From contig DYEA01000007.1 in the NCBI GenBank assembly GCA_020725885.1, forward strand, positions 310,001-374,000: 64,000 nucleotides of DNA, written 5' to 3'. This document shows, one piece after another, positions 1-64,000 of this stretch. Numbering within the stretch: the first letter of the stretch is position 1; the number at the start of each line of letters is the position of its first letter. The position numbers and the translations under genes were made by a program. Under the pieces are notes generated by a model that did not search any database, had not been told where the DNA came from, and saw only the letters and a program-made list of their open reading frames with translations. This DNA is from Slackia sp. (GTDB lineage: Bacteria > Actinomycetota > Coriobacteriia > Anaerosomatales > Anaerosomataceae).

Positions 1-88
1 CGCTGCCGCGCTCGGCGTACGCGAGGTCTCGAGCGGCACCCGCCGGATCCAACAGATCGTCGTCTCGCGGTTCCGCCGAGAGCCATGA
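1..88 (+). CDS. C-terminal tail of an unidentified protein (partial)
   Basis: An open frame enters from the left edge and ends at a TGA at 86-88. It overlaps the ATG of the next gene (ATGA), the coupling typical of this genome. Only 28 residues are visible. They are basic, end in RFRREP, and carry no recognisable motif. The overlap suggests it is co-transcribed with the downstream glycosyltransferase. No function can be assigned. Confidence 0.6.
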   Translation, partial: AAALGVREVSSGTRRIQQIVVSRFRREP

Positions 89-774
89 GGGCCGTCGTCG
101 TCATACCTGCGTACGACGCAGCCGCCTCGATCGCCGACACCGTCCGGGCGGCAACCGCGATAGAGGACGTGGCTTCCGTGATCGTCGTGGACGACGGGTC
201 GTCCGACGATACGGCGCAGCGGGCCCGCGAAGCCGGAGCCACGGTCGTCCAGCTCGACCGAAACCGCGGCAAGGGCGCTGCGCTGAACGAAGGCGTCAGA
301 CGCGTCCCGCCCGACGCGGACGCAGTGCTGCTGCTCGACGCCGACCTCGGCGACACCGCCTCATACGCCGCGTTGCTGCTCGAACCGCTCCACGACGGGT
401 CGGCGCAGCTGGTCATCGCCGTCCTTCCGTCGCCGCCCGGCTCGGGCGGCTTCGGGCTCGTCAAAGCGCTTGCCCGATGGGGCATCGCGCGCCTCTGCGG
501 ATTCGAAGCGCAGGCCCCGCTGTCGGGCCAGCGAGCGCTCACGACAGAAGCGCTCAGCGCCGTGCTGCCGTTCGCGGGCGGATTCGGGGTCGAGGTCGCG
601 ATGACCGTGCGGGCAGCGTGGGCGGGGCTCGCGATACAGGAGGTTCCGGCACCCATGTCCCACGCGGCGACCGGCCGCGACATCCCGGGGTTCCTCCACA
701 GGGGCAAGCAGTTCGCGGACGTGGCCCGCTCGCTCGCCGGTCTTGCGCTCGCGCGGACGTTGCGCCGGCGCTGA
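85..774 (+). CDS. Family 2 glycosyltransferase
   Basis: This is a 229-residue GT-A fold glycosyltransferase without membrane segments. The N-terminus reads VVVIPAYDAAASI. It is followed by the nucleotide-sugar binding VDDGSSDD around residue 35 and a metal-binding LLLDADLGD around residue 85, which corresponds to the DXD position. Related proteins transfer sugars from a nucleotide or polyprenyl donor to lipids, polysaccharides or small metabolites; the acceptor cannot be read here. It is one of only two plus-strand genes. It ends two bases before the stop of the convergent mctB-like gene, leaving no room for a terminator. In other actinobacteria a GT2 gene often lies near recN-nadK-tlyA, which fits. 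Confidence 0.85.
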   Translation: MRAVVVIPAYDAAASIADTVRAATAIEDVASVIVVDDGSSDDTAQRAREAGATVVQLDRNRGKGAALNEGVRRVPPDADAVLLLDADLGDTASYAALLLEPLHDGSAQLVIAVLPSPPGSGGFGLVKALARWGIARLCGFEAQAPLSGQRALTTEALSAVLPFAGGFGVEVAMTVRAAWAGLAIQEVPAPMSHAATGRDIPGFLHRGKQFADVARSLAGLALARTLRRR

Positions 775-776
775 GC

Positions 777-1601
777 TTACAGCTCGGGGAACGCCGCCTT
801 CGCCCCCTTCTTCAGGCCGAACCACCCTTCGGCCCGGCCGCTCAGGCACCACACCAGCGAGCATGAACCGGCAGGATAGTCGACGTGGTCGACGGCCGAG
901 TATCCCTCGGCGGCGGCCGCCGCAGCCACGCCGGTGTCACGAGCGCTCGACTCGACGCCGACGCACGGGATGCCGGCGGAGGACAGCGCAGCCCCGAGAG
1001 CGATGCCGAACGCATCCGGCTCATCGTCGGCCAGCGCCATCACGACACAGCCGTCTACGGGCGCCGCCACGTCTCGCAGCGACACCGCCCCTGCGCTCAC
1101 CAGCGAGTCGAGCACCGGCCGCGGCCCTGACGTCGCCAACTCAGCCGCCACAGCTCTCGCAGCCGCTTCAATGGCGGGCTTGCCCTCCGCCAGCCCGGTC
1201 CCGAGCGCAGACGGGGCTGCCGCATCGAGGCCCGCCAGCGGCTTCTCCAACATGACGACGCCCACCGTGCCCCCCGCCTGCTCCACAGCCGATCTCGCAG
1301 CGTCCAGCCCGTCCGCGCGCCCTGCATTCACGACGATGACGACCCGCCGACCCGCAAGCGCATCGCGGCTCAGCGCTGCAACCGCAGCCTGAGCGAATGA
1401 CCGCTCGTGCTCCAAAGACCGCTTCAGGCCAGCGTTCTCCTGCGCAAGCGCATCGAAGCGGGTCTGCAACTGCTGGACGAGCGACTCGACCCGCCCGCTC
1501 ACAGAGCCGCGTTCCGCGACCACTCCGCCGAGCACCAGCCCTACCGTCAACGCCAGGAACACCGCCACGAGCGACGCCACGTGATACCGCAGGTTGTACA
1601 T
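777..1601 (-). CDS. MctB-like (copper transporter family) protein
   Basis: This 274-residue protein has one N-terminal membrane segment (about residues 8-28, AVFLALTVGLVLGGVV). A coiled-coil stretch follows (about 35-75), then an alpha/beta domain. It starts MYNLRYHVASLVAVFLAL, the usual N-terminus of the MctB/Rv1698 family (Pfam copper transport outer membrane protein). The mycobacterial member affects copper efflux in an outer membrane this organism probably lacks, so a copper role here is only inherited from the family name. It lies 21 bases after the steA-like gene, the same pair order as in mycobacteria. A purine-rich GAGGG precedes the ATG. Confidence 0.75.
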   Translation of the reverse strand: MYNLRYHVASLVAVFLALTVGLVLGGVVAERGSVSGRVESLVQQLQTRFDALAQENAGLKRSLEHERSFAQAAVAALSRDALAGRRVVIVVNAGRADGLDAARSAVEQAGGTVGVVMLEKPLAGLDAAAPSALGTGLAEGKPAIEAAARAVAAELATSGPRPVLDSLVSAGAVSLRDVAAPVDGCVVMALADDEPDAFGIALGAALSSAGIPCVGVESSARDTGVAAAAAAEGYSAVDHVDYPAGSCSLVWCLSGRAEGWFGLKKGAKAAFPEL

Positions 1602-1622
1602 GGCCTACCCTCGCCTTTCCTT

Positions 1623-2744
1623 TCAGATGCCGAGCGCGGCACGCACCCGGAGGATCACGAGCCGCACGAGCGTCCGCGCAGCCGGCGACACGAGGACCGC
1701 CGCCGCCATCACGGCGATGGCCGCCACGGTCAGGGCAATCATCTCTCCGGCGCCTACCGAGGCTTTGTACAAGCGGCTGACGCCTTTGGCGTCGACGAGC
1801 TTCGGGCCGACCTTCAGCCGGACCAGGAACGTCGACGCGGCGCCCTTCCGGCCCTTGTCCAGCATCTCGATCAGATTCGTGTGCGTGCCCACCGCCACGA
1901 TCAGCTCGGCCCCAGACTCGTACGCGAGCAGAAGCGCAAGATCCTCGCTCGTCCCAGGCATCGCCCATTCCAAGCCGCGCAGGCCAAGAGCCTCCAAACG
2001 CTCCCGCCCCGGACATCTTCCGTCCGGATACGCGTGGACGATGAGCTCGGCTCCGCATCCCAGCGCACGATCGCTGACGGAGTCCATGTCGCCCACGATC
2101 AGATCCGGCTTGAGGCCGACCTCCAGCAGGGCGTCCGCTCCCCCGTCCACGCCGATGAGGACCGGCCGCACCTCGCGGATGTACGGCAGCAGCGCTCGAA
2201 GGTCGTCTTTGTAGTCGTAGCCACGCACGACGACGAGCACGTCCCGTCCAGCGATCGGCGTCGCAACGACCGGTACCGACACGCCTTCCGTGAGCAGCCG
2301 GCGCTCGCGCAGCATGTGCTCGAGCGTGTTGCGCGCGAACTGCTCGAGCTGCTGGTCGAGACCCTCCTTCGCGGCCTCCATCGCGCGCTCGACGTCGTCG
2401 ACCGAGAGCGGCGTGCCAGACGCTACGACCACGCCGTCCTTGAGCACGTCGCCGCCGACGATCTCGATCTGGTCGCCATCCGAGAGCCGCTCGAACACCT
2501 CGTGGCCGACGTCGTCGATCAAGCGCACGCCGCCGCGCACCAGCACGAGCGGGCCGAGGTTGGGGTAAGCCCCGGAGATGGACGGGGCCGCGTTGACGAC
2601 CGCCTCAACGCCCGTCTCGAGGAGCGCCTCAGCGCTCACGCGGTCCATGTCCGCGTGGTCCACGATGGCGATGTCGTTGCGGCCGAGCCGCTTGACGAGG
2701 TCTTTCGTGCGGCGGCCGAGCCGCGCAGTGCCGACTATGCGCAT
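1623..2744 (-). CDS. steA: SteA-like septation-associated protein
   Basis: This 373-residue protein has a thiamine-pyrophosphokinase-like catalytic-domain fold in its middle (about 170-290; VGDMDSVSD near residue 220). One transmembrane helix lies near the C-terminus (about 335-358, MIALTVAAIAVMAAAVLV). In corynebacteria SteA pairs with SteB at the cytokinetic ring and influences cell separation. The second gene of that pair belongs to the MctB-like family found immediately downstream here, so the module is conserved. A GAAGGG site sits six bases before the ATG. A division role is an inference from the family and from the neighbour. Confidence 0.75.
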   Translation of the reverse strand: MRIVGTARLGRRTKDLVKRLGRNDIAIVDHADMDRVSAEALLETGVEAVVNAAPSISGAYPNLGPLVLVRGGVRLIDDVGHEVFERLSDGDQIEIVGGDVLKDGVVVASGTPLSVDDVERAMEAAKEGLDQQLEQFARNTLEHMLRERRLLTEGVSVPVVATPIAGRDVLVVVRGYDYKDDLRALLPYIREVRPVLIGVDGGADALLEVGLKPDLIVGDMDSVSDRALGCGAELIVHAYPDGRCPGRERLEALGLRGLEWAMPGTSEDLALLLAYESGAELIVAVGTHTNLIEMLDKGRKGAASTFLVRLKVGPKLVDAKGVSRLYKASVGAGEMIALTVAAIAVMAAAVLVSPAARTLVRLVILRVRAALGI

Positions 2745-2804
2745 GCAAGCCCTTCAGGCGACGACGACCCAGTCTACCAGACGGTGTACGGACCGGCTGC
2801 GGAC

Positions 2805-4430
2805 TCAGGCCGTGGCCGCGGCGAGAAGCTCCCGGGCGTGCTCCAGCCCGACGTCCGTGGCGCCGCCGGACAGCATACGCGCAACCTCGGACACTCGAGC
2901 CTCTCCGGTCACCTCTCGAGCGACCGTGACCTCCCGCCCGTCCGCTCCGACGCGCTTCTCCACGACGATGTGACGGTCCGCGAAGGCTGCGACCTGCGCC
3001 AGGTGCGTCACCACGAGCACCTGGCGCCGGTACGAGAGCGACTTGAGCCGCTTGCCGACCGCGACGGCGGTCGCACCCCCGATGCCGGCGTCGACCTCGT
3101 CGAAGACGAGCACTGGGGTCTGGTCTGCCGCTCCCAAGATGCTCTTCAAAGCGAGCATCACCCGCGACATCTCGCCACCGGAAGCGATCTTCGCGAGCGG
3201 ACGCGGGCGCTCGCTGCCTGAAGCCGAGAACAGGAACTCCACCTTGTGCGGCCCGTCGAGCGTCCAGCGCTCGAACGGCAGATCCTCGAACACCACGTCG
3301 AACGCAGCGTTCGGCAGCGCGAGGTCTGCCGCAGCGGCCCGCAGCGCCTCGGTGAAGCCTCGCGCACCTTCGGCGCGCACGGCGCTGAGCCGCTCCCCTG
3401 CCGCCAGCAACGCGTCACGGGCGGCGTGTGCCCGGGCCTCAGCCGCTGCGACCTCCAGGTCGGCCGATTCCAGCCGCTGCAGCTCCGCTCGGGCCTCCGC
3501 CGCGACTGCCAGCACGCTCTCGATGCTGCCACCATGCTTGCGCACCAGCTGGCGGATCGCGGCATGCCGGGCCTCAAGGGACTCGAGGACCGCCGGGTCG
3601 TGCTCGATTGACGACTCGTAGGACTTGATCTCAAGCCCGATGTCGTTGACGCGCTCAGCGATCGCGCGGACTTCATCGGCAAGCGGCCCGAGCGCCGGGT
3701 CGAGAGAGGACGCGCCAGCCAAAGCCCTCTCTGCGGCGCCCAGCAAGTCGATGGCGCCGCCGTCCGCTTTCAGGGCTCTCCAAGACTCTTCCGCGGCCGT
3801 CACCAGCCGATCGGCGTTGCGCATGCGCACGAGACGCTCTTCGATCTCGGCGTCTTCTCCAGGGGCGGGAGCGACCGCCTCTATCTCCTCGACCGTGAAA
3901 CGCAACAGATCAGCACGCTGATCCCTCTCTTCGATCAGCTCTCTGAGCGCGTCGAGCGCCTTCGCGGCCTCGCGATGCTCGCGGTACGCCTCGCGATACG
4001 CGGCGAGCGCGGATCCGGCCTCTTCGCCGAGGTAGCGGTCGAGGAACCCCGCATGGCGTGCCGGAGAAAGCAACGACTGGTGCTCGTGCTGCCCGTGAAG
4101 GTCGACGACGTCGCCGAGCACCTGAGCGAGCATCCCCACCGTAGCCATCTCGCCGTCCACGGAGCACCTGGAGCGGCCGTCAGCGCCGATCCGACGCTTC
4201 ACCAGGCGCTCTTCGTCGTCGACGAGGAACCGGCCTTCGACGAGCGCCTCCGCTGAGCCTTCCCGCACCGCCGAGGCGTCTGCACGCTCGCCCAGGAGCA
4301 GCTTCAGGGCGCCGACCAGCACGGTCTTGCCTGCGCCCGTCTCGCCCGTCAGCACGGTCATGCCGGGGCCGAGCTCCAACCAGACCTCTTCCACGAGCGC
4401 GAGATCCTTCACGTGCAGGTCGAGCAGCAT
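2805..4430 (-). CDS. recN: DNA repair ATPase RecN
   Basis: This 541-residue SMC-like protein acts in double-strand break repair. The N-terminal Walker A is GETGAGKTVL, with Thr where Ser is commoner. A long central coiled-coil region covers about residues 150-370. The C-terminal ABC signature is ASGGEMSRVMLALK, followed by Walker B VFDEVDAGIGG. Length is normal for the family (about 550). It begins one base after the nadK stop (TGA-g-ATG), so translation is probably coupled. The nadK-recN order is conserved in actinobacteria and firmicutes. Confidence 0.96.
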   Translation of the reverse strand: MLLDLHVKDLALVEEVWLELGPGMTVLTGETGAGKTVLVGALKLLLGERADASAVREGSAEALVEGRFLVDDEERLVKRRIGADGRSRCSVDGEMATVGMLAQVLGDVVDLHGQHEHQSLLSPARHAGFLDRYLGEEAGSALAAYREAYREHREAAKALDALRELIEERDQRADLLRFTVEEIEAVAPAPGEDAEIEERLVRMRNADRLVTAAEESWRALKADGGAIDLLGAAERALAGASSLDPALGPLADEVRAIAERVNDIGLEIKSYESSIEHDPAVLESLEARHAAIRQLVRKHGGSIESVLAVAAEARAELQRLESADLEVAAAEARAHAARDALLAAGERLSAVRAEGARGFTEALRAAAADLALPNAAFDVVFEDLPFERWTLDGPHKVEFLFSASGSERPRPLAKIASGGEMSRVMLALKSILGAADQTPVLVFDEVDAGIGGATAVAVGKRLKSLSYRRQVLVVTHLAQVAAFADRHIVVEKRVGADGREVTVAREVTGEARVSEVARMLSGGATDVGLEHARELLAAATA

Positions 4431-4431
4431 C

Positions 4432-5280
4432 TCACCGCTCCAGGAGCTTGTCGGCGAGCACCTTGAAGAAGCCTTCGCCGTCCACTTTGAGCAGGGAGGC
4501 CTCCCGGGAGCCGCTCGTGATGGTCACGCGCTCCAGGTTCGTGCGGCACGGGATCTCGTCTCCGTCCACCGTCACGCACGCGTCCGCGCGCGCAGGATTC
4601 GGGCAGCCCACCTCGACCACGTCGCTCGTCGCCACGACCACGGGCCGAACCCCGAGCGCGTGCGGCGCGACGGGGACCACGATCGAGCCCCGCACCTCCG
4701 GCGAGACGATCGGCCCGCCGGCGGACAGCGCGTACGCCGTGGAGCCCGTCGGTGTGGCGACCACCACGCCGTCGCACACGAACCTCCACAGCCTGACCCC
4801 GTTCACGGAGACCTCGAGCTCCACTGCCCGCGCGCCGCCGGCACGGCCAACGTGCACCTCGTTGAGAGCGTGGAAGGTCCCCGCGTGGCGCCCGCCGGCA
4901 GTCACCACGGCCTCGAGCACGCTCCGGCGCTCGACCCGCGCCTCACCCGCCAAAGCCGCCTCCAAGGCCTGCTCCATGTGCTCAGACTCGGCTCCTGAGA
5001 GGAACCCGAGGCGGCCGAGATTGATCCCCAACAGGGGCACGTCCGGAGTGCCGATCGCGTGCACGGCTTTGAGCATGGTGCCGTCGCCGCCGAGCGCCAC
5101 GGCAAGATCCGCGGTTCGCGCATCGGCGCGCGGAACGCCGAGCTCCGGCAGACCGGCGGCTTGCGCATCGCCAGCCTCCAAGACCACGCTCACGCCTCGG
5201 GCAGCAAGCCATGCGGCAGCGGCGCGCGTGGCCTCGATGGAGCGCGGATTCGCCGCGTTCGGCACCAGCAGTACGCGCAC
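4432..5280 (-). CDS. nadK: NAD kinase
   Basis: This 282-residue ATP-dependent NAD kinase makes NADP+. The diagnostic GGDGTMLKA lies at about residues 64-72. NEVHVGR and the glycine-rich PTGSTAYALSAGGP nucleotide-binding loop follow in the C-terminal half. The protein ends directly before recN and starts one base after the tlyA stop, so tlyA-nadK-recN behaves as one operon. Length is typical. Confidence 0.96.
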   Translation of the reverse strand: MRVLLVPNAANPRSIEATRAAAAWLAARGVSVVLEAGDAQAAGLPELGVPRADARTADLAVALGGDGTMLKAVHAIGTPDVPLLGINLGRLGFLSGAESEHMEQALEAALAGEARVERRSVLEAVVTAGGRHAGTFHALNEVHVGRAGGARAVELEVSVNGVRLWRFVCDGVVVATPTGSTAYALSAGGPIVSPEVRGSIVVPVAPHALGVRPVVVATSDVVEVGCPNPARADACVTVDGDEIPCRTNLERVTITSGSREASLLKVDGEGFFKVLADKLLER

Positions 5281-5281
5281 G

Positions 5282-6076
5282 TCAGTCCCCTAACCGTTCG
5301 TGAGCCGCAGCGACCACGTCCTCGGCGCGCTCGGCCGTCTCCTCGCCGTGAGCAGCCGCCCACACCCAGAACTCTATGTTACCCTCTGGCCCTTTGAGCG
5401 GCGAGAACGTCATGCCCCGGACCCTCCAACCCGCTGCGCGGACCGCCTGAGCCACCCCGTCGAGCGCCTCCGCGTGCAGGGCTGCTTCGCGCACCACGCC
5501 TTTCTTACCGACGCGGCCTTTCCCCACCTCGAACTGCGGCTTAACGAGCGCCAGGACCTCCCCGCGCTCGCCCGCGAGTTCCACGAGCTTGGGCAGCACG
5601 AGCCGAAGCGAGATGAACGAGACGTCGCACACGACGAGGTCGAACGGCGCTCCGAGGGCCTTCGAGTCGGCGTCACGGACGTTCGTCCGCTCGACCACGG
5701 TGACACGTTCGTCGGTCCGGAGCTTCCACGCGAGCTGGCCATACCCGACGTCGAGCGCCACGACCGATGCCGCGCCTCGCGAGAGCAAGCAATCCGTGAA
5801 TCCCCCGGTCGACGCCCCCACGTCGATCGCCCGCATCCCGCGCACGTCGATCCCGAACGCATCGAGCGCACCTTCGAGCTTCTCGCCGCCGCGGGATACG
5901 AACCGGGGGCGGTCCGCCACCTCTATCCGCGCCGATGGGGAGACCGTCTGGCCCGGCTTCGTCGCGACGCTCCCGTCGACACGCACTTCGCCGGCGAGCA
6001 CGGCCGCTCGGGCCCGCTCCCGCGTCGGGAACAGCCCGCGCTCAACGAGCGCGACGTCGAGCCGGACGTTCCGCAC
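5282..6076 (-). CDS. tlyA: TlyA 2'-O-methyltransferase (16S/23S rRNA)
   Basis: This 264-residue protein has an N-terminal S4 RNA-binding domain (about 5-60, RLDVALVERGLFPTRERA). It is followed by a FtsJ/RrmJ-like methyltransferase domain with the SAM-binding motif AIDVGASTGGFTD and a KPQFEVGK segment. TlyA methylates cytidines C1409 of 16S and C1920 of 23S rRNA in mycobacteria, which makes ribosomes capreomycin sensitive. The start overlaps the end of dxs by 35 bases; the S4 domain needs this start, so the overlap is likely real. Confidence 0.93.
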   Translation of the reverse strand: MRNVRLDVALVERGLFPTRERARAAVLAGEVRVDGSVATKPGQTVSPSARIEVADRPRFVSRGGEKLEGALDAFGIDVRGMRAIDVGASTGGFTDCLLSRGAASVVALDVGYGQLAWKLRTDERVTVVERTNVRDADSKALGAPFDLVVCDVSFISLRLVLPKLVELAGERGEVLALVKPQFEVGKGRVGKKGVVREAALHAEALDGVAQAVRAAGWRVRGMTFSPLKGPEGNIEFWVWAAAHGEETAERAEDVVAAAHERLGD

Positions 6077-7985
6077 TGCTCCGCCTTTCGCGCGGCCCCG
6101 GCGCCAGATCGAGCAGCCGGCCGAGGACGGCTCCGCGCACGCCTTCGGGGTCCAACCCGATCTCGTGCAGCAGCACGTCGGTAGCGCCGTGCGTGACGAA
6201 GCAGTCCGGCACGGCGAGTCTCAGCACGGGGACGTCGATCCCGAGGTCGGCCAGCGCCTCCAGCACCGCGGCTCCGAAGCCGCCGCAGCCCGAGCTCTCT
6301 TCGACCGTGACGACGAGGCGATGCCTGCGCGCCGCCTCAGAGACCGCCTCCAAGTCGAGGGGCTTCACCCACCGGGCGTTGACGACCGTCGCGTCCACGC
6401 CGTCATCGGCCAGCAGGGCGGCCGCCTCCTCAGCGACGCCCACCATACGGCCGACAGCCAGGAGCGCGACGTCGCTGCCCTGCCTGCGCACCTCCGCTCG
6501 GCCGGCCTCTAAGACCGCAGGCTCCGTCGGTAACGGCACGCCTTTGCCAGCACCGCGCGGATACCGGATGGCGACGGGTCCGTCAGCGACGATCGCGGTC
6601 CTCAGCATGTGGACGAGCTCCGCCTCGTCGGCCGGCGCGAGAATGCTGAATCCTGGGACGGACCGCAAGTACGTCAGGTCGAACACGCCGTGGTGCGTCG
6701 GCCCGTCCTCCCCGACGATGCCTGCGCGGTCCATCGCGAAGACGACGTGGAGGCCCTGCAGCGCCACGTCCATGATCAATTGGTCGTACGCCCGCTGGAG
6801 GAACGTCGAGTAGATGGCGACCACCGGCACGAGACCGCCCGAGGCGAGCCCTGCCGCCAAGCCGACCGCATGCTCCTCGGCGATGCCGACGTCGAAGAAC
6901 CGCTCGGGAAAACGCTCGGCGAAGTACGACAGCCCCGTTCCGGACGGCATCGCCGCGGTGATGGCGACGATGCGCTCGTCGCGCTCGGCCTCGGCGACCA
7001 GCGCCCGGCCGAAGACCTCGGTGTACGACAGCGAGCCGCTCGAGCCGTTGATCTTGCCGCTCTCGATGGAGAACGGGCTGATGCCGTGGAACGCGTCAGG
7101 CCGGTCCTCAGCGTGGACGTACCCCTTGCCCTTGCGCGTCACCGCGTGGATGAGCACGGGGCCGTCGACGTCCTTGGCCGCCCTGATGGCGCCTTCCACC
7201 TGGCCGATGTCGTGCCCGTCGATCGGGCCGACGTACTTGAGCCCCAGCTCCTCGAACAGCATGCCCGGAACGAGCAGCTGCTTGAAGGACTCCTTCGCCG
7301 CTTCGCCAGCAGCCACCATGGCGGCGCCGAGCTTCGTGCGCGCGAGCGCAGATTCGACGTCGTCGCGCAGCCGGCGATAGCGGCGGTCGAGCCGCACGCG
7401 GCCGAGGTAGCTCGCAAGCGCGCCGACGTTGCGCGAGATCGACATCTCGTTGTCGTTGAGCACGACGATCAGCCGGGTCTGCAAGTGCCCGAGGTGGTTC
7501 AGCGCCTCGAACGCCATCCCTCCGGTGAGCGAGCCGTCTCCGATCACCGCCACGATGGTCTCGTCGCCGCCGACGAGGTCCCTCGCGCAGGCGTATCCGA
7601 GCGCCACCGACACCGACGTCGACGCATGGCCCGTGTCGTGCACGTCGTACGGGCTTTCAGAGCGCTTCGGGAACCCGCACACGCCGCCGTACGTTCGCAA
7701 CGTGTCGAACCGTTCCCGCCTCCCAGTGAGCAGCTTGTGCACATACGCCTGATGCCCGACGTCCCAGACGATCTTGTCGTGGGGACAGTCGAGCGCTCGA
7801 TGCAGGCCGATGGTGAGCTCCACCACGCCGAGGTTCGGCGCCAGGTGGCCGCCCGTCTTCGAGACCGTCTCGATGAGCAGCTCTCGTATCTCCCGGGCCA
7901 GCTGCTCGAGCTGGTCGCGGGAAAGCGGCTTGAGGTCGGCGGGCGAGTCTATGGTATCGAGGATGCGCTCAGCGCACACGGACAT
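6042..7985 (-). CDS. dxs: 1-deoxy-D-xylulose-5-phosphate synthase
   Basis: This 647-residue thiamine-diphosphate enzyme condenses pyruvate and glyceraldehyde 3-phosphate in the first step of the MEP isoprenoid pathway. Visible motifs are the ThDP/Mg site GDGSLTGGMAFEAL with NDNEMS (about residues 150-185), the transketolase-like central domain with EEHAVGLAAGLA, and the C-terminal domain. A GGAG lies six bases before the ATG. The last 20 or so residues are Arg-rich and overlap tlyA. The usual partner ispA is missing from the cluster. Confidence 0.97.
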   Translation of the reverse strand: MSVCAERILDTIDSPADLKPLSRDQLEQLAREIRELLIETVSKTGGHLAPNLGVVELTIGLHRALDCPHDKIVWDVGHQAYVHKLLTGRRERFDTLRTYGGVCGFPKRSESPYDVHDTGHASTSVSVALGYACARDLVGGDETIVAVIGDGSLTGGMAFEALNHLGHLQTRLIVVLNDNEMSISRNVGALASYLGRVRLDRRYRRLRDDVESALARTKLGAAMVAAGEAAKESFKQLLVPGMLFEELGLKYVGPIDGHDIGQVEGAIRAAKDVDGPVLIHAVTRKGKGYVHAEDRPDAFHGISPFSIESGKINGSSGSLSYTEVFGRALVAEAERDERIVAITAAMPSGTGLSYFAERFPERFFDVGIAEEHAVGLAAGLASGGLVPVVAIYSTFLQRAYDQLIMDVALQGLHVVFAMDRAGIVGEDGPTHHGVFDLTYLRSVPGFSILAPADEAELVHMLRTAIVADGPVAIRYPRGAGKGVPLPTEPAVLEAGRAEVRRQGSDVALLAVGRMVGVAEEAAALLADDGVDATVVNARWVKPLDLEAVSEAARRHRLVVTVEESSGCGGFGAAVLEALADLGIDVPVLRLAVPDCFVTHGATDVLLHEIGLDPEGVRGAVLGRLLDLAPGPRERRSSAERPARRRAR

Positions 7986-8076
7986 TCATCTCCAACGCGA
8001 GAGCGCCGCTGAAGCGGCTTCGATTCTCCGATGGTAGCACGACCGTGCGACGGCCGCTCCCGCAGTCACCGTCCCG

Positions 8077-8397
8077 TCACGTGCCGCCGTGGCCGTCGTC
8101 CGCCCCTTCGTCCGCGACTGGCACGCCCCCTGCTTCGGCGCCGGCTGCCTCCGCACCGGCCCCACCCGCGTGCCGGCCGGCGAGCGTCGGCGCGGCATCG
8201 ACCCGCTCGACCGCCGCCGTCGCACCGAGGTCGGTGCGGTCGACGAGCTCGGTGCACACGTTGGCGAGCCGCACGCTTTCCTCGAGCAGCTCCAGGCTGC
8301 GCTCGAGCGACGTGTCCTTCTTGCGAACCAGAGCCGCGATCTCCTCGAGCCTTGCCCGGGCCTGCTCGAAGGTATAGCGCTCGTCACTCACCGGCAC
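8077..8397 (-). CDS. xseB: Exodeoxyribonuclease VII small subunit
   Basis: This 106-residue protein has the canonical two-helix XseB core in its first 60 residues (FEQARARLEEIAALVRKKD, then LERSLELLEESVRLA). A Gly/Ala-rich tail of about 45 residues follows that is not part of the family core. XseB binds several-fold to the XseA large subunit to form the single-strand exonuclease VII. Its start overlaps the end of nusB by 14 bases. The large-subunit gene xseA, normally adjacent, is not in this window. Confidence 0.9.
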   Translation of the reverse strand: MPVSDERYTFEQARARLEEIAALVRKKDTSLERSLELLEESVRLANVCTELVDRTDLGATAAVERVDAAPTLAGRHAGGAGAEAAGAEAGGVPVADEGADDGHGGT

Positions 8398-8848
8398 CCT
8401 CCGTCGTCGCTGCCGACCCTTCTCTCTGCTCGGGCATCGGCTCTTCGTACCGCTCGGCGATTCTGCCGAGCACGCCGTTGATGAACTTCGACGAATCTTC
8501 CCCGCCGAACACCTTCCCCAGCTCCACCGCTTCGTTGATCGCCACAGAGTTCGGCACTTCGTCTTCGAAGATGATCTCGTACACGGCGATGCGCAGGATG
8601 TTGCGATCGACGATCGGCATCCGCGACAGCGTCCAGTGCTCGGAGGTGCGCTCGATCTCGTCGTCGATACGCTCTTGGTGCGCCTCCACCCCCAGCACCA
8701 CCTGCTCGCAGTACTGGCTCGGCTCTCCCTCTTCGAGCGCGTAGGTGCGGTTCGACAGGATGCTCCTGCACTGCTCGCCGGTGATGTCTTTCTGGTACAG
8801 GATCTGCAGCGCCTGCCGCCTCGCGCGCGTACGCTCGAGCATCGCCAT
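8384..8848 (-). CDS. nusB: Transcription antitermination factor NusB
   Basis: This 154-residue all-helical NusB binds boxA RNA with NusE (S10) and supports antitermination on rRNA operons. ARRQALQILYQKD at the N-terminus and the C-terminal NSVAINEAVELGKVFGGEDS and FINGVLGRIAE are diagnostic. The frame is open well upstream, but that stretch is asp23 read out of frame. The ATG at 8848, 17 bases after the asp23 stop, fits the family N-terminus. The asp23-nusB order matches the accB-accC-yqhY-nusB cluster of firmicutes. Confidence 0.95.
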   Translation of the reverse strand: MAMLERTRARRQALQILYQKDITGEQCRSILSNRTYALEEGEPSQYCEQVVLGVEAHQERIDDEIERTSEHWTLSRMPIVDRNILRIAVYEIIFEDEVPNSVAINEAVELGKVFGGEDSSKFINGVLGRIAERYEEPMPEQREGSAATTEGAGE

Positions 8849-8864
8849 CACCGCACCGCCGGCG

Positions 8865-9206
8865 TCACTGCTCGGGAAACGAGATGCCGTCGATGAACAC
8901 GTCCACCGTGCCGACCTCGTGCCCCGTCTGGGCCCGCATGGCGTCTGCGATGGCCGTCTTGACCTCCTCTGCGACCTGGCGCAGCGGACGACCGTACCGC
9001 ACCTGGATGTGCACCTGGACTGCGAGCGCTCCATCGTCGCTGACTTCGACGCAGACCCCTCGCGTCGGGACCTTGCCGACGAGTCCTGCGACCGGCCGCG
9101 CGACGACCGCCTCGACCCCGTCCACGCCCTCGGCCGCAAGCGTCGCTATCGTCTCCAGCACCGATGGGGCGACTCCGAGCCCTTCGAGCAGGATCTCCTC
9201 ACCCAC
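8865..9206 (-). CDS. Asp23/Gls24 family protein (YqhY-like)
   Basis: This 113-residue small soluble protein has the DUF322 pattern: PSVLETIATLAAEGVDGV, a VEVSDDGALAVQVHIQV strand pair, and VNVFI-like VDVFIDGISF at the end. YqhY sits between accC and nusB in Bacillus, as here, and influences acetyl-CoA carboxylase activity in that organism. Its start overlaps the end of accC by eight bases. The link to biotin carboxylase control is an inference from this conserved position. Confidence 0.88.
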   Translation of the reverse strand: MGEEILLEGLGVAPSVLETIATLAAEGVDGVEAVVARPVAGLVGKVPTRGVCVEVSDDGALAVQVHIQVRYGRPLRQVAEEVKTAIADAMRAQTGHEVGTVDVFIDGISFPEQ

Positions 9207-10596
9207 CGTGGGCCTCCTTGCGATGACCCCGTACGAACGCCTCCAAAGCGCCGTGGGGGACGTGCTTCTCCACGTAGTCAGTATAGACCTCGCCGCGCAC
9301 GAAGTGCGGCTCCTCGACGACGAACTGGTGGAACGGGATCGTGGTCGGTATCCCCACGACGATGAACTCGTCGAGCGCGCGACGGGCCCGCGCGATCGCC
9401 TCCTCGCGCGTCTCGCCCCAGACGACGAGCTTCGCGATGAGCGAGTCGTAGTGCGGCGGGACCTGATAGCCCGAGTACACGTGCGAGTCGAACCGCACTC
9501 CGAACCCGCCAGGCGGCCCGAAGACGTCCACCTTGCCCGGATGCGGCCGGAAGTTGTGGAGCGGGTCTTCGGCGTTGATGCGGAACTCGATGGCGTGGCC
9601 GCTCATACGCACGTCCTCTTGCTTGGCGTGCTTCATCGGCTCGCCGGCCGCGATGCGGATCTGCTCCTTGATGATATCCACGCCCGTTATCTGCTCCGTA
9701 ACCGGATGCTCGACCTGTACCCGCGTGTTCATCTCCATGAAGTAGAACCGCCCGTCTTGGTCGAGCAGGAACTCGACCGTGCCGGCATTGACGTAGCCCA
9801 CCGCTCGGACCGCTCTGATCGCCGCCTCACCCATGGCCTGCCGGACCTCCGGAGTGAGCGCGGGGCTCGGCGCCTCCTCGATGAGCTTCTGGTGGCGGCG
9901 CTGGACCGAGCAGTCACGCTCGAACAGGTGCACAGCGTTGCCGTGCGTGTCCGCGAGCACCTGGATCTCCACGTGCCGCGGGCGCGCCAGGTACTTCTCG
10001 ATGTAGACGGAATCGTCGCCGAACGCGGCGGCTGCCTCCGTCTTCGCGGCCGTGAAGTTCCGTTCGAGCTCGTCCGGGTCGTTGGCGACCCGCATGCCCT
10101 TGCCGCCGCCGCCGGCCGCGGCCTTCACGAGCACCGGATACCCCACTTCCGCGGCGAACGCGAGCGCGTCCTCGACGCGCTCGACGACGCCGTCGCTGCC
10201 TGGCACGACGGGAACGCCGGCGGCCATCATCGTGGTCCGAGCGACGGCCTTGTCGCCCATCTTCTCGATGGCCTCAGCGGACGGCCCGATGAACACGAGC
10301 CCCGAATCCACCACGGCGCGCGCGAACGCCGCTTTCTCCGCCAGAAACCCGTAGCCGGGGTGCACGGCCTCGGCGCCGGTGATGAGCGCAGCGGAAACCA
10401 CGGCCGGCATCGAGAGGTAGCTTTGGGCGGAAGGCGCGGGCCCGATGCAGACGGCCTGGTCGGCCATCTTGGCGTGCAGGCAGTCCTTGTCCGCCTCGGA
10501 GTAGACGGCGACCGTCTCGATGCCCATCTCGCGGCACGCTCGGATGATGCGGAGCGCGACCTCGCCGCGGTTCGCGATCAAGACCTTCTTGAACAT
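9199..10596 (-). CDS. accC: Biotin carboxylase (AccC)
   Basis: This 465-residue enzyme carboxylates the biotin of the carrier domain using ATP and bicarbonate. MFKKVLIANRGEVALRIIRA at the start, the ATP-grasp loop KAAAGGGGKGM, the catalytic EMNTRVQVEHPVTE and the biotin carboxylase C-terminal domain are all visible. Translation starts at the ATG at 10596, two bases after the stop of the carboxyltransferase/biotin carrier fusion. That gene is therefore its natural partner. It could also serve acetyl-CoA carboxylase if the transferase subunits are encoded elsewhere. Confidence 0.96.
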   Translation of the reverse strand: MFKKVLIANRGEVALRIIRACREMGIETVAVYSEADKDCLHAKMADQAVCIGPAPSAQSYLSMPAVVSAALITGAEAVHPGYGFLAEKAAFARAVVDSGLVFIGPSAEAIEKMGDKAVARTTMMAAGVPVVPGSDGVVERVEDALAFAAEVGYPVLVKAAAGGGGKGMRVANDPDELERNFTAAKTEAAAAFGDDSVYIEKYLARPRHVEIQVLADTHGNAVHLFERDCSVQRRHQKLIEEAPSPALTPEVRQAMGEAAIRAVRAVGYVNAGTVEFLLDQDGRFYFMEMNTRVQVEHPVTEQITGVDIIKEQIRIAAGEPMKHAKQEDVRMSGHAIEFRINAEDPLHNFRPHPGKVDVFGPPGGFGVRFDSHVYSGYQVPPHYDSLIAKLVVWGETREEAIARARRALDEFIVVGIPTTIPFHQFVVEEPHFVRGEVYTDYVEKHVPHGALEAFVRGHRKEAHGG

Positions 10597-10598
10597 CG

Positions 10599-12473
10599 TC
10601 ACGAGACCGGCTCGTAGTAGAACAGGACCGTGCCGTACTCGACAGGCTGCGCGTTCTCGACGCACACCTGCCGGATGACGCCCGGCTCTTCGGCGACGAT
10701 CTCGTTCATGAGCTTCATCGCCTCGAGGATGCACAGGGTCTGGCCTTCCTCGACGCGGTCGCCGACCTTCACGAACGGCTCCGCCCCAGGGGCCGGCGCC
10801 TCGTAGAACGTGCCGACCATCGGCGCGGTGACGGCTTTCCACGATGCGGGGGTCTCAGAAGGCTGGCTCGCGGTCTCCAGCACTTGCGGCGACTCAGGCG
10901 ATGCGGGCGTGCCGCGGTCCGCGGCCGCCTGCGCCGGCGCATGGTGCTGGACTGGCTCGCTCGACACGCCTCCCTTGCGCACCACGATGCGGGTATCGCC
11001 CTCTTCGACCACGATCTCCGTGACACCCGATTCTTCCACCATCTTCACGAGCTCACGGATCTGGCTCACGTTCACGGCGTCGTCCTCCCTGACGGTGTCG
11101 ATCTCCTCGCCTGTCATGAACACCGCGCGCTCGACGCCTTCGCGGTGCTTCTGCAGGTATGCGCGCGCCTCGTTCGGGAAGAGCGCGTACATCAGCACGT
11201 CTTCCTCCGAGCGCGCAAGGTCGCCGATTTCGGCCGCGACCTCGTCGTAAGTCGTGGTGACGAGGCTTCCGGGCCTGACGTCCGTCGGCAGCGGCTTCTC
11301 GTCGCCGAGCACTTTCTTGACGACGTCCTCGTCCATCGGCCCGGGCGCCTTGCCGTACAGGCCGCGGATGTAGTCCTTCATCTCCTGCGGCACGACCGAC
11401 CACCGGCGCCCGGTGAGCACGTTGATCACCGCCTGCGTGCCCACGATCTGCGACATCGGCGTGACGAGCGGCGGATAGCCTACCTCGGCGCGCACGCGGG
11501 GGATCTCGCGCAGCACGTCAGGCAGCCGATCGGCCGCCTTCTGCAGCTCGAGCTGGCTCATCAGGTTCGACAGCATGCCGCCGGGGACCTGGTGGCTGAA
11601 GACCTCCATGTGCATCAGCGAGGTCACGCCGCGCTTGAGCTTCTTCTCTTCGCGGACGCGCTCCCAGTACTCGGCGATCTCGAACAGCAGGTCGAGGTCG
11701 AGGCCCGTGTCGTACTGCGACTCCTTGAGCGCCGCCACGATCATCTCGACGGCTGGCTGGCTGTTGCCGAACGCCAGCGCGACCACGGCCGTGTCGATGA
11801 TCTCCGCTCCTGCCTCCGCCGCCTTGAGGTAGTTCATGGGCGCCATGCCGCCGATGTAGTGGCAGTGCACGTGGACCGGAAGCCCGATCTCTTCCTTGAG
11901 CACGCGGACCAGGCGCTCCGTGCGGAACGGCGTGAGCATGCCCGCCATGTCCTTGATGCAGATGGTGTCTGCACCCAGGTCCTTGAGCTTGTGCGCGTAC
12001 TCGACGTACGCGTCAAGCGTGTGGACCGGCGAGACCGTGTAGCTGATCGCGCCCTCGAAGTGGCCGCCGCACTCCTTGACCGCCTCCGCGGTCGCTTGGA
12101 CGTTGCGGATGTCGTTGAGCGCGTCGAAGATCCGGAATACGTCGATGCCGTTGCGCTTGGCGGCGAACACGAAGCGGCGGCAGATTTCGTCGGAGTAGTG
12201 CCGGTACCCGACGAGGTTCTGGCCCCGGAGCAGCATCTGCAGCGGCGTTTTCGGCGCGTGCTGCTTGATGATGCGAAGGCGCTCCCAGGGGTTCTCGTCG
12301 AGGAACCGCAGCGCAGCATCGAAGGTCGCGCCGCCCCAGACCTCGAGGGACCAGTACCCCACCGAGTCCATCTTCGGCAGGATGGGCAGCATGTCCGCGA
12401 GCGTCATCCGCGTCGCCCACAGCGACTGGTGCGCGTCGCGCAAGGTGGTGTCGGTTATGTGGATCCGGCTCAT
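10599..12473 (-). CDS. Pyruvate/oxaloacetate carboxyltransferase fused to AccB-type biotin carrier
   Basis: This is a 624-residue fusion. Residues 1-about 460 form a PycB/OadA-type carboxyltransferase: TIM barrel starting at DTTLRDAHQSLWATRM, metal-binding HVHCH, KDMAGML, then the conserved post-barrel domain. Residues about 485-520 (INVSQIRELVK-like) and 550-624 resemble a whole AccB, including the APMVGTFYEAP segment and the biotinylation motif EAMKLM with the acceptor lysine near residue 587. With AccC it should form a two-subunit pyruvate carboxylase (anaplerotic oxaloacetate). A decarboxylase role is possible but no OadB/OadG-like gene is visible. It occupies the position where accB stands between efp and accC in other bacteria. 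MSRIHIT was chosen as the start. Confidence 0.9.
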   Translation of the reverse strand: MSRIHITDTTLRDAHQSLWATRMTLADMLPILPKMDSVGYWSLEVWGGATFDAALRFLDENPWERLRIIKQHAPKTPLQMLLRGQNLVGYRHYSDEICRRFVFAAKRNGIDVFRIFDALNDIRNVQATAEAVKECGGHFEGAISYTVSPVHTLDAYVEYAHKLKDLGADTICIKDMAGMLTPFRTERLVRVLKEEIGLPVHVHCHYIGGMAPMNYLKAAEAGAEIIDTAVVALAFGNSQPAVEMIVAALKESQYDTGLDLDLLFEIAEYWERVREEKKLKRGVTSLMHMEVFSHQVPGGMLSNLMSQLELQKAADRLPDVLREIPRVRAEVGYPPLVTPMSQIVGTQAVINVLTGRRWSVVPQEMKDYIRGLYGKAPGPMDEDVVKKVLGDEKPLPTDVRPGSLVTTTYDEVAAEIGDLARSEEDVLMYALFPNEARAYLQKHREGVERAVFMTGEEIDTVREDDAVNVSQIRELVKMVEESGVTEIVVEEGDTRIVVRKGGVSSEPVQHHAPAQAAADRGTPASPESPQVLETASQPSETPASWKAVTAPMVGTFYEAPAPGAEPFVKVGDRVEEGQTLCILEAMKLMNEIVAEEPGVIRQVCVENAQPVEYGTVLFYYEPVS

Positions 12474-12527
12474 GCCACCGTCCCTTCGGCTGCGGCGGGC
12501 CAGACGGCCGCGACAGTCGGTCGAAAT

Positions 12528-12533
12528 AGTATA
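12528..12533 (-). promoter_or_regulatory. Possible -10 element for the carboxyltransferase-accC operon
   Basis: TATACT on the minus strand lies 55 bases before the carboxyltransferase ATG, directly after the efp hairpin. No good -35 hexamer is visible, because the expected position falls in the hairpin arm. The same GTATACT string occurs upstream of relA and the multihaem cytochrome. Confidence 0.3.
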
Positions 12534-12536
12534 CAG

Positions 12537-12567
12537 GACGGGAAGCGCCACGGCCGCGCTTCCCGTC
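12537..12567 (-). terminator. 11-bp perfect hairpin after efp
   Basis: The arms 12537-12547 and 12557-12567 (GACGGGAAGCG and its complement) enclose a nine-base loop, 24 bases after the efp stop. No clear uridine run follows, so it may be a weak or Rho-assisted terminator, or an mRNA-end stabiliser. It separates the efp transcript from the carboxyltransferase operon. Confidence 0.5.
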
Positions 12568-12591
12568 ATCTCGTCCGGTTGGCTGTGAAGA

Positions 12592-13152
12592 TCAGACGCG
12601 AGTGACGTACCGGCCGTCGCGAGTGTCGACCTTGATGACGTCGCCGGTGTTCACGAACATCGGGACCTGCACCACAGCGCCGGTCTCGAGCGTCGCTGGC
12701 TTGCTGCCGCCCTGGACCGTGTCGCCCTTGAAGCCAGGCTCGGTGTCGACCACCGCGAGCTCGACGAACATCGGTGGCTCGACGCCGACCATCTGGCCGT
12801 CAGCGATCAGCACCTGGGCCTCGTCGTTCTCCTTGAGCCACTTGGCGGCATCGCCGACGAAGTCCGCAGCGAGCTCGAACTGCTCGTAGGTCTCGGTGTC
12901 CATGAAGTGGAAGGCGGCGCCGTCCGAGTAGAGGTACTGCAGCTTCTTCGTCTCAACGCGGACGTCGTCGACCTTCTCGCCCGCCCGGAACGTCACGTCG
13001 ACGACGCGCCCGGTCTTGAGCTCTTTGAGCTTCGTGCGGACGAACGCCCCGCCCTTGCCAGGCTTGACGTGCTGGAACTCGACGATGATCCACATCTTGC
13101 CGTCGTGCATGATGCACATGCCGTTCTTGAAGTTGTTGGTGCTGACAGCCAT
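12592..13152 (-). CDS. efp: Translation elongation factor P
   Basis: This 186-residue protein has the three beta-barrel domains of EF-P and relieves ribosome stalling at polyproline stretches. The loop KPGKGGAF places a lysine (about residue 33) at the position modified in other bacteria. Which modification enzyme acts here cannot be told from this window. The C-terminal VDTRDGRYVTR is typical. The ATG at 13152 is preceded by AAGGA. It lies 17 bases after the peptidase stop. Polyproline-rich proteins encoded nearby (DUF4388 protein, roadblock protein) are plausible clients. Confidence 0.96.
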   Translation of the reverse strand: MAVSTNNFKNGMCIMHDGKMWIIVEFQHVKPGKGGAFVRTKLKELKTGRVVDVTFRAGEKVDDVRVETKKLQYLYSDGAAFHFMDTETYEQFELAADFVGDAAKWLKENDEAQVLIADGQMVGVEPPMFVELAVVDTEPGFKGDTVQGGSKPATLETGAVVQVPMFVNTGDVIKVDTRDGRYVTRV

Positions 13153-13169
13153 GGCGCCTGCGTCCTTCC

Positions 13170-14261
13170 TTACTCCAGCTCGATCAACCCTTTCGGCGAT
13201 CGCGTCAGGACGCGGCACCCCGCCTCCTCGACGACCACCGAGTCCTCGATTCTAACACCGAAGGCCCCCTCCAAGTACACGCCCGGCTCCACCGTGACGA
13301 CGGAGCCCGTGCGCAACTGGTCCCTGCTCTCGGCGTTGAGTGTCGGCAATTCGTGGATGTCCAGCCCGACCCCATGGCCGAGCCCGTGCGTGAAGCGGTC
13401 AGCCAACCCGGCACGCTCGAGCACTGCGCGGGCGACCTCGTGCACCTCCTTGGCGAGCACGCCTCCCCGGACCGCATCGATGCCCGCTCGGTTCGCCTCC
13501 AGGACCGCCTCGTAGACCTCCCGCTTCTCTCCGTCGACCCGGCCCACTGCCACCGTGCGCGTCATGTCCGCCCGATAGCCGTCCACGCACGCCCCGAAGT
13601 CGAGGGTCACGAAGTCGCCCGGCTCGATGCGGCGGTCTGTCACCGTGGCGTGCGGCCGCGACGAGTTCGGCCCGCTCGCCACGATCGGGGCGAACGCCAC
13701 GCCCTCGGAGCCGTTCCGGCGCATCCAGAACTCGAGCTCGAGCGCGACCTCGCGTTCGGTGCGCCCTGCGCGTATGAAGCCCAGGATGTGCTCGAACGCC
13801 TCGTCGGTGATCCGGGCCGCCTCCGCGATCCGCTCGACCTCGGCCGCCTCCTTGACCTGCCGCAGCCGCTCGACCGTGCCGTCGAGCACCCGGACGGAGC
13901 CGACGAACTGCTCGGAGATGAACTTGAACCGCCCGTAGGGCACGGAGCTTTCCAAGCCCAGCTCCGTGACGCCTTCGGACTGCAGCTCGCGGCAGATCTC
14001 GACGTACATCTGCCGGGATTCCCCGCGAACAGTCCACGGCGTTCCCTCGGCTGCGGCACGTGCCGCCTCCGCGTACCGCGCATCCGTGTAGAACCGAGCG
14101 TGCTCGGCCGTGACGAGGCACGCAGCGTTGATGCCGTCGTCGAACACCTCCTGGAAGCCCGTGAGGTAGCGCATGTTCGAGACGCCGGTGACGAGCATCG
14201 CGGGGAGCCCGTCCGCCGCGAGCGTCCGGCGCAGGGCGGCAAGCCTCTGCTCAGCGTTCAC
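13170..14261 (-). CDS. Xaa-Pro aminopeptidase / M24 family peptidase
   Basis: This 363-residue M24 metallopeptidase has a creatinase-like N-terminal domain (1-about 125) and a pita-bread catalytic domain. The dinuclear metal ligands are visible: two Asp in [17 protein letters not shown], His in [12 protein letters not shown], Glu in [10 protein letters not shown] and Glu in VRIEDSVVV. It probably removes N-terminal residues before proline, as YqhT/PepP enzymes do. The start is taken as the GTG at 14261, which overlaps the aroQ stop (GTGA). The aroQ-pepP-efp order is widely conserved. Confidence 0.92.
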
Positions 14262-14704
14262 GACCCAGCCTCCTCCATCGATGCGACCACAGCGCGCAGG
14301 CCGAGCGCGTACGAAGCGGCCCCGAAGCCCGTCACGACGCCGACGCACGCCGGAGCGGTGACGCTCACCGCCCGGAAGTCCTCGCGGGCGTGGATGTTGC
14401 TTAGGTGGACTTCGACGGCAGGGACGCCAGCGGCGATCAGCGCGTCGCGCAGCGCGTACGAGTAGTGCGTGTACGCGCCTGGGTTGATCACGATCCCGTC
14501 CGCGTCTCGAGCAGCAGCGTGGATGGCGTCGATCAGCTCGCCCTCGTGATTGGACTGGACGAACGAGACCTGCACCCCGAGCTGGTCAGCGAGCCGCACT
14601 AGATCAGTCTCGATCTGAGCGAGCGTCGTCCGGCCGTACACCTCCGGCTCTCTGACGCCGAGCATATTCAGGTTCGGGCCGTTCACCACCAGAACCCGTT
14701 TCAT
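14258..14704 (-). CDS. aroQ: Type II 3-dehydroquinate dehydratase
   Basis: This 148-residue enzyme is the third step of the shikimate pathway (3-dehydroquinate to 3-dehydroshikimate). [17 protein letters not shown] carries the catalytic Tyr region, followed by [10 protein letters not shown] and [26 protein letters not shown] closes the active site. The ATG overlaps the stop of the aroKB fusion (ATGA). Length is standard for the dodecameric type II family. Confidence 0.96.
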
Positions 14705-16311
14705 GCCGTGACACCTCCCTCTTCCAGGAAGCCTTGAAGATGCGCATCGAGCATTTCGCCGTCGACGCGTTCGACGACCCACTCGCCTGGCGCATGGAGA
14801 AGCACGAACCGGACCTCTCCCTTGAGCGCCTTCTTGTCAGCGCGCATCGCCGCCAGCAAGCGTTCGGCTGGCAAGCGCTCAAGAGGTGCGTGCGGGACTC
14901 CGAGCTCGCGCAGCACTTCGTCGATACGCTCCACGACCGCTTCGTCCAGCCCGACGAGCGCGGCGCTCAGACGTGCGGCGAAGCGGAGGCCCTCGGCTAC
15001 AGCCACACCGTGCGACACCGTCCCGTAGCCGAGCTCGCGTTCGATCGCGTGCCCGAGCGTGTGCCCCAGGTTCAAACACTCCCGCAGCCCTGATGACTCA
15101 CGGGGGTCGTCGCCCACGACGCTCGCTTTGAAGCGGACGCACGATCCGACGACATCGAGCACGACGCCGTCGTCTCTCGCCGCGAGACGCTCGGTGGAGC
15201 CCGCGACCATCTCCCAGAGCCCGCCTCCGGCGAGCAAGGCGGTCTTGACGACCTCCGCCCAGCCGTTCGCCCACTCGCCGTCGGGCAACGTGTGCAGCAG
15301 GCCCGTGTCGGCGATGACCGCCGCTGGCTGCCAGAACGTTCCCGCGAGGTTCTTGCCGTGCTCTAGGTCGACCCCGGTCTTCCCTCCGATCGAGCTGTCC
15401 ACCTGCGCGAGCAACGTCGTGGGTACCTGTACCACGGGGATGCCACGCATGTACACCGAGGCCGCGAATCCGGCGAGGTCGCCGACGACGCCGCCCCCGA
15501 AGGCGACCACCGCGCTGCCGCGGTCAAGGGCGGCGGCCGCGAACCGCTCGACCAGCTTACCGGCCGTCTGCCACGACTTCGAGCGCTCGCCCGGCGGAAC
15601 CTGCTCGATGACGGTTTGGAACCCTGCTTCACTCACGAGACGCTCGATCGCGCCCCCGTGCAGCCCGCCGACGGTCTCGTCAGTCACCACGGCAACGGAG
15701 CCGCTCGCGGCGACGCGCGACAACGCCTGCGGCAGCAGCTCGAGCGCACCTCTGCCGACGAAGGCTTGGTACGGCAGATCCACGGGCACCTCCACCACGC
15801 GCACCGCCGACCCCGAGAGCTGCCGCACGACCTCGTCCGCGACCTCTTCGACCGTGCGGCCAGTCGTGTCGACCGTCAGGTCTGCAGTCGCCCGATAGAG
15901 GCCCAACCTCGCCTCGAGTATCCTCGGCGCGATCCCTCGCGCGTCACCAGCCAGCAGCGGACGGTCTGCCGCATCGCCGATGCGAGCGAGCGCCTCCTCG
16001 GCGGTGACCGACAGGTAGACGACCGTGCCCCACCGCTTCAGCAAGCGGCGGTTCTCGTCTCGCAGAACGACGCCGCCGCCGCACGCGATCACCGACGCGG
16101 GGCCTTGGACGGCCGCCGCCAGCGCCTCGTGCTCCGCTTCGCGGAAACCGTCTTCGCCGGCCGACTGGAAGAGCTGCGAGATGCGCATCCCTGTCCGCTG
16201 CTCGATCTCCGCATCGAGGTCCACGAACGGCCGCCCGAGCCGCTCCGCCACGAGGCGGCCGACCGTCGACTTGCCCGAGCCCATGAAGCCGGTGAGGAAC
16301 ACGTGGCTCAT
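14701..16311 (-). CDS. aroKB: Bifunctional shikimate kinase / 3-dehydroquinate synthase
   Basis: This 536-residue fusion has two parts. Residues 1-about 168 are shikimate kinase: Walker [17 protein letters not shown], the shikimate-binding ACGGGVVLR, and the LID segment DRPLLAG. Residues about 172-536 are 3-dehydroquinate synthase: [40 protein letters not shown] and SHGVAVAEG. The two reactions are steps 2 and 5 of the pathway, so the fusion joins non-consecutive steps that are commonly neighbouring genes. No frameshift or internal start is needed. It overlaps aroC by four bases (ATGA). Confidence 0.95.
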
Positions 16312-17459
16312 CGGGGCAGCCTCTCCCGGTAGCGAGCGACCGCTTCGAGCATCTCCTCGAGGTTCCGTCCGCCGAACGCCTGCTGGTAGGCGTCAGCGAG
16401 CACCATCGCGACCTCGGCCTCCCCGACGACGGCGGCGGCCGGAACCGCGCAGACATCGGATCGCTCCTTCGCCGCGTCCACGGGCTCGAGAGTGTCGAGA
16501 TCGACGCTGGGCAGCGGGCGCATCAGCGTCGGTATCGGCTTCATCGCGGCGCGGACGACGACGGGCTCGCCGTTCGTCATGCCGCCCTCAAGCCCGCCCG
16601 CACGGTTGGTCGGCCTCACGATGCCGCGGCCAGGCTCGTAGACGATGGGATCGTGGACGAGCGAACCGGGCCGCGCCGCCGCCGCGAAGCCATCCCCGAA
16701 CTCCACGCCTTTGATGGCTGGGATCGACAGCATCGCAGCCCCCAGCCGGGCGTCGAGCCGCTGCGGCGCCTCAGCGTAGCCGCCGAGCCCGGGCACCACC
16801 CCCAGCGCGGCGACCACGAAGATGCCTCCCAGGCTCTCGCCGTCCGCCCTCGCGGCGTCGATGGCCGCGCGCATCTCCGCCGCCACGCGCTCGTCCGGGC
16901 ACCTGACGTCCGACGCCTCGACGGCATCGACGTCGATCTCGCGCGGATCGGGCTCCGTCTCGAGAGCCGCCTCTCCGATCCGTGAGACGAACGACACGAA
17001 GCTCACGCCCAGCTGCGCGAGCAGCGCCTTGGCCACAGCGCCCGCCGCCACCCGGGCGGCGGTCTCGCGGGCACTCGCACGCTCGAGCACGTCGCGCACG
17101 TCTCCGGCAGCGTTCCTGAAGAGACCCGCGAGGTCGGCGTGCCCTGGACGCGGAGCAGTCACCCGCGCCCGTGCGACCGGCTCCCCCGCAACCGCCATGA
17201 CGTCGGTCCACTGGTCCCAGTCGCGATTCGTGATGGTGAGCGCCACCGGCGATCCGATGGTCTTGCCGAAACGTACTCCGGAGAGGATCTGCGCGCTGTC
17301 GCGCTCGATGGCCATCCGGCCGCCGCGGCCGTAACCCTGCTGCCTGCGCGCCAGGTCCCGGTCGATGTCCGCGACGGATATGGGCACGCCGGCCGGCACG
17401 TCGCTCACGATCGCGACGAGCGCTCTGCCGTGGGACTCCCCTGCCGTCGTATATCGCAT
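16308..17459 (-). CDS. aroC: Chorismate synthase
   Basis: This 383-residue FMN-dependent enzyme makes chorismate from EPSP. MRYTTAGESHG, QGYGRGGRM, TAPRPGHADL, RASARETAARVA and GVEFGDGF are family signatures. It carries a strong Shine-Dalgarno (AAGGAGGG) four bases before the ATG. It opens the aroC-aroKB-aroQ-pepP-efp run. The step-6 EPSP synthase gene aroA is not in the window; aroE is 18 kb upstream across the pilus cluster. Confidence 0.97.
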   Translation of the reverse strand: MRYTTAGESHGRALVAIVSDVPAGVPISVADIDRDLARRQQGYGRGGRMAIERDSAQILSGVRFGKTIGSPVALTITNRDWDQWTDVMAVAGEPVARARVTAPRPGHADLAGLFRNAAGDVRDVLERASARETAARVAAGAVAKALLAQLGVSFVSFVSRIGEAALETEPDPREIDVDAVEASDVRCPDERVAAEMRAAIDAARADGESLGGIFVVAALGVVPGLGGYAEAPQRLDARLGAAMLSIPAIKGVEFGDGFAAAARPGSLVHDPIVYEPGRGIVRPTNRAGGLEGGMTNGEPVVVRAAMKPIPTLMRPLPSVDLDTLEPVDAAKERSDVCAVPAAAVVGEAEVAMVLADAYQQAFGGRNLEEMLEAVARYRERLPR

Positions 17460-17480
17460 CGGCCCTCCTTGCGCACACCG

Positions 17481-17486
17481 ATTCTA
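17481..17486 (-). promoter_or_regulatory. Possible -10 element upstream of aroC
   Basis: TAGAAT on the minus strand lies 21 bases before the aroC ATG, after the hairpin that follows pilP. No convincing -35 is seen. It would give a leader of about 15 bases containing the strong ribosome-binding site. Confidence 0.3.
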
Positions 17487-17497
17487 CCGGAAACGCG

Positions 17498-17519
17498 GAG
17501 CGCCGCAGGCGCGGCGCTC
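17498..17519 (-). terminator. 9-bp hairpin ending the pilMNOP transcript
   Basis: GAGCGCCGC and its perfect complement flank a four-base loop, 53 bases after the pilP stop. A second GC-rich palindrome-like stretch (GGTACCGGGCGGGGCACCCGGG region) lies between. There is no clear uridine run. Confidence 0.45.
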
Positions 17520-17572
17520 ACGGGGTCCTGGTACCGGGCGGGGCACCCGGGACTGCTGCGTGTCGTGTCTCG

Positions 17573-18175
17573 CTACTTCTGGACGCCTTGCCCGAGCGCT
17601 ATCACGACCTGCTGGTCGCCATAGAGCATGATGACGGACGACGTCCGTATGTCGAGCACCTTCCACGGAGAATCCGGGATGACGCCGCCCTCCGGCAGCG
17701 TGTACACGGTCCCGTTCCATACGAGCACCGCATAGAGCCGCTCTGAATCCTGCGCGATGTTGATGAAGTACAGGGTGTTCGGAGCGTACTCTGTCGCGTC
17801 AACCGTATCGGTCGTCGTCTCGGTCGGGGCGGGCTCTTCGCTCGTCTCCTCCGACGGCTTGATCAGCGGATCGAAGATGTCGCGGAATCGGAAGACCTGG
17901 TCGTACGACACCGCTGGAGCCGGCTGAGCGGGGCTCTCCTTGCCGCCTGCGGTCTGCGTCGTCGGCTTGCTCGCTTGCTGCTCGGGCACGCGGATCTCGA
18001 CGTCAGCCACCTGCGGGAGCACGAACCTGAGCACGACGGCCACGGCGACGCCAGCGATGACCGCGAGCACGCCCAGCGCGCCGACGATCATCACCGCTTT
18101 GCCTGCGGGCGTCGAGAAGAAGCCGGCCTTGCCCTGCTCCGGCTGCTCTGGATTCTGCACGATCTCTTCCGCCAT
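17573..18175 (-). CDS. pilP: PilP-like pilus assembly protein
   Basis: This 200-residue protein has one membrane segment (about 28-53). A Thr/Pro/Glu-rich linker with the short DP-rich motif FRFRDIFDPLIKP (about 95-107) follows, then a small beta domain at the C-terminus. PilP-type proteins carry a comparable R-D-P-F segment before a beta domain that links the PilNO complex to outer parts of the machine. Here it is anchored by a helix rather than a lipobox. The assignment rests on position after pilM-pilN-pilO and on this layout. Confidence 0.6.
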   Translation of the reverse strand: MAEEIVQNPEQPEQGKAGFFSTPAGKAVMIVGALGVLAVIAGVAVAVVLRFVLPQVADVEIRVPEQQASKPTTQTAGGKESPAQPAPAVSYDQVFRFRDIFDPLIKPSEETSEEPAPTETTTDTVDATEYAPNTLYFINIAQDSERLYAVLVWNGTVYTLPEGGVIPDSPWKVLDIRTSSVIMLYGDQQVVIALGQGVQK

Positions 18176-18192
18176 CGTCGCCTCCCGCTTGC

Positions 18193-18840
18193 CTACTCCG
18201 ACGGCGTCGCGCCCGCAGGCGGCGTCGCCGGCGCCGACGGCTGCGCCCCGGCTGCAGACGTTGACGGCTGCACGATCGACATCGTGTACACCTCGAGCTT
18301 GATCAAGGCTTCCACGTACGGCTTCTCGTCCTCAGTCGACGCGACGTAGGTGTACGTCGCGTCGGTGACACGCACCCCCCGCTCAAGCTTCGCGATGCGG
18401 CGGAGGTAGTCGATGTGGTCGGACCAAGCGCCCTGCACGATCACCGAGATCGGGATCTTCGTGTATCCGAGGTCCTTGTTGGCCTGGTCGACGGCGGGGA
18501 CCGGCTCGCCAGGCGTGATCTGGGCGAAGGTCAGCCCGGCAGCGTTGGCCGCGTCCTGCAGGTTCACGATGATCGTCGGGAGCTCCGGAGCTTCCGGCAC
18601 CTGGTTCGCGATGCGCAGCATCTCCACCTGGGCGTCGGCGGCCTGCTGCTTGGCGCTCATCCGCCTGGCGACGATCGCGCGCTGCGCCTGGATGTCGCTC
18701 TCGACCTGCGCGATTTCGCCGTCGATGCGCTTGGCGCGGTCGAACTGCGGCAGTATCGCGAGGAAGATCGCCGCGGCCGTCACGGCCACGATCACCACGA
18801 TGCCGATGATCAGCTGGTTCTGTGCGGAAAGGCGGTTCAT
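18193..18840 (-). CDS. pilO: PilO pilus assembly protein
   Basis: This 215-residue bitopic protein has an N-terminal transmembrane helix (about 10-30), a coiled coil (35-75) and a ferredoxin-like periplasmic domain (about 90-190; PISVIVQGAWSDHIDYLRRI). PilO dimerises with PilN to form the inner-membrane alignment complex. It ends 17 bases before pilP and starts five bases after the pilN stop. Confidence 0.85.
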   Translation of the reverse strand: MNRLSAQNQLIIGIVVIVAVTAAAIFLAILPQFDRAKRIDGEIAQVESDIQAQRAIVARRMSAKQQAADAQVEMLRIANQVPEAPELPTIIVNLQDAANAAGLTFAQITPGEPVPAVDQANKDLGYTKIPISVIVQGAWSDHIDYLRRIAKLERGVRVTDATYTYVASTEDEKPYVEALIKLEVYTMSIVQPSTSAAGAQPSAPATPPAGATPSE

Positions 18841-18844
18841 GCGA

Positions 18845-19450
18845 TCACCTGCCTCCCGCTCCGGCCGTGCCCGTGGCCGTGGACGCAGCCTTCACGACGC
18901 CAGCCGTCACCGTGAACTGCAGCGCCGGCTGGTCCTCGACTTCGGTCTTCACGGAGTTCGACAGCCATACGTCGGCCAGCTGCTCGAGCTCTGCCAGGCG
19001 GACCAAGAGCTTCGCGACTGTCTTGTGACCGTAGTCCGGCGTGTCCGTCGCGTCGACCGAGAAGCCGTCGATCTGCAGCTTCGACTCTGCGGTCGCCTGG
19101 AGCACGGACACCCACATGTCCGAAGGAAGCACAAGCGAGATCTCGTCGAACAGCTTCGCCCAGTTCTGACGGGCGTCGAGAGCGAGCTGCGCCACCGAAC
19201 GTCTGCGAGCAAGCTCCGCCTGCTGCACCTCGAAGATCTCGAGCGAGGCCGCCTGCGCGGTGACCTGCTGCAGCTCCTGCTGCTTCGCCTCGAGGTCGCG
19301 CTGCTTCGCGTTCGCCCGCGTGAACGCGAACACCCAGACCCCGGCGAGAACCAGCGACACCAGGACGAGGGCCGCGACCATGTACGCCAGCCGGCGCTCC
19401 GCTTTGCGCTTCTCGAGTATCTCCGGAGGAAGCAGGTTCACGCGGATCAT
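18845..19450 (-). CDS. pilN: PilN pilus assembly protein
   Basis: This 201-residue bitopic protein begins with the cytoplasmic PilM-binding tail MIRVNLLPPEI (the INLLP-type motif). One membrane helix (about 22-44), a coiled coil and a ferredoxin-like domain follow. The tail inserts into PilM in the known PilM-PilN structures. It overlaps pilM by four bases. Confidence 0.9.
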   Translation of the reverse strand: MIRVNLLPPEILEKRKAERRLAYMVAALVLVSLVLAGVWVFAFTRANAKQRDLEAKQQELQQVTAQAASLEIFEVQQAELARRRSVAQLALDARQNWAKLFDEISLVLPSDMWVSVLQATAESKLQIDGFSVDATDTPDYGHKTVAKLLVRLAELEQLADVWLSNSVKTEVEDQPALQFTVTAGVVKAASTATGTAGAGGR

Positions 19451-20565
19451 GCCTGCAGCCCTCCCATCGCAAGCCCGACCGCAGTGACGCAGCCCATGCG
19501 ATCTTCAGTCAGGATAGCCTGCAGATTGCTGGGCACCTGGAGCCGGGCGAGCGGATCTCCGGGCACCACGCTCGCCTGGAGCCCCTTCTCGAGGTACCCG
19601 ACGAGGTTCTTCAGCTTTGCGCCGCTTCCAGTGACGATGATCTTCTGGATCGACCTCACCTGCGAAGTCTGCGTGAGGTAGTAATCGAGCGAGCGACGCA
19701 CTTCTGCGATGAACTTGTTCACCTCGCGCTCGAGGGCGTCTTGCACCGCTTGCGCCGTCTGAGCGTCGACTTCCGGCGGCACATCGCCGATGCCGGTCGT
19801 TATGTCAGGCAGGCCCACCTTGATCTTCAACGCCTCAGCCTCGTCGAACGTCAGACCGAGAGCGTTGGCGATGGCGTTCGTGAACTGTTCACCCGCAAGC
19901 GACGAGATGCGGTTGAAGCGCGGGATGCCGCGCTCCACGACCGTGATGTTCGTGATGTCGGACGCGATGTGGATGACGCCCGTGGCGCCAGACTCGTCCT
20001 CGAGGAATCCGCCCTGGCCACCCAGAAGGGCACGCACGATCGCGAACGAGTTCACGTCGATCTGGGTGAGCTTGAGCCCCGCCCCTTCCACAGCTGCCAC
20101 GACGTTGCCGATCATGTCGCGCTGGGCCGCGACGAGGAGCACTTCCATCATGTGCTCATCGGACGGGGTCATGTAGTCGCCGAGGATCTGGAAGTCGAGG
20201 ATGCTCTCCTCGACAGCCATGGGGATGTAGTCCTGCGCCTGGTACTGGATCGCGCCTTCCAGTTCAGCTCGTTCCATGAACGGCAGGTCGATGAGCCGGA
20301 CGACGACCTTCTGGTTCGCCACGCCGACGCAGACGTCCTTGCCGCGCACGCCTGAGCGCCGCCAGAGCTCGCGTATCGCGGCCGAGACGCTGTCAGGTGC
20401 GACGATCTCGCCAGCGACGACCGCCCCCATGGGCACGTCGACCATCCCGTACGCAGACACGGCGAACCCAGCACCCGATGGGCGGAGCTGAGCGACTCTG
20501 ACGTGATCGGTCCCGATGTCGAGACCGACGGCGGCGGATCCGCCACCGAAGGAGACGGAGACCAC
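19447..20565 (-). CDS. pilM: PilM actin-like pilus ATPase
   Basis: This 372-residue FtsA-like cytoplasmic protein carries nucleotide-binding motifs VGLDIGTDHVRVAQL at the N-terminus, GVIHIASDITNITVV in the middle and ITGSGAKLKNL-like IVTGSGAKLKNLVGYLE near the C-terminus. It couples to PilN on the cytoplasmic face. A longer frame begins further upstream, but AAGGAGGG lies five bases before a GTG at 20565, and that was chosen as the start. It opens the pilM-N-O-P block. Confidence 0.93.
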   Translation of the reverse strand: MVSVSFGGGSAAVGLDIGTDHVRVAQLRPSGAGFAVSAYGMVDVPMGAVVAGEIVAPDSVSAAIRELWRRSGVRGKDVCVGVANQKVVVRLIDLPFMERAELEGAIQYQAQDYIPMAVEESILDFQILGDYMTPSDEHMMEVLLVAAQRDMIGNVVAAVEGAGLKLTQIDVNSFAIVRALLGGQGGFLEDESGATGVIHIASDITNITVVERGIPRFNRISSLAGEQFTNAIANALGLTFDEAEALKIKVGLPDITTGIGDVPPEVDAQTAQAVQDALEREVNKFIAEVRRSLDYYLTQTSQVRSIQKIIVTGSGAKLKNLVGYLEKGLQASVVPGDPLARLQVPSNLQAILTEDRMGCVTAVGLAMGGLQA

Positions 20566-20687
20566 GCGACCCTCCTTCAACAGTGCCACGACGAAGCTGC
20601 GACCAGTGCTGGGTGTGTGCTGCGTATACCCCCTCGTGGTTCCATCAGGCCCTACGAGCGAGCGGCCATGTGAATCCGTGCATGAAC

Positions 20688-20716
20688 ATCGAACCGCAGT
20701 GTCGCCGGATTGTCAA
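20688..20716 (-). promoter_or_regulatory. Possible promoter for pilM-N-O-P
   Basis: TTGACA (20716 to 20711, minus strand) and TTCGAT (20693 to 20688) are 17 bases apart in the 173-base gap before the pilM GTG. The -35 is perfect and the -10 is poor. The leader would be about 115 bases long. Confidence 0.35.
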
Positions 20717-20738
20717 TACGTGCCGTTCGCGGCCTATG

Positions 20739-22364
20739 TCAGCGGCGCGTCCACAGGCCAGGCATCAGCAGGCCGGAATCGACGCCCGGAAGCGACTGCG
20801 GCAGGTAGGTCGGCAGGAGCGGGTTGGTCACCAGGCACATGTTCGGGTGCTGCGAGTCGATGCGCCCTGCGATGACGGAGCCACGCATCAGCACGTTGTG
20901 CTGGAAGGTGACCACACCTTGCGCGTAGAACGCGCCCGCGACGGTCGGCGACGCCTTGCGCGCCAGTTCCAGCGCCGAGTTGCCGCCGAGCGAGTTGTTG
21001 TCTTGCGTGGCGACGATCAGGTTGCCGGGGGTGGCAAGGCCGAGCGCCCACTTGTTCTGCTCGCCGATCCAGTTGTAGTTGCCCGATGCGTCCGGGGTGT
21101 CGCTGCCGTACGGACGCAGCATGCCGTTGATGGTGATGTTGCCGTTCGCGACGATGGTGCCGTTGCCGATGTAGTACATGTCTTCGGTGAACGTCACCGG
21201 CCCGTCCACGAACACCGTGCCCTCGATGTACAGGATCTTGCGTGTGTTGTCGTACGCGAAGTCGTCGTGGCTGTTCGTGAGCGTATAGTGACCGTCGCCC
21301 GAGAGCGTCGTGCCCGTCGTGGTGAGCGACCCCCACGATCCGAAGGTGCGCCCGCCGATCGACAGCGCGGTCGACCCCTGCCCCGGCGCAGAGATGCTGC
21401 CGTCGGCGTTGCCGATGAACTTGTAGCACGCGTTGCGCGTGCCAGCGGGCCGTGTGTCCGCGTACTGCCGGGCCCACGTCGAGCTGTTCGGCGGCTGCAT
21501 CGTGGTGTAGGTGTTCGGGTCGTTGCCGATGGACTCGAGGTTGGCCGTGGTCGAGCGGTCCGCCGGTCCCATGATGTTATCGACGGATTCCGCCTGCGCC
21601 TTGGTCGCCCACGCCTGGAGCTGCTCGGCGGAGATGCTCGGCAGCGTGATGTCGGGCACCGAACGCGAAACCTGGCTCACGAACACGCCTCCCGCACCGC
21701 CTTTGGTGTCGTTCGGCGGCACGGTGCCGTCGCAGAACACGCGGATGTACTGCGTCTCGGAGCCGAGCTGCCCGCTCGACGCGACGCTGACGCTGCCGCC
21801 CTTCACGAACAGCGGCCCTTCGAGCACCTTCATGTTGGCAGCGATGGCCAGGTTGCCCTTCATGTAGAACGGCCCGACGATGTTGCTCGTGCCCTTCAGA
21901 CCGCCCGAACCGCTGATGAGGGTCTGGTCGCCTGTCCCGGCGAAGTTCATCTTCCACAGGTTCATGAAGTAGAAGTGCTGCGCGACCGTCTCCTGCGTCC
22001 CGTCCTTCCCGACGCCGACCGACGTCAGCCGATACTCGCCGTAGCCCGGGTCGAGACTTTCGATCGTGACGGTGTACGAGCCGTCAGGGGTGGTTCCGGT
22101 CACCGGGAACGTTCCGTTCGAGATGCTTTCCTCGGTGAACGAAGCAAGCACCCGGTCGAGGCCGGTGTTGGCGGCCCGAAAGGCTTTGGACTCGTTCTCG
22201 ACGCGCCGCGACTCGTGCAGCGACTGGCTCGCGAGAGCGTACGAGCCGACCGCGAGCACGGTGATGACCGCGATGACTCCGAGCACCGTGATCATCGCGA
22301 CGCCCGAATCGTCGCGCACGACCAGTCGCGCCTTCTTCACGATCTTCTCGACCATCTCGACCAC
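20739..22364 (-). CDS. PilX-like large prepilin-related protein
   Basis: This 541-residue protein has an N-terminal hydrophobic segment after DDSG (VAMITVLGVIAVITVLAVGSY). It resembles a class III signal but has Thr rather than Glu at position +5, like PilX/GspK-type initiators. Residues about 130-480 are Gly/Thr/Asn-rich with short strand-like repeats (GTIVANGNITING, GTVFVDGPVTF) that suggest a beta-helix or bactofilin-like sheet. It follows pilW by seven bases. It probably forms part of a pilus tip or priming complex. The large extracellular domain is unlike the small PilX of proteobacteria. Confidence 0.6.
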   Translation of the reverse strand: MVEMVEKIVKKARLVVRDDSGVAMITVLGVIAVITVLAVGSYALASQSLHESRRVENESKAFRAANTGLDRVLASFTEESISNGTFPVTGTTPDGSYTVTIESLDPGYGEYRLTSVGVGKDGTQETVAQHFYFMNLWKMNFAGTGDQTLISGSGGLKGTSNIVGPFYMKGNLAIAANMKVLEGPLFVKGGSVSVASSGQLGSETQYIRVFCDGTVPPNDTKGGAGGVFVSQVSRSVPDITLPSISAEQLQAWATKAQAESVDNIMGPADRSTTANLESIGNDPNTYTTMQPPNSSTWARQYADTRPAGTRNACYKFIGNADGSISAPGQGSTALSIGGRTFGSWGSLTTTGTTLSGDGHYTLTNSHDDFAYDNTRKILYIEGTVFVDGPVTFTEDMYYIGNGTIVANGNITINGMLRPYGSDTPDASGNYNWIGEQNKWALGLATPGNLIVATQDNNSLGGNSALELARKASPTVAGAFYAQGVVTFQHNVLMRGSVIAGRIDSQHPNMCLVTNPLLPTYLPQSLPGVDSGLLMPGLWTRR

Positions 22365-22371
22365 GCCCTCG

Positions 22372-22944
22372 TCAGTAGTTGCGGAACAGCACGGTGCGGG
22401 AATCGGAGAACTGCCGTCCGTCGTACATCGTCACCACCGTGACGACGACTCGGATGGCTTTCGACGGCACGTCGCCCATGTTGGTGATCTGGTTGCCGGC
22501 CTTGTCGTAGAAACGGAACAGCGGCGTGCCGGTCTGCACGTTGTAGTTGTGGGTCGACCAGGCGTACGTGGTCGGGCTGCGTTCGTACGTGCCGTCCTGC
22601 CTGATCTCCGCGTTCGAGATGACAAGCCTGTGGTCTGCCGTCGCCTGCATCTCCCAAACCTCTCGGTGTCCATCGGAGTCAGCGTCCGCTTCGCACTTGA
22701 TCCGATACGCGGTCACACCGGGATACGTCGAGTCGATACGGTACTGCTGCTGCATCACGCGCTCGATCTGGAGAAGCGGCGAGCTCACTTCGCGCGCGAA
22801 CCAGGCCTGGCGGTCCGACAGCCGGCTGTAGGTGTGGGAGGCCTGGAAGCCTGCCCACGTCGCCGCCAGGATGATGCCGAGCAGCCCGAGCGCCGCCACC
22901 AGCTCGGAGAGGGTGAAACCGTCGTCTCTGTGCAGGCGATCCAT
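22372..22944 (-). CDS. PilW-like minor prepilin
   Basis: This 190-residue protein carries a textbook prepilin leader: RDDG then FTLSELVAALGLLGIILAAT, with Glu at +5. A pilin-like soluble domain of about 150 residues follows. Size and position between pilV-like and pilX-like genes match minor pilin operons. It would be processed by the prepilin peptidase at 24539-25354. It starts six bases after the stop of the 492-residue prepilin. Confidence 0.75.
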   Translation of the reverse strand: MDRLHRDDGFTLSELVAALGLLGIILAATWAGFQASHTYSRLSDRQAWFAREVSSPLLQIERVMQQQYRIDSTYPGVTAYRIKCEADADSDGHREVWEMQATADHRLVISNAEIRQDGTYERSPTTYAWSTHNYNVQTGTPLFRFYDKAGNQITNMGDVPSKAIRVVVTVVTMYDGRQFSDSRTVLFRNY

Positions 22945-22950
22945 CCGGCG

Positions 22951-24429
22951 TCACCACCCGTACGTGGGCAGCGGCGAAGTACCGCTCGGGCCCACGATAT
23001 TCGAACGCACGGTGACGGGGACCGGCGTCTGCAACAGGCCGCCTGCCGTGCCGGTCGGTGTCACGGTGACCTCGAACTGGTAGTAGTAGTCGGTCGTCTT
23101 CTTGTGCGAGTCGGTGTATGTGTTGGTGGTCAGGGTCTGGTACAGCGTCAGCGTGGTCGGGCTCGCGCCTCTGTACAATCTGTAGGTAAGGCTGCCGCTC
23201 ACGTACGGGAACTGTGGAGGTGAGCAGGTGAGCACGACAGTGCGGTTGCTGCCTGACACAGTGCTTGTCGCCGTCAGCGCCGGCCGGCTCACCCAGGCCT
23301 GCGGGTGGTAGTACCAGTCAGGGAGCCGCAGGTTGCGGGCGCTGTGCGCTTGCATGCGCATGTAGTAGCGCGAGAACGGGTCCGTGGGGACTGTACCGCT
23401 CGTGCTGCGGTAGGTGTTCGTACCGCCGACGAACGATGTGAACGTCCACGTGTCGCTCGATGCAGCCTGCTTGTAGCACTCCACCCGGTAGTGGTCGGTC
23501 GGCGTCGTACCGTCCATGACCTCGTTCCAGCTCAGGTAGCTCTCGGTGGCCGTGCGCGCCTCCACTGTCGAGGTCGTCTGCAACGGTGGCGCGTAATTGT
23601 CCACGAGGAAGTGCCGCACTGTGTACTTGCTGACTCCCCCGGAGTCAAGCACGTACGCGCTGATGGTGCGATATCCGTCGACGATCTCCTGCGTGCCAAG
23701 CTCGTCCGTCTGCAGCGTGTTCCAGATGAACGAAGGCGTCGTGAACGACTGCTGGTCGATGTTCGCCCACGACCCGAGGTTGCCCATCGAGTCCTTCAGC
23801 ACGAACTGGTCGTCGCACCACAGGATGACGGAGCTGACCGTGCGGCCTTCCGAAGCTTCTGCCACCGCGCCCACCGTGAGCGCTCCGCCAGAATGCTGCG
23901 ATCCCCATACCACCGTGTTCTCAGGAGGCGTAGAGCTCGTGAAGGCGATAGTCGGATCGGTCTGCGGATTGCTGACCGCTTGCGTGAGGAACTGGTCGCG
24001 GTCGCGGATGAGCACCTCGGTGACGTACGACATCGGGTTCGCGCTGCCGCGGGTGACGGTGACCGCGAGCCGCAACCGCTTCAGATTCGGGCTGGTCGAA
24101 GACGTGAGCGTCGTCGGAATCGAGACCGTGGGCCGAATCACCACGACGTACTCGCCGACCGTCTGCGTCTCGACCGCCGCCAGCGCGCCACCCTCGCTCA
24201 CGAGCTTCACCTGCGAGAACGGCATCGCGCTCACGCGCTCGACATACGCGTTGATCGCGTTCGTCATGACCGCCCGCTGCTTGGCGGTCAGGCTCATCTG
24301 CGTGGTCGTCCCGAGGAGGCCGAGCACGGCCGTCAGCACGAAGAAGAAGATGACGGCCGAGACGACGATCTCGAGCATGCCGAGACCATCGTCGGCAGAC
24401 AGCCGCTTCATGAGACCGTTCTTGCTCAT
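22951..24429 (-). CDS. PilV-like prepilin with fibronectin-like extracellular region
   Basis: This is a 492-residue prepilin. Its leader ends ADDG and is followed by LGMLEIVVSAVIFFFVLT with Glu at +5, so cleavage is expected. About 450 residues follow, including two regions reminiscent of fibronectin type III folds (about 300-390 around ESYLSWNEVMDGTTP, and 395-480 around LTYRLYRGASPT with TDYYYQFEVTV). Such a size is far above usual minor pilins and suggests an adhesin-type tip subunit. The ATG at 24429 has AGGGG seven bases upstream; the open frame continues further but out of context. Confidence 0.7.
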   Translation of the reverse strand: MSKNGLMKRLSADDGLGMLEIVVSAVIFFFVLTAVLGLLGTTTQMSLTAKQRAVMTNAINAYVERVSAMPFSQVKLVSEGGALAAVETQTVGEYVVVIRPTVSIPTTLTSSTSPNLKRLRLAVTVTRGSANPMSYVTEVLIRDRDQFLTQAVSNPQTDPTIAFTSSTPPENTVVWGSQHSGGALTVGAVAEASEGRTVSSVILWCDDQFVLKDSMGNLGSWANIDQQSFTTPSFIWNTLQTDELGTQEIVDGYRTISAYVLDSGGVSKYTVRHFLVDNYAPPLQTTSTVEARTATESYLSWNEVMDGTTPTDHYRVECYKQAASSDTWTFTSFVGGTNTYRSTSGTVPTDPFSRYYMRMQAHSARNLRLPDWYYHPQAWVSRPALTATSTVSGSNRTVVLTCSPPQFPYVSGSLTYRLYRGASPTTLTLYQTLTTNTYTDSHKKTTDYYYQFEVTVTPTGTAGGLLQTPVPVTVRSNIVGPSGTSPLPTYGW

Positions 24430-24523
24430 CGCAATCGCCCCTGTGGTCGGTCGCGTCGCTGACCAGTGTATCGGCGCACGCCGCGGCTCGCTTGAGCGCG
24501 CAGTGACGCTCAACACACTCTTA

Positions 24524-24529
24524 ATTGTA
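24524..24529 (-). promoter_or_regulatory. Possible -10 element for the minor pilin genes
   Basis: TACAAT on the minus strand lies 95 bases before the PilV-like start. A TTGCAG lies 20 bases further upstream, a spacing longer than usual. It would serve the three prepilin genes down to the PilX-like one. Confidence 0.3.
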
Positions 24530-24538
24530 CCCTGGCCG

Positions 24539-25354
24539 TCACGAAAGACCTGCAAGGCGCAGGTATGCGGCAAGCAGGGGCTTACCCCACAGCGCCGTCA
24601 CGATCGCGCCGAGCGCGAGGAACGGGCCGAACGGGATCGCCGCATCACGGGCTCCGCGCTTCGACGCCACGCCGACAATTGCTCCGGCAAAGCTTCCGAC
24701 GAGGAGCGCCATCAGCACGAACGGCCCGAGGTACAGTCCGTATGCGGCGAGCAGCTTCACGTCCCCCATGCCGAGCCCGGCGCGGCCACGCAGCCGCTCG
24801 TAGACGAGCGCGGCTGAAAGCGGCACGCCGCCACCAAGCAGGAGCCCGAGAAGAGCGCTCGTTGCGGCCCAAGGGCCAGCCGCGGACCCAACCAGCGGAC
24901 ACGCCGGGACGCCGACCAGCGCAACGACCACCCCCAGCAGGCCGACTCCGCCGAGCATCGCCACGAGCGCATTCGGCAGCCGGCGGTGGTCGAGGTCGAT
25001 GGCCGCGAGGATGAGCGACAGGTAGAAGAGCGCGATCCCGAACAGCGCGCGCGGCGATGCACCCCACGCGAGCGCGGCCGCCGCCCACAAGACGCCGGAC
25101 GCGAGTTCGACTGCAGGGTATCGCCACGAGATCGGCTCGCCGCAGGAGCGGCACCGCCCACGCAGCAAGAGCCACGAGAGCACTGGGACGTTGTCGTACC
25201 AGCGGATCGGCGCCCCGCACCGCGGACAGTGCGAAGGCGGCGACACGAGCGACTCGCCGCGCGGCAAGCGCCAGATGACGACGTTCGCGAACGACCCGAA
25301 CGCGAGCCCGAACAGAGATGCTCCAAGAACCAGGGCGACCGATTCGACCGACAT
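24539..25354 (-). CDS. pilD: Prepilin peptidase / N-methyltransferase
   Basis: This 271-residue polytopic membrane enzyme has about seven or eight helices. A zinc-binding tetracysteine cytoplasmic loop (CPRC about 43-46 and CRSC about 68-71) lies in the methyltransferase part. The two catalytic aspartates of the GXGD protease family are in AAIDLDHRRLPN and GLGMGDVKL. It should cleave and N-methylate the four prepilins encoded around it. In several actinobacteria the peptidase gene lies between aroE and aroC, where the whole pilus cluster sits here. Confidence 0.95.
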   Translation of the reverse strand: MSVESVALVLGASLFGLAFGSFANVVIWRLPRGESLVSPPSHCPRCGAPIRWYDNVPVLSWLLLRGRCRSCGEPISWRYPAVELASGVLWAAAALAWGASPRALFGIALFYLSLILAAIDLDHRRLPNALVAMLGGVGLLGVVVALVGVPACPLVGSAAGPWAATSALLGLLLGGGVPLSAALVYERLRGRAGLGMGDVKLLAAYGLYLGPFVLMALLVGSFAGAIVGVASKRGARDAAIPFGPFLALGAIVTALWGKPLLAAYLRLAGLS

Positions 25355-25402
25355 GCCGTTCCCTCGGATCCGATGGTGGCAGCAAGGCCACAGGATACAC
25401 GA

Positions 25403-25429
25403 AGAGGCCGCGGGAATTCCGCGGCCTCT
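25403..25429 (-). terminator. Hairpin after the major pilin gene
   Basis: An 11-bp perfect inverted repeat (AGAGGCCGCGG and its complement) with loop GAATT starts 22 bases after the pilin stop and 49 bases before pilD. There is no uridine run. It may attenuate transcription into pilD and stabilise the pilin mRNA end, which would help produce far more pilin than peptidase. Confidence 0.55.
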
Positions 25430-25451
25430 CGCGTGCGTGCTGCGTCGAAGA

Positions 25452-25841
25452 CTAGAAGTGCGAGTGGCGGAGCGTGCCGTCGGTCAGCCAGACGCCGTCG
25501 CCATCGTCGCCCGTCACGGTGCCAGCGGCGTTGACATAGTACAGGTCAGCAGTGGTGCCTGCCGGGCAGTGCGGGACGTCCTTGATGTACGCGCCGCCAG
25601 TGGTCAGTTCGTCGTTGCCGTCGATGGCCTTGGCCGTCCACTGGTTGTTGGGGTCGGCCGCGAGCCACTGCTGCACAGCGCCTTCGATCGTGCGCTGGTT
25701 CGAGTGGCAGGTGCGCAGACGGGCGTTGCGGGACGCTGCGTTGAAGACCGGGATAGCGATGGCGACAAGGATACCGATAATAAGCACGACGACCATCAGT
25801 TCGACGAGAGTGAAGCCCTCGTCCCTCTTGAACATCCGCAT
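25452..25841 (-). CDS. pilA: Major type IV pilin (GspG/PilA-type prepilin)
   Basis: This 129-residue prepilin has the short leader MRMFKRDEG, then FTLVELMVVVLIIGILVAIA with Glu at +5. A compact C-terminal domain has two cysteines (residues about 53 and 91) that could form a disulphide. It is the shortest and most canonical prepilin of the cluster and has the best ribosome-binding site (AGGAGGT nine bases before ATG). Both features point to the major subunit. Its own hairpin follows. Two Asp/Gly-rich segments near the C-terminus (DGNDELTTGG, TGDDGDGVW) resemble the calcium-binding-like end of GspG pseudopilins, so that alternative remains open. Confidence 0.85.
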   Translation of the reverse strand: MRMFKRDEGFTLVELMVVVLIIGILVAIAIPVFNAASRNARLRTCHSNQRTIEGAVQQWLAADPNNQWTAKAIDGNDELTTGGAYIKDVPHCPAGTTADLYYVNAAGTVTGDDGDGVWLTDGTLRHSHF

Positions 25842-25957
25842 GGATGCCCACCTCCTCTTGCTCGGGGCTCCCGCCCCACTGCCTACATGCCTTGTATCGG
25901 CATCTGCAAGCCGCGCTTGAGACGCAATCTACAAGATTCCCAGAATCGTCCCGGCCC

Positions 25958-27172
25958 TCACTTCACGAGCGTGATGACCTGGAACATCGGCATGTACAGC
26001 GCGATGACGATGCCGCCGACGACGACCGCGAGGGTCGCCATCATGAGCGGCTCGATGATCGAGGTGAGGCCGTCGACCGTCGTGCTCACCTCTTCGTCGT
26101 AGAAGTCGGCGATCTTCGTGAGCATGGCGTCGAGCGCGCCCGTCTCTTCGCCGACCGCGATCATCTGCACGAGCATCGAGGGGAACAACGGGTTCTCGCC
26201 GAGCGGCTTGGCGATGGTCTCGCCTTCCTTGATGGCGGACCGCACCTTTTTCACCGCTTGCGCGACGACCTCGTTGCCCGAGGTGTCGGCCACGATATCG
26301 AGGGCTGAGAGGATCGGCACACCGGCCGCCACGAGCGTGCCGAACGTCCGCGTGAACCGCGCGAGCGACATCTTGCGGACGAGCGGCCCGACGATGGGCA
26401 TCCTGAGCTTGATGCCGTCCCAGATCAGCCGCCCGGCGTCGGTGCCCTTCCACATGTTGAACGCGATCGCGCCGACGATCACCGCGATGAGCGTGATGAG
26501 TCCAGGGAGCCCACGCGCGCCCTCCGAGATGTTGACCAGGATCTGCGTGGGAAGCGGCAGCGTACCGCCCATGTCCGCGAACATCTTCTGGAAGGTGGGC
26601 ACGACGAAGATCATCATCGCGACGAGCACGAGGAACACGAGGACGGCCATTGCCACCGGGTACGTCATCGCCGACTTGATGCGGCCCTTGAGGCGGGCGT
26701 CGTTCTCGAAGTGGTCCGCCACACGCAGCAGGACCTCGTCCAACACACCACCGGTCTCGCCGGCCCGCACCATGTTGATGAAGATGGGCGGGAAGATCTT
26801 CGGGTGTTTCGCCATGGCGTCCGACAGCGACTGCCCAGCTTCGACGTCCCGGCCGACCTGCGCGATGACCTCTCTGAGCTCCTTGCTGTCGGACTGCTCA
26901 GCCAAGATCGCCAGGCATTTCGTGAGCGACAGGCCGGCGTTGATCATGGTCGCGAACTGCCGCGCAAAGACCGTGATGTCCTTGGTCTTGACAGACGTCC
27001 CGAACTGGATCTTGTTCAGCGCGGCGAGCCGGTCTTCGCTCAAGTCGAGGACGATGTAGCCCATCTGACGGAGCTTGACCGCCACAGCATCGCGGCTCTC
27101 GCCTTCCAGGCGGCCGCTCACGACCTTGCCGGTCTTGTCCCGGACCGTGTACTTGAAGGTGATGGTGGCCAT
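25958..27172 (-). CDS. pilC: PilC inner-membrane platform protein
   Basis: This 404-residue GspF-family protein is the cytoplasmic-membrane base on which the ATPases act. Two repeated four-helix cytoplasmic domains (about 65-190 and 270-390) are separated by paired membrane segments at about 170-190 and 220-245. A final helix (about 375-398) follows. FARQFATMINAGLSLTKCLAIL and FTRTFGTLVAAGVPILSALDI are the repeat signatures. It lies 48 bases after pilT and 116 bases before the pilin gene. Confidence 0.95.
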   Translation of the reverse strand: MATITFKYTVRDKTGKVVSGRLEGESRDAVAVKLRQMGYIVLDLSEDRLAALNKIQFGTSVKTKDITVFARQFATMINAGLSLTKCLAILAEQSDSKELREVIAQVGRDVEAGQSLSDAMAKHPKIFPPIFINMVRAGETGGVLDEVLLRVADHFENDARLKGRIKSAMTYPVAMAVLVFLVLVAMMIFVVPTFQKMFADMGGTLPLPTQILVNISEGARGLPGLITLIAVIVGAIAFNMWKGTDAGRLIWDGIKLRMPIVGPLVRKMSLARFTRTFGTLVAAGVPILSALDIVADTSGNEVVAQAVKKVRSAIKEGETIAKPLGENPLFPSMLVQMIAVGEETGALDAMLTKIADFYDEEVSTTVDGLTSIIEPLMMATLAVVVGGIVIALYMPMFQVITLVK

Positions 27173-27220
27173 CGTGCGCCCCTTCTTCTCCGCTGCGGAT
27201 CAGGCTGCGTATCGTGCTAG

Positions 27221-28282
27221 TTATCGGCTCCGGCCCAGGAGCGTCTTGAGCGTATTCGGATCGATGGCCCGCTGCAGCGCCGTGTCCTGGCTGATGAGCC
27301 CCCTGCGGCACAGCTCGGCGAGGCTCTGATCCATCGTGACCATACCATACTGCTGACCAGACTGCATCGCCGTGGTGAGTTGGTGCGTCTTGCCTTCGCG
27401 GATGAGGTTGCGGATGCCCGCCGTAGGCACGAGCACCTCGCACGCCAACACGCGGCCCCGGCCGTCGGCGGTCGGAAGGAGCTGCTGGCTTACGATGCCC
27501 TGCAGGGTACCTGCGAGCTGCACACGCACCTGCGACTGCTGGTGGGGCGGGAACACGTCGATGATGCGGTCGACGGTCTGCACAGCGTCTTGCGTGTGAA
27601 GCGTGGCGAGCACGAGGTGGCCGGTCTCGGCTGCCGTCAATGCCGCCGAAATCGTCTCCAAGTCCCGCATCTCGCCGATCAGGATGACGTCGGGATCCTG
27701 CCGCAGGACGTGCTTGAGGGCCATCGAGAAGCTCTTCGTATCAGACCCGACCTCGCGCTGGTTCACCATCGCTTTCTTGTGGTGGTGCAGGTACTCGATC
27801 GGGTCCTCGACGGTGATGATGTGCACTTCGCAGTGCTCGTTGATGTGGTCCACCATCGCCGCAAGCGTGGTCGATTTTCCGGAGCCGGTAGGGCCGGTGA
27901 CCAGCACGAATCCCCTCGGCTTCTCGCACAGCCCGCCAACCACGCTCGGCAAGCCGAGCTCCTCGAAGCTCCTGATCTCCGCCGGGATATGCCGGAACGC
28001 GGCGCCGACGCTCGCCCGCTGGTAGTAGGCGTTCACGCGGAACCGGGCGACGCCGGGAAGGGAGTAGGCGAAGTCGTACTCCCACTCACGCTCGAGCCGC
28101 TCTCGCTGATCCTCTGTCAGGATCGAATACAGCAGCTCCTTCGTATCACGGCTGGTGAGACGGGGGTGGTTCGTCGCGGTGAGTGCGCCGTTGATTCGCA
28201 GGACCGGAGGCATCCCTGCAGTGAGATGCAGGTCCGAGGCACCCCGCTCGACCAGCTCGACAAGAAGCTCCGACAGATCCAT
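27221..28282 (-). CDS. pilT: PilT retraction ATPase
   Basis: This 353-residue hexameric ATPase has an N-terminal PAS-like domain (LLVELVERGASDLHLTAGMPP). Its Walker A is VTGPTGSGKST, the Asp box is in IITVEDPIEYLHHH, Walker B is in PDVILIGEMRDLET and the His box is GHLVLATLHT. The PilT-specific GIRNLIREGKTHQ segment separates it from PilB. It powers pilus depolymerisation. It follows the first pilB by 12 bases. Confidence 0.96.
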   Translation of the reverse strand: MDLSELLVELVERGASDLHLTAGMPPVLRINGALTATNHPRLTSRDTKELLYSILTEDQRERLEREWEYDFAYSLPGVARFRVNAYYQRASVGAAFRHIPAEIRSFEELGLPSVVGGLCEKPRGFVLVTGPTGSGKSTTLAAMVDHINEHCEVHIITVEDPIEYLHHHKKAMVNQREVGSDTKSFSMALKHVLRQDPDVILIGEMRDLETISAALTAAETGHLVLATLHTQDAVQTVDRIIDVFPPHQQSQVRVQLAGTLQGIVSQQLLPTADGRGRVLACEVLVPTAGIRNLIREGKTHQLTTAMQSGQQYGMVTMDQSLAELCRRGLISQDTALQRAIDPNTLKTLLGRSR

Positions 28283-28294
28283 AACGCCCCCCTG

Positions 28295-29962
28295 CTAGAC
28301 GACGACTCTGGCGATCTCCTCCAGCGACGTCAACCCCATCCGGACCTTCTCCAAGCCGTCCTGCCTCAGCGTGAGCATGCCCTGCTCGATGGCGACCTGC
28401 CTGATCTTCTCGGCCGTCGCCTCCTTGACCGTCAGATCGGAGATCTCCTCGCTCACGAGCATCACCTCGTGGATGCCCATGCGGCCCTTGTAGCCGGTCC
28501 CGCCGCACTTCTTGCACCCGACAGGACGGAAGATGCGCTCAGGCAGGTTGTCCTCAGAGAACCCGGCGTCGATGAGCGCCTGTTTCGGCGGCGTGTACTC
28601 TTCCTTGCAGTCTTTGCACAAGCGTCGGGCGAGCCGCTGCGCGAGCACGCAGTCGACAGCTGAAGCGACCAGGAACGGCTCGACGCCCATCTCGATCAAG
28701 CGCGTGATGGCGCCCGGCGCGTCGTTCGTGTGGAGCGTCGACAGCACCAGGTGGCCGGTGAGCGCCGACTCGATGGCGATCTTCGCGGTCTCCTGGTCGC
28801 GGATCTCGCCGACGAGGATCACGTCCGGCGAGCATCGCAGGAACGAGCGCAACGCCCGCGCGAAGGTCAGACCTGCCTTCGGGTTCGTCTGGATCTGGTT
28901 GACGCCGGGCAGCCGGTACTCGACGGGGTCCTCGGCAGTGATGATGTGCCGCGCCGGCTCGTTGAGGACGTTGACGGCCGCGTACAGCGTCGTCGACTTG
29001 CCCGAGCCGGTCGGACCGGTGACGAGGATCGCGCCGTACGGCTTGCGGAACGACGACTCGAAGCGCTCGAGCGACTGCGGGAGGAACCCGAGGTCCTCCA
29101 ACTTGAGCATGATGTTGTCCTTGCGCAGGATACGCAGCACGACCCGCTCTCCGTAGACCGTGGGGAGCGTCGAGACGCGGAAGTCCATCTTGTGGCCGCC
29201 GATCGTGAGCGCGGTGTGGCCGTCCTGCGGCTTGCGCGACTCGGCGATGTCCATGTCGGACATGATCTTGAAGCGGCTGATGATCGCCTGCTGCGTGGAC
29301 TTCGGGCTGCGCATCATCTCGTGGAGCACGCCGTCGATGCGGTACCGGACGCGGAGGTCCTTCTCCTGCGGCTCGATGTGGATGTCTGAAGCGCGGTCGG
29401 CGACGGCTTTGTTGATGATGTAGTTGACGAGCTTGACGATCGGCGCCTCGTCGACGAGCTCGGTGAGCTGCGAGAGGTCGACCTCTTCCTCTTCTACGGC
29501 ACCAGCGTCGACGTCGATGTGCTCGGCGACGCGGTAGTACTCGTTGATGGCTGCGACGATGTCGTCCTTGGTGGAGATGCCTGGCTTGATCTCGTAGCCC
29601 GTGATGATGCGCAGGTCGTCGAGCGCCAGCACGTTGTGCGGGTCGGCCATCGCGACGAGCAGCCGGCCTTCCTCGTCGAACTCGACCGGCATGAGCGTGT
29701 ACCGGTTGGCCAGCTCCTTGGGCACGACGGCGACGGCGGCCGGATCGGGCTTCTGCTGGGAGAAGTCGACGTACGGGATGCCGATCTGCCGGGCCATCAC
29801 CGACAGGATGGCGCCCTGCGTGGCGTACCCGAGATCAACGAGGACCCGGCCCAGAGGGCTGCCCGTCGCCTTGTGGACTTCGAGGGCATCGTTGAGCTGG
29901 CGCTCGGTGATGATACCGGCGCGCACCAACAGCAAGCCCAGGCGTTCGCCCGCTTCAGCCAA
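28295..29962 (-). CDS. pilB: PilB extension ATPase, first copy, with MshEN domain
   Basis: This 555-residue ATPase powers pilus extension. Residues 7-59 form a near-perfect tandem MshEN motif (RLGLLLVRAGIITERQL..., then LGRVLVDLGY...), the cyclic di-GMP binding module of MshE/PilB proteins. Next come the N2 domain, SDIHIEP, Walker A GPTGSGKST, Walker B, and the zinc module CKDC with CKKC (about 450-500). It lies directly upstream of pilT-pilC and matches the normal extension ATPase. A second PilB lies 4 kb upstream. Confidence 0.95.
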   Translation of the reverse strand: MAEAGERLGLLLVRAGIITERQLNDALEVHKATGSPLGRVLVDLGYATQGAILSVMARQIGIPYVDFSQQKPDPAAVAVVPKELANRYTLMPVEFDEEGRLLVAMADPHNVLALDDLRIITGYEIKPGISTKDDIVAAINEYYRVAEHIDVDAGAVEEEEVDLSQLTELVDEAPIVKLVNYIINKAVADRASDIHIEPQEKDLRVRYRIDGVLHEMMRSPKSTQQAIISRFKIMSDMDIAESRKPQDGHTALTIGGHKMDFRVSTLPTVYGERVVLRILRKDNIMLKLEDLGFLPQSLERFESSFRKPYGAILVTGPTGSGKSTTLYAAVNVLNEPARHIITAEDPVEYRLPGVNQIQTNPKAGLTFARALRSFLRCSPDVILVGEIRDQETAKIAIESALTGHLVLSTLHTNDAPGAITRLIEMGVEPFLVASAVDCVLAQRLARRLCKDCKEEYTPPKQALIDAGFSEDNLPERIFRPVGCKKCGGTGYKGRMGIHEVMLVSEEISDLTVKEATAEKIRQVAIEQGMLTLRQDGLEKVRMGLTSLEEIARVVV

Positions 29963-30049
29963 ACCAGACGACCCCCGTCACGCGTCAGAAGCGGCCAGGA
30001 CAGACCTGTCCGCGTACATGATAATGCTACGCCGAGACGCGCTCGCTGG

Positions 30050-30829
30050 CTACTGCTCGAAACCCGAGCGCGCGCGCCTGAGCTCGCCGAGCAGGGTGTT
30101 CGCAAGCCGCTGGAACTCGTCGTGCGTGCGGGTGCCAGGGCGCACTCCGACACGGCTGGATCCGTCGGTGAAGTGCAGCTCCACCGGCGCGACGAGCCGA
30201 TACTCGGCGACCTCAGGGACCGGCTCTGCCGCAGGCCGGAGAGGTGGCTGCGCGTCAGGCAGGGTGACCGGCTCCGCGGCAAGCTCCATGGGAGGCGGGA
30301 CGGGGACCGGCTGTTCCTGCGTGGATACGGACTCCACCGCCGGGATCGGCTCCGCAGCGATCACTTCCGCCTCAGCCTGCTGCTCGAGCGACGCGAGCAG
30401 CGCAGCGATGCGCTCGGTCTGATCTGTCGAGAGCGGCTCGCCCACGTGCTCGGTGCCCATGGGAGACTCGGAGGCTGCCTCTGGAACCTCGGCAACCGGC
30501 TCGACTGGAGACGGTGCCTGGGCTGCCGGAGCGGCGGGCGACGGCACGGGAGGGAGCGTGACCGCCGTGTCTTCGACTCGCGGCTCGGCCTGCGCAGGCG
30601 CGCCGTTCCTGAACGGGTCAGACTCCAGCACGGGAGGAGGCCCGAGCGGCACCACCGGCTCGGGAACGACGTCGATGCGCTCTTCCAACGCCACCGCGCC
30701 CGGTGCGGAGACACGCCGTGCGCGGACAAGGCGCGCGGCGTGTTGGATCGCGGCCACGACGAGGTACAAGACCGACACCAGCGACAGAAGCGCGAGCGCG
30801 CCCAGGATGTACAAGCGCAGATCCAACAC
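30050..30829 (-). CDS. Single-pass membrane protein of the pilus control module (unknown)
   Basis: This 259-residue protein has one N-terminal helix (about 6-28), a Pro/Ala/Glu-rich low-complexity stretch (about 45-205) and a small C-terminal domain (VELHFTDGSSRVGVRPGTRTHDEFQRLANTL-like; about 215-255). The last part reads as two strands and a helix. No family is recognised. It overlaps nothing and starts one base after the GTPase stop, so it is the last gene of the roadblock-DUF4388-GTPase group. A role as membrane anchor or partner of that group is inference. Confidence 0.8.
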   Translation of the reverse strand: MLDLRLYILGALALLSLVSVLYLVVAAIQHAARLVRARRVSAPGAVALEERIDVVPEPVVPLGPPPVLESDPFRNGAPAQAEPRVEDTAVTLPPVPSPAAPAAQAPSPVEPVAEVPEAASESPMGTEHVGEPLSTDQTERIAALLASLEQQAEAEVIAAEPIPAVESVSTQEQPVPVPPPMELAAEPVTLPDAQPPLRPAAEPVPEVAEYRLVAPVELHFTDGSSRVGVRPGTRTHDEFQRLANTLLGELRRARSGFEQ

Positions 30830-30830
30830 C

Positions 30831-31358
30831 TCAGCTCATGCTCTCGAGGATGCGATAGAGGAGACCGAGCAACACCGCCTTGACGCTCTCCTTGCTCCGG
30901 GCGTCGCAGGGCAGCAACGGCACCTCCGTCGGCAGATCGAGCTCGGAGCGGATGCGGGACAGCGAGGCGACGTCGTCGCCGGCGATCTTGTTGGCTGCCA
31001 CCACGAAGGGCACGTCGGACATGTTCGTGAAGAACTCGATCATCGAGCGGGCGTCGGATATCGACTCGGGCGAGAGGCCGTCGACGAGAAGCACGAACCC
31101 AAGCATGCCCTCAGAGAGCGTCTCCCACATGAAGGAGAACCGCTCTTGCCCCGGCGTCCCAAAGAGGTACAGCACGACGTCGTCGGAGATCGTGATGCGC
31201 CCGAAGTCCATGGCGACCGTGGTCTCGCCACCGCCTTCGCCCGAGATATCGCTGACCTGGCGCTCAGTCGACAGGACGGTTATCTCGCTCACCGACTTGA
31301 TGAACGTGGTCTTCCCCGCGTTGAACGGCCCGGTGACGACGACTTTCACAGACTGCAT
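30831..31358 (-). CDS. Small Ras-like GTPase (MglA/CvnD-like)
   Basis: This 175-residue single-domain GTPase has a P-loop GPFNAGKTTFI, a switch I area with TTVAMDFGRI, the G3 variant LFGTPGQERF, and the G4 ANKIAG. GTPGQ in place of the DTAGQ of Ras and the TTVAMDFG segment resemble the CvnD GTPases of streptomycete conservons more than myxobacterial MglA. Both families work with roadblock proteins, and one is encoded two genes upstream. By analogy it may control polarity or activity of the pilus motors, which flank it on both sides. Confidence 0.85.
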   Translation of the reverse strand: MQSVKVVVTGPFNAGKTTFIKSVSEITVLSTERQVSDISGEGGGETTVAMDFGRITISDDVVLYLFGTPGQERFSFMWETLSEGMLGFVLLVDGLSPESISDARSMIEFFTNMSDVPFVVAANKIAGDDVASLSRIRSELDLPTEVPLLPCDARSKESVKAVLLGLLYRILESMS

Positions 31359-31376
31359 TCGGGTTCCGCTCCTCGT

Positions 31377-33188
31377 CTACAGCTTCTCGATGCCATCGAT
31401 GATCTTCAGGACCAGGTCGCGGTCGACCAGCTTGTCGCGGTGGATCGCGGGCTGCTCGCCGGGCTCCGGCAGCTTCGTGACGGTCGTGGTAGGCCGCGGC
31501 CGAGCAGACCCGCCGCCCGTCAGCGCCGTGATCTCGTCGGTGAGCGCGCTCGTGAGAGACACGTCTGTCTCGAACTCGGCAAGGTACGCATCGGTCGAGA
31601 TGACCTTCGGCGCCTCGCGCTCTTCCGCAGCCGGAGGCTCCTCCTCGCCGCCGAGCGAACGCAGCAGGTCAGACAAGGCGGCGTCCGTCGAAACCTGCTC
31701 GACCGCTGGCGGCGCGCCTTCCTGCACGCCGATGGGCTCGCGGACTTCGGGCTCAGGCACGACCTCGACCTGCGGCTGCTCCTCCACGACGGCCCCGGCT
31801 TGAGCCGGCGTCTCGGCAGGCGGCGTCACGACGGCCTCCTCGGCCGGCAGCTCGCCCAGGCCGAGAGCAAGGAGGTCCTTCTCGAGGTCGCCGGTCGGCA
31901 CGAACGAGGGAGCCGCAGGCCCCGTCGCCTCCACTGGCGCCGCTGGCTCCTGCGGCACCGCTTCGAGGACGGGCGCGACCGGTATCTCGCTGAGTTCCGC
32001 AGCGGAGATCGGGCCGACTTCGGGGGTCTCCGACTCGAGAACGGCCTCCGCCTCGACGGGCGGCTCGGGCACTGCCGGCGGCTCCTGCACAGCGACAGGC
32101 TCCTCGGCTTCGGGGACGGGAGGCGCGGGCGCCGGAGCTTCGGGGACGGGAGGCGCTGCGGGATGCGCCTCCGGCTGGGGCTTGAGCACGGCCCCCATCA
32201 TCTGCTCGAAGACCGCCATGTCGTCCGCGCTCGGCGCGGCTTTCGGGGCGGACAGGAACTCCGGCTCCTCCGCGGGGGCTTGCGGGACCTCCGCCACGGA
32301 CAGCGGGACCGCCTCCGCTACGGCTGGCGCAGGCGCTTCCGCCACGGCCGGCGCAGGTGCTTCGGGTGCAGCGGCCGGCGCGGTCGGAGCAGGCGCCGGT
32401 GCCGCTTCCGCACGCGCCGCCCTGCGCGCCTCTCGCTCCGCCCGCTCTGCTCGCAGCCGCTCGACCTCCTCGTCGGACGCGACTTCGAGCAGTCCCGCCG
32501 AGAACAGCCCGTAGATGATGCGCGCGACTTCGAAGTCCGTCTTGCCGAGGTCTCGCGCGAGCTCCCCGACGGTCCGCGTGCCATCAGTCAGGAGCAGCAG
32601 GTTCCACTCAGTGGGCTTGAGCGAGATCTCGAAGGTGCCCTCGCCCGGCGCCGTGGCCATCTTGAACACCATGTCCATCGAGGGGACCTTCTTCTTGATG
32701 CGGTTCCACTCCTCGATGCGACGGCTGCCCTCCATCACGATGTTCTCGATGGAGACAGAAAGCCCGATGTCCTCCTCGACGACCGCGGGCAGTATCTCGA
32801 AGTCGAACTCGCCCTCGTCCCAGCGCATGAGGTCGAAGATCGTGTCTTGGATCTGTTCCTGGACGAACGCCTCGAGCACCGGCTGCGTCACGTAGCCCTC
32901 GTCGACCAGGATCTGGCCCAGCCGGCGTCCGCCTTCGGACTCCCTGGACCGGATCTCGATGGCCTTCGCCAGCGCGCTCGGCGTGATCCTGCCGGCATTG
33001 ACGAGACGCTGGCCGAGCGGCTCCCGGTTCCAGTCGGACTGAGCGAAGAAGACCTCGCCGTCGCGGAACCAGATGGAGCCTTCCGCGTCGGCGCGCTTGA
33101 TGCGCAGCACCCCCGTCTTCTTGCTCAGCTGGACGAGCTGGAAGACGTCAGGGAGGCTGAAGTCTTTGAGGTTGCCGCGAAGCGCCAT
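31377..33188 (-). CDS. DUF4388 (PatA-N-like) protein with MshEN-like tandem and long proline-rich linker
   Basis: This 603-residue cytoplasmic protein starts as a DUF4388/PatA N-terminal domain (MALRGNLKDFSLPDVFQLVQ; FRDGEVFFAQ). Residues about 57-112 contain two LGxxLVxxG-type repeats ending EAFVQEQ, resembling MshEN. The DUF4388 fold resumes with LMRWDEGEFDFEILP, and a winged-helix-like segment follows (about 195-235, DGTRTVGELARDLGKTDFEV). Residues about 240-520 are Ala/Pro/Glu-rich and disordered. The end (IDGIEKL) is helical. Family members work with response regulators and GTPase-roadblock pairs in gliding and pilus control. It sits between the roadblock and GTPase genes. Confidence 0.8.
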   Translation of the reverse strand: MALRGNLKDFSLPDVFQLVQLSKKTGVLRIKRADAEGSIWFRDGEVFFAQSDWNREPLGQRLVNAGRITPSALAKAIEIRSRESEGGRRLGQILVDEGYVTQPVLEAFVQEQIQDTIFDLMRWDEGEFDFEILPAVVEEDIGLSVSIENIVMEGSRRIEEWNRIKKKVPSMDMVFKMATAPGEGTFEISLKPTEWNLLLLTDGTRTVGELARDLGKTDFEVARIIYGLFSAGLLEVASDEEVERLRAERAEREARRAARAEAAPAPAPTAPAAAPEAPAPAVAEAPAPAVAEAVPLSVAEVPQAPAEEPEFLSAPKAAPSADDMAVFEQMMGAVLKPQPEAHPAAPPVPEAPAPAPPVPEAEEPVAVQEPPAVPEPPVEAEAVLESETPEVGPISAAELSEIPVAPVLEAVPQEPAAPVEATGPAAPSFVPTGDLEKDLLALGLGELPAEEAVVTPPAETPAQAGAVVEEQPQVEVVPEPEVREPIGVQEGAPPAVEQVSTDAALSDLLRSLGGEEEPPAAEEREAPKVISTDAYLAEFETDVSLTSALTDEITALTGGGSARPRPTTTVTKLPEPGEQPAIHRDKLVDRDLVLKIIDGIEKL

Positions 33189-33250
33189 GTCGCCTGCGAT
33201 CGCCCTTCCCGTCTATCGCCGCCTCGCCGGAGCGCAGCGGCGCTCCCCCG

Positions 33251-33871
33251 CTATCCGAGGATCTCCGCCACCTGCGCTGCGGCCGTCTTCATATCGTACA
33301 GGACGAGCCCGAGCTTGGCCTGAGCGCTCGCTATGACCGTGAGGACAGCGCGCGAGCCCGCCGCCACCAACAGCACGTACCCGTCTTCCCCCTCGATGAA
33401 CACCTGGGACAAGTGGCCGCGCCCGAGCTCGGCCGCAGCGCGCTCGCCCAGGCCGAGGATCGCCGCGGACATCGCGCCGACCCTGTCGGACTGCATCCCC
33501 GGAGGCAAGGCCGAAGCCATCGTGAAGCCGTCGAGGCTGACCAGCGCCGCAGCCTGCACGTCCGGGTCGCCTTGGATCAGCGCGTCGAGCACGGCCGCCA
33601 AGCGCTCTTCGCGAGACGCTGGACGGCCGACGGTCGCAACGGGACGCTCCGGCGCCGCAGCGGGCGCCACGGGTTGCGGCGCAGCAGCAGCCGTCTGCAC
33701 GGGAGCGGGCGCGGCTGCGGGCGTCTGCACGGCGGACTCCACGACGGGGGCCGCCGGTGCGGCAGCCGCCTGCCGCGGGATCACGACCGGCGGCTTGAGC
33801 AGGTCGTCGTCGTCCGTTGACTGCACATCGGCATCGCTGATGAAGTAGTCGCCGACGCCCTGGTCGACCAT
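33251..33871 (-). CDS. Roadblock/LC7 domain protein (MglB/CvnB-like)
   Basis: This 206-residue protein has an Ala/Pro-rich N-terminal half (about 25-85) followed by a roadblock/LC7 domain (about 95-206; VLDALIQGDPDVQAAALVSLDG, SAAILGLGERAAAELG, VFIEGEDGYVLLVAAG). Such proteins act as activators or scaffolds of small GTPases, as MglB does for MglA. The start at 33871 is supported by GGAGGT seven bases upstream; a longer frame upstream lacks such a site. It begins the control module just after the second pilB. Confidence 0.85.
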   Translation of the reverse strand: MVDQGVGDYFISDADVQSTDDDDLLKPPVVIPRQAAAAPAAPVVESAVQTPAAAPAPVQTAAAAPQPVAPAAAPERPVATVGRPASREERLAAVLDALIQGDPDVQAAALVSLDGFTMASALPPGMQSDRVGAMSAAILGLGERAAAELGRGHLSQVFIEGEDGYVLLVAAGSRAVLTVIASAQAKLGLVLYDMKTAAAQVAEILG

Positions 33872-34003
33872 CCCATACACCTCCGAGCACGGGTCGCGCG
33901 AGCAGCCTGATGCAAGAGCACCGCTCCTACGCTGCATGAACGTGCTCAGTTTCTCACGCTTGGCTGGCTGATACAACAGAGCCCGAACGCACCGCGGCGA
34001 CGC

Positions 34004-35686
34004 CTACACCACGACGCGCAGGACCTCTTCGATGGAAGTCAGGCCCATGCGGACCTTCTCGAAGCCGTCGTCGCGCAGCGTGCGCATGCCCTGCGAGACG
34101 GCGATGCGCTTGATCTCGTCGCCAGACGCATGCTCGACGCACGCACGCTCGATCTCCTCGGTCACGACCATGACCTCGTGGACGCCCATGCGGCCCTTGT
34201 AGCCGATGTTGTTGCACTTGTTGCAGCCGACCGGTCGGTACAGAGTGGGTACGTTGCCCGGCTCGTACGGGAACCCCACCCGGTCCAGCGTCTCCGGCTC
34301 CGGGGTGTACGGCTGCTTGCAGTCCTTGCACAGCCGCCGCGCGAGACGCTGCGCCAGCACGCAGTTCACGGCCGAGGCCGTCAAGAAGGGCTCGACGCCC
34401 ATCTCGGTCAGGCGCGTGAGCGCAGATGGCGCGTCGTTGGTGTGCAGCGTCGAGAGCACCAGGTGCCCGGTGAGCGCCGCCTCGATGGCGATCGTCGCCG
34501 TCTCCTTGTCGCGGATCTCGCCGATCATGACCACGTCGGGGTCCTGGCGCAGGATCGAGCGCAGCGCGGCCGCGAACGTAAGCCCTGCCTTTTCGTTGAC
34601 CTGGACCTGCGAGAGACCGGCGAGCCGGTACTCGACCGGGTCTTCGACGGTGATCAGGTTCACCGTGGGCTTGGTGGTGCGGTTGATGGCGGCGTACAGC
34701 GTCGTCGACTTGCCTGACCCCGTCGGACCGGTGACGAGGATGGCGCCGTACGGCTTGTCGAGCGCCCACAGGAGCTTCTGCATCGGGTCGTCGAGGAAGC
34801 CGAGGTCTTCAAGACCGAGCATGATCGCGTCTTTGCGAAGCAGACGCATGACCGACATCTCGCCGTTGACGGCCGGGAGCACCGCGACGCGGAAGTCGAC
34901 CTCTTTGCCGTCGAGCACCACGCCGAAACGGCCGTCTTGCGGGATCCGCTTCTCGGCGATGTCCATGCCGGAGGCGATCTTGATGCGGCTGATGAGCTGG
35001 CGATGGAGCTTCTTCGGAGCGCGCATGACCTCCTGGCACACGCCGTCGATGCGGTACCTGACGCGGAGCTCGTTCTCGAGCGGTTCCACGTAGATGTCGC
35101 CGGCGCCCTGCCGGATCGCCTCGGTGACGATCACGTTCATGAGCTTAGCGACCGGAGCGCTCTCGTCGGCGGCCTCTTCTTCGGCCTCGCGCTCCGCTTC
35201 GGCCGTCGTGCCCTCGAGGTCGCCGACCATGCGGTCCACGTCTTGGTGCATGGTGGCGAACTTCTCGATGGCGGCGAGCACGTCGCTTTCGGTCACGACG
35301 ACCGGCCTGATCTCGTACCCGGTGACGATCCGCAGGTCGTCGATGGCGAAGATGTTGGCCGGGTCGGCCATGGCGACGAGCAGCTCGTCTTCCTCGATCT
35401 TGATGGGAAGCGCCTTGTGGCGCTTCGCGAGGTCCGTGCTGAGCAGCATCGCGGCGTTCGGGTCGATCTCGTACCCGCCGAGGTCCACGAACGCCAGCCC
35501 CATGTTCTCGGCGACCGCCTGGGCGATTCGCTGCTCGCTCGCGATCCCCATCTCGACCAGCACCGAGGTGAGCGAGGAGTCCTCGGACTCGCTCCGCTTC
35601 AACGCCTCCTCGAGCTGCTCAGGCGAGCAGACCCCCGCCTGCACGAGGATCTTGCCGAGCCGCCGCCCTGAAGCCGCCGCCGTCAT
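34004..35686 (-). CDS. Second PilB-type ATPase with variant DIY motif
   Basis: This 560-residue paralogue of the PilB at 28295 has the same layout: MshEN-like region (RLGKILVQAGV about residue 9; second repeat degenerate, SLTSVLVEMG), N2 domain, Walker A GPTGSGKST and zinc module CKDC...CNKC. The usual DIHIEP next to the arginine fingers reads DIYVEP here. An acidic insertion (about 165-185, EREAEEEAADES) is unique to this copy. It overlaps aroE by four bases and heads the pilus cluster. It may be an alternative extension motor or drive a type II-like function. Confidence 0.9.
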   Translation of the reverse strand: MTAAASGRRLGKILVQAGVCSPEQLEEALKRSESEDSSLTSVLVEMGIASEQRIAQAVAENMGLAFVDLGGYEIDPNAAMLLSTDLAKRHKALPIKIEEDELLVAMADPANIFAIDDLRIVTGYEIRPVVVTESDVLAAIEKFATMHQDVDRMVGDLEGTTAEAEREAEEEAADESAPVAKLMNVIVTEAIRQGAGDIYVEPLENELRVRYRIDGVCQEVMRAPKKLHRQLISRIKIASGMDIAEKRIPQDGRFGVVLDGKEVDFRVAVLPAVNGEMSVMRLLRKDAIMLGLEDLGFLDDPMQKLLWALDKPYGAILVTGPTGSGKSTTLYAAINRTTKPTVNLITVEDPVEYRLAGLSQVQVNEKAGLTFAAALRSILRQDPDVVMIGEIRDKETATIAIEAALTGHLVLSTLHTNDAPSALTRLTEMGVEPFLTASAVNCVLAQRLARRLCKDCKQPYTPEPETLDRVGFPYEPGNVPTLYRPVGCNKCNNIGYKGRMGVHEVMVVTEEIERACVEHASGDEIKRIAVSQGMRTLRDDGFEKVRMGLTSIEEVLRVVV

Positions 35687-36573
35687 GCTTCCCGCTCCCC
35701 TGTGTGGCGCGACAGAGAGTCTTCCGCCGCACGGCGCATGACGTCTCGCGGGACGTTGACCTGCGACGCGCCGCTCCAGATCTCGATGGCGAGCGCGCCT
35801 TGCTCGACGAGCATCGGCAGGCCCCCGACGACCGTCGCGCCGGCGGCACGCCCGACTCGCATGAGCTCCGTCTCAGGCCGCTGATAGATCATGTCGCAGA
35901 TGACCTGGCCCTCGTGCAGCCACTCGGGCGGCACTGGGCTGCCGTCCCCTTCGACCATCCCGACCGGCGTCGCGTTCACGATGAGGTCGGCAGTCTCGAT
36001 CGCCTCGCGCGCGCCGGCGTCGAGCGGGACGGCTTCGGCTGCCGCTCCGCGAAGATACGGCCGCATCCGGTCCACGACGGCCTCTGCACGCTCGACCGAG
36101 CGGTTGACAAGAGTAATGCTCGCGGCTTTCGCAAGGATCAGGCCGACTACGGCTGCGCCTGCAGCGCCGCCTGCGCCGATGACCGCGGCCCTCTTGCCCG
36201 CCGGGTCGAAGCCGGTCTCCACCCTGAGGGCATCGACCAGCCCCCGCCCGTCCGTGTTGTAGCCGACGAGGGTCCCGTCGACGCAGTGGACCGTGTTCAC
36301 AGCGTCCGCCATCTGCGCGAACATCGCGACCTCGTCGCACAGCGCGAGGATCGCCTGCTTATGCGGCATCGTGACGTTGAACCCGACGAACGGCAGCGCT
36401 CGCACGGCCTCGACGAAGGCCGCGAGCCCGCGCTGGTCCTGGACCGGGAACGGCAGGTACGCCCAGTTCAGCCCCAGCGCCTCGTACGCAGCGTTGTGCA
36501 TCGCCGGAGACAGCGTCCGGTCGATCGGCCACCCCACCAGGCCTGCGAGCTTGGTCCGTCCGTCTATCCGCAT
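35683..36573 (-). CDS. aroE: Shikimate dehydrogenase
   Basis: This 296-residue NADP-dependent enzyme reduces 3-dehydroshikimate. GWPIDRTLSPAMHNAAYEAL binds substrate, and NVTMPHK holds the catalytic lysine. DAVNTVHCVDGTLVGYNTDGRG and the dinucleotide-binding VIGAGGAAGAAVVG follow; the end is GALAIEIWSG. The ATG at 36573 has GAGGAG upstream and overlaps the yqeG end by ten bases. It is separated from the other aro genes by the pilus cluster. Confidence 0.96.
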   Translation of the reverse strand: MRIDGRTKLAGLVGWPIDRTLSPAMHNAAYEALGLNWAYLPFPVQDQRGLAAFVEAVRALPFVGFNVTMPHKQAILALCDEVAMFAQMADAVNTVHCVDGTLVGYNTDGRGLVDALRVETGFDPAGKRAAVIGAGGAAGAAVVGLILAKAASITLVNRSVERAEAVVDRMRPYLRGAAAEAVPLDAGAREAIETADLIVNATPVGMVEGDGSPVPPEWLHEGQVICDMIYQRPETELMRVGRAAGATVVGGLPMLVEQGALAIEIWSGASQVNVPRDVMRRAAEDSLSRHTGEREA

Positions 36574-37076
36574 GAAGACTCCTCGTTCGCGAGCTCCGCG
36601 GCGCTCTTGCCCATTATGAGCGACTCGAGGCGCCTGAGCACAAGCGTGTGCGGAAGGTCGTGCGACGACTGCGGCGGCACCATGATCGTCAAGCAGCCGA
36701 CGAGGCGCCCCCCGAGCACGTCGGTGAAGAGCTGGTCTCCGATGACCGCGCACTCGCGAGGGCGCACGCCGAGCAGGCCGAGCGCTTTCCAGAATGCGAA
36801 CGGCAGAGGTTTGACGGCCTTGGTGACGATCGGCAGTCCGAGCTCGCGAGCCGCCTCTTCCGCGCTCCGGTGCCAGTTGTTCGACACCAAGACGATCGGC
36901 AGGCCGGCGTCCTGCATCGCTCTCAGCCATTCGCGCACCGGAGGGGGCACCTGGCCGGTATCGCGTGGCATCAGCGTGTTGTCCAGGTCGACGATCGCAG
37001 CACGGATGCCACGGGACAGCAGCCGCTCGGGCCTGATGCGCTCGACGCTTCGACAGAGTGCGTGGGGCTTCAGCAC
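36564..37076 (-). CDS. YqeG family HAD phosphatase
   Basis: This 170-residue HAD-superfamily protein of the YqeG/PGPase-like group has VDLDNTLMPRD as motif I, LVSNNWH as motif II, TKAVKPLP with the lysine, and AVIGDQLFTDVLGG as motif III. Length matches the family when the GTG at 37076 is used (VLKPHALCRSVERI), seven bases after the stop of the upstream gene. The substrate is unknown in most species; the family includes phosphatidylglycerolphosphate phosphatases in eukaryotes and cyanobacteria. Confidence 0.85.
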   Translation of the reverse strand: MLKPHALCRSVERIRPERLLSRGIRAAIVDLDNTLMPRDTGQVPPPVREWLRAMQDAGLPIVLVSNNWHRSAEEAARELGLPIVTKAVKPLPFAFWKALGLLGVRPRECAVIGDQLFTDVLGGRLVGCLTIMVPPQSSHDLPHTLVLRRLESLIMGKSAAELANEESSCG

Positions 37077-37083
37077 CGCGGAG

Positions 37084-37773
37084 TCACTCGCCGTGGTCAG
37101 GATCGTCGTGGCCGTCCGCCGCGCCCTCGCCCGCCTCGATCCGGCGGCCGAGCTCCTGCAGTCGAGACTCGACCTCGCGGACCTCGTCGTCGAGCCCGTT
37201 CGCACGCAGGATGTCGCGCATCGCGGCGTACCCCTCGTACTGCTCGGCGAGCGAGCGCCAGTCCATCTGCGGCTCAAGCGCGCGGCGGGCGTACGGGAGC
37301 GCCGCTTTCGCGTCGCGACGAAACAGGTACAGCATCTGCGCGTACGACGCGGCGAGCAGCCCGGACCGCGGGTTCGCCTCCATGCCCCTGCGAGCGAGCG
37401 CGATGCCCTCTTCGACGTTCCCGTTGCGCGCGACGATCCACGAGCCGACGTACCACGGGTCGAGCAGCGACGGGTCGAGCGCGGTGACGAGCGCGATCCA
37501 CGGCAGCATGTACCGCTGCTGCTCCAGAGGAACCTCTTCGTAGTACGAGTGGAAGATCGGCTCGATTCGGTTCCACATCACGGCGGCCGCGAACGTCCGG
37601 AGCCCGCCGAGGTAGGACCATCCTGCACGGCCGATGATCCGGGTGGTGTCCGTGCGCTCCGAGGACGGCATGGCCGCTTCGCCTACCACCTGCCCGCCCA
37701 CGACGAGCGCGAAGAAGACGGCCGCGAGCACGAGCGCCACGAGTTTCTGGGTGCGACCCGCCGAGACCATCAC
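37084..37773 (-). CDS. TPR-like membrane-anchored protein (unknown)
   Basis: This 229-residue protein has one N-terminal helix (about 10-32, LVALVLAAVFFALVVGGQVV). It also has helical repeats of TPR type (about 105-205; NVEEGIALARRGMEANPRSG, AALPYARRALEP). It overlaps the ABC permease gene by four bases, so it may belong to the same transporter unit. Family not recognised. Confidence 0.8.
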   Translation of the reverse strand: MMVSAGRTQKLVALVLAAVFFALVVGGQVVGEAAMPSSERTDTTRIIGRAGWSYLGGLRTFAAAVMWNRIEPIFHSYYEEVPLEQQRYMLPWIALVTALDPSLLDPWYVGSWIVARNGNVEEGIALARRGMEANPRSGLLAASYAQMLYLFRRDAKAALPYARRALEPQMDWRSLAEQYEGYAAMRDILRANGLDDEVREVESRLQELGRRIEAGEGAADGHDDPDHGE

Positions 37774-38504
37774 AAGTCCCTGCCACCGAACAGCACGGCC
37801 CCGAGAACCAGCAACATGCCCACGAACCCCACGAACACGACGAACATGCTCGCCAGGTACAGCGGCGGGACGCCGGTGCCGTGCGTCACGGGCGCCACGA
37901 CGTTGAACGCGTCAAGCGACGGATAGAACGCCTTGAGCGCGAGGGCGCCTTCCGCGCCGAGCAGCGTCGCCTTGGAGTGCCCGATGAACAGGAACGCCGC
38001 CTCGGCGACGATGGCCGTCACTGGAGACACGACCGTGGAGACGGCGATGCCGAACGCCGCGAGCACGCCCATCTCGAGCCAGATGCCGAGCGCGCCGAGC
38101 GCGAGACGCCACATGAGCGCGCCGTAGACCGCAGCGCCGACCGCGATGTCGACCGCCACGAACGCTGCCACCAGCACCCCGACCATGGCGAACGTGCCGA
38201 GCCACGTCCCGACCAAGTACTGCCACCGCGCGACCGGCCGCGCGAGCACCGCGTAGACGGTCCGCCGCTCGACCTCGCTCGGCACGCGCGTCACGGCAAG
38301 CCCGAGCGTGACGACGAGCGACGCCAGGAAGGTGACGGCCAGAGCGATCTCGCCGAACACGGCCCGCTCGACGCCGACGCCGTAGTCCGGCAACGACGGG
38401 ATCAACGCGACCATGATGCCGGCGAAGACCAGCACGGCGAGCAGGATGCGCCGCCGTATGCTGTCGAAGAAGACGGCCTTCGCGATCGTCACGACGCTGC
38501 GCAT
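37770..38504 (-). CDS. ABC-2 type transporter permease
   Basis: This 244-residue membrane protein has about six helices, starting MRSVVTIAKAVFFDSIRRRI. The cytoplasmic EVERRTVYAVLARPVARWQYL segment after the second helix is typical of ABC-2 exporters of the NosY/drug-export type. It overlaps the ATPase stop by one base (TGATG). With the ATPase it forms an exporter of unknown substrate. Confidence 0.88.
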   Translation of the reverse strand: MRSVVTIAKAVFFDSIRRRILLAVLVFAGIMVALIPSLPDYGVGVERAVFGEIALAVTFLASLVVTLGLAVTRVPSEVERRTVYAVLARPVARWQYLVGTWLGTFAMVGVLVAAFVAVDIAVGAAVYGALMWRLALGALGIWLEMGVLAAFGIAVSTVVSPVTAIVAEAAFLFIGHSKATLLGAEGALALKAFYPSLDAFNVVAPVTHGTGVPPLYLASMFVVFVGFVGMLLVLGAVLFGGRDL

Positions 38505-39451
38505 CAGGCCACCTCCTCGCCTGCGCGGGCGAGGAGCCGCGCGAAGTAGTCCTCGAGCGACTCGCGCTTCGGCTGCACGGCCAGCACCACGCCGCCCGCA
38601 TCGTCGATGGCGTCGACGACCGTGCGTACCGCTCCGTCGGGCACCGAGAACGCCCAGACGCTCCCTGAGAAAGCGACGTCGTCCGCGACGGCCGCCACGG
38701 CCTCGGGAAGGCGTTCGATGCCACGCGCACGGACGGCGGTCTTGCCTTCGACGTCGAGCAGGCGGTCGATGTGGTCTTCGGCGGCGACGGCGCCCCGGTG
38801 CAAGATGGTGACGCGGTCGCACACCGCCTCGACCTCCGAAAGCTGGTGGGAGCTCAGCAGCACGGTCGTCCCCGCCGCCCTAAGCTCGAGCATCAGGTTC
38901 CGCACATCGCGCTGGCCGACCGGGTCGAGCCCGGACGCGGGCTCGTCCAAGATGACGACCTCCGGCGACCCGAGGAGCGCTTGCGCGATGCCGAGCCGCT
39001 GAAGCATGCCGCGCGAGAACCTCGACAGCTCGGCGCGCACGGCGTCTGCAAGACCGACGCGCTCCAGCAGCTCGGCGGCTTGCGAGTCGAGGCGCTCCTC
39101 CGGGACGCCCGCGAGGGCCCCGTAGAAGCGCATGGCCTGCAAAGCCGTGAGATGCACCGGGAAGTAGGGCTGCTCCGGCAGGAAGCCGATCCGCCTCCTC
39201 GCCTCGGGCGACCCGGCGTCGTCGCCGAGGATCTCGAACCTGCCAGCGGTGGGCCTGACGAGGCCGAGCAGCATCTTCAGCGTCGTCGTCTTGCCAGCAC
39301 CGTTAGGACCGAGCAGCCCGTGGATCGTGCCACGCTTGACCGTGATGGAGACGTCCTTGACGGCCTCCTTCTGCCGGCCGAGCAGCGAACGATAGACCTT
39401 GCGCGCCCCCTCGATGCGGATCGCGGCGTCGTCGCTCGCCCGCTCGCTCAT
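38504..39451 (-). CDS. ABC transporter ATP-binding protein
   Basis: This 315-residue nucleotide-binding subunit has Walker A GPNGAGKTTTLK, a Q-loop region FLPEQPYFPVHLTALQ, signature FSRGMLQRLGIAQALL, Walker B VVILDEPASGLDPVGQRD and H-loop LSSHQ. A C-terminal extension of about 80 residues carries a DUF4162-like domain seen in ABC-2 exporters. It overlaps mltG by four bases. Confidence 0.93.
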   Translation of the reverse strand: MSERASDDAAIRIEGARKVYRSLLGRQKEAVKDVSITVKRGTIHGLLGPNGAGKTTTLKMLLGLVRPTAGRFEILGDDAGSPEARRRIGFLPEQPYFPVHLTALQAMRFYGALAGVPEERLDSQAAELLERVGLADAVRAELSRFSRGMLQRLGIAQALLGSPEVVILDEPASGLDPVGQRDVRNLMLELRAAGTTVLLSSHQLSEVEAVCDRVTILHRGAVAAEDHIDRLLDVEGKTAVRARGIERLPEAVAAVADDVAFSGSVWAFSVPDGAVRTVVDAIDDAGGVVLAVQPKRESLEDYFARLLARAGEEVA

Positions 39452-40614
39452 GGCAGCACCTCCTTCGACTTGGCTTTGGCCCGCTGGAACTCCGCGTACG
39501 TGGTCGCGAACGTGTGCGAGCCGTCGGTGCCGGTCAGCACGTAGTACAGGTACGATGTGTCGGCCGGTTGCGCCGCTGCCTTGAGCGATGCGAGCCCAGG
39601 ATTCGAAATCGGGCCGATCGGCAGCCCGGGATACAGGTAGGTGTTGTACGGGCTGTCGATCTTCAAGTGCTTGTTGAGAAGCCGCGGACGATTGCCCGGC
39701 AACACGTACTCGATCGTCGCGTCGATCTCGAGCTTCATGCCCTTCTTCAGCCGGTTGTAGATGACGGACGACACGAGCGGGCGCTCCTTCTCGAGGCGCG
39801 CCTCGCGCTCGATCATCGACGCGATGATGACGACGTCGTGAAGCGTGAGGTTCTTGCTCTGCGCGTAGCTCATGTCGACCTTCGAGATCTCGGCGTCGAA
39901 CTGGTCGAGCATCATCTCGACCACGTCGGCGGCCGTCATGCCTTCGGTGATGCGGTACGTCTTTGGAAACAGGTAGCCCTCGAGGGAGCCGGTCTTGACC
40001 TCGCGCAGGTACGGACGCTCTTCGGCATACCGGGCCGCGCCGGACTTCGCGAGCGCCAAGAACTCGTCTGAGGGGATGCCTGCCTTCTCCGCGAGCCGCG
40101 CGGCGATCTGGTCCACGGTGAAGCCCTCAGGGATGGTCACGTCGACGAACGACAGCGGCGGTCCCGCGAGCAGCCGCTTGACGAGCTCGTCGTACGGCAT
40201 CCTCGTTGCGAGCTCGTACGTGCCCGGCTTCAGCTGACCATCGATGCCGTCGAGCCGCGCCCGGAGCCGGAACATCTGCGCGTTCTCCACCACCCCCGCC
40301 TCGGCGAGCACGCGCGCGATCTCCGCGGTGCCCGCACCTTCAGGCACCTCCACGACGACGGGGCGGCCGGCCTCGACGCGAGTCTCGGGCTTGAGCAGCA
40401 GCGTGTACGCGGCGAACGACGGGATAGCCACTGCGAGCAGCACCGCCCCGAGGACGAACACCGCGAAGAGGGTCTTGCGCCGCTTCGCACGCTCCTCAGG
40501 CCGCGGCCGCCCGAGGGGCGGATGGTCTTCGGCGATCAGGACCGGTTCTCTCGGAACCCTGCGGCGAGCCGCACGCGGAACCCGCCTGGCGTCGCCGCCG
40601 CGCTTCTCAGCCAT
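39448..40614 (-). CDS. mltG: Endolytic murein transglycosylase MltG
   Basis: This 388-residue YceG/MltG-family enzyme cleaves nascent glycan strands. It has an Arg-rich cytoplasmic tail (1-45), one transmembrane helix (about 48-70), a LysM-like region and the catalytic domain. GSLEGYLFPKTYRI carries the catalytic glutamate, and ASMIEREARLEKERPLVSSV and IEYVLPGNRPRL follow. The ATG at 40614 overlaps the ruvX end by eight bases. The alaS-ruvX-mltG(-aroE) order is conserved in actinobacteria. Confidence 0.95.
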   Translation of the reverse strand: MAEKRGGDARRVPRAARRRVPREPVLIAEDHPPLGRPRPEERAKRRKTLFAVFVLGAVLLAVAIPSFAAYTLLLKPETRVEAGRPVVVEVPEGAGTAEIARVLAEAGVVENAQMFRLRARLDGIDGQLKPGTYELATRMPYDELVKRLLAGPPLSFVDVTIPEGFTVDQIAARLAEKAGIPSDEFLALAKSGAARYAEERPYLREVKTGSLEGYLFPKTYRITEGMTAADVVEMMLDQFDAEISKVDMSYAQSKNLTLHDVVIIASMIEREARLEKERPLVSSVIYNRLKKGMKLEIDATIEYVLPGNRPRLLNKHLKIDSPYNTYLYPGLPIGPISNPGLASLKAAAQPADTSYLYYVLTGTDGSHTFATTYAEFQRAKAKSKEVLP

Positions 40615-41035
40615 CGCCGCACCTCGCTCTCGGGGCGTCGAGGTACGCCTGCAGGACGAGCGCAGCGGCCACCTTGTCCACCTGGCCTCGCTGCTTGCGA
40701 GACCGGACGCCGCCCGCCCGCATCGCAGCGGCGGCCTCGGTCGTCGAGAGCCGCTCGTCCACGAAGGCCACGGGCAGTCCGAGCGCACGCCCGAGGTGCT
40801 CCGCAGTCTCGCGCACCGCGCGCGCTTGAGGGCCTTCCCCTCCCGCCATGGTCACGGGCAAGCCGACGACGAGCAGCTCGACTCCGTTCTCTTCGACGAT
40901 CTCGCGCAGCGCCGCGGGGTCGTCGCGAAGCGCACGGGCGTCGAGCACGGCGAGCGGGGACGCCACCGTCCCGCTCGGGTCGGATATCGCGACGCCGATC
41001 CTCACGCTCCCGATGTCGAGCCCGAGCACGCGCAC
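40607..41035 (-). CDS. ruvX: Putative pre-16S rRNA nuclease / Holliday junction resolvase (YqgF)
   Basis: This 142-residue RNase H-fold protein has the YqgF motifs LGLDIGSVRIGVA, ELLVVGLPVTMAGG and FVDERLSTTEA, including the acidic triad. In E. coli YqgF matures 16S rRNA 5' ends. It starts three bases after the alaS stop. Confidence 0.95.
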   Translation of the reverse strand: MRVLGLDIGSVRIGVAISDPSGTVASPLAVLDARALRDDPAALREIVEENGVELLVVGLPVTMAGGEGPQARAVRETAEHLGRALGLPVAFVDERLSTTEAAAAMRAGGVRSRKQRGQVDKVAAALVLQAYLDAPRARCGDG

Positions 41036-41038
41036 GGC

Positions 41039-43648
41039 TCACTCGGCTCCTAGGGCGGCCTTCACCGCGTCGAGCGCTGCGTCCACGGCGCTCGCGTCCT
41101 TGCCTCCCGCTTGCGCGAAGGCCGGCTTTCCTCCCCCGCCGCCGCCGACGGCCCGAGCGGCCTCGCGGACGAGCGCGCCTGCGTCGAAGCCCGACGCGAC
41201 GGCCGCGTCCGTGCCCGCAGCGACGAGCAGCACCGCGCCGTCCTTCACGCTCGCCAGGAACACCGCGTCGGACGTCGTGCGCAACTCATCGGCCAGCGTG
41301 CGCAACGCCTCGGCGTCCAGCCCGTCCACGCGGCCGATGCGCACGCGGTAACCGCCGCCTGCCCGGATCTCGGGCACAGCCGTGGCATCTACCGACCGCG
41401 TCGCGGCAGACCTCGCGCGCGCCTCGGCTTCTCTCACGCGCGCGAGCAGCGCCTCTACTTTGGCAGGCAGCTCGTGGACCCGGGCCTTGAGCGTCCGCTC
41501 GAGCTCGCCCAGGACGGCCTCCTCACGGTAGACGAACTCGAGCGCGTCGAACGAGGTCACGGCCTCGATGCGCCGCAGGTTCGCGCCGACGCTGCCTTCG
41601 GAGACGATCTTCAAGAACCCGATCTCGCTCGTGCGCCCCACGTGCGTGCCGCCGCAGAGCTCCTTCGAGAACGAGCCGACTTCGAGCACACGGACGATCT
41701 CGCCGTACTTCTCGCCGAACAGCGCGGTCACGCCCATCTCGCGCGCCGCAGCAAGCGACGTCTCGTAGTTGCGGACCGGGTGGTTCTCCATGATCTTGGC
41801 GTTGACGAGCCGCTCGATCTTCTCGAGCGCGTCCGCTCCAGGCGCCTCGAAGTGCGTGAAGTCGAACCGCAGGCGGTCGGGCGCCACGAGCGAGCCCGAC
41901 TGCCGCACGTGCTCGCCGAGCACGACGCGGAGCGCCCAGTGCAGGATGTGCGTGGCTGTGTGGTTGCGGCGGATGCGTTCCCGCCGAGCGACGTCGATGG
42001 CGGCGTGGACGCGGTCCCCGACGGCCAGCGTACCCCGCTCCAGCACGCCGACGTGGGAGATGACGCCAGGCGCAGGGATCTTCGTGTCGCGCACCACGAA
42101 CCGCGCGCCGTCGGCCTCGATGACGCCCGTGTCGCCGACCTGGCCGCCTTGTTCACCGTAGAACGGCGTGGCGTCGAGCACGACCTCGGCCTCCGTTCCG
42201 GCTGCGATGCGGCCGACCCGCTCGCCGCCGACGACGATGCCCGCGACGGTGGCGTCGTGCTCGTCACGCTGGTACCCGACGAACTCGACGCCGCCCAGCT
42301 CCTTGCCGATCTCGGCGAACGCCGCGCTGATGCCGCTCCACGACTCGTCTTGCACGGCCGCGCGTGCCCGCTCGCGCTGCTCGGCCATGTTGCGCTCAAA
42401 CGCCTCGTGGTCGACTGCGAGGCCGGACTCGCCTGCGATCTCGGCAGTGAGCTCGAACGGGAACCCGTAGGTGTCGTGGAGCATGAAGGCGAACGCGCCG
42501 TCGAGCGTCGACACCCCCTCGCGCTTCGTGCGCTCGATCTCGTCGGAGAGCAGCGCGAGCCCTTGCTTGAGCGTCGCCCCGAATCGCTCCTCCTCGCTCA
42601 GCACGATGCGCTTGACGAGGTCATGGTGCTCGACGATCTCCGGATACGCGTCGCCCATCCGCTCGACCGTCTCGTCGACCAACTCGCCCAGGAACGGGCG
42701 CTCGACGCCGAGCAGGCGTCCGTGCCGGACCGCGCGCCTGAGCAGCCGCCTGAGCACGTACCCGCGGCCCTCGTTCGACGGCAGCACGCCGTCGGCGATC
42801 AGGAACGTCACCGCACGCGCGTGATCGGTGAGGATGCGGAGCGACGTGTCCGTCTTCGCGGAACGCCCGTACTCGACCCCCGAGACGCGCTCGGCGACGG
42901 CGAGGATGCCGCGCAAGATGTCGGTCTCGAAGTTGGAGTGCACGCCTTGCATGATGGTTGCGACGCGCTCGAGCCCCATGCCAGTGTCGATGTTCTTCTT
43001 CGGCAGCGGGACGAGCGTGCCGTCTTCCTGCCGGTCGAACTGCATGAACACGAGGTTCCAGTACTCCAAGAACCGGTCGCAGTCGCAGCCCGGCTTGCAG
43101 TCGGGCGAGCCGCAGCCGACCTCAGGTCCCTGGTCGTAGTAGAGCTCCGAGCACGGTCCGCAGGGGCCCGTCGGGCCTGCCGACCAGAAGTTGTCCTTCG
43201 CGCCCATCCGGATGATGCGCTCGGCGGGCACGCCGACCTCGTCGCGCCAGACCGCCTCCGCCTCGTCGTCGTCCTCGTAGATCGAGAACCACAGGCGGTC
43301 GGGGTCGAGCCCGAGCACCTGCGTGGAGTACTCGTACGCCCAGGCGCACGCCTCGCTCTTGAAGTAGTCGCCGAAGCTGAAGTTGCCGAGCATCTCGAAG
43401 AAGCTGTGGTGGCGGCCGGTCGTGCCGATGATGTCGATGTCGGTCGTGCGCGCGCACTTCTGGCAGGTCGTCGCGCGCGTGTAGCCCGGATCGACGAGCC
43501 CCAGGAACACGGGCTTGAACTGCACCATGCCTGCCGAGGTGAGCAGCAGCGACGGGTCGTCGGGCACCAGCGACGACGACGGCACCCGCGTGCAGCCCTT
43601 GCCCTCGAAGAATTGAAGGAAGCTTTCCCTGATCTCAGCAGACTTCAC
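41039..43648 (-). CDS. alaS: Alanyl-tRNA synthetase
   Basis: This 869-residue full-length class II synthetase has the catalytic core (1-about 245), tRNA-recognition domain, editing domain with HTATHILHWALR and CGGTHVGRTSEIG zinc ligands (about 555-670), and the C-Ala domain (about 750-869; GGGGGKPAFAQAGGKD). A cysteine-rich insertion around residues 170-190 (CGPCSELYYDQG, CGSPDCKPGCDCD) is present. It overlaps the AI-2E transporter stop by four bases. Confidence 0.97.
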   Translation of the reverse strand: MKSAEIRESFLQFFEGKGCTRVPSSSLVPDDPSLLLTSAGMVQFKPVFLGLVDPGYTRATTCQKCARTTDIDIIGTTGRHHSFFEMLGNFSFGDYFKSEACAWAYEYSTQVLGLDPDRLWFSIYEDDDEAEAVWRDEVGVPAERIIRMGAKDNFWSAGPTGPCGPCSELYYDQGPEVGCGSPDCKPGCDCDRFLEYWNLVFMQFDRQEDGTLVPLPKKNIDTGMGLERVATIMQGVHSNFETDILRGILAVAERVSGVEYGRSAKTDTSLRILTDHARAVTFLIADGVLPSNEGRGYVLRRLLRRAVRHGRLLGVERPFLGELVDETVERMGDAYPEIVEHHDLVKRIVLSEEERFGATLKQGLALLSDEIERTKREGVSTLDGAFAFMLHDTYGFPFELTAEIAGESGLAVDHEAFERNMAEQRERARAAVQDESWSGISAAFAEIGKELGGVEFVGYQRDEHDATVAGIVVGGERVGRIAAGTEAEVVLDATPFYGEQGGQVGDTGVIEADGARFVVRDTKIPAPGVISHVGVLERGTLAVGDRVHAAIDVARRERIRRNHTATHILHWALRVVLGEHVRQSGSLVAPDRLRFDFTHFEAPGADALEKIERLVNAKIMENHPVRNYETSLAAAREMGVTALFGEKYGEIVRVLEVGSFSKELCGGTHVGRTSEIGFLKIVSEGSVGANLRRIEAVTSFDALEFVYREEAVLGELERTLKARVHELPAKVEALLARVREAEARARSAATRSVDATAVPEIRAGGGYRVRIGRVDGLDAEALRTLADELRTTSDAVFLASVKDGAVLLVAAGTDAAVASGFDAGALVREAARAVGGGGGGKPAFAQAGGKDASAVDAALDAVKAALGAE

Positions 43649-44811
43649 TGGCGCTCCTCGTCAGTCGTATCCGTGCCGGTGTCCGTCTCGCACGACGCCG
43701 TCCGGAACAGAGCGCCGTCCTCGGTGGCAAGCCTCGACTCGGTCCACTTCTCGAAGTAGTAGACGAAGAGGCCCTTGGCGACGGCAGCGACCGGTATGGC
43801 GAGCACCATCCCGACGATGCCTGCGAGCGCGGCACCGGTGAGCAGCGAGAATATCACGAGCACGGGATGCAGGTCGACCTGCTCGGACATCACGCGCGGC
43901 GTGATGAACATGTCGGTGATCTGCTGCGCCCCCACCACGACCAGCACAGCACCCAAGGCCAGCCACGGGCTCACGAAGGCTGCTGCGATGGCCGAGATGA
44001 CCTCCGCGATCAACGGGCCGAACCACGGGATGACGTTCAGCACGCCGGCGAGCAGGCCGAGCACGAGCGCATACGGCACGCCGAGCAGAGTGAAGCCCAG
44101 GGTCACGATGACAGCGGTCGCGGCCGAGATGATCGCCTGACCGCGGAGGTAGCCGCTGAGGACCTTGGACACCTTCCCCATCACCAGTGAGGCCTCTTCG
44201 CGGCGCCGCGGACCCGCGAGCGCGACGAACTCGCGCTTGATCACGTCCATGTCCTTCAGCAGCCAGAACGCGACCACGAGCGCCAAGAAGCAGTTCAGCA
44301 GGAACGCGACCGCCCCGCCGCCGACCGAGAAGATCTCCCTGGCCAGCTGCGCCGACCACGAGGCCAGCTGCTTCGCCAGCTCGCCCCTGACGTTGACCAG
44401 CGCGTCGTCGACCCACGCCGGCCACGCGACCGCGCTGTAGCGCTGCTGCAGCTGCTCCCACAGGTTCAAGACGCGGTCGTAGTAACCGGGGAACGCTTGC
44501 AGGAATTCCCGCACCTGGGCGACCAACGGCGGGACGACGAACAGCCCCACGACGACGAGCGCTGCCACGACTGCCAAGTAGCACACGGCGACGGCGAGCC
44601 CCCGCTTGAGGCCGCGGCGCTCGAGCGCGGCGACGGGGGTGCGCAGCAGGAAGACGATCACGAGCGCGAGCCCGAAGGGCACGAGCGCAGACGAGATCCG
44701 CACGAGCGCGAAGACGGCGGCGGCCGCCAGCACGAGCATGCCGATGAGCGCCCACGACACCGTGAGCGCCCGCCGCCACCGCTCCACGGAGTGCCGCGGC
44801 GCGTCAGCCAC
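43645..44811 (-). CDS. AI-2E family transporter
   Basis: This 388-residue polytopic membrane protein has about eight helices. The C-terminal block (GVLNVIPWFGPLIAEVISAI, ITDMFITPRVMSEQVDLHPV) is the family signature of PerM/TqsA/YtvI proteins. Members have been linked to autoinducer-2 export and Na+/H+ antiport; the substrate cannot be read here. It sits three bases after the sigma factor gene. Confidence 0.9.
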   Translation of the reverse strand: MADAPRHSVERWRRALTVSWALIGMLVLAAAAVFALVRISSALVPFGLALVIVFLLRTPVAALERRGLKRGLAVAVCYLAVVAALVVVGLFVVPPLVAQVREFLQAFPGYYDRVLNLWEQLQQRYSAVAWPAWVDDALVNVRGELAKQLASWSAQLAREIFSVGGGAVAFLLNCFLALVVAFWLLKDMDVIKREFVALAGPRRREEASLVMGKVSKVLSGYLRGQAIISAATAVIVTLGFTLLGVPYALVLGLLAGVLNVIPWFGPLIAEVISAIAAAFVSPWLALGAVLVVVGAQQITDMFITPRVMSEQVDLHPVLVIFSLLTGAALAGIVGMVLAIPVAAVAKGLFVYYFEKWTESRLATEDGALFRTASCETDTGTDTTDEERQ

Positions 44812-44814
44812 CCG

Positions 44815-45603
44815 TCACACCTCCTCCGGAACGAGCGCCTCGCGCAGCACTCGCAACGTCTTGCGCAGCATGCGCGAGACCTGCATCTGCGAGACGCCGA
44901 GGCGGGATGCGATGTCCGTCTGCGTGAGCCCTTCGAAGAACCGCAGGTACAGCACCTGCTGCTCCAGCGGGCTCAGCTGCTTCAACCCCTCGGCGAGCGT
45001 CGCCCGGTCCTCGACGACGTCGATGAGGTGGTCGTTCTTGCCCACGTACTCGAGGATGGAGAACGTCGAGTCCTGCGAGTCGCTGTTGCGGTCGCTTTCG
45101 AGCGACACGAAGTTGTACGCCTCGCTCGACTCCAGCGCTTCGAGCACCTCTTCTGCGCTCGCGCCCACGCGCTCCGCGATCTCCTCGATGGTCGGAGCGC
45201 GCTTGAGCTCCTGCGTTAGAGAGTCAAGCGACTGGTTGACTTTGAACGAGAGCTCCTGCAGCCGGCGCGGCACCTTGACCGCCCAGCCCTTGTCGCGGAA
45301 GTGCCGCTTGATCTCGCCGACGATCGTCGGGGTGGCGTACGTCGTGAACTCCACGTCCCGGTCGACGTCGAACCTGTCGATGGCCTTGATGAGCCCGATG
45401 GTGCCGACCTGGACCAGGTCGTCGAGCGGCTCGCCGCGGTTGCGGAACCTGCTCGCGAGGTAGCGCACGAGGTTCAGGTACATCGAGACCAACTCGTCGC
45501 GTGCCGCTTCGTCGCCATTCTCACGGTACCGGCGGAACAGCTCGCGGGTCCGGGCCTTGTCCCACACGAGGCGGCGGACGGGCTTCTTCGAGGAAGCGGA
45601 CAC
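44815..45603 (-). CDS. SigB/SigF/SigG-family RNA polymerase sigma factor
   Basis: This 262-residue sigma-70 factor has regions 2 (DELVSMYLNLVRYLASRF, DLVQVGTIGLIKAIDRFD, EFTTYATPTIVGEIKRHFRD), 3 (KVPRRLQELSFKVNQSLDSL) and 4 (LSPLEQQVLYLRFFEGLTQTDIASRLGVSQMQVSRMLR). This matches the stress/sporulation group. GAGGAG lies five bases before the GTG at 45603; an alternative GTG lies six bases upstream and overlaps the rsbW-like stop. The adjacent RsbW-like protein is its likely anti-sigma factor. Confidence 0.93.
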   Translation of the reverse strand: MSASSKKPVRRLVWDKARTRELFRRYRENGDEAARDELVSMYLNLVRYLASRFRNRGEPLDDLVQVGTIGLIKAIDRFDVDRDVEFTTYATPTIVGEIKRHFRDKGWAVKVPRRLQELSFKVNQSLDSLTQELKRAPTIEEIAERVGASAEEVLEALESSEAYNFVSLESDRNSDSQDSTFSILEYVGKNDHLIDVVEDRATLAEGLKQLSPLEQQVLYLRFFEGLTQTDIASRLGVSQMQVSRMLRKTLRVLREALVPEEV

Positions 45604-45605
45604 CG

Positions 45606-45998
45606 TCACTCCTCGCCAGACAGCCGCTTGACGATCCGCAACCGCGTACCGTCCTCGCCGGGCTCGACGACGAAGGTGTCGCACACCGCCTCGAGGATGA
45701 AGGCCGCGTAGCGACCGGGCGCGTCGTCCAGGGCCGCTTCAAGATCCGCACGGCCCGCGACGGGGCCGACGCACATCGTCAGCGCGTCGTCGGACAGATC
45801 GAACTCGAACACCACGGTGCCGTCGGGGCCGGTACGGCCGCACGCGTACACGAACGCCTCGTCCGCGGCCATTCGAACGTCCTCGACCTGGTCGTAGGGC
45901 ATGCCGAGGCGGACAGCCAGCTCGGAGGCGGCCATGCGCACCGTGCGTGCGTACTCTCCCCGCGCGGGGACGGTCAGACTGACGCGTTCTGCAGCCAT
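45606..45998 (-). CDS. RsbW-like anti-sigma factor / GHKL ATPase
   Basis: This 130-residue protein has the RsbW/SpoIIAB fold pattern: VSLTVPARGEYARTVRMAASELA, the helix VEDVRMAADEAFVYACG in the N-box position, and GTRLRIVKRL at the end. The N-box asparagine of SpoIIAB-type kinases is replaced (EAFVYA instead of EACTNA) and a clear G1 box DxGxG is not seen. Kinase activity is therefore doubtful while sigma binding remains likely. No RsbV-like antagonist is in the window. Confidence 0.8.
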   Translation of the reverse strand: MAAERVSLTVPARGEYARTVRMAASELAVRLGMPYDQVEDVRMAADEAFVYACGRTGPDGTVVFEFDLSDDALTMCVGPVAGRADLEAALDDAPGRYAAFILEAVCDTFVVEPGEDGTRLRIVKRLSGEE

Positions 45999-46023
45999 GC
46001 TTCCTCCGTTCTAAGGAGGCGGC

Positions 46024-46356
46024 CTACGACCGGCGGGCGCGCGAGACGGCCCGCGCGATCCTGCCGCCGAGCGAGGCGAGCGCTTCCATCGGGGTCCTGA
46101 TGACGTCGGTGGCCGAGGAGACCGTGTCCGACACGCTCTCGACGTCCGAGACGATGCCGTCGATCCGCAGCAGCTCGACGTTGACCGCATCGACGGCGAC
46201 GTCGATCTTCTCGAGAAGCGGGGGCAGCGTCTGCTCGAGGTGCGCGACGACGCGTTCGGTGCGCCGTGCAAGCCGGACGACCTCCACGGCGGCGTAGATG
46301 GCGGCCCCGAGCGCGATGGCGCCGAGCGCTCCTAAGACGATCGACATCGCGTCCAT
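46024..46356 (-). CDS. DUF948-like membrane protein
   Basis: This 110-residue protein has an N-terminal helix (about 6-28, VLGALGAIALGAAIYAAVEVV) followed by a long amphipathic helical stretch typical of DUF948 (LEQTLPPLLEKIDVAVDAVN, SVSDTVSSATDVIRTPM). In Bacillus, related YtxG-like proteins belong to the general stress regulon. It lies 25 bases before the rsbW-like/sigma pair, which is consistent with stress control, but that link is inferred. Confidence 0.75.
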   Translation of the reverse strand: MDAMSIVLGALGAIALGAAIYAAVEVVRLARRTERVVAHLEQTLPPLLEKIDVAVDAVNVELLRIDGIVSDVESVSDTVSSATDVIRTPMEALASLGGRIARAVSRARRS

Positions 46357-46420
46357 GTGCGATCACGTGACCTTCCAGCCGCAGGTTGCTGCCGCCTCAG
46401 TGTAGCAAACGACGGGCCGG

Positions 46421-47719
46421 TCAGACCTCGCGTCCGGCCTGTCGCCCGAGCTCTCCCTCAGGCCCCTCCCGCCGGTAGAACCGCGCGCCCGACAGCTCCT
46501 CCGGAAGGTAGGTCTGACGTTTGGCCTCCTCGGGCCGGTCGTGCGGGTAGACGTACTCGGGGTACGCCTCGGCGCCTGGCCGGTGCCGGTCGCGCAGGTG
46601 CTCCGGGACCGCTGCCGCCGGACCGCGCTCCACCGCCGCGAGAGCCTCGTCGATCGCCCGGTAGCACGCGTTCGACTTGGGAGCCAGCGCGAGGTAGATG
46701 GCAGCGTGCGCGAGGTTGATGCGGCACTCGGGAAGCCCGACGAACTCGGCCGCCTTGACCGCCGCGTGCGCGACGAGCAGCGCCTGCGGATCCGCCATGC
46801 CGACGTCTTCCGAGGCGAAGATGAGCATCCTGCGCGCGATGAACTTCGGGTCCTCCCCTGCCGCGATCATGCGGGCGAGGTAGTAGACCGCAGCGTCCGG
46901 GTCGCTCCCCCTCATCGACTTGATGAACGCCGATGCGACGTCGTAGTGCTCGTCGCCTGCTCTGTCGTAGCGGAGGTGCCGCGTCTGCGTGACTTCTGCG
47001 ACGAGCTCTGGGGTGATGCGCCGCTCTCCCCGCGAGTCTGCCGCCGCCAGGCCCGCCGCGAGCTCGAGCGCGTTCAGCGCCGCGCGCGCGTCGCCGGAAG
47101 CGGCCCGCACGATGCGGTCCTCGGCTTCGGGCTCCAGCATGACCGAACCGCCGAGCCCTCGCTCCTGGTCAGCCACCGCCTGACGCACGATCTCGCGCAC
47201 CGCCTCGTCCGAGAGCGCCCGCATGACGATGACGCGGGATCGGCTGATCAGCGGCGCGTTGACTTCGAAGAACGGGTTCTCGGTGGTCGCTCCTATGAGC
47301 ACGATCAGACGGTCTTCGACCGCGTGCAGCAGCGCGTCTTGCTGCGACTTGTTGAAGCGGTGGATCTCGTCGATGAACAGGATCGTGCGGACGCCGGATA
47401 TGGCGAGGTGGTCGCGAGCCTGCTCGATGAGCGCCCGGACCTCCTTGACGCCGGCGGTCACAGCCGAGAGCTCGACGAAGCGCGCTTTCGTCGCAGACGC
47501 GATGACGCGCGCGAGGCTCGTCTTGCCGCAGCCTGGCGGCCCATAGAGGATGACCGAGGACAGCGTGTCCGTCTCGATGGCGTGGCGCAGGAACGTCCCT
47601 GGACCGACCACGTCGTCTTGTCCGACGATCTCGTCCAGCGTCCGCGGCCGCATGCGCACGGCCAGCGGAGCCGCTGCGGCGAGCGCGTCGCCGGCGCTCG
47701 CTGAGAACAGGTCGTCCAT
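46421..47719 (-). CDS. rarA: Replication-associated recombination protein RarA/MgsA
   Basis: This 432-residue AAA+ clamp-loader-like ATPase has Walker A YGPPGCGKTSLARVIA, Walker B LFIDEIHRFNKSQQDALL, sensor 1 GATTENPFFEVN, and the C-terminal tetramerisation region ARMIAAGEDPKFIARRMLIFASEDVG. It acts at stalled replication forks. MDDLFSAS at 47719 was chosen as the start; the upstream extension overlaps the lipoprotein gene. Confidence 0.95.
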   Translation of the reverse strand: MDDLFSASAGDALAAAAPLAVRMRPRTLDEIVGQDDVVGPGTFLRHAIETDTLSSVILYGPPGCGKTSLARVIASATKARFVELSAVTAGVKEVRALIEQARDHLAISGVRTILFIDEIHRFNKSQQDALLHAVEDRLIVLIGATTENPFFEVNAPLISRSRVIVMRALSDEAVREIVRQAVADQERGLGGSVMLEPEAEDRIVRAASGDARAALNALELAAGLAAADSRGERRITPELVAEVTQTRHLRYDRAGDEHYDVASAFIKSMRGSDPDAAVYYLARMIAAGEDPKFIARRMLIFASEDVGMADPQALLVAHAAVKAAEFVGLPECRINLAHAAIYLALAPKSNACYRAIDEALAAVERGPAAAVPEHLRDRHRPGAEAYPEYVYPHDRPEEAKRQTYLPEELSGARFYRREGPEGELGRQAGREV

Positions 47720-47730
47720 CGGCCGGCGCG

Positions 47731-48282
47731 TCACTGCGTGGCGCGCAACACCTCGCGCTCGATCACGTCGCGGTCGACGAACCCGAGCCACCGCCAGGTG
47801 ATGAACCCGCCGCTGTCGACCACGATGATGTACGGCGTGCTCTTCACGCCGAGGTCGGTCGCGAACGACGCGGCGCGCTTGACCGCATCGCTCGGCGAGC
47901 CGGACTTCGGGAGCGTGACGTCGAAGGTCACCAGGTCGATGAGCCCGCGATACTCCTTCAGCACGGCATCGATCTCAGCGCGCTGCTGCTTCGTCTCGGA
48001 CTCGGTGGTGTCGTAGAAGAAGAGGATCATCGGCCGCCCGGCGTCGAGCTTCGACTTGACCGATTCGGGCATCGCCGTCGAGATCTGCGATGGGAACGGG
48101 ACCGCCGTCGGCGTCTCCACCGGCGACCGGTCGACGACCTGGGGCTGCTGCTGGCCAGAAGAAGCCGGGGGCGGGGGCGTCTGGCTCTGGGCCTGCTCCG
48201 TTCCGCCACCTCCTCCTCCGCCGCATCCGACGAGCGCGAGCGCACACGAAGCGACGACGATGGCTGCGATGATCCTGCGCAT
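47731..48282 (-). CDS. Thioredoxin-fold lipoprotein lacking CXXC
   Basis: This 183-residue lipoprotein has signal peptide MRRIIAAIVVASCALALVGC with a lipobox (LVGC). A Gly run and a Pro/Gln-rich linker (about 27-60) follow, then a thioredoxin-like domain (about 75-183; RPMILFFYDTTESETKQQ, VTFDV, GVKSTPYIIVVDSGGFITWRWLG). The redox CXXC is replaced by DTTE, so it is not a classical oxidoreductase; cis-Pro is retained in STPY. It starts at the ATG at 48282 with GGGAGG six bases upstream, directly after the structured RNA candidate. Confidence 0.8.
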   Translation of the reverse strand: MRRIIAAIVVASCALALVGCGGGGGGGTEQAQSQTPPPPASSGQQQPQVVDRSPVETPTAVPFPSQISTAMPESVKSKLDAGRPMILFFYDTTESETKQQRAEIDAVLKEYRGLIDLVTFDVTLPKSGSPSDAVKRAASFATDLGVKSTPYIIVVDSGGFITWRWLGFVDRDVIEREVLRATQ

Positions 48283-48310
48283 CGACACCCTCCCGATCTC
48301 GGCACAGCAC

Positions 48311-48484
48311 GTACTTCGCCTCGCGCGCTCCGGCAGGTGAACCTGCCTCAGCAGGTGGGTGCCCGCACCGCGGCTTCGCGCTTCCTCAGCAAGGAGGATC
48401 CCGTTCCGCCGAGGGATCGTTAGGGCTCCCTGTCAAGAAGTGTTGGTTCGACCGATTTGGCCGAAGCAGCGCAAGGCGAAGCAC
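48311..48484 (-). ncRNA. Candidate structured RNA with 16-bp closing helix
   Basis: The minus strand can fold into a closed multi-branch structure. The closing helix pairs 48484-48469 with 48326-48311 (16 bp, two G-U). Inside are a 7-bp hairpin (48465-48459 with 48453-48447, one G-U), a 6-bp hairpin (48418-48413 with 48402-48397), a 4-bp hairpin near 48369-48358 and a 6-bp hairpin with loop UUCA (48347-48332). The three G-U pairs become A-C mismatches on the plus strand, pointing to minus-strand transcription. A TACGAT element ends four bases before the helix. The 3' arm ends 28 bases before the lipoprotein start, so it could be its leader or a separate RNA. No known family was recognised. 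Confidence 0.45.
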
Positions 48485-48488
48485 CTGT

Positions 48489-48494
48489 ATCGTA
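48489..48494 (-). promoter_or_regulatory. Possible -10 element of the structured RNA
   Basis: TACGAT on the minus strand, followed after a few bases by GGTGC, the first bases of the closing helix. Transcription would start almost exactly where the structure begins. No good -35 was found at 16-18 bases; TTGTGG lies 20 bases upstream. Confidence 0.35.
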
Positions 48495-48530
48495 GCACCT
48501 GCGGCCGACAGCCGCCACAACCAGGGCGGC

Positions 48531-48839
48531 CTATGGCCGCGACGCCCGGTCGCCGTCGGCCTGATCTGTCAACCTGCGGGTCAACGAGACGTGGGCGCGC
48601 ACGTAGCCGAACGACGCCAGCCCGGCCGCTACGAGGATCGCCGCTGCCGCCACCGGCTCGCCGCGGCGGGACCACGCCGCGACGGCGCCGAGCGCGACGA
48701 GGGTCGCCACGCCGAGCGCGCGCATCGCGTACGCGTAGGTGCGGGACGTGAAGTCCCAGCCGGTCAGGGTGCCCACTGCGATGAACGTGGTGGACGACAG
48801 GATCACCACCACGACCGCTGCGATGAGCTCCCCCGACAC
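48531..48839 (-). CDS. Small membrane protein (unknown)
   Basis: This 102-residue protein has three likely membrane segments (about 4-24, 38-57 and 63-82) and a charged C-terminus. It starts at a GTG with GGGGAGG four bases upstream and lies 16 bases after aspS, so it is probably co-transcribed. No family is recognised. Confidence 0.65.
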   Translation of the reverse strand: MSGELIAAVVVVILSSTTFIAVGTLTGWDFTSRTYAYAMRALGVATLVALGAVAAWSRRGEPVAAAAILVAAGLASFGYVRAHVSLTRRLTDQADGDRASRP

Positions 48840-48855
48840 CGCGCCTCCCCGCCTC

Positions 48856-50625
48856 TCACTCCGTCCGCAGGTGCACCTCGCGCAGCTGGCGCGCGCTCAC
48901 GGGCGCCGGGGCGCCGGTGAGCGGGCACGCGCCAGACGACGTCTTCGGGAACGCGATGACGTCGCGGATGGAATGCTTGCCTGCGAGCAGCATGACCAGC
49001 CGGTCGAGCCCGAGCGCGATCCCGCCGTGCGGCGGCGCTCCGTACGCGAGCGCGTCGAGCAGGAAGCCGAACTGCTCGCGGGCGTCCTCCTCGCCGATGC
49101 CGAGCACCGCGAGCACCCGCCGCTGCAGCTCAGGGTCGTGGATGCGCAGCGTGCCTCCGCCGACCTCCACGCCGTTCATCACGAGGTCGTACGAGTACGA
49201 AAGCACCGACGCCGGATCCGACTCGATCCGGTCCAGGTGCTCGTCGAACGGCCGCGTGAACGGGTGGTGGTTCGCGGACCACTTGTCCTCTTCGGTGTCC
49301 CACTTGAACAGCGGGAAGTCCACCACCCACAGGCACGAGAACCCGCCTTTGACGAGCCCGAGCTCGCCCGCGAGGTGCGTGCGGAGCGTGCCGAGCACCT
49401 CGTTGGCAGCCATGCGCTCGTCAGCGGCGAACAGCACGAGGTCGCCGGGCGCCACGCCGAGGCGCTCGCGCAGCGCCGCCATCTCCTGCTCGCTCAGGAA
49501 CTTCGCAATCGGAGAGCGCACCTCTCCTTCGGAGGTGAACGCGATCCACGCGAGGCCTTTCGCGCCCGCCTCTTGCGCGACGGGCTGCAGCGCGTCGATG
49601 CGCCCGCGGCTCCAGTCCCCCGCGCCAGGCGCGGCGATGGCCTTCACGGCCCCGCCGGCCTCGAGCGCCGATGCGAAGACCTTGAACGCGCTGCCCGCGA
49701 AGACGTCCGACAGGTCGTGCAGCTCCATGCCGAAGCGCGTGTCCGGCCGGTCGCTGCCGAAGCGGTCCATCGCCTCGGCGTACGTCAGCCGCGGCAGCGG
49801 CAGCGGCAGGTCGACGCCCGCTTCGCGCACGACCTCGTGCATGACCTCTTCCATCATCTGGAGCAGGTCGTCTTGCGTGACGAACGACATCTCGATGTCG
49901 ACCTGCGTGAACTCGGGCTGCCGGTCGGCGCGCAGGTCCTCGTCGCGGAAGCAGCGCGCGATCTGGTAGTACCGCTCGATGCCGCCGACCATCAGCAGCT
50001 GCTTGTAGAGCTGCGGGGACTGCGGCAGCGCGTAGAACTCGCCTGGGTTGAGGCGGCTCGGGACGATGAAGTCGCGCGCGCCTTCTGGCGTCGAGCGGCC
50101 GAGCATCGGCGTCTCGACCTCGATGAACCCGCGGTGTTCGAGCGCCTTGCGGAACCGCTGCGTGATGCGGTCGCGCAGCACGAGCGCTTCGAGCACCTCG
50201 GGCCGCCGCATGTCGATGTAGCGGTGCTTCAGGCGAAGCGTCTCGTCCGTGGCGATCGCCGTATCCACCTCGAACGGCGGCGTCTCGCTCTTGTTCAGCA
50301 CCTCGGCCTCGGCGACGAGCACCTCGACCTCGCCGGTCGCGAGCGCCGGGTTCTCGGTGCCCGGCGGGCGCTTCCGGACGGTGCCCGAGACCCTCACGAC
50401 CCACTCGGGCCGCACGGCCTCTGCCACCGCGAACGCCGCCACCGACTCGGCCGGGTCGAACACGCACTGCACGAGGCCGCTTCTGTCGCGCAGGTCGACG
50501 AAGACGAGCCCGCCGTGGTCGCGGCGCCGGTGCACCCAGCCTGCGAGCGTGACGCGCTCGCCGACGTCTGACGCGCGCAGCGCGCCTGCGACGTGCGAAC
50601 GGATGGAGTAGCGGGCGTCGAACAT
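48856..50625 (-). CDS. aspS: Aspartyl-tRNA synthetase, probably non-discriminating
   Basis: This 589-residue bacterial-type AspRS has an anticodon-binding OB fold (1-about 110), a class II core ([62 protein letters not shown]) and the GAD insertion (about 285-415). In the OB fold RRRDHGG places His at the position that marks non-discriminating enzymes in Pseudomonas, where E. coli has Leu. It may therefore also charge tRNA-Asn with aspartate for amidation by GatCAB. It starts 12 bases after hisS. Confidence 0.96.
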
Positions 50626-50637
50626 GCGTCTGCCTCT

Positions 50638-51906
50638 CTAGCCGATGAGCGCCGCGACGCGCGACGGCACGTCTGCGAGCGCGACTTTCCGCTCTTCTTT
50701 GGTCTCCATGTCGCGGACCGTGGCCTGGCCGGCCGCGAGCTCGTCCGGGCCGAGCACCACGACGACGCGCGCCCCGAGCTTGTCCGCGTGCTTGAACTGC
50801 GCCTTGAGGCTGCGAGCGCGGTGGTCGAGCTCTGCCGCCACCCCGGCGTCGCGAAGCGCCATCGCGAGCGCGAACGCCGCGGCGCGGCACGACTCGTCGA
50901 CGGCCGCCACGTACGCCGCCACGCCGTGCGACGTCCCCGGCTCGACGCCGGCCGCCTGAAGCGCGAGCAGGGTGCGCTCGAACCCGAGCGCGAAGCCCAA
51001 GCCCGGCGTCCGCGCGCCGCCGAGCGTGGCGAACAGCCCGTCGTAGCGGCCGCCTCCGCCGATCGCGTTCTGCGCGCCGAGCCCCTCAGCCTGCACCTCG
51101 AAGACCGTGCGCGTGTAGTAGTCGAGCCCGCGCACGAGCCGCGGCGCCTCCTCGTAGGCGATGCCGAGCGCGTCGAGGCGCCGCTTGACGGCCTCGTAGT
51201 GCTCGCGGCACTCGTCGCAAAGCGCATCCGTGATCCGCGGCGCGTCCGCCATCACCGCCTGGCAGCGCTCGTTCTTGCAGTCGAAGGCGCGAAGCGGGTT
51301 GGTGTCAGCGCGCCTGCGGCACTCCTCGCACAGGCCGTCTGCGTTCGCGCGGATGTGGGCCGCGACCGCGTCGCGGTACGCCGGCCGGCAGCGCTCGTCG
51401 CCCATGCTGTTGACGAGCAGCCGCATGCGCTCGCGCGGCAGCCCCACCGACTCGAAGTACCGCACGAGCAGCGCCACGGCCTCGGCGTCCGCGCTCGGCT
51501 CGGCGGCGCCGAGCAGCTCCACGCCGATCTGCCAGAACTGCCGCATGCGGCCCTTCTGCGGGCGCTCGTAGCGGAACATCGGGCCGGCGTAGTAGAGCTT
51601 CGCCACAGAGCCCTGCGGCACGAGCGCGTGCTCGATGGCGGCCCGCACGACGCCTGCCGTGCCCTCCGGGCGCAGCGTGATCGAGCGGCCCGAGCGGTCG
51701 TCGAAGGTGTACATCTCCTTGCCGACGATGTCGGTCGCCTCGCCGATGCCGCGCGCGAAGAGCTCGGTGTGCTCGAACAGCGGCGTGTAGATGGGCTCGT
51801 AGCCGTACCGCTCGAAGAGCGCAGCAGCGGCTGCCTGCAGCCGCTCCCACGCGCGCGCGGTCTCGGGCAGCATGTCTGCGGTGCCTTTGGGTGCGCGAAG
51901 CTCCAC
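50638..51906 (-). CDS. hisS: Histidyl-tRNA synthetase
   Basis: This 422-residue class II HisRS has RAPKGTADMLP at the start and motif 2 in PMFRYERPQKGRMRQFWQIG. The histidine-specific motif LVRGLDYYTRTVFEV and GGGGRYDGL follow, with motif 3 in GFALGFERTLLAL. The C-terminal anticodon-binding domain is complete. The GTG at 51906 is chosen because AGGAAGG lies six bases upstream; in-frame sequence further upstream is not HisRS-like. A TACACT lies 37 bases before the start as a possible -10. Confidence 0.96.
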   Translation of the reverse strand: MELRAPKGTADMLPETARAWERLQAAAAALFERYGYEPIYTPLFEHTELFARGIGEATDIVGKEMYTFDDRSGRSITLRPEGTAGVVRAAIEHALVPQGSVAKLYYAGPMFRYERPQKGRMRQFWQIGVELLGAAEPSADAEAVALLVRYFESVGLPRERMRLLVNSMGDERCRPAYRDAVAAHIRANADGLCEECRRRADTNPLRAFDCKNERCQAVMADAPRITDALCDECREHYEAVKRRLDALGIAYEEAPRLVRGLDYYTRTVFEVQAEGLGAQNAIGGGGRYDGLFATLGGARTPGLGFALGFERTLLALQAAGVEPGTSHGVAAYVAAVDESCRAAAFALAMALRDAGVAAELDHRARSLKAQFKHADKLGARVVVVLGPDELAAGQATVRDMETKEERKVALADVPSRVAALIG

Positions 51907-52031
51907 GGGACGCCTTCCTGGAGGGGTCGAGTGCGGTTTCAGAGTGTACCGGATGGAGCCGGGAGGGGCTACGCATGGAGCGATCGCGCCGCGGCGGCTA
52001 CGCGTCCCGAGCCCCCGCCGCACCACCTGGG

Positions 52032-52397
52032 CTACGCGTCGCGGGCGCCGGCGCCCCCACCCGCCCGCACGCGGCGGCCGATGCGCACCCACATGATGCT
52101 CCCGGCGATGACCGCGGCCGCCATGAGCGTGTGCTTGACGACGAGCGCCGGCACGATGCCCTTCACCACGGCAGGGACCCACTCGTAGCGGGTGAAGAAG
52201 ATGGTGCGCGGGATGCCGCCTACGACGATCCACGCAAGCGCGCCGCGAGCGAACCGCGTGAGCGCGGGGTACACGCGCACGAGCGCGTCTTCGCCCGCCA
52301 CGCGCGCGACGACGAGCAGCACGACCGCGCTCGACAAGAGCACCGCGGTGGCGACGTCGTGGAAGTAGTTGTTGAGGATGATGAGGATGCTCGTCAT
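52032..52397 (-). CDS. Small membrane protein of the cytochrome assembly locus (unknown)
   Basis: This 121-residue protein has three to four membrane helices (about 15-33, 50-70, 92-112) and starts MTSILIILNNYFHDVATAVL. Its ATG overlaps the lipoprotein stop (ATGA), tying it to the resB-ccsB operon. The HD near residue 14 and a lone His (KHTLM) could bind haem, but this is speculative. No family is recognised with certainty. Confidence 0.7.
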   Translation of the reverse strand: MTSILIILNNYFHDVATAVLLSSAVVLLVVARVAGEDALVRVYPALTRFARGALAWIVVGGIPRTIFFTRYEWVPAVVKGIVPALVVKHTLMAAAVIAGSIMWVRIGRRVRAGGGAGARDA

Positions 52398-52900
52398 GGC
52401 GCCTGCGGCCCCCCAGACGACGTCTCGTCCCGCGACGCCACCTCGGCGACCAGCCAGCGGCCGTCGGCGTTCACGAGGGTGTACCGCAGCCGGTACACGA
52501 CGCCTGACTCCTCGCGGATCGTCGCGCTCGTCTCCAGCGAGACGTGCTTGTAGCTCCAGGTCTCGGTGGTATCGACGCTCGCGGTCGTCTCGCCCGAGAA
52601 CCGCACCGGGCCGAACTCGATGCGCTCGAGACGGGCCACCATCCGCGCCTTGCCCTCGCCGAGCGCCGCCATCAGCGTGTACTCCTTGGCCGCCTGCTCG
52701 ACCGTGGCCACCGGCTGGAGCACGTTCATGTCCATCTGCGCGTACGCTCGCACCAGCAAGCGGTTGTACTCGCGCACCGTTGAGATGACGGAGTCTTCGG
52801 CCCGAAGCTCGTCGGCGGGCGCGCACGCCGCGAGCGCAGCCAGGAGCGCCGCGGCGATGCCGAGGGCAAGAACGCGCGCTATCCGCGAAGTCCGCCTCAT
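52394..52900 (-). CDS. Lipoprotein, NTF2-like C-terminal region (unknown)
   Basis: This 168-residue protein has a signal peptide (MRRTSRIARVLALGIAAALL) and lipobox LAAC around residue 24. The rest is a helix followed by strands (TTETWSYKHVSLETSATI, YRLRYTLVNADGRWLVAEV) recalling NTF2-like or IMS/ARC6-type domains. It overlaps the ccsB stop and the next start by four bases each, so it belongs to the same operon. Function unknown; a periplasmic role in haem or apocytochrome handling is a guess from position. Confidence 0.7.
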   Translation of the reverse strand: MRRTSRIARVLALGIAAALLAALAACAPADELRAEDSVISTVREYNRLLVRAYAQMDMNVLQPVATVEQAAKEYTLMAALGEGKARMVARLERIEFGPVRFSGETTASVDTTETWSYKHVSLETSATIREESGVVYRLRYTLVNADGRWLVAEVASRDETSSGGPQAP

Positions 52901-53730
52901 GACCGGAAGTACACCGAGTGGATCGAGTTCGTGACGAGCGAGGTCCCGAACAGCGAGATGATGGCGAGCGCGAAGCACACGACCATGAGCCACGCCGCCC
53001 GGGCGCCTTTCCAGGCGTAGAACCGCCTCAGGTGCAGGTAGATGCCGAAGACGAGCCACGTCAGCAGCGACCACGACTCCACCGGGTCCCAGCCCCAGTA
53101 GCGGCCCCACGCGTTGTTCGCCCAGATCGCGCCCGTGAGCATGCCGATGCCCCAGAACGCGAACGCCAGGCCGCCGTACCGGTAGGCGAGCCCGTCGAGC
53201 TGCTCCGCGTCGAACGCGCCGCCAGACGCTCTGCGTCCCCGCGCCCGGCCAGCGAGGATCAGCACGGACGCCCCTAGCGACACCACCGCGGTCCCGAAGG
53301 CGAGGAAGTAGAAGCACACGTGCAGCACGAGCCACACGCCCGTGAACGTGGGCGGCAGCACTGAGACGCCGGCCCCCGAGTACAGCCCCAGGCCGAGCAG
53401 CAGGAACGCCACCGGGTAGGAGACGACGCGGACGGGCGCGAAGCCAGGCCGGCGCCAGACGAGCGCAAGCGTAAGCGCGCTCGTTGCAAGCGCGTAGGAC
53501 GACAGGTTCTCGAAGCGCGAGACGAAGGGTCCATGCCCCACGGCGACCCAGAGCACGGCGATCCCGGCCACGTGGACGGCAAGCCCCGCCGCGCCGGCCA
53601 GCCGCGAGACGCGGTCCGCGCCCGAGCGCGTCTTGCCGAGCGCGAAGACGGCGCCTGCCGACGCGATAGCGTACAGGACGGCTGCGGCAAGGTGCAGCAA
53701 CGCCGCTGCCTGGACCAGCTGCTGGCTCAC
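52897..53730 (-). CDS. ccsB: Cytochrome c biogenesis protein CcsB (CcsA/ResC family)
   Basis: This 277-residue polytopic protein has about eight helices and the haem-handling WWD motif (WGRYWGWDPVESWSLLTW, about residues 208-225). Conserved histidines lie near the second-last helix (YLHLRR) and at the end (NSIHSVY). With ResB it exports haem and attaches it to CXXCH motifs in System II maturation. It overlaps resB by four bases. Confidence 0.94.
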   Translation of the reverse strand: MSQQLVQAAALLHLAAAVLYAIASAGAVFALGKTRSGADRVSRLAGAAGLAVHVAGIAVLWVAVGHGPFVSRFENLSSYALATSALTLALVWRRPGFAPVRVVSYPVAFLLLGLGLYSGAGVSVLPPTFTGVWLVLHVCFYFLAFGTAVVSLGASVLILAGRARGRRASGGAFDAEQLDGLAYRYGGLAFAFWGIGMLTGAIWANNAWGRYWGWDPVESWSLLTWLVFGIYLHLRRFYAWKGARAAWLMVVCFALAIISLFGTSLVTNSIHSVYFRS

Positions 53731-55040
53731 GCGACCTCCTCTGCCTCGCCTCTCGCGGCCCGTTCGAGCGCCTTCAGCTCGTCACGATACCAATCCGCGA
53801 ACCGCGGCGCATACCAGTCTGCCCACACAGTGCCGTCCTCGGCCTTCCACACCGTGACCTCGCGAGGCACGAAGCCGTACAACAGCACGCCGCCGAGGAA
53901 GATGACGAAAAAGCTCGGGAACAGGATGCCGTACCCGCGGCTGCGGTCGATCGTGAGCACCGCCCAACGGAACACCGCATCCGCCGAGATGCGGTAGGGG
54001 CCGACAGTCGCCGCGTCGCCCTCCGAAAGCGTCGCCTGCCCGAGCCGCGTGCCGTCGCGCGTGAGCCGCACCGTGAGCACCGGCTGCGCGCCTGCGACCT
54101 CGTCCACCTCGCACTTGGCATCCAGGACGGTTCCGTCCGGCAGCTGGCGCGTGAGATACGACGCTTCTGACGCAGACGGCGGCTGCGGCATGTCGAGGCG
54201 CTGCTTGGTGCTGCCGGAAGAGCCGTCCACCGTGAGGAAGAACGCGTAGCCGACACGGTTCTCCTGGTGGTACCGCACGCCGTCGATGCGCCGCGGAGCG
54301 TTGACGGCCAGGTTCACGCGGCGCCAGCCCGCGGCGCCGCTCAGGACGTACGTGCACACGTAGCGCCGCGGCTCGCCGGTCGGCCAGAACGATGCGTCGA
54401 CGCGTTCGAGCGTGATGTCGACGGGAGCCACCGCAGGCGCCCCGAGCCAGCCGCGAGACGGATCCCCAAGCGGCGAGCCGGCCGGGACCGTCGCGCCCTC
54501 CACGAGCGCGAGCAGCCCTGTGCTCTGCGTGAGCGAGACTGCGGCCACGCCGACGCCCGCGAGCAGAAGGCCCGCATGCAGCACCGTGGCGCCGAGGAAA
54601 CCGAAGCGATGCTTGACGAACCGCGCGTCGCTCACGCTCGAAAATGTGCGCCGGTAGCCTTGGTCTCGAAGCACCTTGGCAAACACGGCAAGCTCAGGCA
54701 CTTCAAAACGAGCCCCCGTGCACGATCTTCGCTCTTTCGGAGAGCCTCTCAGACGACAGCTGTCTCGCTGCAAGATGGCTGCTGTGGCCCAAAGCAGCTG
54801 CAAGAACCCAACCGCAACCACAGCTATCGCGACAGCATGCATCAGCCCCTCCGCTGGACTTGAGCGGGAAGACTTGGATCCATCAGCGAGCCAGCTGGCC
54901 AGAATCGTGCTACGGAATGCGAGATACGCGCTTGCGCCTGCCGCCAGAACAGTGGACACGGTCACCGCGCGTCTGCGCAAGCACAAGAGACGGAGGGAAC
55001 GAAGAAGCGGACGCCACGGCAAGACCAGACAACCTACCAC
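53727..55040 (-). CDS. resB: ResB-like cytochrome c biogenesis protein
   Basis: This 437-residue membrane protein has three N-terminal helices (about 24-50, 66-90, 145-170) and one C-terminal helix (about 372-392). They frame a large extracytoplasmic domain (about 175-365), the layout of ResB/Ccs1. VKHRFGFLGATVLHAGLL carries a conserved His before the third helix. It uses a GTG that overlaps the cytochrome stop; no strong ribosome-binding site is seen, so the start is uncertain. It pairs with CcsB. Confidence 0.88.
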   Translation of the reverse strand: MVGCLVLPWRPLLRSLRLLCLRRRAVTVSTVLAAGASAYLAFRSTILASWLADGSKSSRSSPAEGLMHAVAIAVVAVGFLQLLWATAAILQRDSCRLRGSPKERRSCTGARFEVPELAVFAKVLRDQGYRRTFSSVSDARFVKHRFGFLGATVLHAGLLLAGVGVAAVSLTQSTGLLALVEGATVPAGSPLGDPSRGWLGAPAVAPVDITLERVDASFWPTGEPRRYVCTYVLSGAAGWRRVNLAVNAPRRIDGVRYHQENRVGYAFFLTVDGSSGSTKQRLDMPQPPSASEASYLTRQLPDGTVLDAKCEVDEVAGAQPVLTVRLTRDGTRLGQATLSEGDAATVGPYRISADAVFRWAVLTIDRSRGYGILFPSFFVIFLGGVLLYGFVPREVTVWKAEDGTVWADWYAPRFADWYRDELKALERAARGEAEEVA

Positions 55041-58000
55041 TCACCATTAGCAGGAGGGGTAGACCCCCCGTGGCTCGACGGCTGACATGCCGACACCACA
55101 AAGCAGTTGGACCGCGTGTTGCCGTCACCGCCAGTATAGCCAGTGAACACCAAGTTCGCCTTGTTCGCACCGTATGCATAGCGGGCCGGCATCTGACTGT
55201 TGGAGTCCCCGATGAACCCTTGCAGCCCGCCGCCGTGGGGAATCACTATGTGGCACCTGTAACACGGCGTGGATCGATGGTTGTTGTTTCCACCGATGTG
55301 GACCGTCGGTCCCGTGGTGGACGCCTGCACATAGTGGCATCGGCGACACAACAGGTTATCGTCGGCGTTGCTGAGGGTATACGCCGTTCCGCTCGCATTG
55401 AGCGGCCAGTAGCCCTTGAGGATATGCTTGATCGAAGACCCGTGGGGACCTGCCGCCACAGCGCTGAAATCGCCGTGGCAGTCAGAGCACATCATCGTCT
55501 GAGCGCCCACATTAGTCCACGGGCTCTTCATCCATGCGTTGTAGGCTGGCGCGTTGCCCGTCGTCACCGCGAGCACCGGGTGGTACGAGCGGTTGGCCGG
55601 GTTGAACTCCAGCGCCACGTCTGTCCACGCATCCGCACCCGCGCCGCCCCAGCTCGAGAGCGCGGCGTTCGTGCCGGTGGTATGGCACTTGAAGCAGACC
55701 TGGTACTCGTATGTGACGCTCGTGACGAGCGAGTACCTGCTCGCCGTCGGCGTCGTCCACAGCGAGAGCCCAGTCCAGTTCAGCGCATAGCCCCAGGCGC
55801 CCGCGAGCGCAGGTCCCGCGTAGTTCCCGTTCGTCCCGCCGACGGTGCGCGCCCCCTTCTTCGCGCTGTGCGGGTTGTGGCAGTCCGCGCATTCGATGTG
55901 CTTGCTTGTGGACTGCCCGATGTACGCTGTCGTCTCGTCCGAGGGCGACGCCTTATGCTTGCCTGAGTAGTTCTGCACCTTGTGGCCGTATGTGCGCTGC
56001 ATCTGCTGGTAAATCGCTACCGAGGTCGCGCTCATAGATGCGCGGCCGTAGCGGTCGAACTGGTAGCTCGCGGTCCACGTCGCACCCTGGCCGTCGACAG
56101 CCCGGCTGTGGCACTTGTAGCAGAAGCCCTCTTCGTACGGGTCTGCGATCGTGCCCCCGAGCGCCGCCAGTATCCGCGCCTCCGAGCTCAGGTGCACGCC
56201 GAAGGTCGCAAGCGTCCCGAGCGGCCCGCTCGCATCTTGATAGGTCTTGGTCATCGTGTCGTTGTGGCACTTCGCGCAATCCGCCCTGAACGGCGACGTG
56301 CCGAATGTCGAGACGACCGAGTACCTGTGCGCCGAGGCGGCGTAGCCCGTCGCGTCCACGCTCACGGTGTAGGTGGTGGGGGTGGTGGCGCTCACCTTCT
56401 GATCGGCGTTCTGCTTGGTGCGCTGCACCGAGTGGCACGACACGCAGATGCCCGGCGCGCCCGCCGTCCCCGGAGCGATGAAGTCCGTGTTGGTCACCGT
56501 CGCGCTGGCGGCGCCGATGGTCGTGCGGAGGTTCGCGCCGGTGTTGCTGTTGAAGAGGTCGTGGTCCGCGTGGCACGACACGCAGTACACGTCGGTGGGG
56601 GACGTCGGGTATGCGCTGGATGTGGCGGGCGCGTAGTCACCGTCGTAGGTCGACGAGCCGAGCACGTGGTGGTAGTACGAGAGCCGTGCGGTCCCGCCGG
56701 TCACCGAGCCGATGTTGTCCTCCATAGGCTGGTATTCGGAATGGCAGCCGTAGCACGCCATCCGGCCTCCCGAAGCACCCATCGTGGGGGCGTGCACATT
56801 CGGGCTGCTTGCGCCCGTGTACGTGCCGCCATGGCAGTCGTAGCAGCTCTTGGTCGACGACATCCCGTGGTGGTCGCCGCCGATCGTCTTCAAGCGCAGG
56901 TAGTTCTGATTCAGAGAGTAGCCCGCGGGCTTCGTCTGGCCGGGCAGCAGCGTGCCATCGCGGCGCAGGCCGTAGAACGTCATGTCGGGCGTGCAGGTCA
57001 CATACGCGCTCGCCGTCGCGTCCCAAACGCGGGGCGTCGCATCCGACGTCGAGTGGCAGCAGAAGCACAGCTTGCGCACGTCCGTCCCAGCGGTGATGAC
57101 GCTGCCGCCGCTGGTGGACGACTCCAGGCTGCGGCCCAAAGTGTCGGCGAGCAGCATCTTGTTGCCGCGCGCGGAGCCGTGCGGGTTGTGGCACTCGTAG
57201 CACGGAAGCGGCGCGTTCACGGGCAACGCGGCCCCGCCCGTCTTGATGCGGTGGCCGTTGGTGGCGTTCGTGTCGTCGGGCGTCTTGGTGGCGTACTGCT
57301 TTATGTTGACCGCGCCCGAAGCTTCCCACGAGCCGCCGCCATGGCAGGCGAAGCAGGAAGCTGCGTAATCGCCGTTCGTGCGGTCCTGCATGACCGTGGC
57401 GGTCGTCGGCGCGGCGAACGTCGCAAGCAAGCTGTCATAGCGGCTCACACCGCGGTGGCCGGCGTGGCACCAGAGGCAGTCGCCGCGTCCCCGTACGACG
57501 GTCGCGGTGGCCACGATCGGGTCGGGCACGGTGCCCGTCGGGATGGCCGAGTGGAGGTTCGCGCTCGCGCTGGTGTACACGCTCCGGCCAGGGAACGTGC
57601 CGTACAACGGGTACAGGTCAGCTCCCCGGATCGGCGACCAGGAGGCGGGATACGGGGTGCTCGTCGTCGACGTGAACCAGTCGTTCGCGTCGTTGTGGCA
57701 CGCGAAGCACCACGAGTTGTCGTTGGCGGAAGTCACTGCGTATGTGCCTGACGAGGTGACGATCGATGCCTTCGGCAGCCGCAGGTCGATGCCGTAGCGC
57801 CGGTGCGGCGAGTGGCAGCTCGCGCAGCCGTCAGTGAGATCCGGCGTGACGGTCGTGCCGGCGACCCCTTCCATGGCATGCCCGCTCGCCAGCGCGAAGG
57901 AGTTCGCGGGGGCGGTCTTCACGTTCGTGAGCGCGGCAGTACCGTCGTGGCAGACATAGCACGCCCCGGTCGACAAGGAATCTCCGGCAGACGACGTTGC

Positions 58001-58213
58001 AACCAGATTCGGACCGGCGGCCTGGTGCAGTCGATGGCACACCTGGCACGCCTTCGTGCTGTTCGTGAACACTGTGTGCGGGGCGACAGCGAAAGCCGCC
58101 TCAGGCTGGGCGATCGAGGCGAGGCTGAACACTGCGAGAAGAACCGTGCCAGACACGACGACGCGGAACGCGGCACCGCAAAGGGGACCGATTGCTCGTA
58201 TGCAGTTCCGCAT
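55034..58213 (-). CDS. Secreted multihaem c-type cytochrome, 19 CXXCH motifs
   Basis: This 1059-residue protein has an N-terminal signal (about 17-42, VVVSGTVLLAVFSLASIAQPEAAFA). Nineteen CXXCH haem-binding motifs are spread over residues about 55-1010, several followed by CHNPH or CHGG as in doubled-CXXCH/cytochrome c3-like modules. No C-terminal membrane helix or LPXTG signal is visible, so release or association with the cell surface is likely. It starts at the ATG at 58213 with AAAGGGGG upstream and ends overlapping resB. The adjacent System II genes are the expected maturation factors. A role in extracellular electron transfer is inferred from haem number and export. Confidence 0.93.
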   Translation of the reverse strand: MRNCIRAIGPLCGAAFRVVVSGTVLLAVFSLASIAQPEAAFAVAPHTVFTNSTKACQVCHRLHQAAGPNLVATSSAGDSLSTGACYVCHDGTAALTNVKTAPANSFALASGHAMEGVAGTTVTPDLTDGCASCHSPHRRYGIDLRLPKASIVTSSGTYAVTSANDNSWCFACHNDANDWFTSTTSTPYPASWSPIRGADLYPLYGTFPGRSVYTSASANLHSAIPTGTVPDPIVATATVVRGRGDCLWCHAGHRGVSRYDSLLATFAAPTTATVMQDRTNGDYAASCFACHGGGSWEASGAVNIKQYATKTPDDTNATNGHRIKTGGAALPVNAPLPCYECHNPHGSARGNKMLLADTLGRSLESSTSGGSVITAGTDVRKLCFCCHSTSDATPRVWDATASAYVTCTPDMTFYGLRRDGTLLPGQTKPAGYSLNQNYLRLKTIGGDHHGMSSTKSCYDCHGGTYTGASSPNVHAPTMGASGGRMACYGCHSEYQPMEDNIGSVTGGTARLSYYHHVLGSSTYDGDYAPATSSAYPTSPTDVYCVSCHADHDLFNSNTGANLRTTIGAASATVTNTDFIAPGTAGAPGICVSCHSVQRTKQNADQKVSATTPTTYTVSVDATGYAASAHRYSVVSTFGTSPFRADCAKCHNDTMTKTYQDASGPLGTLATFGVHLSSEARILAALGGTIADPYEEGFCYKCHSRAVDGQGATWTASYQFDRYGRASMSATSVAIYQQMQRTYGHKVQNYSGKHKASPSDETTAYIGQSTSKHIECADCHNPHSAKKGARTVGGTNGNYAGPALAGAWGYALNWTGLSLWTTPTASRYSLVTSVTYEYQVCFKCHTTGTNAALSSWGGAGADAWTDVALEFNPANRSYHPVLAVTTGNAPAYNAWMKSPWTNVGAQTMMCSDCHGDFSAVAAGPHGSSIKHILKGYWPLNASGTAYTLSNADDNLLCRRCHYVQASTTGPTVHIGGNNNHRSTPCYRCHIVIPHGGGLQGFIGDSNSQMPARYAYGANKANLVFTGYTGGDGNTRSNCFVVSACQPSSHGGSTPPANGEW

Positions 58214-58246
58214 CGTCACCCCCTTTGCGCCACCATTCACATGCGC

Positions 58247-58252
58247 AGTATA
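58247..58252 (-). promoter_or_regulatory. Possible -10 element of the cytochrome operon
   Basis: TATACT on the minus strand, 33 bases before the cytochrome ATG, in a 100-base gap that also holds an imperfect hairpin after the MBL gene (about 58287-58311). No -35 was recognised. Confidence 0.35.
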
Positions 58253-58313
58253 CGTGCCTGACCGCAAGACTGGCTACATGATAACACCTGAAGAGCCCCG
58301 TCTCTGGGCTTCA

Positions 58314-58928
58314 TCACGCCCTCGGGAAGAACGGGTTGATGCGTCGCTCTCGTCCGATGGTGGTGTCGGGCCCGTGCCCCGGATGCACGGCCGTCTCATC
58401 CGGCAGCGCCGCAAGCCGCGCGATGGAGCGCGCCATCGCCCTCGAGTCGCCCCCAGGAAAGTCAGTTCGCCCCACGCTGCCGGAGAACAGCGTGTCGCCC
58501 GTGAACAGGTGCCCCTCCCCGAGCAGGCAGATCGAACCGGGCGTGTGCCCTGGCGTGTGCAGAACCTCCAACCGGGCGCCAGCGGCCTCTACGGCATCCC
58601 CGTCAGCAAGCAACCGGTCCGCGGCCGGCGCCTCCACGTCGAAGCCGAAGATCCGCCCGCCGTTGCGGTCGGGCGAGGTGATCGCGTCCGCGTCGAGCTC
58701 GTGCACGAAAAGCGGCGCGCCGGTCTGCGTCACCAGCGCAGCAGCGGCTCCGATGTGGTCGAAGTGCCCGTGCGTGAGCACCACCGCCTCCACCGGCCGG
58801 CCGCCTATCACCTCAAGCAGCCGCACGGGCTCACCCGCCGGATCGATGACGATGAGCCGATCGCCGTCTTGCGACACGAGCCAGCAGTTCGTTTCCAGCG
58901 GACCGATGATGAGCCGCCTGACAATCAC
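58314..58928 (-). CDS. MBL-fold metallo-hydrolase (glyoxalase II-like)
   Basis: This 204-residue metallo-beta-lactamase-fold hydrolase has the di-metal motif VVLTHGHFDHIGAA, HTPGHTPGSICLL, FTGDTLFSGSVGRTDF and the final VHPGHGPDTTI. Length and motif spacing match the YcbL/GloB-like group acting on thioesters or S-D-lactoylglutathione-like substrates. The GTG overlaps the relA stop (GTGA). The relA-MBL-hisS neighbourhood is common in firmicutes; here the cytochrome genes intervene. Confidence 0.92.
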   Translation of the reverse strand: MIVRRLIIGPLETNCWLVSQDGDRLIVIDPAGEPVRLLEVIGGRPVEAVVLTHGHFDHIGAAAALVTQTGAPLFVHELDADAITSPDRNGGRIFGFDVEAPAADRLLADGDAVEAAGARLEVLHTPGHTPGSICLLGEGHLFTGDTLFSGSVGRTDFPGGDSRAMARSIARLAALPDETAVHPGHGPDTTIGRERRINPFFPRA

Positions 58929-61138
58929 GATCGCACCCGCTTCGCCCCATTCGGCTCCGGCAGGCTGCGGCGTGCGTCGAACACGCCGCCGACGCTGCGC
59001 ACCGAGTTCAGCACCTTCGTCAGCTGCTCCATGCTTCCCAACTCCAGCAAGAATCGCATCGTCGCGATGCCCTGCCGGTCCGTGGACACGGACGCCGAGA
59101 GCACGTTCACGCCGGCGTCGGCAAGCGCGATCGACACGTCTTGCAGCAGTCGCGTGCGGTCGAGCGCCTCGATCAAGATCTCGACCTGGTAGACGCTGGC
59201 CGCTCCCGTGTCCCACTCGACGGCGATGATGCGCTCGGGCTGCGAGAGCAGCTCGCGCGCGTTCGGGCAGTCCTTGCGGTGCACGGACACGCCGCGCCCG
59301 CGCGTGACGAACCCGACGATCTCGTCACCCGGCACCGGGTTGCAGCAGCGCGCGAGGCGGATGAGCAGGTCGTCGACGCCCGCGACGCGCACGCCGACGG
59401 GACTTCGGCGGCGCTTCGCGCGCGGCGGCGTCATCGGCTTGTCGAGCGGCAGCGCGGCCGGCCGCTCTTCTGGCTGCGGCTGCACCACGCCTTCGCGCGA
59501 CAGGTGCTTGATCAACTTCGTCGCGACCTGCCTGGGGCTTTGCTTGCCAGCGCCGATCTGCGCGAGCAGGTCGTCGGCCGTCGCAAAGTTCATCTCCTTC
59601 GCGACCGCTTCGAGCGCCTTGCCGACCCCGTGGCTCCCGAGCCCAAGCCCGTGCTTGCGCAGCGCCTTCAGCAACTCCTCGCGTCCGGTCTGCAGGTCAT
59701 CCGTGCGCGCGACCTTGCTGAAGTACGCCTTGATCTTCGAGCGCGCCGACGAGGTCTTGACGATGGCCAGCCAGTCCCGCGACGGGCTCGCGTTCTTCGA
59801 CGTCAAGATCTCGACGCGGTCGCCCATCTGGAGCTCGTACGAGAGCGGCACGATGCTGCCGTTCACCTTCGCACCGACGCAGTGGTGGCCGACCTCGGTA
59901 TGGATCGCGTACGCGAAGTCGATGGGCGTCGAGCCGCGCCGAAGCGAGATGACGTCGCCTTTCGGCGTGAAGACGAAGACCTCGTCTTCGAACAGGTCGA
60001 TCTTGAGCGCCTCCATGAACTCGCGCGGGTCCTTGAGCTCGGTCTGCCACTCGAGCATCTGGCGGAGCCAGGCGAGCCGCTCGTCGAAGGACTCGTCGCG
60101 CCCGCCTTCTTTGTAGCGCCAGTGCGCCGCGATGCCGTACTCGGCGGTGCGGTGCATCTCTTCGGTGCGGATCTGGATCTCGAGCGGACGGCCGGCAGGC
60201 CCGATGACCGTGGTGTGCAGCGACTGGTACATGTTGAACTTCGGCATCGCCACGTAGTCTTTGAACCGGCCGGGGACCGGCTTCCAGATGGAGTGGACGG
60301 TGCCGAGCGCGCCGTAGCAGTCCTTCACTGAGCCTACGATGACGCGCAGCGCGATGAGGTCGTAGATCTCCGAGAAGTCTTTCCCGCGCTGCGTCATCTT
60401 CTGGTAGATGCTGTACAGGTGCTTGGGCCGGCCAGATATCTCCGAGGCGATGCCGACGGCCTCGAGCTCGCTTCTGAGCTGCTGGATCACCTGCTCCAGG
60501 TACTCCTCGCGGGCAGCGCGGCTCTCGGCCACCATCCGCTGGATCTGGTTGAACTTCTTCGGCTCCAGGTAGAAGAACGCCAGGTCTTCGAGCTCCCACT
60601 TGATCTGCGAGATGCCGAGGCGGTGCGCGAGCGGCGCGTAGATCTCCATCGTCTCGATGGCCTTCTCGCGCTGCTTCTCGGGCGGGAGCGCCGACAGCGT
60701 CCGCATGTTGTGCAGGCGGTCGGCGAGCTTGATGAGGATGACCCGGATGTCCTTGGCCATCGCGATGAGCATCTTGCGCAGGTTCTGTGACTGCGCCTCG
60801 GCCACCGTCGAGTACTTGATGCGGCCCAGCTTGGTGACGCCATCGACGAGCGCGGCGACCTCGGGCCCGAACCGGGCGCGGATCTCGGCAAGCTTCACGC
60901 CGCTGTCCTCGACGACGTCGTGCAGGAGCGCGGCCTGGAGCGTGATGGTGTCGAGGTGGAGCTCGGCGAGGATCTTCGTGACCTCGAGCGGGTGCGAGAC
61001 GAACTCCTCGCCGGACTTGCGCTGCTGCCCGGCGTGCTTCTCGAGCGCGAAGGTGTACGCGTCGCGCAGCCCAGAGAGGTCGGCGCCTGGGCTGTACGAC
61101 CGGACGATGGCTTCGATGGACTCGATGGTCGCCGGCAC
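58925..61138 (-). CDS. rel: RelA/SpoT-family (p)ppGpp synthetase/hydrolase
   Basis: This 737-residue long RSH protein has an HD hydrolase domain (about 45-180; LLHDVVEDSG, RLHNMRTL) and a synthetase domain (about 230-350; DLIALRVIV, GRFKDYVAMPKFNMYQSLH). TGS (about 390-450; VFVFTPKGDVISL), the Cys motif RLARCCNPVPGDEI, and ACT (about 655-730) follow. The HDxxED motif is intact and the synthetase loop is RFKD, the form found in bifunctional enzymes. It should both make and degrade the alarmone. GAGGTG lies five bases before the ATG. Confidence 0.96.
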   Translation of the reverse strand: MPATIESIEAIVRSYSPGADLSGLRDAYTFALEKHAGQQRKSGEEFVSHPLEVTKILAELHLDTITLQAALLHDVVEDSGVKLAEIRARFGPEVAALVDGVTKLGRIKYSTVAEAQSQNLRKMLIAMAKDIRVILIKLADRLHNMRTLSALPPEKQREKAIETMEIYAPLAHRLGISQIKWELEDLAFFYLEPKKFNQIQRMVAESRAAREEYLEQVIQQLRSELEAVGIASEISGRPKHLYSIYQKMTQRGKDFSEIYDLIALRVIVGSVKDCYGALGTVHSIWKPVPGRFKDYVAMPKFNMYQSLHTTVIGPAGRPLEIQIRTEEMHRTAEYGIAAHWRYKEGGRDESFDERLAWLRQMLEWQTELKDPREFMEALKIDLFEDEVFVFTPKGDVISLRRGSTPIDFAYAIHTEVGHHCVGAKVNGSIVPLSYELQMGDRVEILTSKNASPSRDWLAIVKTSSARSKIKAYFSKVARTDDLQTGREELLKALRKHGLGLGSHGVGKALEAVAKEMNFATADDLLAQIGAGKQSPRQVATKLIKHLSREGVVQPQPEERPAALPLDKPMTPPRAKRRRSPVGVRVAGVDDLLIRLARCCNPVPGDEIVGFVTRGRGVSVHRKDCPNARELLSQPERIIAVEWDTGAASVYQVEILIEALDRTRLLQDVSIALADAGVNVLSASVSTDRQGIATMRFLLELGSMEQLTKVLNSVRSVGGVFDARRSLPEPNGAKRVRS

Positions 61139-61194
61139 GTGCTCACCTCGGTGCGGCGGACGCTCGCGAAGCGGCCGCAGCGGACGGGAGCATA

Positions 61195-61200
61195 AGTATA
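61195..61200 (-). promoter_or_regulatory. Possible -10 element of rel
   Basis: TATACT on the minus strand, 57 bases before the rel ATG in the 93-base gap after recJ. No clear -35; the spacer region is very GC-rich. Confidence 0.35.
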
Positions 61201-61231
61201 CGCGCTGGAAGCGCCGAGCGGCCGCGGAAGC

Positions 61232-62938
61232 TTACCGTGCTGGTTGTGGCTCCAGGACCTCCTGCACCAGCAGCCGCACGCGCTCGCGACCGCGCCAGGT
61301 CGAGCGCTCGACAGACGCGATGACGTCGGCGGCGCCGAGGCGTCCGAGACCCGCGATGTCAGGGCACCGGAACATGATCGCCTCGATGCCCGACGTTCCG
61401 TCGGCCACTTGCATGACGGCGTGCTGCCCTGTCGGCCCCACCGGACGGCACTGGTCGAGCCGCACGCCTGCTAGTGCGAAGACCGGACGCGGGTTGCCGA
61501 ACCCGAACGGCTCGAGCAGGTCGAGATCCGCCGCGCTCGCGATGTCTATGTCGCCCAGAGCGACCACGCCATCGACAAGAGTCGCCCTGGGCGGAAGCGC
61601 CGCGTAGGCGGGAGCCAGCGCCTCTTGTGCGGCGCTTCGGAACTCGGCCAGCCGCTCTGCAGGAAGCGCGAACCCGACGGCCGCCTCGTGGCCGCCGAAT
61701 CTGTCGAGCATGCCGCGGACCTCGCCGAGCGCGCCGTGCAGGTCCAGGCCGGGCACGGAGCGGCCCGAGCCCACCGCGACGCCGTCCTCGACGCACAGCA
61801 CGAGCGCGGGGATCCCGAAGCGCTGCGCGAGCCGCGAGGCCACGATGCCGCGGACGCCGTCGTGCCATCCCTCCCCCGCGACCACGATCAGCGGCGGCTC
61901 CGGGCCGCCGTCGGCCTCGATGAGCTCCATCGCCTGCCTGAAGACCGACAGCTCCACGACCTGACGCGACCGGTTGTGCTCGTCGAGCGTTCGCGCGATG
62001 CTTCTCGCTTCGTCCTCGTCTTCGGTCATCAGCAGCCTGAGCGCCAAGACCGGGTCCGCCATGCGGCCGGCGGCGTTCAGCCGCGGGCCGAGCGCGAACG
62101 CCACCCGCTCCGAGGTCACCTGCGCGACGTCGATGCTGGCTGCCTCGGCGAGCGCGAGCACGCCGAGGCGCGGGCTCGTCCGCATCCGCTCGAGGCCAGC
62201 GGCGACAAGCGCGCGGTTCGGGCCCAGCAGCGGCACGATGTCCGCGATGGTGCCGAGCGTCGCCAGGTCGAGGTACTCGAGCCACGACGACCCGTCACCG
62301 AGACGCTCGCCCACGGCTTTCGCCAATGCGAGCGCGACGCCCGCTCCCGAGAGCTCCGGGCCGCCTGCGGCGAGCTTCGGGTCGGCGACCGGCACGCCCG
62401 CAGGCAGCCCGTCGCCAGGCTCGTGGTGGTCGGTGACGACGACGTCGACGCCAGCTGCCAGCAGCGCGTCCACCTCGGCCTTCGACGACACGCCGCAGTC
62501 CACGGTCACCACCAGTTCAGGCCGTTTGGCGAGCACGCGCTCGATGGCCGCCTGCGACAGGCCGTACCCCTCGTTGACGCGGTGCGGAACGACAGCGCCG
62601 GCCTTTCCGCCGAACGAGCGCAGCGCGAGCGTGAGCAGCCCGGCCGCCGACACGCCGTCGAGATCGAAGTCTCCGAAGACGATGACGCGCTCGCGCTCGC
62701 GCACCGCCCGCGCGACCCGCTCCGCCGCCTCGTCGAGCCCCGGGATCGCGCCAGCGTCAGGCCAGTCCCGCGCAAGCGACGGCTCCAGGAACGCGCACGC
62801 CCGCTCCGGAGAATCGAACCCGCGAGCCGCGAGCGCCCACGCCGCGAGCCGCGACACGCCGAGCTCGCGCGAGAGCGCTTCGACCACCGCCGGCTCGACC
62901 TCGCGCCTCAAGCGCCATATTCTCTCGGTCTGCTGCAC
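61232..62938 (-). CDS. recJ: Single-stranded-DNA-specific exonuclease RecJ
   Basis: This 568-residue DHH/DHHA1 5'-3' exonuclease has motif I GDFDLDGVSA, then VTVDCGVSSKAEVD, VVTDHHEPGDG (DHH), and LGPRLNAAGRMADP in the core. DHHA1 VVAGEGWHDGVRGIVASRLA follows, then the OB-like C-terminal domain. It starts at a GTG (62938). The usual next gene apt, between recJ and rel, is absent. Confidence 0.95.
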   Translation of the reverse strand: MQQTERIWRLRREVEPAVVEALSRELGVSRLAAWALAARGFDSPERACAFLEPSLARDWPDAGAIPGLDEAAERVARAVRERERVIVFGDFDLDGVSAAGLLTLALRSFGGKAGAVVPHRVNEGYGLSQAAIERVLAKRPELVVTVDCGVSSKAEVDALLAAGVDVVVTDHHEPGDGLPAGVPVADPKLAAGGPELSGAGVALALAKAVGERLGDGSSWLEYLDLATLGTIADIVPLLGPNRALVAAGLERMRTSPRLGVLALAEAASIDVAQVTSERVAFALGPRLNAAGRMADPVLALRLLMTEDEDEARSIARTLDEHNRSRQVVELSVFRQAMELIEADGGPEPPLIVVAGEGWHDGVRGIVASRLAQRFGIPALVLCVEDGVAVGSGRSVPGLDLHGALGEVRGMLDRFGGHEAAVGFALPAERLAEFRSAAQEALAPAYAALPPRATLVDGVVALGDIDIASAADLDLLEPFGFGNPRPVFALAGVRLDQCRPVGPTGQHAVMQVADGTSGIEAIMFRCPDIAGLGRLGAADVIASVERSTWRGRERVRLLVQEVLEPQPAR

Positions 62939-63006
62939 CCGTGCATCCTAACGCAGGGGGCCGACACGCTTTCGCGCATCGGCCCCGTGAGATCTCGAGA
63001 AGCGAG

Positions 63007-63933
63007 CTACGACGCCTTCGCGCCGGCCTGCTCCCGCTTCTTGCGGAGCGCCTGGTAGCGCGGCTCCGTCTCTTTCCACATCGCGTAGACGGTGCTCGCC
63101 ACGCCGACCGACGAGTACGCGCCCGAAAGCATGCCGGCCAGCAGCGCGAACGCGAAGTCTTTGAGCGTCTCGCCGCCGAACACGAACAGCATCGTGACCG
63201 GGATGATCGACGTCAGGCTCGTGTTGATCCAGCGCGTGAGCACCTGGTTGATGGACTCGTTCGCGGCCTCGGTGAACGTCTGCTTGACGAGCGTGCGCGT
63301 GTTCTCGCGGATGCGGTGGAACACGACGATCGTGTCGTACAGCGAATAACCGAGGATCGTGAGCAGCGCCGCGATGGTATTCGGCGTCACCTCCCGGCCA
63401 GCGACCGCGTAGATGCCGAGCACGATGAGCGCGTCGTGCACGAGCGCGAGCACGGCCGTGACCGACATCTTGTACTCGAACCGCACCGATATGTAGAAGA
63501 GGATCGCGAGTATCGAGATGGCGAGCGCGGTGAGCGCGCTTCGCGTCACGCTGCGGCCCCAGCCCGGGCCGATCGTGGTGACGGTGACCTCCTGCTCGGG
63601 CAGCCCGAGGTCCTTGACCACCTTCAAGAACGCGTCCTCGGCCTTCTGCGGGTCGGACTCGGCGGTGCGCACGAGGAACGCTCCGTCTTGGGTCGTCTGG
63701 ATGCTTGCATTGCGCGCCTCAGGCACGCCCGCGCCTTCGAGCGCCTTGCGCACCTGCTCGGCGGTGACGCCCGGCTTCGCGGTGAGCGTCATGACGGTGC
63801 CGCCCTGGAACTCGATGCCGAACACGAGGCCTTTGAAGATGAGCGCCGCGATGCTGATCGCGATCAACACGCCAGAGACCGCGAAGAACACGTTGCGCTT
63901 GCCGAGGAAGTCGAAGTCCATGCGCTTACGCAT
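63007..63933 (-). CDS. secF: Protein translocase subunit SecF
   Basis: This 308-residue SecF has six membrane helices: the first at about 14-34, a periplasmic P1 domain (about 38-130, FGIEFQGGTVMTL), then helices 2-6 from about 135. The RND-type segments VLALVHDALIVLG and LTILGYSLYDTIVVFHRIREN are diagnostic. It works with SecD to complete protein export using the proton motive force. It overlaps secD by eight bases. Confidence 0.96.
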   Translation of the reverse strand: MRKRMDFDFLGKRNVFFAVSGVLIAISIAALIFKGLVFGIEFQGGTVMTLTAKPGVTAEQVRKALEGAGVPEARNASIQTTQDGAFLVRTAESDPQKAEDAFLKVVKDLGLPEQEVTVTTIGPGWGRSVTRSALTALAISILAILFYISVRFEYKMSVTAVLALVHDALIVLGIYAVAGREVTPNTIAALLTILGYSLYDTIVVFHRIRENTRTLVKQTFTEAANESINQVLTRWINTSLTSIIPVTMLFVFGGETLKDFAFALLAGMLSGAYSSVGVASTVYAMWKETEPRYQALRKKREQAGAKAS

Positions 63934-64000
63934 CCTGGCCCCCCTTCACGCCGAAGAGGCCAGGCGCCTTCGGCACCACGCTCTCCGCGAGGAGCACCAC
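63926..64000 (-). CDS. secD: Protein translocase subunit SecD, C-terminal end (partial)
   Basis: The last 24 codons of a gene entering from the right edge, ending LFGVKGGQDA at a TAA within the secF start. It is identified as secD mainly by the fixed secD-secF order; the visible residues (end of a helix followed by a short polar tail) fit. Confidence 0.7.
   Translation of the reverse strand: MVLLAESVVPKAPGLFGVKGGQDA

Follow-up and report, generated by a model that had tools for sequence, protein, structure and literature searches.

The window, i.e. the whole stretch of 64,000 nucleotides analysed here, encodes three prepilins, pilV-pilW-pilX (20739-24429, minus strand), within one type IV pilus cluster of a Coriobacteriia genome (Slackia sp.) with the gene order pilB-T-C-A-D-V-W-X-M-N-O-P. 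Judging from their sequences, PilV, PilW and PilX look like an I-, J- and K-type minor-pilin set of the tip type, and it is likely that these proteins start and cap the pilus, with ComZ-like and fibronectin III (FN3) modules at its tip. PilX closely resembles a known DNA-binding protein at the pilus tip of a distantly related bacterium from hot springs, and by analogy gripping something external to the cell is probably what this fibre tip is made for. The host is related to anaerobes of the subsurface.

If true, this would be a two-effector tip, in a host with neither PilY1 nor secretin, that holds minerals or electrodes and perhaps DNA. The ComZ-type tip pilin, whose crystal structure comes from a single diderm thermophile, would be extended to an order of Gram-positive type that has metal reducers and, probably, a biocathode species among its members, and the locus would offer a testable protein set for studying how fibres of this kind take hold of their targets. 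Both modular pilins and ComZ have already been published, and the novelty lies in their variant here; a literature search found no work pairing ComZ with Actinobacteria and a minor pilin.

The pilus cluster and its minor prepilins

The sizes and coordinates of the preliminary description (PilV 492 aa, PilX 541 aa) are right (Table 1), a start correction of PilX to 538 aa being likely. Indeed, the ATG at 22355 is the more likely start, as all four of the closest rows keep its Met (M4 of the alignment), and the GTG at 22364 is less likely because the GAGGG that precedes this ATG lies too near that GTG.

Table 1. Genes of the pilus cluster and domains of PilV and PilX (positions in the window)
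Feature	Position	Strand	Description
pilB	28295..29962	-	assembly ATPase; name from sequence reading and cluster position
pilT	27221..28282	-	retraction ATPase; name from sequence reading and cluster position
pilC	25958..27172	-	platform protein
pilA	25452..25841	-	prepilin, 129 aa, likely major subunit
pilD	24539..25354	-	prepilin peptidase
pilV	22951..24429	-	I-type minor prepilin, 492 aa, ATG at 24429, Glu5, C-terminal modules
PilV residues 16-143	24001..24384	-	N-terminal helix and pilin-type sheet
PilV residues 145-280	23590..23997	-	beta-rich region; no family match
PilV residues 281-376	23302..23589	-	fibronectin III domain
PilV residues 380-482	22984..23292	-	fibronectin III-like domain, by model
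pilW	22372..22944	-	J-type minor prepilin, 190 aa, with Glu5
pilX	20739..22364	-	K-type minor prepilin, 541 aa (538 from ATG at 22355), ComZ-like
PilX residues 22-138	21951..22301	-	mature N-terminal helix (no Glu5) plus a pilin-type sheet of four strands (DSSP of model)
PilX residues 143-213	21726..21938	-	beta-solenoid, first part
PilX residues 214-366	21267..21725	-	long stretch separating the solenoid parts, poorly modelled (pLDDT mostly <50)
PilX residues 367-505	20850..21266	-	beta-solenoid, second part
PilX residues 506-541	20742..20849	-	most conserved stretch, LPxSLPG...W
pilM	19447..20589	-	
pilN	18845..19450	-	
pilO	18193..18840	-	
pilP-like	17573..18175	-	pilP_fam 2.3e-5, under the curated cut-off

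The order pilV-pilW-pilX-pilM is kept in 20 of the 21 family loci compared, the exception being L055, where pilW gave no match; as both the proteins and their order are conserved across the family, the feature is not due to chance. The three genes form a conserved block in the family and are, as far as the class goes, largely limited to the host order. The pilus cluster shows no H subunit. Apart from the cluster, the search for T2SSF-type platform genes found just one pair, on contig C7, so that a single pilus with a two-domain PilC is found.

The family was compared in several alignments. Alignment A3 contains 19 of the 22 long family rows, including that of the window (L042, L044 and L048 omitted as near-duplicates, and further the fragment L062 and the paralogue-type L058-L060); A4 contains 19 of 22 rows (L044, L047 and the truncated L056 omitted); A6 contains 19 of 21 rows (L043 and L048 omitted, and further the paralogue-type L058 and L060); A5 joins 14 family rows to 8 of 10 order loci; and A7 joins 10 family rows, 6 order loci and 10 of 14 phylum loci, omitting L109 (without a start) and L111, L112 and L115 (which resemble others).

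Taken alone, PilX and PilV of the window yield no confident domain in single-protein Pfam and NCBIfam scans, and family alignments were needed. The GspK profile matches 14 of 26 PilX-like rows (E up to 0.05; best 6.8e-5) and the PilX_N profile 4 of 26 (E up to 0.01); PilX of the window scores 15.4 bits against the curated GspK equivalog, below its cut-off of 130, and is therefore K-like rather than GspK proper. The PilV profile matches 9 of 19 PilV rows and GspI 5 of 19 (E up to 0.05), neither matching the row of the window. The GspJ profile matches 2 of 19 PilW rows, weakly, and not PilW of the window itself; this PilW has Glu5, and the PilW profile retrieves only pilin leaders from the PDB. 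Matches to the GspJ and GspI families are thus few and weak. The presence of GspK, GspI and GspJ profiles among the matches would also suit PilV and PilX as pseudopilins in a short fibre of the secretion type, not at a pilus tip; this is very unlikely, however, as PilT-like and PilA genes and a pilM-N-O set are present and a search of the genome returned no match to secretin or Omp85.

PilX and its relation to ComZ

PilX lacks Glu5, as had been noticed: mature position 5 is Thr in all 19 family rows, and none of the 26 rows in the wider PilX set has Glu there, while all 26 keep the prepilin leader Gly. The pilin-like N-terminus proposed earlier is present in the models of both PilV and PilX, where a long N-terminal helix is followed by a four-strand sheet, although both models, built on four-row alignments, are of low confidence (mean pLDDT 46 and 50, respectively). 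In PilX the four strands precede the solenoid, and a closing C-terminal strand, as in ComZ, is not resolved; residues 506-541 (mean identity 70% over 14 rows; P522, P526 and W538 invariant) are perhaps the last pilin strand. The Gly/Asn/Thr strand repeats already described (GPFYMKG at 164, GPLFVKG at 183, GTVFVDG at 382 and GTIVANG at 402; spacing 19-20) are, in the model, coils of the beta-solenoid.

By sequence profile and predicted model, PilX is closest to ComZ among known proteins, rather than to PilY1. In a Foldseek search of the PDB, the chains of ComZ (6qvi) occupy ranks 1-3 (E 1.6e-8 to 8.5e-7), the next match being at 0.089, and the superposition (Z 21.4, rmsd 3.2, 272 residues aligned, 22% identity) spans residues 81-532 of the model; ice-binding solenoids reach a Z of about 13. 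ComZ also tops the list when profiles are searched against the PDB without the model (E 0.014 with 22 rows, 3.9e-6 with 26 rows), with segments collinear across the pilin domain and the solenoid; it is not listed in the search with the 19 PilX family rows. PilX thus combines a pilin domain with a large beta-solenoid, as ComZ does, according to the low-confidence model and the sequence profile.

ComZ is described in the available part of PMC6561018 as a tip pilin of Thermus thermophilus and a DNA receptor, and is argued there to be unable to fit within the fibre. PilX and ComZ are alike in being large pilins with a GspK-like pilin domain and no canonical pilin motif, in having a long loop that interrupts the beta-solenoid and in a gene adjoining that of an I-type pilin. 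In contrast, the host here has no secretin or Omp85 match and the partner PilV itself bears modules. The relation suggests that PilX-like proteins of Pfam DUF7305, on which the literature search found no work, are readable through ComZ. Furthermore, the ComZ fold could be no peculiarity of Thermus but a K-type tip module that is widespread in Actinomycetota, paired in this order with an FN3-bearing I-type pilin; this reading, the two-effector tip and its use included, is rated just short of an even chance.

PilV and the proposed tip complex

PilV has the standard leader reported for it, ending in Gly15 and leaving a mature protein of 477 aa, with Glu5 conserved in all 19 rows. Of the two fibronectin-like regions proposed earlier, residues 281-376 are sound by sequence: their family profile retrieves FN3 proteins among PDB chains from 3.3e-11 (whole-domain match 6.2e-7), and Pfam fn3 matches 10 of 19 members (best 1.5e-5), although on its own the copy in the window gives no fn3 match at 0.1. 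Residues 380-482 resemble FN3 by model only (Z 8.6-11.3), their sequence profile giving no FN3 match. Searches returned no family match for residues 145-280 and, in the PDB, no pilin match for the pilin part. PilV and PilX thus each join a pilin module to a non-pilus domain, FN3 and solenoid respectively, as in modular pilins.

According to the available part of PMC9934059, the HIJK complex is capped by K, which is without Glu5, and modular pilins stand at the tip. The gene order I-J-K and a K subunit without Glu5 are shared with GspHIJK and FimU-PilV-PilW-PilX; the differences are that no H subunit is seen in the cluster, that PilY1 has no match and that I and K are both enlarged. By analogy with published tip complexes, from which we infer tip position, subunit order and the cycle of extension and retraction, PilX would be outermost, having no Glu5 to offer to a subunit above, and its pilin domain would carry the ComZ-like beta-solenoid. 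PilV would lie below it and carry a stalk that bears two modules of fibronectin III-like type; PilB-driven extension would push the modules outward, where they would bind a ligand that PilT retraction would draw in.

A tip-type set is likely, as proposed in the preliminary description, but nothing suggests the separate adhesin that it was to carry, the modules belonging to PilV and PilX themselves. The genome search for PilY1 (PF05567) gave no match (0 at E up to 1), in line with the absence stated there, but none of 14 control genomes rose above the cut-off either, so that this negative lacks a positive control. As known proteins go, PilX is nearest to ComZ and not to the PilC/PilY1 tips of the comparison made there. 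Streptococcus sanguinis PilB and PilC, as far as the available parts of PMC8179133 and PMC9934059 describe them, similarly join a pilin to large ligand-type modules in a monoderm without PilY1; their modules are vWA and lectin, and the I-like PilA is small and lacks Glu5, whereas the I-type PilV here is large and has it.

Candidate ligands of the tip

Attachment to DNA and to surfaces or particles are rated about equal, and both together are possible. The tip may serve natural transformation as a DNA receptor, the role that has been proposed in Thermus for ComZ together with PilA2; PilX would bind DNA and PilT retraction would deliver it to ComEA and ComEC. By analogy this is a reasonable candidate, rated somewhat below evens. 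ComZ is the nearest relative of PilX in fold and profile, one two-domain PilC pilus is found, and the genome encodes DprA and ComEC, with an SLBB-HHH ComEA directly upstream of ComEC. However, of the 196 genomes in the class, 188 have ComEC and 55 are matched by the PilX profile; being nearly universal, ComEC does not mark the PilX pilus and is not telling for competence, and its co-occurrence was dropped as a sign of it. Moreover, every one of the 19 PilX rows (net -2 to -34) and of the 19 PilV rows (net -1 to -32) has an acidic ectodomain. The DNA-contact lysines of ComZ (K98, K233) are half matched on an alignment of provisional numbering, one PilX column (R208) being basic in 16 of 19 rows and the other (S103) in 0 of 19, and a DNA-binding function of PilX is a prediction.

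The tip could equally be an adhesin for surfaces or particles, e.g. Fe(III) minerals, electrodes or other cells, which is likewise tentative. PilV diverges more rapidly than the pilus machinery (median identity 36%, versus 83% for PilB), as expected of a ligand-facing part, although this also fits weak constraint and any ligand site is hypothetical. Tapirins, which from the family name we take to be cellulose-binding proteins, are among the matches of the PilX model: the solenoid-type C-terminal domain of Caldicellulosiruptor tapirins (6n2b, 4wa0) aligns with Z 9.8 and 9.5. The tapirin family profile matches weakly (0.014), and in PilX of the window only residues 6-72 give a weak match, at 13.7 bits where the cut-off is 600, and PilX was not retained as a tapirin; the literature search found no work joining tapirin, type IV pili and Caldicellulosiruptor. 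FN3 and solenoid modules also suit the ligand-binding theme of modular pilins in the available part of PMC8179133. The words pili, pilus and pilin have 0 occurrences in the available text of PMC7943316 (EMTCatB1). According to the available part of PMC9686372, and with appendages of 0.8-0.9 nm stated diameter that are not established as type IV pili and a tie to the window's genus that is itself inferred, a cultured member of the Anaerosomatales forms pili-like appendages solely with solid ferrihydrite, on which its cells cluster.

The prepilin trio and its conservation

The window (G+C content 68.2%) covers bases 310001-374000 of contig 6 in a genome of 1.83 Mb whose completeness is rated 100%. 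The genes pilV, pilW and pilX are encoded head to tail, flanked by pilD and pilM. A glutamate at mature position 5 (Glu5) is present in PilV (492 aa) and PilW (190 aa) and, as the preliminary description had reported, absent from PilX (541 aa). PilX carries Thr5 in 19/19 same-family rows and Glu5 in none of the 26 rows of the wider set (family, order and phylum loci); the absence of Glu5 is therefore of long standing and does not stem from a sequencing error. The pilin part of PilV was recognised by the PilV model in 9/19 rows and by GspI in 5/19, and PilW by GspJ in 2/19. As for the two fibronectin-like regions proposed in PilV, the first is an FN3 domain (residues 281-376), and the second (residues 380-482) is FN3-like in the structural model (pLDDT of 54-86 over ten-residue blocks, 37 at 461-470) but was not found as FN3 by sequence search. 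No family match was found for residues 145-280.

Some PilX match is present in 26 of the 27 same-family genomes, the exception being G001 (70% complete), and is of the window's type in 24 of these 26, two of the 24 (G020 and G024) being fragments; G003 and G026 show a weak match restricted to the N terminus. In the family loci compared, pilM follows pilX in 21/21 and the order pilV-pilW-pilX is kept in 20/21, with median identities to the window of 82.7% (PilB), 72.3% (PilM), 52.8% (PilX), 42.9% (PilW) and 36.3% (PilV); the value and position of PilT are blurred by cross-matches with PilB. Across the class, matches to the PilX profile occurred in 55/196 genomes (53/61 in the same order, 2/135 outside it) and matches to the PilV profile in 59/196, some of the latter through the extension or leader only. 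In the phylum sample, 79/396 genomes matched PilX, many over the leader helix only. Searching with the PilX protein brought up, as named relatives, Coriobacteriaceae bacterium EMTCatB1, a Coriobacteriia bacterium and an Actinomycetes bin. EMTCatB1 originates from a thermophilic biocathode (PMC7943316). A different V-W-X-like prepilin set is encoded at a separate locus in G019, G018 and G026 (L058, L059, L061) and replaces the usual trio inside the pil cluster of G003 (L060).

Coordinates of the features discussed (window positions unless a contig or locus is named)
Feature	Position	Strand
pilV-pilW-pilX	20739-24429	-
pilX, probable ATG initiator	22355	-
PilP-like protein	17573-18175	-
Small Ras/Arf-type GTPase	30831-31358	-
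DUF4388 protein	31377-33188	-
Second T2SSF pair	contig 7: 268907-270296	
Solitary PilA-like prepilin	locus L002: 1483-1824 (contig 6: 213532)	

Resemblance of PilX to ComZ

The AlphaFold2 model of PilX (four-row alignment, mean pLDDT 49.9) comprises, in order, a long helix, four antiparallel strands and a two-part solenoid, with strands at about 149-211 and 369-512 and a poorly modelled stretch between them. Foldseek placed three chains of ComZ, the Thermus thermophilus tip pilin, on top (E 1.6e-8, 4.3e-8 and 8.5e-7; next match 0.089). VIA gave Z 21.4 for ComZ (272 residues, rmsd 3.2, 22% identity), Z 11.7-13.5 for ice-binding proteins, aligned along the solenoid alone, and Z 9.8 for tapirin. 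Because the model is weak, the link was re-examined by sequence alone: ComZ was the top match of the PilX profile with 22 rows (E 0.014) and with 26 rows (E 3.9e-6; next match 0.43), the matched segments keeping the same linear order between the AFxxAxxGL motif, which follows the helix, and the final solenoid coils.

The order of parts is probably alike in both proteins. In ComZ, the solenoid is an insertion preceding the final strand of the pilin domain, and a long loop joins its ends (PMC6561018); the C-terminal 36 residues of PilX, its best-conserved part (70% mean identity, 14 rows), may correspond to that strand. Pfam DUF7305 was matched by 6/26 PilX rows. Modular pilins (>1,200 proteins, 264 architectures; PMC8179133) and ComZ are both already known; no report of ComZ-type pilins in Actinobacteria was found in the open-licence literature searched.

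Tip arrangement and possible ligand

By homology, PilX would cap the pilus and PilV would lie beneath it, each bearing a bulky module. The resemblance to ComZ points to DNA as the tip ligand, and ComEA, ComEC and DprA are encoded in the genome, although the presence of ComEC in 188/196 class genomes lowers its weight. Also weighing against DNA, the ectodomains of PilX and PilV are both acidic (19/19 rows), and another monoderm pilus binds DNA through other minor pilins, ComGD-ComGF (PMC12153270). Attachment is about as likely a role as DNA binding, since a cultured Anaerosomatales strain makes appendages only with solid ferrihydrite (PMC9686372).

Envelope and other fibre genes

The genome gave no match to PilY1, in a search where no control genome scored above the cut-off, nor to secretin or Omp85, for which control genomes did score. 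The PilP-like protein is kept though its usual partner, secretin, was not found. Contig 7 carries another two T2SSF platform genes, so the pilus of the window may not be the sole fibre-type system of the genome; this pair may represent a Tad system. Upstream of pilB, from which they are separated by one gene without family matches, the GTPase and DUF4388 genes possibly form a pilus control set. The solitary PilA-like prepilin (114 aa) neighbours a gene that appears GGDEF-like by eye, and two PilA-like genes occur in or near the pil cluster of some relatives (L047-L050).

Follow-up and report, generated by a model that had tools for sequence, protein, structure and literature searches.

Sequence, covariation and gene order point to a 6S RNA gene between aspS and a lipoprotein gene in a coriobacterium

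Within a stretch of 64,000 nucleotides from Slackia sp. (hereafter the window), the minus-strand element at positions 48485-48309 is almost certainly the 6S RNA gene of a coriobacterium, a conclusion that is drawn from comparative sequence data. 6S RNA is a small RNA that resembles an open promoter and silences RNA polymerase when cells are at rest. This kind of RNA is already known, and we claim the gene described here (ssrS/bsrA-like) as a new member of the family, not as a first report. The Rfam model for 6S RNA (RF00013) matches the element at full length (model positions 1-187), scoring 46.0 bits at an E-value of 4.5e-8 in a cmscan of the region, and this is the sole match in the genome. 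Because the curated cut-off for the family (its gathering score) is 46.4 bits, a standard Rfam scan misses the gene by 0.4 bit, and no Rfam family was found in the whole window at curated cut-offs. Matches to the Streptomyces-metK and Transposase-2 RNA families in the region were weak (E-values of 1.6 and 1.9) and were rejected as chance.

An earlier note on this DNA had proposed a new structured RNA unlike 6S at 48311-48484, while stating that a match to any known Rfam family would speak against novelty. The proposal of novelty fails, as RF00013 covers the element over the whole model with the E-value given above. Other parts of the note were sound. The minus strand does encode a structured RNA, a promoter element stands immediately 5' of it, and the RNA lies in a gap of 248 bases that runs from the end of a small open reading frame at 48531 to the ATG of a lipoprotein gene at 48282. 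The proposed extent was nearly right, the RF00013 match being slightly longer at both ends. Two observations can be held against the 6S identity, namely the shortfall of 0.4 bit relative to the curated cut-off and a minimum-energy fold of the window sequence that places hairpins inside the central bubble. We consider the identity settled because orthologues at the same locus in relatives score above the RF00013 cut-off.

Homologous DNA is present in 57 of the 61 genomes searched, the window's own genome included. Within the order, RF00013 matches at E ≤ 0.1 are found in 53 of 61 genomes, and 37 of the 61 exceed the curated cut-off, with a top score of 87.5 bits. In the class, a match at E ≤ 0.01 occurs in 272 of 298 genomes (52 above the cut-off), and a sample of the phylum gives matches in 106 of 296 genomes, among which 69 exceed the cut-off and the best reaches 102 bits. 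When a control panel was searched at E ≤ 0.01, matches appeared in only four genomes (Escherichia coli, Bacillus subtilis, Caulobacter and Synechococcus), all of them above the RF00013 cut-off. Looser thresholds also yield matches in unlikely genomes such as that of Haloferax, and weak RF00013 matches that stand alone are therefore not to be trusted. The weak matches among the relatives are supported by conservation of the locus. As a separate observation, the class-wide counts mean that the curated cut-off misses most coriobacterial copies of 6S RNA.

The fold is genuine and specific to the minus strand. Compared with 200 dinucleotide shuffles, the segment 48311-48484 folds to -92.1 kcal/mol against a shuffle mean of -67.7 (z = -5.32, none of the 200 as good), whereas the plus strand of the same segment reaches a z-score of only -1.98. 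The three G-U pairs that the earlier note had listed on the minus strand are present, being A/C on the plus strand, and the long closing helix that it drew is part of the minimum-energy fold. Its internal hairpins also belong to the energy minimum of the single sequence, but most of them break in relatives. Placed on an alignment, the minimum-energy fold pairs 76.8% of cells and has a covariation score of 0.167, and its helices are 54-77% paired, the exceptions being the closing helix and one small hairpin where the bubble ends. Given these values, the multi-hairpin fold was rejected as a conserved structure.

We compared it with the canonical 6S fold, comprising a closing stem, a GAACC/GGUUC inner stem, a central bubble, the GGGAGCCC/GGGCACCC pairing and an apical arm. 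Across 33 aligned sequences from the class, this fold pairs 96.7% of cells, and 17 of its 34 pairs are changed on both sides. Its covariation score of 0.353 compares with 0.195 for shuffles (0 of 500 reach 0.353) and with 0.05-0.11 for controls in which partners were slid (maximum 0.114), although these tests favour the canonical structure, which was itself derived largely from the consensus of those sequences. The independent Rfam model RF00013 is free of that bias. Covariation among relatives, the check for which the earlier note had asked, thus supports the canonical 6S fold, whereas the multi-hairpin fold as drawn does not hold. In the window sequence, enforcing the 6S hallmark pairs costs about 3.6 kcal/mol (-90.1 versus a minimum of -93.7). 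The coriobacterial RNA is GC-rich, unlike known 6S RNAs, and for this reason a fold of the single sequence closes the bubble with hairpins.

The helices that frame the bubble are almost fully paired. The closing stem (helix 1 of the canonical structure), whose 5' strand lies at 48463-48481 on the minus strand in the CTTCGCCTTGCGCTGCTTC region, has 97.9% of its cells paired and five pairs changed on both sides. Beside the bubble, the inner closing stem is formed by GAACC (48445-48449, minus strand) as its 5' strand and by GGTTC at 48339-48343, and this GAACC/GGUUC helix is 99.4% paired in the 33 class sequences; deeper in the phylum it carries compensatory replacements, for example of A-U by U-A and U-G. 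On the other side of the bubble, GGGAGCCC (48423-48430, minus strand) contributes the 5' strand of the apical arm and has its partner, GGGCACCC, at 48357-48364. This pairing holds in 100% of the 33 sequences, with a compensatory C-G to U-A change in four of them, and more double changes are seen across the phylum. The pairs flanking the bubble are nearly invariable within the class while showing double changes phylum-wide, including A-U to U-A or U-G at pair 38/146, G-C to A-U at pair 58/127, and C-G to A-U, U-A and G-C at pair 61/124. The 3' side of the bubble (ACCTGCTGAGGCA, 48344-48356, minus strand) can form a small hairpin, CCUGC-UGAG-GCAGG, that takes up the first bases of GGUUC and is conserved in the RNAalifold consensus at columns 144-166. 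A hairpin at the same position of the bubble has been described for B. subtilis and for lactic acid bacteria (PMC8414754).

The predicted template for the short product RNA (pRNA) lies on the 5' side of the bubble (AACACTTCTTGACA, 48431-48444, minus strand), which reads GAACCAACA. This template would run from a C of CCAAC (48442) into the closing stem. The CCAACA of the bubble is near-invariant throughout the phylum, and the predicted pRNA consequently begins with GUUGG in 22 of 24 aligned sequences. For the window we predict a pRNA of 5'-GUUGGUUCGACC, the start having been placed by homology, such that G residues occupy pRNA positions 4 and 5. Two G residues at positions 4/5 or 5/6 are a general mark of pRNAs (PMC8414754).

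Immediately upstream of the closing helix, where the earlier note had placed it, is the sequence TACGAT (48494-48489, minus strand), a TANNNT box preceded by TGC in the manner of an extended -10 element. We identify it from its sequence and position as the -10 element of the 6S RNA gene itself, and transcription is likely to start around 48485-48482. Of 37 loci of the order, 36 have such a TANNNT box immediately 5' of the RNA, mostly at a distance of 2-8 bases from the start of the match, as compared with a chance expectation of about 14% per locus. A strict scan for two-hexamer promoters gave no promoter-like site in the window, and so it is only the -10 part of a sigma-70-type promoter that is supported.

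By analogy with the 6S RNAs of E. coli and B. subtilis, the following course of events can be envisaged. The gene's own extended -10 promoter (TGC-TACGAT) would drive synthesis of an RNA of about 175 nucleotides, which would fold into a rod whose unpaired central bubble, as modelled, resembles an open promoter. During slow growth, this RNA would bind the holoenzyme of RNA polymerase with the primary sigma factor, the gene for which is present in the genome, and would thereby block many promoters. Upon a nutrient upshift, the polymerase would copy the bubble as a template, and synthesis of the predicted pRNA would lead to release of the RNA. That the RNA binds polymerase, serves as template for a pRNA and acts according to growth phase is inferred from the family. 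Some caution is suggested by the Streptomyces RNA Str11, which has 6S-1-like synteny and a 6S-like fold, yet failed to bind RNA polymerase (PMC9130861); function is not proven by fold and synteny alone.

A related concern is that the element might instead be an RNA of the Ms1 type, which looks like 6S RNA and binds the core of RNA polymerase without a sigma factor. Ms1 occurs in the same phylum and shares the 6S-like outline (PMC9130861), and it resembles the coriobacterial RNA also as a ligand of RNA polymerase, a property assigned to the latter by analogy. We give this reading a very small chance in view of the significant RF00013 match and the conserved sequence hallmarks of 6S RNA. The genomic setting differs as well, since the coriobacterial gene lies in the aspS/rarA synteny of Firmicutes 6S-1, whereas the Ms1 gene of Streptomyces coelicolor is found at sco3558-sco3559 (PMC9130861).

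The coriobacterial 6S RNA gene has aspS (aspartyl-tRNA synthetase, with tRNA-synt_2 and GAD domains; 48856-50625, minus strand) as its upstream neighbour, and beyond the lipoprotein gene follows rarA, which encodes an AAA ATPase of the MgsA family (46421-47719, minus strand; MgsA_C, E = 1.9e-61). Wherever the contig extends far enough, almost every locus of the order keeps the arrangement aspS, RNA, lipoprotein gene, rarA. Further out in the phylum, aspS still adjoins the RNA at most loci, and rarA at many. In Bacillus, bsrA (6S-1) sits between aspS and yrvM (PMC11077062), with rarA near 6S-1 (PMC8414754). This common neighbourhood suggests that the locus is shared by descent. The resemblance to E. 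coli ssrS and B. subtilis bsrA/6S-1 thus extends from length and closing stem to the bubble bounded by GAACC/GGUUC and GGGAGCCC/GGGCACCC, to the predicted pRNA template with GG at positions 4/5 and, for Bacillus 6S-1, to the locus between aspS and rarA. The coriobacterial RNA differs from known 6S RNAs in scoring just below the curated RF00013 cut-off and in having a lipoprotein gene within about 26 bases in place of a terminator.

The gene directly downstream of the RNA (47731-48282, minus strand) is predicted to encode a thioredoxin-like lipoprotein. Its match to Thioredoxin_2 (E = 1.1e-4) is below the Pfam cut-off, so the name is tentative. Although the open reading frame is listed from a GTG at 48288, the ribosome-binding site and the ATGCGCA that are conserved in relatives point to a start at the ATG at 48282. 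In 35 of 37 loci, the ribosome-binding site and the ATG of this gene are found 15-44 bases 3' of the RNA.

Such proximity could suggest that the RNA is a new riboswitch-like leader that acts in cis by hiding the ribosome-binding site of the lipoprotein gene. The RNA ends 26-27 bases from the lipoprotein ATG in most relatives with no terminator in between, and the gene remains downstream in loci of the order. The full-length match to RF00013 nevertheless makes this reading highly improbable, and what is conserved is the 6S bubble rather than an expression platform. Moreover, many deeper relatives that carry the RNA after aspS have no lipoprotein match within the 1.5 kb examined. The switch that the earlier note had suggested, in which CCUCC in the RNA would pair with the ribosome-binding site, has its sequence in the window (CCTCC at 48397-48393, minus strand) but lacks conservation. 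CCUCC occurs in 3 of 33 aligned sequences, and at the same place in two, which makes a conserved switch of this kind unlikely, and we rejected it on this count.

The same spacing can be read in a manner that is compatible with the 6S RNA identity. One transcript might serve as both the 6S RNA and the 5' leader of the lipoprotein mRNA, in which case output of the lipoprotein, and perhaps of RarA, would follow 6S transcription. We see roughly even chances for this arrangement, which accords with the conserved spacing of 15-44 bases and with the failure to find an intrinsic terminator in the window; an unseen promoter or a terminator that is not intrinsic is a possible objection. A precedent is provided by the dicistronic ssrS-ygfA of E. 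coli, where a longer transcript is processed to give the 3' end of 6S RNA. With no terminator before the lipoprotein gene, the 3' end of the coriobacterial 6S RNA probably also derives from processing of a longer transcript, and the lipoprotein gene is probably part of that transcript.

6S RNA has been described as widespread except in Actinobacteria (PMC9130861, PMC11077062), which are named in these papers as the one group without it; PMC9130861 makes no mention of Coriobacteriia. Among the papers searched, none dealt with 6S RNA in Coriobacteriia or its genera, although part of this distribution may already be recorded. The class-wide presence of 6S RNA in Coriobacteriia, together with strong matches at aspS-rarA loci elsewhere in the phylum, suggests that 6S RNA is ancestral in this phylum and gave way to Ms1 in certain branches. 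We lean slightly towards the overall view that Actinomycetota (Coriobacteriia and others) have retained 6S RNA of a Firmicutes-like type at an ancestral locus between aspS and rarA, that the Ms1 lineages lost it, and that in this order the transcript runs into the lipoprotein gene. If true, a thioredoxin-like lipoprotein in this order would be tied to 6S expression.

Two further features of the neighbourhood deserve mention. An open reading frame of 102 amino acids (48531-48839, minus strand), hydrophobic by eye, is located between aspS and the 6S RNA gene. It has no Pfam match, and tblastn finds homologues of low identity in about half of the loci of the order. Approximately 1 kb downstream of rarA, and thus near the 6S RNA gene, is a putative stress-sigma module (44815-45998, minus strand). 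It pairs a candidate alternative sigma factor gene (RpoD_Cterm, 108 bits, below the cut-off; contig positions 354836-355504, or 44836-45504 in the window) with a preceding open reading frame that, by eye, resembles an anti-sigma kinase of the RsbW type.
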